A DNA stretch of 37,279 nucleotides from positions 1 through 37,279 of the forward strand of contig JAICUF010000014.1 in the NCBI GenBank assembly GCA_025935995.1, written 5' to 3'. The stretch's first letter is position 1; the number at the start of each line of letters is the position of its first letter. Position numbers and translations under genes: made by a program. The DNA is from Gemmatimonadales bacterium (GTDB taxonomy: Bacteria; Gemmatimonadota; Gemmatimonadetes; Gemmatimonadales; GWC2-71-9). The notes under the pieces were generated by a model. The model did no database searches and had not been told where the DNA came from. It worked only from the letters and a program-made list of their open reading frames with translations. This document shows, piece after piece, positions 1 through 37,279 of the stretch.

Positions 1-1
1 C

Positions 2-1687
2 GTCCCGCTCTCGGCCCGCGCCGTCGCGTGGGCGGCGATCGGCCTCCTCCTCCTCAATATCGGGTGTCCCCGCGCGCCGGCCGCGCGCCGGCCGCTCGTG
101 CTCCTCGACGCGTCGCTCAGCATGACCGCCGCGGGTGGGCACTGGGGCGAGGCGCGCGCGCTGGCAGCACGGCTGGGCGGGGTCCGCACCTTCGGCGATG
201 AGCGACCGGGCACCGACTCGGTGCCCGATCGGGGCCGCTCGCTGCTCGCGCCCGCCCTCGCCGCGGCCTCGGCCGCGGGCCGGCCGGTTGTCGTCGTCAG
301 CGACGGCGAGATCGAGGATGCGGCGGATCTCCAGCCCGACCTCTCCGCCGCCGCGGCGACACATGTGCTCCGCCGGTCGCCCGTCGCCGATCTCGCGATG
401 ACGGTCGTCTCCGGCGCGCCGCGCGTCACCGCCGGCGACACGCTGCACCTCGTGATCGAGATACGCGCCGCGGGGGCCGTTCCCGACAGCACCACGCTCG
501 ACGTCCTGGCGGGCGAGCAGTCGCTCCTCCGCAGGCGTCTCGATCCCGCGGCCGGTCGCCACGACCTCGCGGTGCCGACGCGGGGGCTGGCGGCGGGCGA
601 TCATCTGCTGACCCTCCGCCTCACGCCGGCCGACGCCGAGCCACGCGATGACGCCCGCCTGCACCTCGTGACCGTGACGGCGACGCCGGGGGTGGTGCTC
701 CTCGCGTCGCCGGCGGACTGGGACAGCCGCTTCCTGTACCGCACGATCCGGGACGTGGCCCAGCTCCCGGTGCGCGGCTACGTGCGCGTCGAGCCGGACC
801 GCTGGCGGGCGATGGACGACCTCGCGCCGGTGTCCACGGAAACGGTGCGGGCGGCGGCGGCGCGCGCGGATCTCCTGATCGTGAAAGGCTCCGCGACGGG
901 GGTCGCGACGGCGAACGCTCGCGGTCTCTGGCTCTGGCCGAGCGGAGAAGGCGGCGAGACGCTGCTCCCGGGTGACTGGTATCTTTCGGCGTCGGCGGTC
1001 TCACCTGTGGCGGGTGCGTTCATCGGCGAGCCGGTGGACTCGTTTCCGCCCGCGATCCGGATCACCCCGATTCAGCCCGCGGCGGGCGACTGGGTGGCGC
1101 TGACGGCGCAGGAGAGCCGGCGCGGCGCGCAGCGCCCGGTGGTGGCGGGGCGCGTCGGAGGCCGCACGCGCCGCGTGCTGGTGGCCGCCGATGGCCTCTG
1201 GCGCTGGGCGTTCCGCGGCGGGTCGAGCGAGCAGGCGTACCGCTCCTGGGTGGCCGCGACGACGAGCTGGCTGCTCGGCGGAGCCGACACGACGCGGGGC
1301 GTCGCGCGACCCGTCCGGGCGGTGGTGGAGAACGGCCGGCCGGTCATCTTCGAGTGGGTGGCGCCGGGTGCGCCGCACGACGTGCCGATCGCCTTGGGCA
1401 ACGCCGGTACCGACACCCTCCGGTTCGACGGGGCGGGCCATGCGTCCATCCGGCTGCCGGTCGGCCAGTACCGGTATCGGCTGGGCGGCGGCGGTGGCGG
1501 GACCGTGGCCGTCGAGACCTACTCCGACGAGTGGTTCCCGGCGGAGGTGCGGCTCACCGGTCATGGAGGCCGCCCGAGCGCCGCGCCGGCGCGGTCGGTG
1601 CCGCGCGACTGGATCTGGCTCTTCGGCGTGGCCGTCTTCGCCCTTGCGGTCGAGTGGGCGGCACGGCGGCGCATGGGACTGCGGTAA
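2..1687 (+). CDS. vWA-like membrane protein, BatA-type (5' end outside window)
   Basis: The reading frame is open from base 2, so the gene starts before the window; 561 residues are visible. The first GTG, at base 98, lies inside a conserved motif and is not a believable start. An N-terminal hydrophobic stretch (AAIGLLLLNIG, residues ~12-22) is followed by a von Willebrand A-like fold with the metal-site motif DASLS (Asp36, Ser38, Ser40) and a later VSDGE (Asp101). Middle beta-rich segments follow. A single C-terminal membrane helix (IWLFGVAVFALAVEW) ends in basic residues. This order matches Bat-type (Bacteroides aerotolerance) membrane proteins, which normally sit in a moxR-DUF58-bat cluster; such genes would lie upstream, outside the window. 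The vWA fold should face the periplasm. The function is not known from sequence. The architecture call is fairly secure; the Bat assignment is less so. Confidence 0.7.
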   Translation, partial: VPLSARAVAWAAIGLLLLNIGCPRAPAARRPLVLLDASLSMTAAGGHWGEARALAARLGGVRTFGDERPGTDSVPDRGRSLLAPALAAASAAGRPVVVVSDGEIEDAADLQPDLSAAAATHVLRRSPVADLAMTVVSGAPRVTAGDTLHLVIEIRAAGAVPDSTTLDVLAGEQSLLRRRLDPAAGRHDLAVPTRGLAAGDHLLTLRLTPADAEPRDDARLHLVTVTATPGVVLLASPADWDSRFLYRTIRDVAQLPVRGYVRVEPDRWRAMDDLAPVSTETVRAAAARADLLIVKGSATGVATANARGLWLWPSGEGGETLLPGDWYLSASAVSPVAGAFIGEPVDSFPPAIRITPIQPAAGDWVALTAQESRRGAQRPVVAGRVGGRTRRVLVAADGLWRWAFRGGSSEQAYRSWVAATTSWLLGGADTTRGVARPVRAVVENGRPVIFEWVAPGAPHDVPIALGNAGTDTLRFDGAGHASIRLPVGQYRYRLGGGGGGTVAVETYSDEWFPAEVRLTGHGGRPSAAPARSVPRDWIWLFGVAVFALAVEWAARRRMGLR

Positions 1688-1704
1688 CCGCGACAGGGAC
1701 GGCA

Positions 1705-2622
1705 ATGGCGAATCGAGTCGGCGACCGGGCGAAGCAGGGCATCTGGACCCGCATCAAGCGGCTCGCGATGACCGATGTGAGCGCGCTCATGCGCGGCCTC
1801 AACGCGTCGGATCTGGAAGCGCTGGAGCGGCTCCTCATCGAGGCCGACTTCGGCGTGTCCACCGCCGTCGAGCTCACCGAGGCGCTGGAGGGCGAGGTCC
1901 GCGCCGGCCGGCTCAAGACCGAGCCCGATCTCCGCCGCGAGCTGGCCACCCGCCTCGCCGCGATGCTCGAGAGTCCCGGTGATCCCGGCGTCATCGCGCG
2001 CGCACCGGAAGGACCCACGGTCATCCTCGTCGTCGGCGTCAACGGCGTCGGCAAGACGACCTCCGTCGCGAAGCTCGGCCGCCGGCTCACGCGCGAGGGC
2101 CGGCGCGTGCTGCTGGCCGCGGCCGACACCTACCGGGCCGGGGCGATCGCCCAGCTGCAGGAGTGGGCCGCACGGCTCCAGCTCGACTGCGTGGCGGGCG
2201 CGCCGGGGGGCGATCCCGCCGCGGTGGCCTTCGACGCGATCGGTGCCGCGTCGTCGCGCGGCGCCGACACCGTCATCATCGACACCGCCGGCCGCCTGCA
2301 CACCCAAGAGGGCCTGATGGAGGAGCTGGGGAAGGTCGTGCGCGTCATCGGCCGGAAGCTTCCCGGCGCGCCGCACGAGACGCTGCTCGTGCTCGACGGC
2401 ACGGTGGGCCAGAATGCCGTGCAGCAGGGACGTCTCTTCGGCCGCGCCGTCACCCCGACCGGACTCATCGTCACCAAGCTGGACGGCAGCGCGCGCGGCG
2501 GCGCGGTCGCGGCCCTCCGCCGGGAGCTTGGCCTGCCCATCCGCTTCCTCGGGCTCGGCGAGCAGCCGGACGACCTCATCCCGTTCGACGCCCAGCAGTT
2601 CGCCGAGAACCTCGTGGTGTGA
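1705..2622 (+). CDS. ftsY: Signal recognition particle receptor FtsY
   Basis: FtsY is the SRP-docking GTPase that delivers nascent membrane proteins to the Sec translocon at the inner membrane. The 305-residue protein has a short helical N domain (residues ~1-90) and the NG GTPase core. G1 is GVNGVGKTTS at 111-120. The family ADTYRAGAIAQL element, the G3 DTAGRLH and the G4 TKLDGSARGG motif follow. The long acidic A domain of E. coli FtsY is absent, as in most short bacterial FtsY proteins. The ATG at 1705 is chosen because an AGGGA ribosome site ends 5 bases before it and the N domain begins at once; the frame is open further upstream but overlaps the vWA gene. It lies 17 bases after that gene and overlaps recG by four bases (GTGA). 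Confidence 0.96.
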   Translation: MANRVGDRAKQGIWTRIKRLAMTDVSALMRGLNASDLEALERLLIEADFGVSTAVELTEALEGEVRAGRLKTEPDLRRELATRLAAMLESPGDPGVIARAPEGPTVILVVGVNGVGKTTSVAKLGRRLTREGRRVLLAAADTYRAGAIAQLQEWAARLQLDCVAGAPGGDPAAVAFDAIGAASSRGADTVIIDTAGRLHTQEGLMEELGKVVRVIGRKLPGAPHETLLVLDGTVGQNAVQQGRLFGRAVTPTGLIVTKLDGSARGGAVAALRRELGLPIRFLGLGEQPDDLIPFDAQQFAENLVV

Positions 2623-4688
2623 GCGCGGTCCGGCTCGACACCCCGGTCAAGTTTCTCAAGGGCATAGGCGAGCGCCGGGCCGAGGCACTCGAGCGTCTCG
2701 GCATCCGGACGGCGCAGGATCTCCTCTGGCATCTCCCGCGGCGCTACGTGGACGCGTCGAGCGTGACGCCGCTCGCGCGGGCCGAGGTCGGCGCCGAAGT
2801 GGCCTGCGTCGGTCGCGTCGTGGCGAAAGGGGTGCTGCCCACCCGGCGTGGACTCCGCATCTTTCACGCAGTGCTGCGCGACGACTCCGGCGTGCTCGAG
2901 TGCGTGTGGCCGGGCCAGGCATTCCTCGATCGCACCATCGCCGTGGGGCAGACGCTGCTCGTCTCCGGCCCCGTGCGGTTCTATCACGGCCGCCAGATGG
3001 CGCCCCGCGAATACATCATCCTCACGGAGAGCGACGGCGAAGCGGACCCGCTGAGCGCGGGGAAGGTGCTGCCGGTGTACCCGGCGACCGAGGGGTTGAG
3101 TCACAAGGTGATCCGCGGACTCGTCGAGCGGCACCTCGACGAGCTGATCCCGCTGACCCACGATCCCCTTCCACCCGCGCTCCGGCGCTCGCTGGGCCTG
3201 CCCGCCCTCGATGAGGCGCTCCGGGCGGTGCACCGGCCCGAGTCGTCCGCCGAGGCGGAGGCGGGCCGCCGGCGTCTCGCGTTCGATGAGCTCCTCGACC
3301 TGCAGCTCACGCTCACGCGCGCGCGCGAGCTCGCCAAGCGGCAGCGGAGCGGGGTGGCCTTCGAGGCGCGGGACGACCTCACCCGGAAGCTCGCCGCGGC
3401 CCTCCCGTGGAGCCTCACCGGCGACCAGCAGCGAGCGGTCGCCGAGATCACCTCCGACATGACGGCGCCCCGCCGGATGCACCGCCTTCTCATGGGCGAC
3501 GTGGGCACCGGGAAGACGGTCGTCGCACTCTTCGCCATGCTCCTTGCCCTGGAGAACGATTTCCAGGCCGCGCTCATGGCGCCGACCGAGCTCCTGGCCG
3601 AGCAGCACGCGACGACGCTCGAGCGGCTGCTGGCTCCGCTCGGCATCCGGCCACAGCTGCTCCTCGGGCGCCAGACCGCGGCGGAGAAGAAGGCCGCCCG
3701 GCAGGCGCTCGCGAGCGGGGCCGCGCGGCTCGCCATCGGGACCCACGCACTGGTGCAGGAGAGCACGGCCTTCCGCCGCCTCGGGCTCGTCGTGATCGAC
3801 GAGCAGCACCGCTTCGGCGTCGAGCAGCGCGCCGCGCTGGTCGGCAAGGGCGCGGCGCCCGACGTTCTGCTGCTCACGGCGACACCCATTCCGCGCTCGC
3901 TCGCCCTCACGCTCTACGGCGACCTCGACGTCTCCACGCTGCGGGAGCGGCCGCCCGGACGAGGGGCGATCCGGACGGCCGTCCGGACGCCGCTGCAGCG
4001 GGAGCGCGTCCTCGACTTCGTCGCGGCGGAAGCCGCTGAGGGGAGACAGACGTACGTCGTGCTGCCGGTGATCGAGGAGTCGGAGCGCGCCGACCTGAGG
4101 GCGGCTACGACGATGGCCGAGGCGCTGGGGGGGCGGTGGCCCGCGCTTCGCGTCGGGCTCGTGCATGGGCGGCTCAAGCCGGGGGAGCGGGACGACGTGA
4201 TGCGGCGCTTCCGCTCGGGCGAGATCGATGTGCTGGTCGCGACGACGGTGATCGAGGTCGGAATCGACGTGCCCAATGCCACGACGATGCTGATCGAGCA
4301 CCCGGACCGCTTCGGCCTGGCGCAGCTCCACCAGCTCCGGGGACGCGTGGGGCGCGGAACGGGAAACAGCTTCTGCATCCTGATGGCGGGTGAGACGGTT
4401 CCGGAGCGACTGACGGCCTTTGCCGCGACCGACGACGGATTCCGGATCGCGGAGCTCGACCTGGCGGAACGCGGGATGGGCGATCTGATCGGCGCCCGGC
4501 AGTCCGGCGGATTCGAGGTGCGCCATGCCCGGCTGCCTGAGGACGAGGATCTGCTGGCCCGGGCGCGTGAGCTGGCCGCGCGTCTCATCGCGGCGGATCC
4601 GGCGCTGCAGCGACCCGGGAACCAGCGGCTCCGGGAACGCGCGCTCGCACGCTATCCCCGCGCCGCCGAGCTGTTCCGGGTGGGCTAG
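2619..4688 (+). CDS. recG: ATP-dependent DNA helicase RecG
   Basis: RecG remodels stalled replication forks and branched recombination intermediates. The 689-residue length is normal for the family. The N-terminal part holds the helix-hairpin-helix and OB-like wedge region (FLKGIGERRAEALERLGI near residue 10). The helicase motor carries Walker A GDVGTGKT at 293-300, Walker B DEQH at 394-397, TATPIPRSL (motif III), and the C-terminal lobe motifs TTVIEVGIDVPNATTM and QLHQLRGRVGRG. The GTG at 2619 overlaps the ftsY stop as GTGA and fits the usual N-terminus. The stop TAG at 4686-4688 interlocks with the stop of the convergent gene (shared CTAG), leaving no room for a terminator. Confidence 0.97.
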   Translation: MSAVRLDTPVKFLKGIGERRAEALERLGIRTAQDLLWHLPRRYVDASSVTPLARAEVGAEVACVGRVVAKGVLPTRRGLRIFHAVLRDDSGVLECVWPGQAFLDRTIAVGQTLLVSGPVRFYHGRQMAPREYIILTESDGEADPLSAGKVLPVYPATEGLSHKVIRGLVERHLDELIPLTHDPLPPALRRSLGLPALDEALRAVHRPESSAEAEAGRRRLAFDELLDLQLTLTRARELAKRQRSGVAFEARDDLTRKLAAALPWSLTGDQQRAVAEITSDMTAPRRMHRLLMGDVGTGKTVVALFAMLLALENDFQAALMAPTELLAEQHATTLERLLAPLGIRPQLLLGRQTAAEKKAARQALASGAARLAIGTHALVQESTAFRRLGLVVIDEQHRFGVEQRAALVGKGAAPDVLLLTATPIPRSLALTLYGDLDVSTLRERPPGRGAIRTAVRTPLQRERVLDFVAAEAAEGRQTYVVLPVIEESERADLRAATTMAEALGGRWPALRVGLVHGRLKPGERDDVMRRFRSGEIDVLVATTVIEVGIDVPNATTMLIEHPDRFGLAQLHQLRGRVGRGTGNSFCILMAGETVPERLTAFAATDDGFRIAELDLAERGMGDLIGARQSGGFEVRHARLPEDEDLLARARELAARLIAADPALQRPGNQRLRERALARYPRAAELFRVG

Positions 4689-5161
4689 AAGGGGATCTCG
4701 AGGCCGAGCGTGGCACGGCCGCCGCTCACGCCGACCCGCGGGGTGAAGGGAATGTCGGGGTCGCGGCCGTGCGGCCGCGAGAGCTCCCACACGAAGATGG
4801 CGGCGGAGCCCAGGAGCGCCGTTTCGCCGGCGAAGAGCCAGCCGCGGGCGCGGCGGTCGGCGCTCAGCGTGCGCTGGTAGATCGCTTCGGCGCCGGCATC
4901 GAGATAGGCGCCGTCGGCGCCGGTGGCGCACCTGCTGTGCTCGGCGGCGGTGCAGATCTCGGCCAGCTCCGAGAAGCTGTCCTCGGCCAGATGATGCTGG
5001 CGGAGGGCGGCGAGATTGAAGCCGATGGCGCCGCCGAGGAGGAGCCACTTGCCGTAGCTCGCGACGGCGGGAATGTGCGTCGCCGCGCGCGTGGGCCGCT
5101 GCGCCGACGCGGGCGACGCGACGCCGAGCGCCGCGGTGAAGGCCAGGGCGTATCGCATCAT
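4685..5161 (-). CDS. Small exported protein, unknown function
   Basis: I do not recognise a family. The 158-residue product starts at an ATG whose bases overlap the stop of the upstream propeller gene (ATGA at 5158-5161). It opens with a clear cleavable signal peptide (MMRYALAFTAALGVASPASAQ). The mature part has a Gly/Leu-rich helix (WLLLGGAIGF), a segment with two cysteines (EICTAAEHSRC) that could form a disulfide, a second hydrophobic segment (LFAGETALLGSAAIFVWEL) and a C-terminus ending in LGLEIPF. The end is reminiscent of an outer-membrane targeting strand with terminal phenylalanine, though the protein is too short for a typical barrel. It is translated with the propeller protein, so a joint envelope role is plausible. 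Export is well supported; the function is open. Confidence 0.75.
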   Translation of the reverse strand: MMRYALAFTAALGVASPASAQRPTRAATHIPAVASYGKWLLLGGAIGFNLAALRQHHLAEDSFSELAEICTAAEHSRCATGADGAYLDAGAEAIYQRTLSADRRARGWLFAGETALLGSAAIFVWELSRPHGRDPDIPFTPRVGVSGGRATLGLEIPF

Positions 5162-6231
5162 CGCTCGTAGAGGTGGAAGTCGCCGTTGCCGCCGATCACG
5201 AGAAGGCCGCCCGGCACCGGCACCGGCGCGACATCCACCGGCCGCCACACCGCCAGGCGCCAGACGTCCGCGCCCTGCCGATCCAGCGCGCGCAGCGTGC
5301 CGTCAGCGCCGCCGACGAGGAGCAGCGAGTCCGCCACCACCGGGCCCGAGGTGAGGGGCCAGGCGAGGCGCACGATGCGCGCCGATTCGCCGGTGGACGC
5401 AAGCACGCGGTAGACGCTTCCGATCCTCGTGGCGACGAAGATGGTGTCGCCGCGGACGGCGGGCGTCGCGAAGACGGGGGCGTCGAGCGGCGCCCGCCAT
5501 ACGGTCGCGAGGTCCGAAGCCCTGATCGCCACGAGGAACGAGTCGGTGGTCGCGCCGACGATGAGCGACCCGACCTCCTGCCACGCCGCGAGCACCACCC
5601 CCGGCGTCGCCCGGCGCTGCAGGACCCGGCCGTCCGCCACCGAGATGCGGAACAGGGAATCGAAGGAGCCGACGAGCGCCGCGCCGGCGGCGGGGACGGC
5701 GCCGCTTCGCGCATAGCCGATGCGCCGACGCCACCGGATCACGCCGTCCCGCGGCGTCACCCCCAGCAGATCGCCGGTCCGCACGGGAATGAGCAGGACG
5801 CCGTGCACGAGCGTCACCGGCCCCGCCGGCGCCCCGACGCGCGTGCTCCAGCGTTTCCGCCCCGTCGCCGCGTCGAGCGAGAGGAGATTCCCCTCGGGCC
5901 GCACGCTCGCGACGTAGACGGAAGAGTCGGCGCGCACCACGCCGTTGAGCACGGAGCCGGTCAGGCGGAAGCTCCAGCGCACGCGCCCGCTGTCGATCGC
6001 GATCGCGCGGACGACGCGGTCCATGCCCGCCGCATAGATCGACGTGGAGTCGGTCCCCAGCGGTGTCGCGATCGCGCGGCCCGCGTGCGTCTCCCACCGG
6101 AGCGCGGGCGCCGCGCCCGACTGCTCCGCCGTGAGTGTGAGCGGACCCGGATGGAAGTTCACGCAGCTCGCGTTGACGCTCCCCGCGAGCGCCGCTAGAC
6201 TCAACGCTCCGCGACCCACTCTCTTCAGCAT
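5158..6231 (-). CDS. Exported PQQ-repeat beta-propeller protein
   Basis: The 357-residue product contains repeated strands of the pyrrolo-quinoline-quinone/BamB type. Examples are DSGRVRWSF, DAATGRKRWS, TPRDGVIRWRR, ASDLATVWRAPL and DRQGADVWRLAV, each followed by a 'value, retrieval, storage' sheet. This repeat spacing implies a seven- or eight-bladed propeller. The N-terminus is basic then hydrophobic (MLKRVGRGALSLAALAGS), reaching Cys23 in the sequence VNASC. That is a poor lipobox, so lipoprotein status is uncertain and a plain signal peptide is possible. A BamB-like role in outer-membrane assembly is one option, but nothing besides the fold supports it. It is divergent from asnS with only nine bases between the start codons, and coupled to the small exported protein downstream by an ATGA overlap. 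Confidence 0.82.
   Translation of the reverse strand: MLKRVGRGALSLAALAGSVNASCVNFHPGPLTLTAEQSGAAPALRWETHAGRAIATPLGTDSTSIYAAGMDRVVRAIAIDSGRVRWSFRLTGSVLNGVVRADSSVYVASVRPEGNLLSLDAATGRKRWSTRVGAPAGPVTLVHGVLLIPVRTGDLLGVTPRDGVIRWRRRIGYARSGAVPAAGAALVGSFDSLFRISVADGRVLQRRATPGVVLAAWQEVGSLIVGATTDSFLVAIRASDLATVWRAPLDAPVFATPAVRGDTIFVATRIGSVYRVLASTGESARIVRLAWPLTSGPVVADSLLLVGGADGTLRALDRQGADVWRLAVWRPVDVAPVPVPGGLLVIGGNGDFHLYER
6173..6201 (+). promoter_or_regulatory. Putative sigma-70-type promoter for asnS
   Basis: TTGACG at 6173-6178 and TAGACT at 6196-6201 are separated by exactly 17 bases, close to the housekeeping consensus. Transcription would begin near 6208, giving a leader of about 33 bases before the asnS ATG at 6241. 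The element lies inside the signal-peptide coding region of the divergent propeller gene. This is seen by eye only; start-site data would decide. Confidence 0.6.
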
Positions 6232-6240
6232 GGACGTTGC

Positions 6241-7536
6241 ATGGCGACGGTGCGCATCAGCGAGCTCGGCGAATTCGTGGGCCAGCAGGTGACGGTGCGC
6301 GGCTGGGTCGTGACCACCCGGTCGAGTGGGAAGATCGCCTTCCTGGTGCTGCGCGACGGCACCGGACTCGTGCAGGGCGTGCTGGCGCGGAAGGAAGTCG
6401 ACGACGCCCTCTGGGAACGGTTCGCCGGCCTCACGCAGGAGACCGCCCTGGCCGTGACCGGCACCGTCCGCGCCGATGCGCGCGCGCCCGGCGGATTCGA
6501 GCTCACGCTCACCGATCTCGCGGTCACCGGGCCCAGCACCGACTTCCCGATCACTCCCAAGGAACATGGGACGTCGTACCTCTTCGAGCATAGACACCTG
6601 TGGCTCCGGAGCCGGCGGCAGGTCGCCATCGCCCGGGTGCGGCACGAGGTGGTGCAGGCCATTCGCGACTTCTTCTACGCCCGGGACTTCGTGCTGGTGG
6701 ATACGCCGATCCTCACGGGCTCGATCGGCGAGGAGGCGGGCAACCTCTTCTCGACCGACTACTTCGACCTGGGCAAGGCGTACCTGGGCCAGACCGGCCA
6801 GCTCTACGGGGAAGCCGCGGCCGCGGCGCTCGGGCGCATCTACTGCTTCGGGCCGACCTTCCGCGCGGAGAAGTCGAAGACGCGGCGCCATCTCACCGAG
6901 TTCTGGATGGTGGAACCGGAAGTGGCCTTCAACGACTCCGACGACAACATGCGGCTCCAGGAGGACTTCGTCAGCTACGTCGTGGGCCGCGCCGTCGAGC
7001 GGCGGGGCGCCGAGCTTCGCGAGCTGGAGCGCGACACGTCGCCGCTCGAGCGCGTGCAGGCGCCGTTCCCGCGGATCTCCTACACTGATGCCGTGGCGAA
7101 GCTCAACACGCTGGGCTCCGACATCACGTGGGGCCGCGACCTCGGCGGCGACGACGAAACGCTCCTTGCCCGGGAATATGACCGGCCGGTCTTCGTCTTC
7201 AACTACCCGCGCGAGGTGAAGGCCTTCTACATGAAGGAGAACCCGGACGACCCGCGGACCGTCCTGGGCAACGACTGCCTCGCGCCCGAGGGGTACGGCG
7301 AGATCATCGGCGGATCCCAGCGCGAGGACGACTACGACCGGCTGCTCGCCCGCATCGTGGCGCAGGGCCTCGATCCCCAGGCCTACGGCTGGTATCTCGA
7401 CCTGCGCCGCTATGGTACCTTCGTACATTCGGGCTTCGGTCTCGGGCTCGAGCGGACCGTGGCGTGGATCTGCGGCCTGAGCCACATCCGCGAGGCGATC
7501 GCCTTTCCCCGGCAGATCCACCGGCTCTTCCCCTGA
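6241..7536 (+). CDS. asnS: Asparaginyl-tRNA synthetase
   Basis: Class IIb aminoacyl-tRNA synthetase charging tRNA-Asn with asparagine in the cytoplasm. The 431-residue protein has an N-terminal OB-fold anticodon domain (VTVRGWVVTTRSSGKIAFLVLRDG is its hallmark strand pattern, residues ~17-40). The catalytic core has motif 2 (FRAEKSKTRRHLTEF, around residue 208) and the AsnRS-type continuation EFWMVEPE. Motif 3 is GFGLGLERTVAWICGL (around residue 400). The EFW-M-EPE signature separates it from AspRS and LysRS. Having a dedicated AsnRS suggests direct charging rather than only the GatCAB amidation route. The ATG at 6241 starts the OB domain cleanly; the ribosome site is weak (GGA at 6232-6234). 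A small unknown gene follows after 26 bases. Confidence 0.97.
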   Translation: MATVRISELGEFVGQQVTVRGWVVTTRSSGKIAFLVLRDGTGLVQGVLARKEVDDALWERFAGLTQETALAVTGTVRADARAPGGFELTLTDLAVTGPSTDFPITPKEHGTSYLFEHRHLWLRSRRQVAIARVRHEVVQAIRDFFYARDFVLVDTPILTGSIGEEAGNLFSTDYFDLGKAYLGQTGQLYGEAAAAALGRIYCFGPTFRAEKSKTRRHLTEFWMVEPEVAFNDSDDNMRLQEDFVSYVVGRAVERRGAELRELERDTSPLERVQAPFPRISYTDAVAKLNTLGSDITWGRDLGGDDETLLAREYDRPVFVFNYPREVKAFYMKENPDDPRTVLGNDCLAPEGYGEIIGGSQREDDYDRLLARIVAQGLDPQAYGWYLDLRRYGTFVHSGFGLGLERTVAWICGLSHIREAIAFPRQIHRLFP

Positions 7537-7562
7537 GCGGTGGCACATCGATGGAGGTAGCC

Positions 7563-7913
7563 ATGTCCCCCAACAGTCCCCGGGCACAGATCAGCGCGAT
7601 GCGCGCATCGCTCCAGACGATCGAAGCGCAGCTCACCCGCGGCGACATCGGTGGCGAGGGGCTCGAAGACCTCAAGATGGGCGTGGACGATCTCCGGCTC
7701 CGCATCTGGGCGATCATGGCGGCGGCCTCCTCCGGCGAGAGCGGCGCGCTGGAGCGCTTCCGGGTGCGTCGCGCGATCGACGTCTGCGCCAACATCGGCG
7801 ACGAGATCGTGTCGGGCGCGATCGATCCCGGCCATCCGGAGATCGCGGAGCTCAGGGACGCGGCGCAGCGGCTGGCGACGGCGCTCGCCGGCGCCTCACG
7901 CGGGCGCGCCTGA
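7563..7913 (+). CDS. Small helical protein, unknown function
   Basis: I do not recognise this 116-residue protein. It has no signal peptide or membrane segment, and its pattern is almost entirely amphipathic helix (QISAMRASLQTIEAQL, LEDLKMGVDDLRLRIWAIM, RFRVRRAIDVCANIGDEIV, EIAELRDAAQRLATAL). This suggests a four-helix bundle, probably cytoplasmic. The start is fixed by the strong ribosome site GGAGGT at 7553-7558, four bases before the ATG at 7563; an in-frame ATG at 7551 lies within that site. It is the second gene after asnS (26-base gap). Its 3' end overlaps the 3' end of convergent mazG by 18 bases. Its good ribosome site and base composition argue that it is real. Confidence 0.72.
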   Translation: MSPNSPRAQISAMRASLQTIEAQLTRGDIGGEGLEDLKMGVDDLRLRIWAIMAAASSGESGALERFRVRRAIDVCANIGDEIVSGAIDPGHPEIAELRDAAQRLATALAGASRGRA

Positions 7914-8660
7914 ACCGCCGCTCCGCTTCACCTCGTCCCACAGGGCATCGAGCCGCTCCAGCCCCGCATCCTCCAGCGCCACGCCACGCCTGCGGGCGAG
8001 CGCTTCCACCGCGCCGAACCGCTCGCGAAATTTCCGATTGGCGCGTTCCAGGGCCCCGGTGGGATGCACGCCCGCCTTTCGCGCGAGATTGACCACCGCG
8101 AAGAGCAGATCGCCGATCTCCTCCTCGATCAGTTCCGGCGCGGCACGGCCATCCAGCTCCGCCTCCACCTCCGCCAGCTCCTCTCGCACCTTCGCGGCGG
8201 GTCCCCTCGCGTCGGGCCAGTCGAAGCCCACCGAGGCCGCCCGCTCCTGCAGTCGCCAGGCCATGGGGAGGGCGGGGAGCGCGGCGGGAATGCCGTCGAG
8301 TGTCCCGCGCGCGTGTTCGCGTCGCTTCAGCCGTTCCCACGGCTCGGCGGGGCCGAGCTCGAAGAGATGCGGATGGCGGCGGTGCATCTTGCGCTCGACC
8401 CGATCGGCGAGCTCGGCGGGGTCGAACTCGCCCAGCTCCTCGGCCAGGACCAGTTGCCAGGCGAGATGGAGCAGCATGTCGCCGGCCTCGTCGCGGATCG
8501 CGTCGCGGTCGCCGGACGCGATCGCCTGGTCCAGCTCGAGGACTTCCTCGACGAGGTATGGACGCAGCGTCTCGCGGGTCTGGACCCGGTCCCAGGCGCA
8601 GCGCACACGGAGGTCGCGGACGAGGGCCATGACGCGTCCAAGCGCTGAATTCTCTTGCAT
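7896..8660 (-). CDS. mazG: Nucleoside triphosphate pyrophosphohydrolase MazG
   Basis: MazG hydrolyses (d)NTPs to NMP and pyrophosphate, cleaning aberrant nucleotides and in some bacteria lowering ppGpp. The 254-residue protein shows the two tandem all-alpha MazG domains. The first has CAWDRVQT then EEVLE (38-42) with EAGD (58-61) as metal ligands. The second has EELAEVEAELDG and EEEIGDLL as the matching ExxE and ExxD pair, followed by NLARKAGVHP. The canonical CPWD at the N-terminus is CAWD here. The start is ATG at 8660, within the short divergent region shared with alr. The gene is monocistronic in this window and converges on the small protein gene with an 18-base overlap. Confidence 0.93.
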   Translation of the reverse strand: MQENSALGRVMALVRDLRVRCAWDRVQTRETLRPYLVEEVLELDQAIASGDRDAIRDEAGDMLLHLAWQLVLAEELGEFDPAELADRVERKMHRRHPHLFELGPAEPWERLKRREHARGTLDGIPAALPALPMAWRLQERAASVGFDWPDARGPAAKVREELAEVEAELDGRAAPELIEEEIGDLLFAVVNLARKAGVHPTGALERANRKFRERFGAVEALARRRGVALEDAGLERLDALWDEVKRSGGSGAPA

Positions 8661-8684
8661 TTAGTCTCCGGAGACGGATATCAT
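8655..8684 (+). promoter_or_regulatory. Putative alr promoter with palindromic spacer
   Basis: TTGCAT at 8655-8660 and TATCAT at 8679-8684 are 18 bases apart. The spacer contains a perfect 12-base palindrome, GTCTCCGGAGAC, at 8664-8675. The predicted start (about 8690-8693) leaves only 2-5 bases before the GTG of alr at 8695. The region is also the immediate upstream sequence of divergent mazG. A palindrome between -35 and -10 is where spacer-binding regulators (for example the MerR class) sit. The promoter reading is plausible; the operator reading is inference. Confidence 0.5.
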
Positions 8685-8694
8685 TCCCGCCGTC

Positions 8695-9783
8695 GTGACG
8701 CCACCTTCCGAGAACGCCGAGCGCTGTGCGCGCGCATGGGTCGACGTGGATCCCGCGGCCATCGTCGCCAATGCGAAGCAGCTGGCGGACATCTCGGGTG
8801 CCCGGCTCATGCCGATGGTCAAAGCTAATGGCTACGGGCTGGGCGCCATCGCGGCGGCGCGGGCTCTGGAAGCGGTGGATCCCTGGGGATACGGCGTCGC
8901 GACCGTCGAGGAGGGCGCGGAGCTCCGGTCGGCCGGCATCGGCCGGCCGGTCGTCGTCTTCACCCCGCTCATCGCGCCATGGATCGAGGGGATGGTCCGC
9001 CACGACCTGAGGCCGGTCATCGGGGACCCGCTGCTGCTCGATCGCTGGCGCGCACTCGCGGGCGGGCGCCCGTTCCACATCGGAGTGGATACCGGGATGG
9101 GCCGCGCCGGAGTCGCCTTCGACGACCCGCTGACGATCGCTGCCCTCGCCGCCCGGCTCCAGGATACGGCCGGCTACGAGGGCGTCTGCAGTCACTTCCA
9201 CTCCGCCGATGAAGGCGGAACGTCCCTCGACGCGCAGCAGGAACGGTTCGAGTCCGTGATCCGCGCGCTCGGGCGGCGCCCTGACTGCGTCCACATGGCC
9301 AACAGCGCGGCAGCGCTCCGGGGCCCGCGCTACGCCGGCAACCTGGCGCGTCCGGGCATCTACCTCTACGGAAGCGCGGCGGGCGGCGGCGCCCCCCGCC
9401 CGGCGGCGGCGCTGCGCGCGCTGGTGGTGGACGTGCGCGAGGTGTCGGCCGGGTCGTCCGTGAGCTATGGCGCTACCTGGAGCGCGGCCGCTCCCACCCG
9501 CATCGCGACGATCGGCGTCGGCTATGCGGACGGCGTGCCGCGGAGCCTCGGCAACCGCGGTGCCGTCGAGCTCCGCGGGGCGCGCGTGCCGATCCGCGGC
9601 CGCGTCACCATGGACATGACGATGGTCGAGGCGCCGCGCGACGTGCGCCCCGGTGACGTCGCCACCGTCTTCGGCGGACTCGTGACCCTCGACGAACAGG
9701 CGGCATCGGCCGGCACCATCCCGTACGAGCTGCTCACCGGGCTGGGCCGACGGGTCGAGCGACGCTACGGACCGCTCGCGTGA
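8695..9783 (+). CDS. alr: Alanine racemase
   Basis: PLP-dependent interconversion of L- and D-alanine, supplying D-alanine for peptidoglycan. The 362-residue protein has the PLP-binding lysine in MVKANGYGLGA (Lys43), the N-terminal TIM barrel, and the C-terminal beta domain. The second catalytic base is Tyr258 in VSYGATW. GVGYADGVPRSL and the MDMTMVE element match the family's substrate and phosphate contacts. The only standard start available is the GTG at 8695, because an in-frame TAG lies at 8662. It sits about ten bases after the -10-like TATCAT, so the transcript may be nearly leaderless. deoB follows with a GTGA overlap. Confidence 0.96.
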   Translation: MTPPSENAERCARAWVDVDPAAIVANAKQLADISGARLMPMVKANGYGLGAIAAARALEAVDPWGYGVATVEEGAELRSAGIGRPVVVFTPLIAPWIEGMVRHDLRPVIGDPLLLDRWRALAGGRPFHIGVDTGMGRAGVAFDDPLTIAALAARLQDTAGYEGVCSHFHSADEGGTSLDAQQERFESVIRALGRRPDCVHMANSAAALRGPRYAGNLARPGIYLYGSAAGGGAPRPAAALRALVVDVREVSAGSSVSYGATWSAAAPTRIATIGVGYADGVPRSLGNRGAVELRGARVPIRGRVTMDMTMVEAPRDVRPGDVATVFGGLVTLDEQAASAGTIPYELLTGLGRRVERRYGPLA

Positions 9784-10949
9784 GCCGTCGCGCCGCCATC
9801 ATCGTGCTCGACGGCCTGGGCATCGGCCCGGCACCCGATACCGCGGCTTACGGCGACGCCGGCAGCAACACGCTCGGCAACGTGGCGCGTGCGGTGGGCG
9901 GGCTCGATCTTCCCAACCTCGAGCGGCTCGGTCTCGGCTGCTGCGCTCCGCTGGCGGGGCTGGCGGCAACCGATGCGCCCCAGGCCGCGTATGGCGTCTG
10001 CCGGCCGGCGAGCGCCGGCAAGGACAGCACCACGGGCCACTGGGAGATCTGCGGCGTGGTGCTCCGCGAGCCGTTCCCGACCTTCCCGCGCGGCTTCCCG
10101 CCGGAGGTCATCGCCGAGTTTTCGCGGCGCACCGGACGCGGCGTGCTGGGAAACCGCGCAGCGTCGGGCACGGCGATCCTCGATGAATTCGGGGCGGAGC
10201 ATCAGCGGACGGGCAAGTGGATCGTCTACACGTCGGCGGACAGTGTCTTCCAGGTGGCGGCGCACGAGGAGACGGTACCGTTGGCGGAGCTCTACGCGGC
10301 CTGCGAGGCGGCCCGCGCCATGCTCGCGGGACCGGTCGGCGTGTCGCGCGTCATCGCGCGGCCGTTCGCAGGCACGCCGGGCGCGTGGAAGCGCACGCCG
10401 CACCGCAGGGATCTGAGCCTCCCGCCGCCCGGTCCCACGCTGCTCGACGGCCTCGCCGCGCGCGGCATCCCGCGCGTCGGGGTGGGAAAGGTGGACGACC
10501 TGTTCGCGGGGCGGGGCATCACGAGCGAGCACACCGCCACCAATGGCGACGCCTACCGCCTGATTCACGAGGCGCTTGCGACGCTTCCCGCGGGCCTCGT
10601 GTTCGCCAACGTGATCGAGTTCGACCAGACGTGGGGTCACCGGAACGACGTGACCGGCTTCCACGGCGGGCTCCGTGAGCTCGATGCCGCGGTGCCGCAT
10701 CTGCTGGAGCCGGTTCGCGAGGAGGACCTCGTTATCTTTACGGCCGATCACGGCAACGATCCGACGACCGCGTCCACCGACCACGCGCGCGAGGTGGTGC
10801 CACTGCTGGTGGCGGGGCCGCGCGTGCGGCCCGTGCCGCTCGGCTCGCGGCCGACCTTCGCCGACATCGGCCAGACGGTGGCGGAATTTCTCGGGGCCGG
10901 CCCGCTCGCCGCGGGCGACTCCTTCCTGCATGAGGTATGGCGTGACTGA
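9780..10949 (+). CDS. deoB: Phosphopentomutase
   Basis: Metal-dependent alkaline-phosphatase-superfamily enzyme interconverting ribose-1-phosphate or deoxyribose-1-phosphate with the 5-phosphates, in nucleoside salvage. The 389-residue length is typical. Key elements are VLDGLGIG at the N-terminus (metal Asp), GSNTLGNVA, and KDSTTGHWEICG with catalytic Thr85. The C-terminal metal cluster includes ADHGNDPTTASTDHAREVVPLL. The GTG at 9780 overlaps the alr stop (GTGA). Together with cdd downstream it forms a nucleoside-salvage pair, so the presence of alr in front may reflect packing rather than pathway. Confidence 0.96.
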   Translation: MSRRAAIIVLDGLGIGPAPDTAAYGDAGSNTLGNVARAVGGLDLPNLERLGLGCCAPLAGLAATDAPQAAYGVCRPASAGKDSTTGHWEICGVVLREPFPTFPRGFPPEVIAEFSRRTGRGVLGNRAASGTAILDEFGAEHQRTGKWIVYTSADSVFQVAAHEETVPLAELYAACEAARAMLAGPVGVSRVIARPFAGTPGAWKRTPHRRDLSLPPPGPTLLDGLAARGIPRVGVGKVDDLFAGRGITSEHTATNGDAYRLIHEALATLPAGLVFANVIEFDQTWGHRNDVTGFHGGLRELDAAVPHLLEPVREEDLVIFTADHGNDPTTASTDHAREVVPLLVAGPRVRPVPLGSRPTFADIGQTVAEFLGAGPLAAGDSFLHEVWRD

Positions 10950-11328
10950 TTCGCTCGTGAGCGCCGCCCGCACGGTGCAGCAGCAGGCGTACGCTCCGTA
11001 TTCGGGGTATCGCGTCGGGGCCGCCGTGGAGGCGGACACCGGCGCCATCTTCGTCGGATGCAACGTCGAGAACGCGTCCTATGGCCTCACGATCTGCGCC
11101 GAGCGGGCGGCGGTCGCGGCGGCGGTGGGGGCGGGGGTGCGGCGGATCCGCCGGGCCGTCGTCGTGACGGACTCCGATCCGCCGGCCGCGCCGTGCGGCG
11201 CCTGCCGCCAGGTGCTGAGTGAATTCGGGGCCGACATGATGGTCGAGGCGGTGGGACCCGCCCGCACGAGCCGGTGGTCGCTTCGTGAGCTGCTGCCCGC
11301 GGCCTTCGGGCCGGAGCAGCTCGCGTGA
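10942..11328 (+). CDS. cdd: Cytidine deaminase
   Basis: Zinc hydrolase converting (deoxy)cytidine to (deoxy)uridine, a salvage step next to phosphopentomutase. The 128-residue size matches the homotetrameric class. The N-terminal APYSGYRVGAAVE, the CNVENASYG substrate loop and the zinc site (Cys52-Ala-Glu54, then PCGAC with Cys85 and Cys88) are all present. The start is the GTG at 10942, preceded by GAGG at 10932-10935; it overlaps deoB by eight bases. The ATG at 10937 is in another frame. A lipoprotein gene follows with a GTGA overlap. Confidence 0.95.
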   Translation: MTDSLVSAARTVQQQAYAPYSGYRVGAAVEADTGAIFVGCNVENASYGLTICAERAAVAAAVGAGVRRIRRAVVVTDSDPPAAPCGACRQVLSEFGADMMVEAVGPARTSRWSLRELLPAAFGPEQLA

Positions 11329-12557
11329 GGCGTCGCGCGGGGTTCGTCGCTTCGGCCGTCCTGCTCGGCGGCCTGATGGGTTGCCAGGAAAAGCTCGAGG
11401 CGCCCGGGGAGTGCCCGGGCATCTGCCCGGGCGACCGGAGCGCCGTCTTCGACACCGTCATCACGGCCTCGGTCGGGCAGGACTCGACCTTCGGCCCGAC
11501 CAACGTCGGCGGGTTCGTGGCGGCCGGCCAGGGCAACTCACTGCAGCTGGCCAACGGCCTCAACGGCGTCGAGGCGCGGGGAGTGGCACGCTTCACGGCG
11601 CGGCCGGCATCGATCGTGATCAACGATACGAGCTACGCCTATACCGTGGACTCGATCGCCCTCGGTGTGACGCTGCTCCGGCGCGATCCGGCCGCGACCG
11701 GTCTGGCTCTCGAGCTCTACCGGCTCAGCTCGGCGCCGACACTCGATTCGACGCGCACCTTCGCGCAGGTCGACGCCGACATGATGCCCGCCAACCGGAT
11801 CGGCGTGATACCGATTCCCGATACCCTCAAGAGCGGCGTGCTGCTCAAGGTGTTCAAGGGACCGGCGCTCGACAGCGTGGCGATTCCCGCGGCCGACGCA
11901 GGGATTCTGGCTCTGGGGTATCGTCTCACCTCTCCGACGCCGACCGGGGTCCGGATCGCCTCCGCCGCCACCGGAACGTCCGGCCCCCAGTTCGTGACCT
12001 ACCTGACGCTGGTCACGAGCGACACCGCGCTCCTGCACCAGCCGCCGCTGCCGCGCATCGTCGCGTACAACGGCTTCGTCTCGTCGGTGACGACGGTCCC
12101 GGACAGCACCACCATCACGGTGGGAGGAATCCCGTCGTCGCGCGCGCTGATCCGATTCGCGGTGCCGGCGCACATCCGGGATTCCTCGACGATCATCCGC
12201 GCCACCCTCGAGCTCACTCCGCTGGCGGCCCCGACGGGCCTGCCCGGCGACAGCGTGGCGCTCGATGTGCGCACGGTGCTCGCCGATCTGGGGGCGAAGT
12301 CGCCACGGCTGTCCGACCCGGCGACGCGGGTGCTCATCACCCTGCTGACGCTGGGCTCGACCGACACCGTGCGGGCGGACGTGACCTCGCTCGCCACGCT
12401 GTGGCAGCCGCCGAACCGGCTGCCGCCCTCGCTCTTCCTGGCACTCCAGCCCGAAGGCTCGAGCTTCACGCAGGCCGTCTACGGCTCGACCCGACAGGGC
12501 GTCGCGCCGCGCCTCCGGCTCACCTACGTGCTCCCATTCCCCTTCGAGACTCCGTAA
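11325..12557 (+). CDS. Lipoprotein with beta-rich repeat domains, unknown function
   Basis: The 410-residue product starts at a GTG that overlaps the cdd stop (GTGA). It carries a lipoprotein signal peptide: basic MRRR, a hydrophobic core, and lipobox LMGC with acceptor Cys20. A short Cys-Pro-Gly rich stretch (ECPGICPGD) follows. The rest is strand-rich and seems to hold two similar modules, one around VARFTARPASIVINDTSYAY and one around SSRALIRFAVPAHIRDSSTI, each continuing with an 'ATLELTPL'-like strand. These resemble the DNRLRE type of extracellular jelly-roll module, but I cannot confirm this. It is followed without any gap by an outer-membrane barrel, suggesting the two act together at the outer membrane. 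The function is unknown. Confidence 0.75.
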   Translation: MRRRAGFVASAVLLGGLMGCQEKLEAPGECPGICPGDRSAVFDTVITASVGQDSTFGPTNVGGFVAAGQGNSLQLANGLNGVEARGVARFTARPASIVINDTSYAYTVDSIALGVTLLRRDPAATGLALELYRLSSAPTLDSTRTFAQVDADMMPANRIGVIPIPDTLKSGVLLKVFKGPALDSVAIPAADAGILALGYRLTSPTPTGVRIASAATGTSGPQFVTYLTLVTSDTALLHQPPLPRIVAYNGFVSSVTTVPDSTTITVGGIPSSRALIRFAVPAHIRDSSTIIRATLELTPLAAPTGLPGDSVALDVRTVLADLGAKSPRLSDPATRVLITLLTLGSTDTVRADVTSLATLWQPPNRLPPSLFLALQPEGSSFTQAVYGSTRQGVAPRLRLTYVLPFPFETP

Positions 12558-13709
12558 GTGCGCCTGCGATCCGCGGTCCTCATCGTCGCCCTCGTGCCGG
12601 CTCCCCTCGCCGCGCAGTCCTCCCTGTTCGGCACGCGGGGTCTCGGAATCCCGGGCCGCGCGGAATCGGTGCGGGCCCTCGGCACCGGCGGAAGCTTCGG
12701 CCTGTTCGACGGTGGCTCGAGCCAGAACCCTGCCGCGCTGAGCGACATCAGCGTCCTCACGGCGACCTTCACGGGCATGCAGAGCTTCCGGAGCTCCACC
12801 GCGCCGTCGGGGAGCGTGAGCGGGCGGGACACGAGGTTCCCGCAGATCACGGCGGCGGGCCCGGTCGGCCGGCGACCGTTCTCGGTCGGGGCCAGCTACT
12901 CGAACTACACCGACCGCGATTTCCGGGTCACCACCATGAGCGAGCTCGAGATCCGGGGAGTTCCGCTCACGAGCTCGGACACGCTGACCTCGAGGGGCGG
13001 GCTCAACGATCTGCGATTGGGCGTCGCGTGGCGCGGGCCCGCGGCCTGGAACGTGGGTGCGGCGTTCCACCTGATCACGGGCTCGGCCCGGACGGAGCTC
13101 CGGCGCGGCTTCTCGGACACCACGTACTCGCCGGTGTTCCAGACCGCGGAGATCTCGTACGCCGGCATCGGCGTCTCGGTCGGGCTGCTGCACACGATGG
13201 GACCGGTCACCGTCGCGGCGATGGCGCGGACCGATGGCCATGCCAACGTGGATCGTGACTCGACGCGCGTGAGCCGGCTCGGGCTTCCCGCCTCGTTCGG
13301 TGCCGGGATTCGCTATGACGCCGGGCGCAGGCTCGATCTCGCGGCGCAGGGCATCTACCGGAGCTGGTCCGAGGCCGATGCCGCCCTCATCGCCGGCGGC
13401 GGCACGGGCGCGCAGAACACCGTGGACCTCGCGGTGGGTGGCGAATACACCACCGACCTCCGCCGGCCGTACCGACGGCCGATCCGCTTCGGCGCCCACT
13501 ATACGCGCCTGCCATTCCCCGTGCTCGCCGGCGAGCGACCCACCGAGTTCGGCCTGGCCGCGGGCAGCGGAACCCGCTTCCTCGATCCGCGCTCGCGCCG
13601 GGAAGTGGCGGGACTCGACCTCGCCCTCGAGCATGTCTGGCGGCGGGAGGGAAGCGGGTACCGCGAGAGCGCGTGGCTCGTGACCTTCGGCGTGACCATC
13701 AAGCCCTAG
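12558..13709 (+). CDS. Outer-membrane beta-barrel protein (FadL/PorV-like character)
   Basis: The 383-residue product has a signal peptide (MRLRSAVLIVALVPAPLAAQ) and alternating amphipathic strands throughout, for example PFSVGASYSNYTDRDFRV, LRLGVAWRGPAAWNVGAAF and WLVTFGVTIKP at the end. The early motif SFGLFDGGSSQNPAALSDI resembles the N-terminal 'NPA' hatch motif of FadL and PorV-like barrels, which bind hydrophobic ligands or act as surface-export shuttles. The GTG start directly follows the stop of the lipoprotein gene (12555-12557), so both are made from one message. The barrel call is firm; the specific family is tentative. Confidence 0.78.
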   Translation: MRLRSAVLIVALVPAPLAAQSSLFGTRGLGIPGRAESVRALGTGGSFGLFDGGSSQNPAALSDISVLTATFTGMQSFRSSTAPSGSVSGRDTRFPQITAAGPVGRRPFSVGASYSNYTDRDFRVTTMSELEIRGVPLTSSDTLTSRGGLNDLRLGVAWRGPAAWNVGAAFHLITGSARTELRRGFSDTTYSPVFQTAEISYAGIGVSVGLLHTMGPVTVAAMARTDGHANVDRDSTRVSRLGLPASFGAGIRYDAGRRLDLAAQGIYRSWSEADAALIAGGGTGAQNTVDLAVGGEYTTDLRRPYRRPIRFGAHYTRLPFPVLAGERPTEFGLAAGSGTRFLDPRSRREVAGLDLALEHVWRREGSGYRESAWLVTFGVTIKP

Positions 13710-13719
13710 CGACTATCTT
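13692..13719 (+). promoter_or_regulatory. Putative miaB promoter, near-leaderless
   Basis: TATCTT at 13714-13719 ends five bases before the miaB ATG at 13725, in the only intergenic gap nearby (15 bases). A weak -35 candidate, GTGACC at 13692-13697, lies 16 bases upstream inside the barrel gene. If used, transcription would start at or next to the A of the ATG. The hexamers are imperfect, so support is modest. Confidence 0.35.
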
Positions 13720-13724
13720 CCGGC

Positions 13725-15034
<1,310 letters not shown>

Positions 15035-15038
<4 letters not shown>

Positions 15039-15316
15039 TCAAGAATCTGGTCGAGGACCACGTGATTGCCGCGTACGATGCGCTCAAGGTGCACGTCCCG
15101 GACTTCTGCGGCTGCGCGATCTGCCGCGGCGACGTGCTGGTCTATACGCTGAATCGGGTACCCGCGCGCTACGTAGCGACGGCCGAGGGCAGCGCCGTCA
15201 CCGAGCTCAATCTCGAGAAGGACCAGTCGCGGGCCCTCATCGATGTGACGATGCTCGAGGGGTTCCGGAAGGTGGCGAGAGGGCCGCGCTGCGGCCGCCG
15301 GCCCGGGTCGACCTGA
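15035..15316 (+). CDS. comFB: ComFB-family late competence protein
   Basis: The 93-residue protein matches the ComFB domain. It has an N-terminal helix (IKNLVEDHVIAAYDAL), the zinc-type cysteine cluster CGCAIC (Cys25, Cys27, Cys30), then RGDVLVYTLNRVPARYVAT, which is the family's most conserved stretch. B. subtilis comFB lies in the competence operon comF. ComFB-type proteins in cyanobacteria have been reported to bind cyclic dinucleotides. Here the gene is wedged between miaB (ATGA overlap) and comEC (probable CTGA overlap), so a role in controlling DNA uptake is a natural inference. The C-terminal tail ([12 protein letters not shown]) is basic and outside the usual domain; the DNA encoding it contains a small inverted repeat. 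Confidence 0.88.
15282..15296 (+). repeat. Inverted repeat just before the comEC start
   Basis: GGCCGC at 15282-15287 and GCGGCC at 15291-15296 form a perfect six-base stem with a three-base loop, ending 16 bases before the proposed comEC CTG. It lies in the comFB coding tail. It could slow ribosome access to comEC or be a by-product of high GC. Confidence 0.4.
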
Positions 15317-17553
15317 GACTCCGTCCGGGCGTCCTCGTTCCGCTTGCCTTCGGGGCCGGTCTCGCGACCGGCCTCTTGCGTTTCGGGGTACCGGCCGGCG
15401 GCTGGATGATGGGAGCGGCGGCGCTGGTCGCCGTGCTGAGGGGCGCGCAAGCGCGGCTCGCGGCGGCCGTCGCGGGTGCGGGCCTTCTGTCGGGCACGAT
15501 GGCGCGCACGGCCGACGCGATGAGCTGCGCGGCGCGACTGCCGGCGGCACGCATCGCAATCACGGTTCGTGCCATGGAGCCGGTCGCCGGCGGAGGGGTG
15601 GCGCGGGCCCGCCCGGTCCGCGCCGCCTGCGCCGGAGCGATCGACGTGAGGTGGTCCGCCCGCGATACCCTCGATGCGGGCGCGATCGTCTCGCTCAGCG
15701 GGCGCTGGCTTCCGAGGCCGGACGCCGTTCCCCGAGCCGGACTTCTCGTCGCGGAATCCGCCCGGCGCACTGCCGGGCGGGCGACCGGTCTCGATCGGCT
15801 GCGAACGGGCATGGCGCGCGCGATCGACCGCCTGTATGGGCGCCGCGCGGCGATCGTCGGCGCGCTCGTGCTCAACGCGCGCGGCGCAATGGATCCCGAT
15901 CTGCGCGATCAGTTCGCGCAGTCCGGTCTCGTGCACATCCTTTCGATTTCGGGCTTCCATGTCGGCCTCCTCGCGGCGTGGGTCGTGCTCATCGCGCGCA
16001 CCCTCGGGAGCCCACGATCGCGCGCCCTCGCGCTCGGCGCCGCCGTGGGCGCGCTCTACGTCGCGTTTCTGGGCTGGCCCGCGCCCGCCACGCGGGCGGC
16101 CGCGCTCGCGGCGCTCCTCGCGCTCGGGTATCGGCGGCAGCGTCGCATCGAGCCGAACGCGCTGCTCGCGGCCAGCTGCCTCGTGGTCATGCTGGTCGAT
16201 CCCTGGTCTGTGCTCGATCTCGGCGGGTGGCTGAGCGCGGCGGCGCTGTGGGGCGCGTCCACCTTCACCCGCTGGAGCGACCGGGCGTTTGGCGAGGGCT
16301 TCTGGCCCCGCACCTTTTTCTCGTCGGTGGGTGCGACGCTGGCGACGGCGCCGCTCACCGCGGCAGCCCTCGGCGCGGTCGCGCCCATCGGGATCGCGCT
16401 CAACTTCATCGCGATTCCGATCGCCGCAGTGGGTGTGCCAGGCGTCCTCGCGAGCCTGGTCGCCGCGCCGCTCTGGCCCGGGCTGGCGGCGGCGCTCGCC
16501 GCGGGATCGGGCCTCGCGCTGCAGGGGCTCGAGTTGCTGGCGCACCTGGGCGCGGCGGTCCCCGGCGGACATGCCGTGATGGAGGCCGGAGTCGGAAGCG
16601 GCATCCCCTGGGCGGTGGCGCTGCTCGCCACGCTCTGGGCGCTCGGGCGGCGCAACACGCGGCGGGAGGCTGCCCGGCGCGGGGCGCTGCTCGTGGCCGC
16701 GGTCACATGGGCCCTGCTGATCTTCCGGGACCTGCCGGCGACTGACGCCACTCCCGGGCTCACGTTAGATTTTCTCGACGTCGGCCAGGGCGACGGGGCG
16801 GTCCTCCGGACGCCGGCCGGCCACTGGATCCTGATCGACGCGGGTCCGCTCCTGGGCTCGGCCGACGCCGGGCGGCGCGTGGTGGCACCGTTCCTTGCGC
16901 GGCACGGCGTGCGGCGGCTCAGCGCGATCATCATCTCGCACGCGCATGCCGACCACGTGGGCGGCGCCGCCAGCGTGCTCCGGCGGGTGCGGGCCGACGC
17001 CGTCATGGAGCCCGCCGAGCTCTATGATGATCCGGCCTACGCGGGGTTCCTCGACGCGGTGGCGGAGACGGGCGTCCCGTGGCGGGCCGGACGCGCCGGC
17101 GCCACGTTCACGATCGACAGCGTCCGTTTCACCCTGCTGCACCCCGATACCACGTGGGCCGAATGGCACGATGACCTCAACGAGGACTCGATCGTGCTGC
17201 GGGTGGACTACCGCGCGTTCACGGCGCTCTTCGCCGGCGATGCCGGGCTTCGCGCCGAGGCGCGGATGGCGGGGCACGTGGGCCGCGTGGATCTCCTGAA
17301 GGTGGGCCACCACGGCAGCCGCGGCGCGAGCGGCGACGCCTGGCTCGCGGAGCTGGCGCCGCGCGCCGCCGTCGTCAGCGTGGGTGCGCACAACCGCTAC
17401 GGCCACCCATCGGCCGAAGCCCTCGGCCGACTCGCGCGGCACGGCGTGGACGTCTGGCGCACCGACCGGGACGGCACCATCGGCGCCGTCACCGACGGCC
17501 ACAGTCTCACATTGCGTGCCGCCCGGCGCGTGGTTCGCTACCCAGTCGAGTAA
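15313..17553 (+). CDS. comEC: DNA internalisation channel ComEC/Rec2
   Basis: Inner-membrane channel that carries single-stranded DNA into the cytoplasm during natural transformation. With the proposed start the protein has 746 residues. Order: N-terminal membrane helices, a DUF4131-like OB segment (residues ~75-150), the multi-spanning Competence domain ([16 protein letters not shown] and [16 protein letters not shown], near residue 183 onward), and a C-terminal metallo-beta-lactamase domain (from ~483). The latter has [12 protein letters not shown], an intact HAHADH metal motif at 543-548, VGHHGSRG and [12 protein letters not shown], so the nuclease-like site looks complete. The first standard start in frame (TTG at 15376) would cut through the first membrane helix, [15 protein letters not shown]. 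The frame continues upstream without a stop, and a CTG at 15313 overlaps the comFB stop as CTGA, so I place the start there. Identity is secure; the start is inference. Confidence 0.9.
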
Positions 17554-17567
17554 GGAGAGTTGGCGAC

Positions 17568-18604
<1,037 letters not shown>

Positions 18605-18608
<4 letters not shown>

Positions 18609-20140
18609 AGACCGTCTACGGCCCGGGCGACTGGGCCGGTGATCCCGCGCGCGACCTCGGCGAGCCCGGCGCCTTTCCGTTCACCCGCGGCGTGTACCCC
18701 ACGATGTACACCGCCCGGCTCTGGACCATGCGGCAGTACGCCGGCTTCGGCACCGCCCAAGAGACGAACGCCCGCTTCCGGCGGCTGCTGGACGAGGGGC
18801 AGACGGGGCTCTCGACCGCCTTCGATCTGCCCACGCAGATGGGGTACGACTCCGACCACCCGATGGCGCACGGCGAGGTCGGACGGGTCGGCGTGGCGAT
18901 CGACACGGTGGACGACCTCGCCGACCTCTTCCGCGGCATCCCGCTCGACCGCGTCTCCACCTCGATGACGATCAACGCGACCGCCGCGATCCTCCTCGCC
19001 ATGTACGTGACCGTGGGCGAAGAGCAGGGCATCCCGCGCGCGCGGCTGTCGGGCACCGTGCAGAACGACGTGCTCAAGGAGTACGTCGCGCGCGGGACCT
19101 ACATCTATCCCGCCAAGCCGTCGCTCCGGCTGGTCGCCGACATCTTCCGCTTCGTATCGGACGAGAAGATGAGCTTCAACCCGATCTCGATCAGCGGCTA
19201 CCACATGCGAGAGGCGGGGGCCACGGCGGTGCAGGAGGTCGGCTTCACGCTGGCGAACGGGCTCGAATACATGCGGGTCGCGGTCGACGCCGGGCTCACC
19301 GTCTCTGCCTTCGGTCCGCGTCTCTCGTTCTTCTTCGCGAGCCACAACGACCTCTTTCAGGAGGCCGCCAAGTTCCGCGCCGCGCGGCGGCTCTGGGCGC
19401 GACTGGCGCGCGAGCGCTTCGGCGCGGACGACGCCACGGCGCGCCTCCGCTTCCACACCCAGACGGGCGGTGTCACCCTGCAGGCGCAGCAGCCGCTCAA
19501 CAACGTCGTGCGCGTCACGGTGCAGGGTCTCGCCGCCGTGCTTGGTGGGACCCAGTCGCTGCACACCAATGGGTACGACGAGGCGCTGGCGCTCCCGACC
19601 GCGGCGTCCGCCACGCTCGCGCTCCGCACCCAGCAGATCCTCGGATATGAGAGCGGGGTGGCGGCGACGGTGGACCCTCTCGCCGGCAGCTACTACGTCG
19701 AGAGCCTGACCGACGGCATCGAGTCCGGTGCGCGCGAGCTGATCTCCGAGATCGACGCGCTGGGCGGCGCCGCGGCGGCGATCGAGCGCGGGTTCTATCA
19801 GGAGGCGATCGCACGGAGCGCGTGGGAGATCCAGAAGGCGCAGGAGACGGGCGCGCAGGTGGTGGTCGGCGTGAACCGTTTCACCGACGATGCCCCGCCG
19901 CTCCCGATCGAGACCCCCGACTACTCCGCGCTCGAGACGCGCCAGCGGGAGCGCCTGGCCGCGACGCGCGCGCGTCGCGATGCGCCCGCCGTCGCCGCTG
20001 CGCTCGAGGCGCTCAAGCATGCCGCCGAGGGATCGGCTCCGCTCATGCCGCCCATTCTCGCCGCGGTTCGCGCCCGGGCGACGGTGGGAGAGATCAGCGA
20101 CGTCCTGCGGCGCCTGTGGGGCGTCTACCGGTTCGCTTGA
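18605..20140 (+). CDS. Acyl-CoA mutase large subunit (methylmalonyl-CoA mutase type, catalytic domain only)
   Basis: B12-dependent carbon-skeleton mutase of the two-polypeptide kind. The 511 residues cover the substrate-binding TIM barrel and linker ([20 protein letters not shown], then [17 protein letters not shown]). [12 protein letters not shown] provides the catalytic histidine (His200); HTQTGG and [17 protein letters not shown] follow. The C-terminal B12-binding domain is absent, but the end ([17 protein letters not shown]) is the normal end of split large subunits, so this is not a truncation. The small B12-binding subunit is not in the window. Methylmalonyl-CoA is the likely substrate, but isobutyryl- or ethylmalonyl-type mutases share this layout. 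The segment before the histidine reads EKMSFNPIS, where many homologues have a Trp-Asn pair. The GTG start overlaps fbp by four bases. Confidence 0.9.
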
Positions 20141-20165
20141 AAGGCGAGGTCGAGCCAGCTAAGTT
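20137..20165 (+). promoter_or_regulatory. Putative promoter for the fmdB-like/argS unit
   Basis: TTGAAA at 20137-20142 (overlapping the mutase stop) and TAAGTT at 20160-20165 are 17 bases apart. They sit in an unusually A+T-rich patch (about 20158-20186) within the 59-base gap before the zinc-ribbon gene. The predicted start would be near 20172, giving a leader of about 28 bases. The -10 is weak. Confidence 0.45.
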
Positions 20166-20199
20166 TTGGTGCTGTTTCCATTTACCACGCCGAGCGAGC

Positions 20200-20517
20200 A
20201 TGCCGACGTACGAGTATGAGTGCCCCGAGGGGCACCGGTTCGAGAAGCTCCAGAAGATGAGCGACAAGCCGCGGGCGGCCTGCCCCATCTGCGGCAAGCC
20301 TGCCGTCCGGAAGATCTCCGGCGGAGCGGGGCTCGTGTTCAAGGGCAGCGGCTTCTACATCACCGACTACGGAAAGGACGGCAAGGGGCCGCGCAAGAAG
20401 GAGAGTGAGTCCGCCCCGGCCGCCGAGTCGAAGTCCGAATCGAAGGCCGAGACGAAGAGCACGAAGCCGGCCGACACGAGCGCCGCCCAGCCCGCGAAGA
20501 AGAAGGCCGCCGAGTGA
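20200..20517 (+). CDS. FmdB-type zinc-ribbon protein with disordered tail
   Basis: The 105-residue protein has the N-terminal FmdB/CxxC_CXXC_SSSS ribbon (MPTYEYECPEGHRFEKLQ, then CPICGKP, and KISGGAGLVFKGSGFYITDY). Ribbon proteins of this group are small presumed regulators or binding modules of unknown target. The first metal knuckle is altered: where the family usually has C-x-x-C-G-H, this protein has C8-P-E-G-H. The ligands would be Cys8, Cys28, Cys31 and perhaps His12. After residue ~68 the chain is a low-complexity Lys/Glu/Ser/Ala tail, clearly disordered. argS begins inside its stop (GTGA). Confidence 0.88.
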   Translation: MPTYEYECPEGHRFEKLQKMSDKPRAACPICGKPAVRKISGGAGLVFKGSGFYITDYGKDGKGPRKKESESAPAAESKSESKAETKSTKPADTSAAQPAKKKAAE

Positions 20518-22151
20518 GTGAGGCGCTCCGGAGCGCGCTCCGCCAGGTGGCGGAGCGGCTGGGGCAGGGTGCCGTGGAGTTCGTGCTGGAGCGTCCCCGC
20601 GACGCGGGGCACGGCGACATGGCCACCAATCTCGCACTCGTCCTCGCGAAGGGCGCCCGCACCGCACCGCGGGCCATGGCGGAGCGGATCCTGTCGGAGA
20701 TCGAGCTTCCGCCGTCGCTCGTATCGCGTACCGAGATCGCGGGCCCCGGCTTCATCAACTTCTGGCTGGCCGATGACCAGCTCGTGCTCGCCCACGCGGC
20801 CATCCTCGAGGCGGGCCCCCGCTACGGCCGGAGCGACGCGGGGCACGGGCTCACCGTGAACGTCGAGTTCGTCTCGGCCAATCCCACCGGTCCCCTCCAC
20901 GTGGGCCACGGGCGCGGCGCCGCCCTGGGAGACGCGATCGCATCGCTCCTCGAGTGGACCGGTCACACCGTCACCCGCGAGTTCTACATCAACGACGCCG
21001 GCGTCCAGATCGACCGCCTGGCGCAGAGTCTCTGGGCTCGTGTGCAGGAGGCGGCAGGGCGTGAGGGCACGATTCCGGAAGGCGGCTACCACGGCGACTA
21101 TCTCCGGGAGAACGCGGCGGCGGTGCTCGCGCGCGAGGGTGCCGCCTTCGCCGACCTCGCTGCGGAGGAGGGAATCCGCCGCTGCCGCGCCCTCGCGCTC
21201 GAGATCCAGCGAGCCGAGCAGGACGAGGACCTCCGGGTGTTCGGCGTGCACTTCGACACGTTCACGAGCGAGCAGGCGGTCTACGACCGGGGCGAGGTGC
21301 GCCAGGCGCTCGACTCGCTGGCGGAGCGTGGGCTCACGTACAAGTCGGAGGGCGCGCTCTGGCTCCGGACGACGCAGTTCGGCGACGACAAGGACCGCGT
21401 GCTGCGCAAGCAGGACGGCTCGTTCACCTACCTCGTGCCTGACATCGCCTACCACGTCGACAAGCACGCCCGCGGGTTCGATCGGGTCATCGACGTGTGG
21501 GGGGCCGACCACCACGGCTACATCCCGCGCATGCGCGCGGTGCTCCTGGCGCTCGGCTATCCGCCGGAGTTCTTCGACGTTGCCCTCGTGCAGCTCGTGA
21601 AGGTGGTGCGCGGCGGCGAGGAAGTGAAGATGTCGAAGCGCTCGGGCGAGTTCGTGACCCTGCGCGATCTCTTCGAGGAGGTGGGCGTCGATGCCGCGCG
21701 CTACTTCTTCCTGATGCGCCGCGGCGACTCCCAGATGGTCTTCGACGTGGATCTCGCGCGGAAGCAGACGGACGAGAACCCCGTGTTCTACGTGCAGATG
21801 GCGCATGCGCGCCTGAGCGGGATCTTCCGGACCGCGCAGCTCGCGGCCGACGGCGTGGACGGCCGGCTTGAGCTCGCGGCCCTCACGGCGCCGCAGGACG
21901 ACGAGCTGCTCAAGAAGCTGGTCGCCTTTCCCGAGGCAGTGGCCCGCGCCGGCCGGGAGCGCGAGCCGCACCGGATCACGGTCTATCTGGAGGAGCTCGC
22001 GGGCGTGATCCATGGCTGGTATCACCACACGCGCACCGTCGGCGAGGCCCCGGACGTCGAGCGGGCGCGCCTCCTCCTCGCGCGCGCCGCGCGCATCGTG
22101 CTCGCGAATGGCCTCGGTCTCCTCGGCATCTCCGCCCCCGACCGGATGTGA
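20514..22151 (+). CDS. argS: Arginyl-tRNA synthetase
   Basis: Class I synthetase charging tRNA-Arg. The 545-residue protein has the ArgRS-specific N-terminal Add-1 domain (ALRSALRQVAERLG to PGFINFWLA). The HIGH-type motif is HVGHGRG at 129-135 within NPTGPLHVGHGRG. REFYINDAGVQI and DVWGADHHGYIPRM follow, then KMSKRSG at 372-378. The DALR anticodon-binding domain lies at the C-terminus (YVQMAHARLSGI, HRITVYLEELAGVIHGWY). Many ArgRS have lost the KMSK sequence; here it is kept. The GTG at 20514 overlaps the preceding stop. A sugar kinase follows after four bases. Confidence 0.97.
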   Translation: MSEALRSALRQVAERLGQGAVEFVLERPRDAGHGDMATNLALVLAKGARTAPRAMAERILSEIELPPSLVSRTEIAGPGFINFWLADDQLVLAHAAILEAGPRYGRSDAGHGLTVNVEFVSANPTGPLHVGHGRGAALGDAIASLLEWTGHTVTREFYINDAGVQIDRLAQSLWARVQEAAGREGTIPEGGYHGDYLRENAAAVLAREGAAFADLAAEEGIRRCRALALEIQRAEQDEDLRVFGVHFDTFTSEQAVYDRGEVRQALDSLAERGLTYKSEGALWLRTTQFGDDKDRVLRKQDGSFTYLVPDIAYHVDKHARGFDRVIDVWGADHHGYIPRMRAVLLALGYPPEFFDVALVQLVKVVRGGEEVKMSKRSGEFVTLRDLFEEVGVDAARYFFLMRRGDSQMVFDVDLARKQTDENPVFYVQMAHARLSGIFRTAQLAADGVDGRLELAALTAPQDDELLKKLVAFPEAVARAGREREPHRITVYLEELAGVIHGWYHHTRTVGEAPDVERARLLLARAARIVLANGLGLLGISAPDRM

Positions 22152-22155
22152 GCGC

Positions 22156-23076
22156 ATGAGCCTGCTCGTCGTCGGCAGCGTCGCACTCGATTCGATCTTC
22201 ACGCCCTTCGGCGAGACCGCCGACGCCCTGGGCGGCTCCGCCGTCTACTTCAGCGTCGCCGGCGCGCTCCTCCACCCGGTGCAGGTGGTCGGGGTCGTGG
22301 GCAGCGACTATCCGGTGGCCGAGCTCGACCGGCTGGCCGCGCGGGGCATCGACTGGAGCGGCGTCGAGCGCGTGAGCGGCGAGAGCTTCCGGTGGAAGGG
22401 CAAGTATTCCTACGACCTGCAGAGCCGCGAGACGCTGGAGACGCGCCTTGGCGTGTTCGCCACCTTCCAGCCCAAGCTTCCCGAGGCGTCGCGGTCCGCC
22501 GAATTCGTCTTCCTCGGCAACATCGATCCGGAGCTGCAGCTCGCGGTGCTGGAGCAGATCCGCCGCCCGCGCCTCGTCGCGTGCGACACCATGAACTACT
22601 GGATTCAGAGCAGGAAGCCGGCGCTCATGGAGCTGCTCGGTCGCGTCGACCTCCTGATGGTGAACGACGGCGAAGCCCGCGAGCTGAGCGGCGACTGGAA
22701 CATCCATCGCGCGGCGCGCTGGATCCTGGCGCACGGTCCCAAGCGCGTCGTGATCAAGCAGGGGGAGCATGGCGCGCTCCTGATGGACGGCGCGCGAACC
22801 TTCTACGTGCCGGCCTTCCCGCTCGAGGAGGTCTTCGATCCGACCGGCGCCGGAGACGCCTTTGCCGGCGGCTTCATGGGCTACCTCGCGGCCGCCGGCA
22901 GCACCGGCGAGGATGATCTCCGCCGCGCGATGATCTACGGCGCGACGATGGGCTCGTACGCCGTCGAGCAGTTCGGCATCCGCGGCTTCGACACGGTGAC
23001 GCGCGCCGATGTGGAGAAGCGGGCGCGCGCCTTTCACGATCTCACGCAGGTGATGCTGACGGAGCCCGCGCCGTGA
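22156..23076 (+). CDS. PfkB-family carbohydrate or nucleoside kinase
   Basis: The 306-residue ribokinase-fold protein begins MSLLVVGSVALDSIFTPFG and has the substrate-side GGSAVYFSVAGALL. The PfkB C-terminal signature is DPTGAGDAFAGGFMG, with the anion-hole GAGD at 231-234 and Asp234 as catalytic base. The NDGEARELSG element marks the nucleotide side. It should phosphorylate a sugar hydroxyl or nucleoside with ATP. The substrate cannot be read from the sequence. Its position between argS and purM gives only a weak hint toward nucleoside or purine metabolism. The ATG at 22156 fits the family's N-terminus and lies four bases after argS. purM overlaps its stop (GTGA). Confidence 0.87.
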   Translation: MSLLVVGSVALDSIFTPFGETADALGGSAVYFSVAGALLHPVQVVGVVGSDYPVAELDRLAARGIDWSGVERVSGESFRWKGKYSYDLQSRETLETRLGVFATFQPKLPEASRSAEFVFLGNIDPELQLAVLEQIRRPRLVACDTMNYWIQSRKPALMELLGRVDLLMVNDGEARELSGDWNIHRAARWILAHGPKRVVIKQGEHGALLMDGARTFYVPAFPLEEVFDPTGAGDAFAGGFMGYLAAAGSTGEDDLRRAMIYGATMGSYAVEQFGIRGFDTVTRADVEKRARAFHDLTQVMLTEPAP

Positions 23077-24119
23077 GCGGAGCGCCCGAGACCGCCGCCA
23101 CCGAGTACGCCGCCGCCGGCGTCGATCTCGCCCGCGCGGATGCCGCCAAGGCTCGCATCGCCCAGGCCGTCGCGGGCACGCGGACGCCGCTGTCGCTCGG
23201 CGCGGTGGGCGCCTTCGGCGGCATGGTGCGCGTGCCGGACGGCATGCGGCGGCCGGTGCTGGTGATGAGCACCGACGGCGTGGGCACCAAGGTGCTCGTG
23301 GCACTCCAGGCGGGCCGGTATGACACGGTCGGCGAGGACCTCGTCAATCACAGCGTCAACGACATCCTGGTGCACGGCGCCACGCCGATCGCGTTCATGG
23401 ACTACGTCGCCGGCGCCGGACTCGGGGTCGAGGAGCTGGCCGCCATCGTCGAGGGCGTCGCGCGCGGCTGCCGCCGCCATCGCATGGCGCTCGCCGGCGG
23501 GGAAACGGCGCAGATGCCGGGACTCTACCAGCCGGGGCACTTCGACCTTGCCGGCACGATCGTCGGCGTGGTCGACGAGGACGCCGCCTTGCACGGCGAG
23601 AGGATCGTGGCGGGAGACGTGCTCCTCGCCTGCGCGTCGACGGGACTGCACACCAACGGCTACACGCTCGCGCGCCGCGTGCTCTTCGACCGCATGCGCC
23701 TGGCGCTCGACGCGAGGCTGCCGGAGAGCGGCCAGACCGTCGCGGACGCGCTGCTCGCCGTGCACCGGAGCTACGCCGCCGCGGTGGCGCCGGTGCTCCC
23801 GCGGGTGCACGGAATTGCGCACATCACGGGTGGGGGAATCGCGGGTAATCTGGCGCGGATATTGCCGCCCGGCACGGCGGCGACGGTGGATGCCCGGTCG
23901 TGGGATCTGCCGCCGCTCTTTCGTGTCCTCCAGCAGGGCGGCGCCCTCTCGACCGGCGAGATGCGGGAAGTCTTCAATCTCGGCGTCGGGCTCGTCGTCG
24001 TCCTGCCCCCGGATGCGGTCGATGCCGCGCGCGAGTCGGCGGCGGCCGACGGGGTCACCACGTGGCCGATGGGCGAGATCGTTCGCGGTGAGCAGACCGT
24101 GGCCTTCTCCCCCGCCTGA
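23073..24119 (+). CDS. purM: Phosphoribosylformylglycinamidine cyclo-ligase
   Basis: ATP-dependent closure of formylglycinamidine ribonucleotide to 5-aminoimidazole ribonucleotide, the fifth step of purine synthesis. The 348-residue protein has the PurM/AIRS features: YAAAGVDLARAD near the N-terminus, STDGVGTKVLVA, VNHSVNDILVHGATPIAFMDY, GGETAQMPG, STGLHTNGYTLAR, and ITGGGIAGNLARILP in the C-terminal domain. Starts at a GTG inside the kinase stop. No other pur gene is in the window, so it is a scattered purine gene. Confidence 0.96.
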   Translation: MSGAPETAATEYAAAGVDLARADAAKARIAQAVAGTRTPLSLGAVGAFGGMVRVPDGMRRPVLVMSTDGVGTKVLVALQAGRYDTVGEDLVNHSVNDILVHGATPIAFMDYVAGAGLGVEELAAIVEGVARGCRRHRMALAGGETAQMPGLYQPGHFDLAGTIVGVVDEDAALHGERIVAGDVLLACASTGLHTNGYTLARRVLFDRMRLALDARLPESGQTVADALLAVHRSYAAAVAPVLPRVHGIAHITGGGIAGNLARILPPGTAATVDARSWDLPPLFRVLQQGGALSTGEMREVFNLGVGLVVVLPPDAVDAARESAAADGVTTWPMGEIVRGEQTVAFSPA

Positions 24120-24130
24120 CGGAGATCTCC

Positions 24131-25090
24131 ATGCGCCCCAGCCGAACCGCACTCGCCGTCCTGCTGTCCCTCCTCGCGGCGCCGCTCGCCGCCCAGAATC
24201 CCGAGTGCTCCGGCCTCAGCTCCGCCCAGAACGACCGGCAGCGCTGCGACGCCGCGGTGGACCTCACGCGCGCGTACCACCCGATCGCCGGGCTCCTCGT
24301 GAGCGGCGGCAATCCGCTCCTCGGCTCACAGTCCACCATGGGCGGGCTCGGGCACTTCGCGATCTCGCTCCGGGCCAACGCCGCCAACGTCGTGATTCCC
24401 GAGCTCAACGTCGACGGCAGCAACAACGTGGCGGAGAGCGACCGGCTGCTGGCACCGGTGCCGGTGCTCGAGGGCGCCGTGGGTCTCTTCAAGGGACTCA
24501 GGGGCGGCCTCCTGTCGCTCGATTTCCTCGCGTCGGCGCAGCTCGTGCCGAACGAGAAGGCCGTGGACGAGATCCGCGTCGATCCCGACGCCCCGCGGAT
24601 CGGGCCCGTGAGTCTCGGGATCGGCTACGGCGCGCGGCTGGGATTGCTGAACGGCGACGGCGCGCTGCCGGGCCTCTCGGTGAGTGTGATGCGCCGCTCG
24701 GTGCCGCGCATCGGCTTCGGGGAGCTGGCGGCCGGCGACGACCTCGCCGCCGATCTCGACCTCCAGGCGACCAGCCTGCGCGTGGTCGCCGGCAAGCGCC
24801 TGGCGGTGCTCACCGTCGCCGCCGGCGCCGGCTGGAGCCGGTACACCGGAAACGTCTCCGCAACGTTCCGGAACGGCGCCACCGGTGTCCCTCAGACGGT
24901 CACGCTGCACCTCGACCAGAGCCGCACGGTGATCTTCGCCGACGCGGGACTCGACCTCAAGGTGCTCAAGATCGTCGGCGAGATCGGCCACCAATCGGGC
25001 AGGGATCAGCACCTCATCACGAATTTCCAGGGGTTCGATGACACGAAGGGTACGACCTTCTACAGCGCCGGGCTTCGCTTCGGCTTCTGA
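24131..25090 (+). CDS. Outer-membrane beta-barrel protein, unknown function
   Basis: The 319-residue product has a signal peptide (MRPSRTALAVLLSLLAAPLAAQ) and a short cysteine-containing N-terminal segment (Cys28 and Cys41 in ECSGLSSAQNDRQRC, possibly a disulfide). About ten amphipathic strands follow (for example GGLGHFAISLRANAANVVI, VVAGKRLAVLTVAAGAGW, TVIFADAGLDLKVLKIVGEI), with a classical terminal strand ending in RFGF. The final phenylalanine is the outer-membrane insertion signal. Its clear ribosome site GGAGAT at 24120-24125, five bases before the ATG, sets the start. It stands between purM and ribD with 11 and 3 bases on either side. I do not recognise a ligand or family. Confidence 0.78.
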   Translation: MRPSRTALAVLLSLLAAPLAAQNPECSGLSSAQNDRQRCDAAVDLTRAYHPIAGLLVSGGNPLLGSQSTMGGLGHFAISLRANAANVVIPELNVDGSNNVAESDRLLAPVPVLEGAVGLFKGLRGGLLSLDFLASAQLVPNEKAVDEIRVDPDAPRIGPVSLGIGYGARLGLLNGDGALPGLSVSVMRRSVPRIGFGELAAGDDLAADLDLQATSLRVVAGKRLAVLTVAAGAGWSRYTGNVSATFRNGATGVPQTVTLHLDQSRTVIFADAGLDLKVLKIVGEIGHQSGRDQHLITNFQGFDDTKGTTFYSAGLRFGF

Positions 25091-25093
25091 GCC

Positions 25094-26182
25094 TTGAACG
25101 AGCGGGACGCGATGGCGCGTGCCCTCGACCTCGCGGCGAGGGGATGGGGACGGGTGCAGCCCAATCCGCTCGTGGGCGCAGTGGTGCTGGCGGACGGCGA
25201 GGTCGTGGGCGAAGGCCATCACGCGGAATTCGGCGCGCCGCATGCGGAAGCGGTCGCGCTCGCCGCGGCCGGAAGCAGGGCTCGGGGCTCGACCCTCGTG
25301 GTCACCCTCGAGCCCTGCGCGCATCAGGGGAAGCAGCCGCCGTGTGTGGACCAGGTGATCGCCGCGGGCGTGCGGCGCGTCGTCGTGGCGATCCGCGACC
25401 CTAACCCGATCGCGGCGGGCGGCGGCGAGCGGCTGGCCGCCGCCGGCATCGAGGTTGAGTACGGACTGCTGGGCCGGGAAGCGGCGGCGCAGAACGCCGC
25501 CTTTCTCCATCACGCCCGCGGGGAGATCCGGCCGTTCGTGGCGCTCAAGCTCGCGACGTCGGTGGACGCGCGAATTGCCGACCGCGACCGGCGCTCGCGC
25601 TGGATCTCGGGAGCCGAAGCCCGCGAGTACGTGCACTGGCTCCGCGCCGGATTCGACGCGATCGGCATCGGCGGGGCGACGGCCCGGCACGACGATCCGT
25701 CGCTCACCGTTCGCGGACCGCTCAGACCGCGCGTCGTGCCGCGTCGCGTGGTCTTCGCGCCGGCGCTCAATCTCCGGCTGGAGGCCGAGCTCATCCGAAG
25801 CGCGCACGAGGTGCCGACGGCGGTCGTGGCGGGAGCCGACGCGTTTCAGTGGGAGATGGGCCGCGCGCTCGCCGCCGCCGGCGTCGAGCTGATCCCGGCC
25901 GAGTCGCTGGACGAGGCGCTGGCGGCGCTCGCGGAGCGCGGCGTGGGGTCGCTCCTGGTGGAGGGAGGCGGCCGCCTCGCCGGCGCGCTGCTCAGGGCCG
26001 AGCTGGTGGACCGGCTCTACTGGGTCCAGAGTCCCATCTGGCTCGGTGAGCGGGGCGTGCCCGCGTTCAGCGGCCTGCCGTCGCTTCCGCTCGCGAGTGT
26101 CGAGCGGTGGCATCCGGTGGAGCGCCGGGCCCTCGGCGACGACACATTGCTCGTGCTCGATCGCGCATGTTCACCGGACTGA
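25094..26182 (+). CDS. ribD: Bifunctional riboflavin deaminase/reductase RibD
   Basis: Carries out the second and third steps of riboflavin synthesis: deamination of the pyrimidinone and reduction of the ribosyl side chain. The 362-residue protein has an N-terminal zinc deaminase domain (PNPLVGAVVL, PHAEAVAL, TLEPCAHQGKQPPC). A C-terminal DHFR-like reductase follows (FVALKLATSVDARIA, SRWISGAEAREYVHWLRA, LLVEGGGRLAGALL). I place the start at the TTG at 25094, because family members usually have a few residues before the MARAL-type helix; ATG 25112 is the alternative. It opens the rib cluster only three bases after the barrel gene, leaving no room for an FMN riboswitch. Confidence 0.94.
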   Translation: MNERDAMARALDLAARGWGRVQPNPLVGAVVLADGEVVGEGHHAEFGAPHAEAVALAAAGSRARGSTLVVTLEPCAHQGKQPPCVDQVIAAGVRRVVVAIRDPNPIAAGGGERLAAAGIEVEYGLLGREAAAQNAAFLHHARGEIRPFVALKLATSVDARIADRDRRSRWISGAEAREYVHWLRAGFDAIGIGGATARHDDPSLTVRGPLRPRVVPRRVVFAPALNLRLEAELIRSAHEVPTAVVAGADAFQWEMGRALAAAGVELIPAESLDEALAALAERGVGSLLVEGGGRLAGALLRAELVDRLYWVQSPIWLGERGVPAFSGLPSLPLASVERWHPVERRALGDDTLLVLDRACSPD

Positions 26183-26775
26183 TCGCGGCGATCGGCACCG
26201 TGCGCGAGGTCGCGCCCGCCGATGGCGGGCTCGATCTCGTGATCGACTCGCCGTGGCGCCGCCTGAGCGACGGCGAGAGCGTCGCCGTGGACGGCGCGTG
26301 CCTCACGGTCCGCTCGAGTCGCGGTGGGCGGCTCGCGGTGCACGTCGTCGCCACCTCGCTCGAGCGGACCGCGTTCGGGGCGTACGCGCCCGGCCGCCGC
26401 GTGAACCTCGAGCGTGCGCTCCGCGCCGCCGACCGGCTGGGCGGGCACCTGGTGCAGGGGCACGTGGACGGCATCGGTACCGTCGAGGCGGTGCGCATGC
26501 AGGGGGACGCCCGCCTGCTCGACATCGCGACCCCGGCCGCCGTGGCCGAGGTGTCCATTCCACTCGGCTCGGTGACGGTGGACGGCGTGAGCCTCACCGT
26601 CAACGCGGTTCCCCGCGCCGGCGCGATTCAGGTATCCCTCATCCCGTTTACCTTACAGCATACGACTCTGGGGGAGCGGCGCCCCGGCGACCGCGTCCAC
26701 CTCGAGGGCGACGCCATCGGCAAGTACGTGCGCCACTTCACCGCGGCGCACCTCATCGCACCACGGACGGGATGA
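26167..26775 (+). CDS. ribE: Riboflavin synthase, alpha chain
   Basis: Dismutates two 6,7-dimethyl-8-ribityllumazines to riboflavin and the pyrimidine precursor. The 202-residue protein shows two lumazine-binding repeats: MFTGLIAAIGTV with DGACLTV, and GGHLVQGHVDGIG with VDGVSLTVN. It ends with the helix DAIGKYVRH that builds the trimer. The canonical MFTGLI start fixes the ATG at 26167, which overlaps ribD by 16 bases. ribBA overlaps the stop as ATGA. Gene naming varies between species (ribE or ribC). Confidence 0.96.
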   Translation: MFTGLIAAIGTVREVAPADGGLDLVIDSPWRRLSDGESVAVDGACLTVRSSRGGRLAVHVVATSLERTAFGAYAPGRRVNLERALRAADRLGGHLVQGHVDGIGTVEAVRMQGDARLLDIATPAAVAEVSIPLGSVTVDGVSLTVNAVPRAGAIQVSLIPFTLQHTTLGERRPGDRVHLEGDAIGKYVRHFTAAHLIAPRTG

Positions 26776-27977
26776 GCTTCGATTCCATCGGGCAGGCCAT
26801 CGAGGACCTCCGCAACGGCAAGATCATCGTCGTGGCGGACGACGAGGACCGCGAGAACGAGGGCGACCTCATCTGCGCGGCCGAGCTCGTCACGCCCGAG
26901 ATGATCAACTTCATGGCGCAGCACGGGCGCGGCCTCATCTGCCTCGCGCTCACCGCCGACCGCTGCGACGAGCTCGGCCTGTCGCAGCAGGTGGAGCGGA
27001 ACACCGAGGAGCAGTCCACCGCATTCACCGTGATGATCGACGCCGACCGCCGCTTCGGCGTGACCACCGGCATCTCGGCCAGCGACCGCGCGCGCACCAT
27101 CCACGTCGCCATCAACCCCGCCACGCAGCCGGCCGATCTGCGCCGTCCGGGGCACGTGCCGCCGCTCCGCGCGCGGCCGGGTGGCGTCCTGCAGCGGGTC
27201 GGCCACACCGAGGCCGCGGTGGATCTCGCCCGGCTGGCGGGACTCTATCCGGCCGGCGTCATCTGCGAGATCCTGAGCGCCGACGGCTCGATGGCCCGGG
27301 TGCCCGAGCTCCGCGCCTTTGCCGAGCGGCACGGCCTCACCTTCGTCACGGTGGCGCAGCTGGTCGCGCACCGGCTGGGGAACGAGAAGCTGGTACACCG
27401 CGTCGCCGAGGCGCGGCTCCCGACCGAGTTCGGCGAGTTCCGGGTGATCGGCTACCGGAACGACGTCGACCAGCGCGAGCACGTCGCCCTCGTGCACGGC
27501 GAGATCGCGGGCGAGCCGAACGTGCTCGTCCGGATGCACTCGAAGTGCCTCACCGGCGACGTCTTCGGATCCCAGCGCTGCGACTGCGGCTTCCAGCTGC
27601 ACACCGCCATGCAGCGGATCGTCGCGGAGGGGCGGGGGGCGGTGGTGTACCTCGATCAGGAGGGGCGCGGGATCGGACTCCTCAACAAGCTCCGCGCCTA
27701 TGCCCTCCAGGATTCCGGCGCCGACACGGTGCAGGCGAACCAGAAGCTGGGCTTCGCGCCCGATCTCCGGAACTACGGCATCGGCGCGCAGATCCTCCGC
27801 GATCTCGGGCTCTCGTCGATCCGCGTCCTGACCAACAATCCCCGCAAGCTCGTGGGCCTCGAGGGCTACGGGCTGGAGATCGTGGAGCGGGTGCCGCTCG
27901 TCGCGAGCACCACCGACGACAACCGCGACTATCTCGGCGCCAAGCGCGACAAGCTCGGCCACCTCCTCACCTTCTGA
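26772..27977 (+). CDS. ribBA: 3,4-DHBP synthase / GTP cyclohydrolase II (RibBA)
   Basis: Provides both committed precursors of riboflavin. The N-terminal RibB domain (residues ~1-200) turns ribulose-5-phosphate into dihydroxybutanone phosphate and has the acidic loop DDEDRENEGDL and the GHTEAAVDLARLAG region. The C-terminal RibA domain (~205-401) opens GTP. It has the zinc cysteines Cys259, Cys270 and Cys272 in KCLTGDVFGSQRCDCG, and DQEGRGIGLLNKLRAY for catalysis. The 401-residue length is normal for the fusion. The stretch RPGHVPPLRA has Pro where most homologues have an aromatic residue; both flanking motifs are intact. It overlaps ribE by four bases; ribH follows after five. Confidence 0.96.
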   Translation: MSFDSIGQAIEDLRNGKIIVVADDEDRENEGDLICAAELVTPEMINFMAQHGRGLICLALTADRCDELGLSQQVERNTEEQSTAFTVMIDADRRFGVTTGISASDRARTIHVAINPATQPADLRRPGHVPPLRARPGGVLQRVGHTEAAVDLARLAGLYPAGVICEILSADGSMARVPELRAFAERHGLTFVTVAQLVAHRLGNEKLVHRVAEARLPTEFGEFRVIGYRNDVDQREHVALVHGEIAGEPNVLVRMHSKCLTGDVFGSQRCDCGFQLHTAMQRIVAEGRGAVVYLDQEGRGIGLLNKLRAYALQDSGADTVQANQKLGFAPDLRNYGIGAQILRDLGLSSIRVLTNNPRKLVGLEGYGLEIVERVPLVASTTDDNRDYLGAKRDKLGHLLTF

Positions 27978-27982
27978 CTCCG

Positions 27983-28462
27983 ATGCCAGACTTTGCCGGC
28001 CGGGCGCGGTCCCGCGGCCGCGTGGCGATCGTGGTGAGCCGCTACAACGAGCTCATCACCACGCGCCTCCTCGCCGGAGCGCGGGACGCGCTCCGGGACG
28101 CGCACGTGCCGGACGAGTCCGTGGACGTGGGGTGGGTGCCGGGCGCCTTCGAGCTGTCCGCCGCGGCCGCGGCCGCGGCGGCCACCGGGCGCTATGTCTG
28201 TCTCGTAGCGCTGGGCGCGGTGGTGCGCGGGGACACGCCGCACTTCCAGTTCGTCGCGGGCGAAGCGGCGCGCGGGCTCAACGACGTCGCCGTGCGGCAC
28301 GCGCTCCCCGTCGGCTTCGGCGTGCTGACGGTGGACTCCATGGAGCAGGCGGCCGAGCGCGCGGGCGGCGCTGCGGGAAACAAGGGGTACGAGGCGGCGG
28401 AGGCGGCGCTCGCGACCGCGGACGTGCTGGCCCAGCTCCGGGGCGCCGATGCTCCGGCTTGA
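27983..28462 (+). CDS. ribH: 6,7-dimethyl-8-ribityllumazine synthase
   Basis: Condenses the ribityl-pyrimidine with dihydroxybutanone phosphate in the penultimate riboflavin step. The 159-residue protein has VAIVVSRYNELIT (substrate-binding first strand), VPGAFELSAAA, GAVVRGDTPHFQFVAGE (catalytic His region), GVLTVDSMEQA and NKGYEAAEAAL. All are standard for the pentameric or icosahedral enzyme. The start ATG at 27983 fits the short N-terminus before the first strand. nusB begins 14 bases before the stop. Confidence 0.96.
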   Translation: MPDFAGRARSRGRVAIVVSRYNELITTRLLAGARDALRDAHVPDESVDVGWVPGAFELSAAAAAAAATGRYVCLVALGAVVRGDTPHFQFVAGEAARGLNDVAVRHALPVGFGVLTVDSMEQAAERAGGAAGNKGYEAAEAALATADVLAQLRGADAPA

Positions 28463-28862
28463 GACGCGGGGCCGGGCGCGGGCGCTCCAGCTGCTCTATG
28501 CGTGGGAGCTGCAGGGCGCGCCCCCGGTGCACGACATGGCGGCGGGCCTGTCGCGCCTCACCGGGCCGGAGCCGCGCGTGCTGGACTTCGCCGAGGATCT
28601 GGCGGGCCGCGTGATCGCGAATGTCGACGCGCTCGACCGGCAGGCGGCGGTCGCGGCCGAAAACTGGCGGATGAACCGCATCGCCGTGGTCGAACGCAAC
28701 ATTCTCCGGCTCGCCATCCAGGAGATGATGGACGGGACGGCGCCGCCCAAGGTCGCGATCGACGAGGCGGTGCGACTCGCGCACTGGTTCGGCGGCGCCA
28801 AGGCGGCGCCCTTCGTCAACGGCGTGCTCGATCGCATCGCCCACTCGCTCGGACGCCTCTGA
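28449..28862 (+). CDS. nusB: Transcription antitermination factor NusB
   Basis: NusB binds boxA RNA with S10 (NusE) in antitermination of rRNA operons. The 137-residue all-helical protein has RGRARALQLLYAWELQG at the N-terminus, WRMNRIAVVERNILRLAIQEM, and PPKVAIDEAVRLAHWFGGAKAAPFVNGVLD, the family's signature C-terminal block. ribH-nusB adjacency is common across bacteria, and here the two overlap by 14 bases. Confidence 0.96.
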   Translation: MLRLETRGRARALQLLYAWELQGAPPVHDMAAGLSRLTGPEPRVLDFAEDLAGRVIANVDALDRQAAVAAENWRMNRIAVVERNILRLAIQEMMDGTAPPKVAIDEAVRLAHWFGGAKAAPFVNGVLDRIAHSLGRL

Positions 28863-28863
28863 C

Positions 28864-30006
28864 GTGAACATCCTGCTGGCGAACTGGCAGGACCGGAACA
28901 ATCCGCAGGCCGGCGGCGCCGAGATCCATCTCTTCGAGATCTTCAGCCGGCTGGCGGCGCGCGGCCACCGGGTCCGGCTCGTCTGCGCCGGCTGGGCGGG
29001 CGCCCCGCCGAGGGCCGACGTCCAGGGCATCGCGGTCGAGCGGCGCGGGACACGCAACAGCTTCGCCGCGCTCGGCCGCAGCGCCGTTCGCGAGGCGCTG
29101 GCCGCCGAGCGTCCCGACATCCTGGTGGAGGACGTCAACAAGGTCCCCCTCTTCCTGCCGGGACTCACGACGCTGCCGTTCTGCACCATCATCCCGCATC
29201 TCTTCGGCGACACCGTCTTCCAGGAGGCGGCATGGCCGGTGGCGAGTGCGGTATGGCTGGCGGAGCGGCCGCTGGCGCGGGCGTACCGGCGGACGGCCTT
29301 TCACGCCATCAGCGAGAGCACCCGCGACGACCTGATCGCGCGCGGGGTGCCGGCGTCCCGCATTCGCGTCATCCACCCGGGCGTTGATTCATCCCACTTC
29401 CGGCCCGACCCGAACGTCGCCCGCAGCGCGCCGCCGGCGTTCTTGTATATCGGACGGCTCAAGCGTTATAAAGGAGTGGACGTGGCGCTCCGGGCCCTGG
29501 CGCTCGCCCGGGTCGGGCGTCCGGACCTCCGCCTGGACGTCGCGGGCCGGGGCGACTTCCAGCCGGAGCTGGAGCGGCTGGCGCATCGCCTGGGCATCGC
29601 GGACGCGGTGACCTTCCACGGCTTCGTAACCGAAAGCCGGAAGCTGGAGCTGCTGCGGTCGGCCACGGCCAACGTCTTTCCCTCACCCAAGGAAGGGTGG
29701 GGGATCACGATCGTCGAGGCGGCGGCGTGCGGCACGCCTTCGCTGGCGTCGGACAGTCCGGGCCTCCGGGACTCGGTGCGCGACGGTCTCACCGGCGCCC
29801 TCGTGCCCCACGGCGATGCCGCCGCGCTGGCCGGGCGGATGCTCGAGCTCGCGGCCGACCCCGCGCGGGTGGAGCGGCTCGGCGCCGCCGCCCGGCGCTT
29901 TGCCGAGGGCCTCACGTGGGACGCCGCGGCGGCGGCGACGGAGGCGCATCTGCTGGACATCATCCAAGGAGCGATCGATGGGAGCCGTGACCACGCGCCG
30001 ACATGA
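28864..30006 (+). CDS. Family 4 glycosyltransferase (GT-B fold)
   Basis: The 380-residue protein has a Rossmann N-terminal half opening MNILLANWQDRNNPQAGGAEIHL, where the Gly-Gly-Ala-Glu loop binds the acceptor side. The C-terminal half has FLYIGRLKRYKGVDVAL and the donor-binding E-x7-E motif EGWGITIVE (Glu277 and Glu285), typical of retaining GT4 enzymes using a nucleotide sugar. It would act at the inner face of the membrane on a lipid or polysaccharide acceptor. Donor and acceptor cannot be read from the sequence. The GTG at 28864 lies one base after nusB. No other polysaccharide gene is near, so it is an isolated transferase carried in the rib-nusB message. hprK begins 24 bases later. Confidence 0.88.
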   Translation: MNILLANWQDRNNPQAGGAEIHLFEIFSRLAARGHRVRLVCAGWAGAPPRADVQGIAVERRGTRNSFAALGRSAVREALAAERPDILVEDVNKVPLFLPGLTTLPFCTIIPHLFGDTVFQEAAWPVASAVWLAERPLARAYRRTAFHAISESTRDDLIARGVPASRIRVIHPGVDSSHFRPDPNVARSAPPAFLYIGRLKRYKGVDVALRALALARVGRPDLRLDVAGRGDFQPELERLAHRLGIADAVTFHGFVTESRKLELLRSATANVFPSPKEGWGITIVEAAACGTPSLASDSPGLRDSVRDGLTGALVPHGDAAALAGRMLELAADPARVERLGAAARRFAEGLTWDAAAAATEAHLLDIIQGAIDGSRDHAPT

Positions 30007-30030
30007 TCCGAGGCGGGAGCCGGCGCGGGC

Positions 30031-30996
30031 GTGATGCTGCGACTTCGCGACTTTCTCACCCGCCGCGGCGACCCGTTCCAGCTCGAGAGTCTCACCGGCG
30101 AGCAGGGGCTCGACCGCCCGCTCACCGACGCGGAGGTCGCGAGTCCCGGCCTCGCGCTGGCGGGGTACACCGGCCGCTTCGCGCCCAACCGCCTCCACGT
30201 CTTCGGCGAGACCGAGATCACCTATCTCGGCTCGCTGCCGGCGGAGCAGCGGCGGCGCGCTCTCGAGAGCTTCTTCGCCTTCGAGCTGCCGGTCGTCTTC
30301 GTCACCAAGGGCCAGGAGGTGCCGGCGGAGCTCCTCGAGCTGGCCACCGCGCACGGCGTGCCCGTCCTCCGCACCCGGCTCAAGACGGCGGAGTTCTACC
30401 GGCTCATCAAGCCCGTCGTGGAGGATGCCTTCGCGCCCAGGAGCACGCTCCACGGCTCGCTGGCGGACGTGTACGGCGTGGGACTGCTCTTCGTCGGCCG
30501 TTCCGGCATCGGCAAGAGCGAGTGCGTCCTGGACCTCGTCGAGCGAGGCCACCGCCTCGTGGCCGACGACGTCGTTCAGGTGACCCGCCGCGGCAACGAC
30601 GTGCTGATCGGCCGCGGACACGAGCTCGCGGGCCATCACATGGAGATCCGCGGGATCGGGCTGATCGACATTCCGGCGCTGTTCGGCGTCCGGGCAGTGC
30701 GGCAGCAGAAGCGGATCGAGGTCGTGGTCCAGCTCGAGGACTGGGAGACGAGCCGCGACGTCGAGCGCACCGGGCTCTCCCACCAGGAAACCGTGATCCT
30801 CGGCGTCACGCTGCCCCGCATGGTCGTGCCGCTCAATCCGGGCAAGAACATCACCGTCATCTCCGAGGTCGTCGCGATGATGCATCTGCTCCGCTATTCG
30901 GGCGTGGACGTCGCGGCGGCGTTCAACGAGCGGCTCATCAAGCGGATGAAGGAGCAGCGCGGCGTGCGCGAATATCTCCAGAACGACTATGAGTGA
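30031..30996 (+). CDS. hprK: HPr kinase/phosphorylase
   Basis: Bifunctional enzyme that phosphorylates HPr on serine with ATP or pyrophosphate, and reverses it by phosphorolysis. The 321-residue protein has the Hpr_kinase_N domain (residues ~1-130) and the kinase core with Walker A GRSGIGKSE at 156-164. His141 in LHGSLADVYG corresponds to the conserved core histidine. LVADDVVQ and the family signature MEIRGIGLIDIPALFGV are present. The start could be GTG at 30031 or the adjacent ATG at 30034; GGGAG at 30015-30019 slightly favours the former. It heads a PTS operon whose HPr has a matching serine. EIIA overlaps it by eight bases. Confidence 0.96.
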   Translation: MMLRLRDFLTRRGDPFQLESLTGEQGLDRPLTDAEVASPGLALAGYTGRFAPNRLHVFGETEITYLGSLPAEQRRRALESFFAFELPVVFVTKGQEVPAELLELATAHGVPVLRTRLKTAEFYRLIKPVVEDAFAPRSTLHGSLADVYGVGLLFVGRSGIGKSECVLDLVERGHRLVADDVVQVTRRGNDVLIGRGHELAGHHMEIRGIGLIDIPALFGVRAVRQQKRIEVVVQLEDWETSRDVERTGLSHQETVILGVTLPRMVVPLNPGKNITVISEVVAMMHLLRYSGVDVAAAFNERLIKRMKEQRGVREYLQNDYE

Positions 30997-31375
30997 GCCC
31001 GCCCGCGCATCCCTGCACGGCGTGGTGGTCTGTCACGGCACGGTCGCGGCCGCACTGGTGGACGCCACCGAGCAGATCAGCGGCCTCACCGGCCACCTCG
31101 TCGCCGTCTCCAACAGCGGCTGCGACCGCGAGTCCCTCGAGGCGCGGATCGAGGCCGCGGTGTCCGGCGGACCGGCCGTCGTCTTCGTGGACATGGCGAG
31201 CGGGTCGTGCCTGATCGCCACGCTGCGGCGCCTCCGCGAGCGGGCCGGCGTGGCCGTGGTCACCGGAGTCAACCTCGCGATGCTGGTGGATTTCGTCTTC
31301 CACCTTTCGCTCCCGCCATCGGAGGCCGCGGATCATGCGGCCGCGAGCGGCGGCAAGGCCATCCGGCTCCCCTGA
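30989..31375 (+). CDS. PTS mannose/fructose-family EIIA
   Basis: The 128-residue cytoplasmic phosphocarrier has the EIIA-Man signature GVVVCHGTVAAALVDATEQISG, where His16 takes the phosphate from HPr. VFVDMASGSCLIATLRRL and VVTGVNLAMLVDF are the later conserved strands around the active site. It is a stand-alone EIIA, not fused to EIIB as in E. coli ManX. The start ATG overlaps hprK by eight bases. The EIIB start shares one base with the stop (TGATG). Confidence 0.92.
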   Translation: MSEPARASLHGVVVCHGTVAAALVDATEQISGLTGHLVAVSNSGCDRESLEARIEAAVSGGPAVVFVDMASGSCLIATLRRLRERAGVAVVTGVNLAMLVDFVFHLSLPPSEAADHAAASGGKAIRLP

Positions 31376-31851
31376 TGCCGTTCGTCCTCTCGCGCGTGGA
31401 CGACCGCCTCATCCACGGTCAGGTGGTGATCGGCTGGGGCCGCCCCCTTGGCGTCCAGCGCATCCTGCTGATCGACGATGACGTCGCCGCCAACGACTGG
31501 GAACAGGATCTCTACCGGATGGCCGTGCCCGAGGGTGTCACGATCGAGTTCGCCGGCACTGCGGCCGCCGCGGCGCGGCTTGGCGCCTGGCAGGCCGACG
31601 CCAGGCGTTCGATGCTCCTGACCGGCAGCGTTCCGTCACTCGTCCGGCTGTACGCTGCCGATCCGGTCGCGCTCCACCGGATCAACCTGGGCGGCCTGCA
31701 CCACCGTCCGGGACGGACCGAGCGCCTTCCCTATCTCTATCTCACCCCCGACGAATACCACTCGCTGGTCGAGCTCGAGCTCCTTGGCGCCGACATCACG
31801 GCCCAGGACGTTCCCTCGGCCGTGCCGGTGGGTCTGGGCGCGCTCGCGTGA
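31375..31851 (+). CDS. PTS mannose/sorbose-family EIIB
   Basis: Transfers phosphate from EIIA to the sugar carried by EIIC/EIID. The 158-residue protein begins with the family signature LSRVDDRLIHGQVVIGW, with phosphorylation at His14. ILLIDDDVAANDWEQDLYRMAVP and HRINLGGLHH follow, as in PTSIIB_sorb domains. Length and motifs are complete. EIIC overlaps the stop as GTGA. Confidence 0.94.
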   Translation: MPFVLSRVDDRLIHGQVVIGWGRPLGVQRILLIDDDVAANDWEQDLYRMAVPEGVTIEFAGTAAAAARLGAWQADARRSMLLTGSVPSLVRLYAADPVALHRINLGGLHHRPGRTERLPYLYLTPDEYHSLVELELLGADITAQDVPSAVPVGLGALA

Positions 31852-32540
31852 CCGGCGCCGACGGGTTCACCCTGCTCCTGCTCCTCCTCTGGGGCGCGCT
31901 CGCCGGCATCGACCTCGTGAGCGTGCCGCAGGCGATGTTCTCGCGCCCGCTCGTTGCCGGCACGGTGGCCGGCGCCCTCCTGGGCGACGTCGGGGCCGGA
32001 CTCCGCGTCGGCGCGGTGCTGGAGCTCTTCGCGCTCGATGTCCTCCCGGTGGGTGCCGTGCGCTATCCCGACTACGGCGCCGCGGCGGTCGGCGCCGCGG
32101 CGATCGCGGCCGGATCGCCCTGGGAGCTCGGGCTCGGCGTGGCCGTGGGCATCGGGCTCCTCCTCTCCGCCGTCGGCGGATGGTCGCTGCTGGCACTCCG
32201 GCGGCTCAACGCCGACGCGGTGGGCCGCCACGCCGCGGCGCTTCGTTCGGGGGAGCCCTCGGTCATCCGCCGGCTGCATCTCGCCTCGATCGCGCGGGAC
32301 GTCGTCCGGTCGCTCCTGCTCGCGGGCCTCGCGCTGGGCGTTGCCGGCGTGACGCTGCGGTGGGTTCGCCTCGACCGCGGGACGGCCGCGGCGCTGACGA
32401 TCGCGGCTGTCGGAGCGGCGGCGGCGTCGGCCCTGGGTGGCGCGGCCCGCGGGGCCGGCACCGGGAGTCGCCGGCGCTGGCTCGCTGCCGGCGGCGCGGT
32501 GGGCACCGTGCTCGGCGTTCTGGTGTGGGGGCTCCTGTGA
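31848..32540 (+). CDS. PTS mannose/sorbose-family EIIC (membrane)
   Basis: Sugar-translocating membrane subunit. The 230-residue protein is nearly all hydrophobic, with about six or seven segments (for example FTLLLLLLWGALAGIDLV, LVAGTVAGALLGD, ELGLGVAVGIGLLLSAVGGW). The central GLRVGAVLELFALDVLPVGAVRYPDYGAA is recognisable as the EIIC-Man motif. It is shorter than the usual enteric or firmicute EIIC (around 260 residues). The middle reads ALDVLP where those proteins have a Trp/Leu-Gly-rich segment. It partners with EIID, whose GTG overlaps its stop. Confidence 0.86.
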   Translation: MTGADGFTLLLLLLWGALAGIDLVSVPQAMFSRPLVAGTVAGALLGDVGAGLRVGAVLELFALDVLPVGAVRYPDYGAAAVGAAAIAAGSPWELGLGVAVGIGLLLSAVGGWSLLALRRLNADAVGRHAAALRSGEPSVIRRLHLASIARDVVRSLLLAGLALGVAGVTLRWVRLDRGTAAALTIAAVGAAAASALGGAARGAGTGSRRRWLAAGGAVGTVLGVLVWGLL

Positions 32541-33271
32541 ACGGCGCCGGTCGCGCCTTCCTCCGCCTGCTGTCGGTGCAGGGGAGCTGGAATTACGAGC
32601 GGATGCAGGGAATCGGGATGGGCTTCGCGGCCGAACCGCTGCTCGACGACCTGCGCACCACCGAACCCGGCCGCTACCCGGAAGCGGTCGTGCGATCCGC
32701 CGAATTCTTCAATGCCAATCCGTACCTCGCAGGCCTGGCCCTCGGCGCGAGCGCCCGCGCGGAATACGACGCCGTGCCGGGCGAGCAGATCGTCCGGCTC
32801 CGCGCCGCGCTCGCCGGCCCGCTCGGCGCGCTCGGCGACAGCCTCTTCTGGGCGGGCATCCTGCCGGCACTCTCGGGACTCGCGCTCGCGGCACTGGCAC
32901 TCGGGGCCGGGTGGTGGGTGGTCGCGCTGTTCGTCCTCGCGTTCAACGCGGTCCGCCTCGCCACCGCGTCATGGGCGCTCTCCACCGGCCTCGCGTCGGG
33001 AATGCGCGTCGGCGGCGCGCTGGGCGCATCGAAGCTGCCCCGCGCCGCGACCCGGAGCGGCGCGGCGGCGGCCTTCGCAGTCGGCGTCGGCACGCCGATG
33101 GCCGCGGCGTGGCTGCTGCATCCCTTCGGCGCCCGCGGCGTCGCCAGTGCGGTCCTCATCGCCGGGGCGGGCCTCGGGCTCGCGCGCTGGTCGGGCGCGC
33201 GATTCACCGCGACGCGCTTCGGTCTCCTGGCCCTTGGCATCACGCTGCTGCTCCGGCTGGTGACGGCATGA
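32537..33271 (+). CDS. PTS mannose-family EIID (membrane)
   Basis: Second membrane subunit of mannose-type PTS permeases. The 244-residue protein has the EIID hallmarks LSVQGSWNYERMQGIGMGFAAEP, VRSAEFFNANPYLAGLALGA and AGPLGALGDSLFWAGILPAL. A hydrophobic C-terminal half follows with about four membrane segments. It is shorter than enteric ManZ (about 280) but retains all conserved blocks. The start GTG at 32537 overlaps EIIC, and its stop overlaps the HPr start as ATGA. Confidence 0.9.
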   Translation: MNGAGRAFLRLLSVQGSWNYERMQGIGMGFAAEPLLDDLRTTEPGRYPEAVVRSAEFFNANPYLAGLALGASARAEYDAVPGEQIVRLRAALAGPLGALGDSLFWAGILPALSGLALAALALGAGWWVVALFVLAFNAVRLATASWALSTGLASGMRVGGALGASKLPRAATRSGAAAAFAVGVGTPMAAAWLLHPFGARGVASAVLIAGAGLGLARWSGARFTATRFGLLALGITLLLRLVTA

Positions 33272-33543
33272 CCGAGCTCATCGCGCAGATCGTCAATTCC
33301 CAGGGGCTCCACGCGCGGCCCGCGGCGCTGATCGTGAAGCTCGCCGGGACCTTCGGCGCCGACATCACGCTGGGCCGGCATGGCGAGGAGGACGGCGCGG
33401 TGAATGCCAAGAGCATCATGGGCGTCATGATGCTCGCGGCGGAGTGCGGCAGCGCCGTCGTGATCCGGGCGCACGGTGCCGATGAGGAGGCCGCGGCCAG
33501 CGCGCTCGCGGCCCTCATCGCGGGCGGGTTCGGCGAATCATGA
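33268..33543 (+). CDS. ptsH: Phosphocarrier protein HPr
   Basis: The 91-residue HPr carries phosphate from EI to EIIA. The catalytic histidine is His15 in SQGLHARPAALIV. The regulatory serine block is NAKSIMGVMMLAA with Ser49, the equivalent of Ser46 in firmicute HPr and the substrate of HprK. Both sites being intact next to hprK argues for a working serine-phosphorylation switch. It overlaps EIID and ptsI by four bases on either side (ATGA each). Confidence 0.95.
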   Translation: MTELIAQIVNSQGLHARPAALIVKLAGTFGADITLGRHGEEDGAVNAKSIMGVMMLAAECGSAVVIRAHGADEEAAASALAALIAGGFGES

Positions 33544-35306
33544 GCCGGCCGCACATGCTCCGCGGCATCGGGGTGTCCCCCGGCGTGGCCTGGGCGCCGG
33601 CCCTGGTCGTACGCCTCGACTTCCCCGATGTCCCCGATCGCACCGTCGGGGCCGAGGAGGTGCCCGGCGAAATTCGCCGGCTCCAGGCGGCCGTCCGCGT
33701 CGTCGTCGGCCACCTCACCAAGCTGGGCCAGCGGGCGCTCGAGCGGGCGGGTCCCGAGGAATCGCGCATCTTCGACGCACAGATCCTCATGGCGCAGGAC
33801 GCCGATTTCCTCGCCTCGGTCGAGCAGCTCATCCGCAACAACCAGCTGAGCGCCGAGACCGCCTACGAGTTCAAGGCGCTCGAGCTGCGCCAGCTGTTCA
33901 GCGGCTCCGGCAGCGCGCAGCTCCGCGATCGCCTGGCCGACCTGCACGCAATCCAGATGCGCATGCTGCACCGGCTCATGGGACGGAAGGAAGAGGAGCT
34001 GTGGTCGATTCCGGCGGGCGAACAGGTGATCGTCGTGGCGCACGAGCTCGCGCCCGGCCTCACCGTCCAGCTCGACCGCGAGCATGTGGTGGGCCTCATC
34101 AGCGAGGAGGGCACCAACACCTCGCACGCCGCGATTCTCGCGCACTCGCTCGGCATTCCCGCCGTCATGGGGCTGAGCGGCGCCCTCGACGAGATCCGCA
34201 GCGGCACCGTGCTGCTCCTCGACGGGCAGAGCGGCGCCGTGGTGCTCGAGCCGACGCGCGCGGAGCTCGAGGACGCCCGCGTCCGCGTGAGCCGGCGCCA
34301 GCGGTTCGAGATGCAGCTCGAAGGCGTGCTCCAGGAGCCGGCGGCGACGCCCGACGGCGTCGTCATCACGCTCATGGGCAACGTGGACCTGCCGGATGAG
34401 ATCGACGCGGCCGTGAGCCACGGCGCGGAGGGGGTGGGGCTGCTCCGGACGGAGTTCCTCGTCACCGGTCGCGCGACGATGCCGACCGAGGACGAGCAGA
34501 CCGGATACTTCCAGCGAGTGGCGCACGCCTTCGGCGGGCATCCCGTCGTGATCCGGTCCTACGATCTGGGCGGTGACAAATTTCCCGCCGCCTTCAAGGC
34601 GCCCGCGGAGGCCAATCCGTTCCTCGGCTGGCGCTCGATCCGGGTCTGTCTCGACCGGCCCGAGCTGTTCCGCGCCCAGCTCCGCGCGGTGCTTCGCGCC
34701 GCGCATGGCCGGAACATCCAGCTCATGCTGCCCCTCGTCACGCGGGTGGAGGAAGTGGTCCGCGCCCGCGAAATGCTGGCGGAGGAGGCGGCGGCGCTGC
34801 AGGCCGCCGGCGTGCGGGCGGCGGACACGGTGCCGGTCGGCGTGATGATCGAGACGCCGGCGGCCGTCGTCATCGCCGACCTCCTCGCCAGGGAGAGCGC
34901 CTTCTTCAGCGTCGGCACCAACGATCTCACGCAGTACACGATGGCCGTGGACCGCGGGAACGCGCGCCTCGCCGCACGCTTTACCCCCATGCATCCCTCG
35001 ATCGTGCGCCAGCTGCGCACCATCCGCGAGTGCGGCGCCGCCGCCGGCCTTCCGGTCAGCGTGTGCGGCGAGATGGCGTCCGACCCGCTCGGCGCCGTGC
35101 TCCTGCTCGGACTGGGGTACCGCCGGCTCAGCGTCGCGCCGCCGGCGATTCCCCTCGTCAAGTGGGTGATCCGGAACGTCCCGGAGGCCGCCGCGCGCGA
35201 CGCCGCCGAGCGCGCGCTTGCGGCCACCGACGCGGCCGGCGTGGTCGCGGCACTGCGCGAAGGGATTGGCGGACATGTCGATCTCCGCATGGTGAGCCCG
35301 CCCTGA
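33540..35306 (+). CDS. ptsI: PTS enzyme I (phosphoenolpyruvate-protein phosphotransferase)
   Basis: Starts the PTS relay by autophosphorylation with phosphoenolpyruvate. The 588-residue protein has the N-terminal domain [15 protein letters not shown], the phosphohistidine motif [20 protein letters not shown] with His196, and the PEP-binding barrel. In the barrel, [42 protein letters not shown] and [17 protein letters not shown] are present. Cys509 in [11 protein letters not shown] is the catalytic proton donor. Complete and of normal size. It closes the PTS operon; an 86-base gap follows before metK. Confidence 0.97.
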
Positions 35307-35311
35307 CGGCG

Positions 35312-35341
35312 TTGCCCCGCCGCGCCTCGCATCGCTACCTT
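35312..35341 (+). promoter_or_regulatory. Putative metK promoter
   Basis: TTGCCC at 35312-35317 and TACCTT at 35336-35341 are 18 bases apart in the 86-base gap after ptsI. Transcription would start near 35348, giving a leader of about 45 bases. The -10 resembles those proposed for alr (TATCAT) and miaB (TATCTT). Confidence 0.45.
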
Positions 35342-35348
35342 GCTCCGT

Positions 35349-35364
35349 CGCCCGCCTGCGGGCG
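35349..35364 (+). repeat. Perfect hairpin in the metK leader
   Basis: CGCCCGC (35349-35355) and GCGGGCG (35358-35364) form a seven-base perfect stem, or five base pairs with a CCTG loop once the tight centre is opened. It lies at or just after the predicted metK transcription start. There is no run of T after it, so it is not a typical intrinsic terminator for the PTS operon. I cannot match the leader to any known SAM riboswitch class. Confidence 0.45.
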
Positions 35365-35392
35365 CAGACTCCTTCACCGAGATCTCACGCTC

Positions 35393-36619
35393 ATGGCCGC
35401 TCCCAAGCGACACGTCTTCACGTCCGAATCCGTCACCGAAGGCCATCCCGACAAGGTGGCCGACCAGATCTCCGACGCCGTGCTCGACGCCATCCTCGCG
35501 AACGACGCCGACGGCCGCGTCGCCTGCGAGACGATGGTGACCACCGGGATGGCGATCGTCGCCGGCGAGATTACGACGAAGACGTATGTCCACATTCCGG
35601 ACCTGGTGCGCGAAACGGTCGAACGGATCGGATACACCGACGCGTCCTACGGCTTCGACGCGCGCACCTGCGCGGTGATCACCTCGATCGACCGGCAGTC
35701 CCCCGACATCGCGATGGGGGTGGACGAGGACAGCGGGCACGAGCAGGGCGCCGGCGACCAGGGGATGATGTTCGGCTACGCGACGAACGAGACGCGGGAG
35801 CGGATGCCGCTTCCGATCCTCCTCGCGCACCGGATCAGCGAGCGCCTCGCCGCCGTGCGGAAGGGCCTCGACGGCGGCGGCGGAATCGACTGGCTCCGGC
35901 CCGACGGCAAGAGCCAGGTCTCGGTCGAGTACGAGGGCGATCGCCCGGTCGGGGTGCGCACCGTCGTCGTCTCCACCCAGCATGCGGAGCGCTCGGGCTC
36001 GCGGCGCCTCGGCGCCGGCACGATTCGCGATACGATCGTCTCCGAGGTGATCCGGCCCGTGCTCGAGAAGGCCGGGATCGAGGCGGGCCGGGTCAAGTTT
36101 CTCATCAATCCGACCGGGCGCTTCGTGATCGGCGGCCCGCACGGCGACGCGGGCCTCACCGGCCGGAAGATCATCGTGGACACCTACGGCGGGATGGCAC
36201 GCCACGGCGGCGGCGCCTTCAGCGGGAAGGACCCGTCGAAGGTGGACCGGTCGGCGGCGTACGCGATGCGCTGGGTGGCCCGCAACATCGTCGACGCGAA
36301 GCTCGCGCGCCGCTGCGAGGTACAGGTCGCCTACGCGATCGGGGTGGCGCAGCCGGTCTCGGTGATGGTGGATACCTTCGGTACGGGGCAGGTACCCGAC
36401 GCGCGGCTGGAACGGGCGGTGCGCGAGGTGTTCGACCTCACGCCCCGCGGGATCATCCGGGCGCTCAAGCTCAAGAAGCCCATCTACTCGCCGACGGCGG
36501 CCTATGGGCATTTCGGCCGCCGCCCCTACGCCGCGCGCGTCGGCGACGCGACGCGCAAGACCGACTTCTTCACCTGGGAGACGAGCGACAAGGTCCGGGA
36601 CCTTCTGTCGGCGGTCTGA
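35393..36619 (+). CDS. metK: S-adenosylmethionine synthetase
   Basis: Makes SAM from methionine and ATP. The 408-residue protein has the three-domain MAT layout: [20 protein letters not shown] (His18, Asp20, Lys21), signature 1 [47 protein letters not shown], and the glycine-rich signature 2 GGGAFSGKD. All active-site elements are present. Start ATG at 35393 is preceded only by a weak GAGA. It has its own promoter candidate after the PTS operon. The bifunctional-nuclease-domain gene follows two bases after the stop. Confidence 0.97.
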
Positions 36620-36621
36620 CG

Positions 36622-37113
36622 ATGCTCGAAGTCACGGTGTCCGACATCGGCCTCGACCGGAACACCAACTCGCCGGTCGTGATCCTCCGCGAGCGGGACG
36701 GCGCCCGCATCCTGCCGATCTGGATCGGCGCGGCCGAGGCGAACGCGATCGCGATGGAGCTCAAGGGCGTGAAGGCGCAGCGCCCGCTCACCCACGATCT
36801 GCTCAAGCAGGTGATCGTCGGACTCGGCGGCGAGCTCCGGCGCGTCGTGATCAGCTCGGTGAAGGAGAACACCTATTTCGCCGAGCTCCTGATCCGCCGC
36901 GACGACCACGTCTTCCAGGTCGACGCGCGGCCGAGCGACAGCATCGCGCTCGCGCTCCGTCTCAACGCGCCCATCTTCACCAGCGACCAGCTGCTCGATG
37001 AGAGCGGCCTGCAGACCGACGAGCCCGCCCCCGATCCGTCGCTCGATGCCGACAAGCTCAAGGAATATCTCGAGAAGATGGACCCGCAGGACTTCGGCAA
37101 GTTCAATCCGTAG
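36622..37113 (+). CDS. Bifunctional nuclease (DUF151/BFN) domain protein
   Basis: The 163-residue protein matches the BFN domain: VSDIGLDRNTNSPVVILRE, ILPIWIGAAEANAIAMEL, RPLTHDLLKQVIVGLGG, ENTYFAELLIRR and VDARPSDSIALALRLNAPIFTS. Plant relatives have RNase and DNase activity; bacterial members are broadly distributed with unproven roles. The acidic C-terminal tail (LKEYLEKMDPQDFGKF) is common in this family. It starts two bases after metK and is probably co-transcribed with it. Confidence 0.92.
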   Translation: MLEVTVSDIGLDRNTNSPVVILRERDGARILPIWIGAAEANAIAMELKGVKAQRPLTHDLLKQVIVGLGGELRRVVISSVKENTYFAELLIRRDDHVFQVDARPSDSIALALRLNAPIFTSDQLLDESGLQTDEPAPDPSLDADKLKEYLEKMDPQDFGKFNP

Positions 37114-37279
37114 CCTTCCGCTCGCCGTCGCCCTGCTCCTGGCCGCTCCGCCGGCCGCGGCGCAGGTTCCCGTGGTCGCGGGGGGACGGGTGGTCCGGGT
37201 CCGCGACGCCGACACCCTGCCGGTCGCCGGCGCCCGCGTCGTGATGCACCGGGTGGGACGCGCGGAGCAGGGCCCGGTC
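37046..37279 (+). CDS. Exported protein, carboxypeptidase-regulatory-like N-terminus (3' end outside window)
   Basis: The frame ending at the window edge encodes a signal peptide (IRSLPLAVALLLAAPPAAAQ, cleavage expected after Ala-Ala-Ala-Gln). It continues VVAGGRVVRVRDADTLPVAGARVVMHRV, which looks like the start of a carboxypeptidase-regulatory-like or peptidase-associated beta module, common at the front of TonB-linked or surface proteins. The only ATG in frame is at 37046, overlapping the upstream gene by 68 bases and giving a long arginine-rich n-region. A rare ATC start at 37106 would give a more normal signal peptide. The gene runs off the window, so its function is unknown. Confidence 0.55.
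   Translation, partial: MPTSSRNISRRWTRRTSASSIRSLPLAVALLLAAPPAAAQVPVVAGGRVVRVRDADTLPVAGARVVMHRVGRAEQGPV

Follow-up and report, generated by a model that had tools for sequence, protein, structure and literature searches.

The window analysed here, a stretch of 37,279 nucleotides from an uncultured member of the Gemmatimonadales, an order found in soil and water (genome of 2.86 Mb, 87% complete), includes the genes miaB, comFB, comEC and fbp, lying in one direction on the forward strand between positions 13725 and 18608. The gene miaB (13725-15038) encodes a tRNA methylthiotransferase (TIGR01574, 438.7 bits, above the cut-off). It is followed by comFB (15035-15316), encoding a 93-amino-acid protein of the PF10719 family, and by comEC (15313-17553, with a CTG start deduced from homologues), whose predicted product is the DNA uptake channel (TIGR00361, 218.3 bits, above the cut-off; PF03772 and PF00753). 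Finally, the fructose-1,6-bisphosphatase gene fbp (17568-18608; PF00316 and NF006778) is a conserved neighbour that constitutes the downstream end of the conserved block. These four genes sit within a longer run of genes on the same strand, which are mostly housekeeping and include alr, argS and ribD. A single copy of comFB was found in this genome, and the nearest named record (JAICVB010000008.1) encodes a ComFB with 95% identity.

Gene junctions and the start of comEC

The first-pass annotation of this DNA had described four-base overlaps on both sides of comFB. The left one stands as described, the stop codon of miaB and the start codon of comFB sharing the ATGA at 15035-15038. The right one, the CTGA at 15313-15316, holds only if comEC begins at the CTG at 15313; the first ATG, GTG or TTG in the comEC frame is the TTG at 15376. 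We consider the CTG a likely and plausible start, because GTG or ATG start codons are present at the same protein position in relatives (LRLRPGVL in the window aligns with VKLRPAIL in a relative) and because the sister genome likewise has a CTG at this position, with the same CTGA overlap.

Across the Gemmatimonadales, the -4 spacing between miaB and comFB recurs in 43 of the 67 scored loci. The comFB-comEC junction, in contrast, is a gap in most loci of the order and rarely an overlap: besides the window's genus, an overlap of at most four bases with a standard comEC start is listed in five loci only (L005, L017, L023, L026 and L032). If there is translational coupling, its conserved part would be on the miaB side and not on the comEC side. 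The earlier suggestion that coupled translation fixes the ratio of ComFB to ComEC is not supported, since the conserved overlap is the one with miaB.

A scan of the region for promoters found no site, and the count of terminator-like sites was near chance expectation. The first codons of comEC contain, at 15352-15375, a hairpin of 10 pairs that has a T-rich tail.

The ComFB protein and its characterized relatives

The window protein matches PF10719 with an E-value of 1.4e-15 and 57.5 bits (curated cut-off, 25 bits) and contains both the FCGCAIC cysteine cluster and the VLVYTLNR block. The first-pass placement of a ComFB with these two elements between miaB and comEC is therefore confirmed, the three genes being contiguous. 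An alignment with B. subtilis ComFB (PDB 4wai), a member of the same Pfam family, indicates that the two proteins share all the candidate zinc ligands (C25, C27 and C30 of the CxCxxC motif and a C-terminal cysteine, C86 in the window protein) and all the putative dimer-interface residues (N4, E7, D33, N40 and Y46), as designated in the B. subtilis study (PMC4381287). In the ligand pattern of the family, the C-terminal position may be Cys or His. The AlphaFold monomer model (pLDDT 90.1) has the four-helix ComFB fold, with 4wai as its best match (E-value 5e-5, TM 0.77). A search of the PDB with the single protein retrieved 4wai alone, and a profile search added 8hja, the structure of a cyanobacterial ComFB/CdgR (profile E-value 1.4e-3). 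The same two structures, and no others, were convincing matches in the fold search, 8hja with a Foldseek probability of 1.00 and an E-value of 4e-3. Judged by its alignment and its predicted fold, the window protein is an ordinary ComFB.

Several differences from the characterized systems were also noted. The B. subtilis gene is located within the comF operon (comFA-comFB-comFC), whereas the neighbours of the window comFB are miaB and comEC and not comFA or comFC; moreover, the window protein scores 27.8 against the NCBIfam equivalog model of Bacillus ComFB, for which the cut-off is 120. The cyanobacterial protein (Synechocystis Slr1970, Anabaena Alr3277) is longer and has no cysteine cluster in the part that aligns, and its gene is found with hfq (PMC12313861). 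Within the Gemmatimonadales, the ComFB proteins of one genus (g21; loci L020, L023, L026, L028, L032 and L034) no longer have the CxCxxC cluster either, although their other conserved positions are intact; in this they resemble cyanobacterial CdgR.

The first-pass annotation had assigned the protein to a family with reported cyclic-di-nucleotide binding, and published work agrees with this (PMC12313861; PDB 8hja). In Synechocystis, ComFB binds c-di-AMP and c-di-GMP, ComFB controls piliation in cyanobacteria, and in 2025 it was tied to the cyclic-di-nucleotide control of cyanobacterial competence (PMC12313861). Anabaena CdgR binds c-di-GMP and works through DevH on cell size (PMC13075795). However, a role of ComFB in competence is not general, because the deletion of comFB in B. 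subtilis leaves transformation unchanged under standard conditions (PMC4381287). For the B. subtilis protein, a zinc-bound dimer has been shown and zinc or redox sensing proposed (PMC4381287). The window ComFB, with its four candidate ligands, could accordingly be a zinc or redox sensor that uses this metal site and responds to no nucleotide signal. However, the three-cysteine cluster is missing from the g21 members, in which the rest of the protein is kept, and from the aligned stretch of CdgR, and we regard such a sensor as rather improbable.

Conservation and probable insertion and loss of comFB

In the Gemmatimonadales, miaB lies upstream of comFB in all 69 loci found (68 genomes). Three of these loci stop at a contig edge and were left out of the downstream count; comEC follows comFB in 64 of the 66 loci with a continuing contig. 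Among 298 genomes sampled across the phylum, comFB was detected in 65, all belonging to the window's order. For comparison, 54 comFB loci were taken from records whose names do not include Gemmatimonadota; most are from Bacillota, Spirochaetes and Omnitrophota. At none of them did tblastn or a ComEC profile reveal a comEC or miaB ORF in the fetched flanks, and no description of the comFB-miaB-comEC arrangement was found in the literature searched. In this sample, the conserved pairing of comFB with comEC is limited to one order, so that a known protein is encoded here in a gene neighbourhood specific to this lineage.

One genome (G027) gave two ComFB matches (L030 and L052), each adjoining miaB and comEC, the second at a contig edge; this may reflect a mixture of strains in the assembly. 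Locus L095, considered as a locus devoid of comEC, was rejected and not counted, as runs of N follow comFB.

In genomes of the order that lack comFB, miaB and comEC are usually adjacent, with gaps of about 10-290 bases. Outside the order, the two genes are still close in most of the loci read, at distances from 47 bases (L162, from another class) to several hundred; the exceptions are L157, where they are further apart, and L156 and L158, where they were not found together. A profile built here detected no ComFB-like ORF in the miaB-comEC gaps of the comFB-less genomes, with the exception of L164. At this junction (genome G034, which has comEC and lacks a full-length comFB), a short ORF, MAIANLNEEIVGREYERLASTVPDC-RIVQESPRPECSRR, combines the start and the end of ComFB without the middle (profile E-value 0.01) and looks like a comFB in decay from which the middle has been deleted. 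Because miaB and comEC are also adjacent without comFB in related families, comFB is a probable insert in an older block. By parsimony, it probably entered a miaB-comEC-fbp block at or before the base of the Gemmatimonadales and was then lost several times.

Between the window and its sister genome, dN/dS is 0.056 for comFB, 0.085 for miaB, 0.157 for comEC and 0.046 for fbp, and comFB is under purifying selection. In two genomes of one genus (G040 and G116), fbp comes straight after comFB and no comEC match was found anywhere in the genome; this genus retains dprA and pilM, and its comFB, with a dN/dS of 0.09, is likewise under purifying selection. Since comFB remains under such selection without comEC, ComFB has a ComEC-independent function in this genus.

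These observations bear on the model put forward in the first-pass annotation, in which ComFB is the receptor of a nucleotide signal and has the ComEC channel as its direct target, coupled translation setting the ratio of the two proteins. The position of comFB directly 5' of comEC in nearly all the testable loci, together with the CTGA overlap in the window's genus, is consistent with this model. However, comFB is kept under selection in the genus without comEC, and it has no match in about 79 of the 94 comEC-bearing genomes of family f2. Moreover, an overlap with comEC is rare in relatives, where the overlap with miaB is common, and the cyanobacterial gene accompanies hfq and acts on pili (PMC12313861). 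A direct action of ComFB on ComEC is thus disfavoured, and the model as a whole appears improbable.

The candidate signal and the proposed role of ComFB

GGDEF domains were detected in all 80 genomes tested, with seven in the window genome, and MshEN domains in all 15 genomes tested, the window genome also having them. By contrast, no DAC domain, that of the c-di-AMP synthase, was found in the window genome, where a gene may have been missed at 87% completeness. DAC was present in 32 of the 65 genomes with comFB and was not found in the other 33, several of which are 98-100% complete. Because no DAC domain was found in the window genome, the evidence leans towards c-di-GMP over c-di-AMP as the ligand of ComFB, if it has one. 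PilZ, a competing c-di-GMP receptor, gave no match in the window genome or in 14 of the 20 genomes tested, a result that argues neither for nor against ComFB as a c-di-GMP receptor. The DAC-bearing half of the comFB genomes, and the binding and phenotype described in Synechocystis (PMC12313861), would fit c-di-AMP as the signal; given the genomes in which DAC was unseen, the window's among them, we consider this very improbable.

The reading that we favour, tentatively and at somewhat less than an even chance, is that ComFB is a receptor of a cyclic di-nucleotide, likeliest c-di-GMP, and a soluble regulator of the type IV pilus or of competence whose gene resides in an older block. By analogy with the B. 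subtilis protein, ComFB would most likely form a zinc-bound dimer. Its ligand would be one of the cyclic di-nucleotides, with c-di-GMP as the most probable, and the soluble protein would regulate type IV pilus or competence functions without being a dedicated part of ComEC. The proximity of comFB to comEC would then bring about shared transcription at most.

Alternatively, such a receptor could serve a role other than uptake, for example in cell size through a transcription factor, its adjacency to comEC being inherited and without meaning. The mostly housekeeping genes around comFB, the action of Anabaena CdgR through DevH (PMC13075795) and the survival of comFB after the loss of comEC all point in this direction. 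However, comFB is always at the same place in the genomes searched, and the ComFB of other bacteria is associated with genes for competence or with competence phenotypes (PMC12313861, PMC4381287). We therefore judge this alternative unlikely.

The favoured reading, a soluble regulator responding to c-di-GMP, belongs to the wider question of how far the cyanobacterial control of competence by ComFB (PMC12313861) extends. The variants found in this clade, with comFB in the comEC block, many genomes without a detected DAC domain and one genus without comEC, separate the question of the ligand from that of the channel. In a narrower and doubtful form of the proposal, a c-di-GMP-dependent ComFB switch, expressed together with comEC, would set when DNA uptake can occur in the Gemmatimonadales. 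If true, this would constitute a direct link between c-di-GMP and natural transformation in the Gemmatimonadota.
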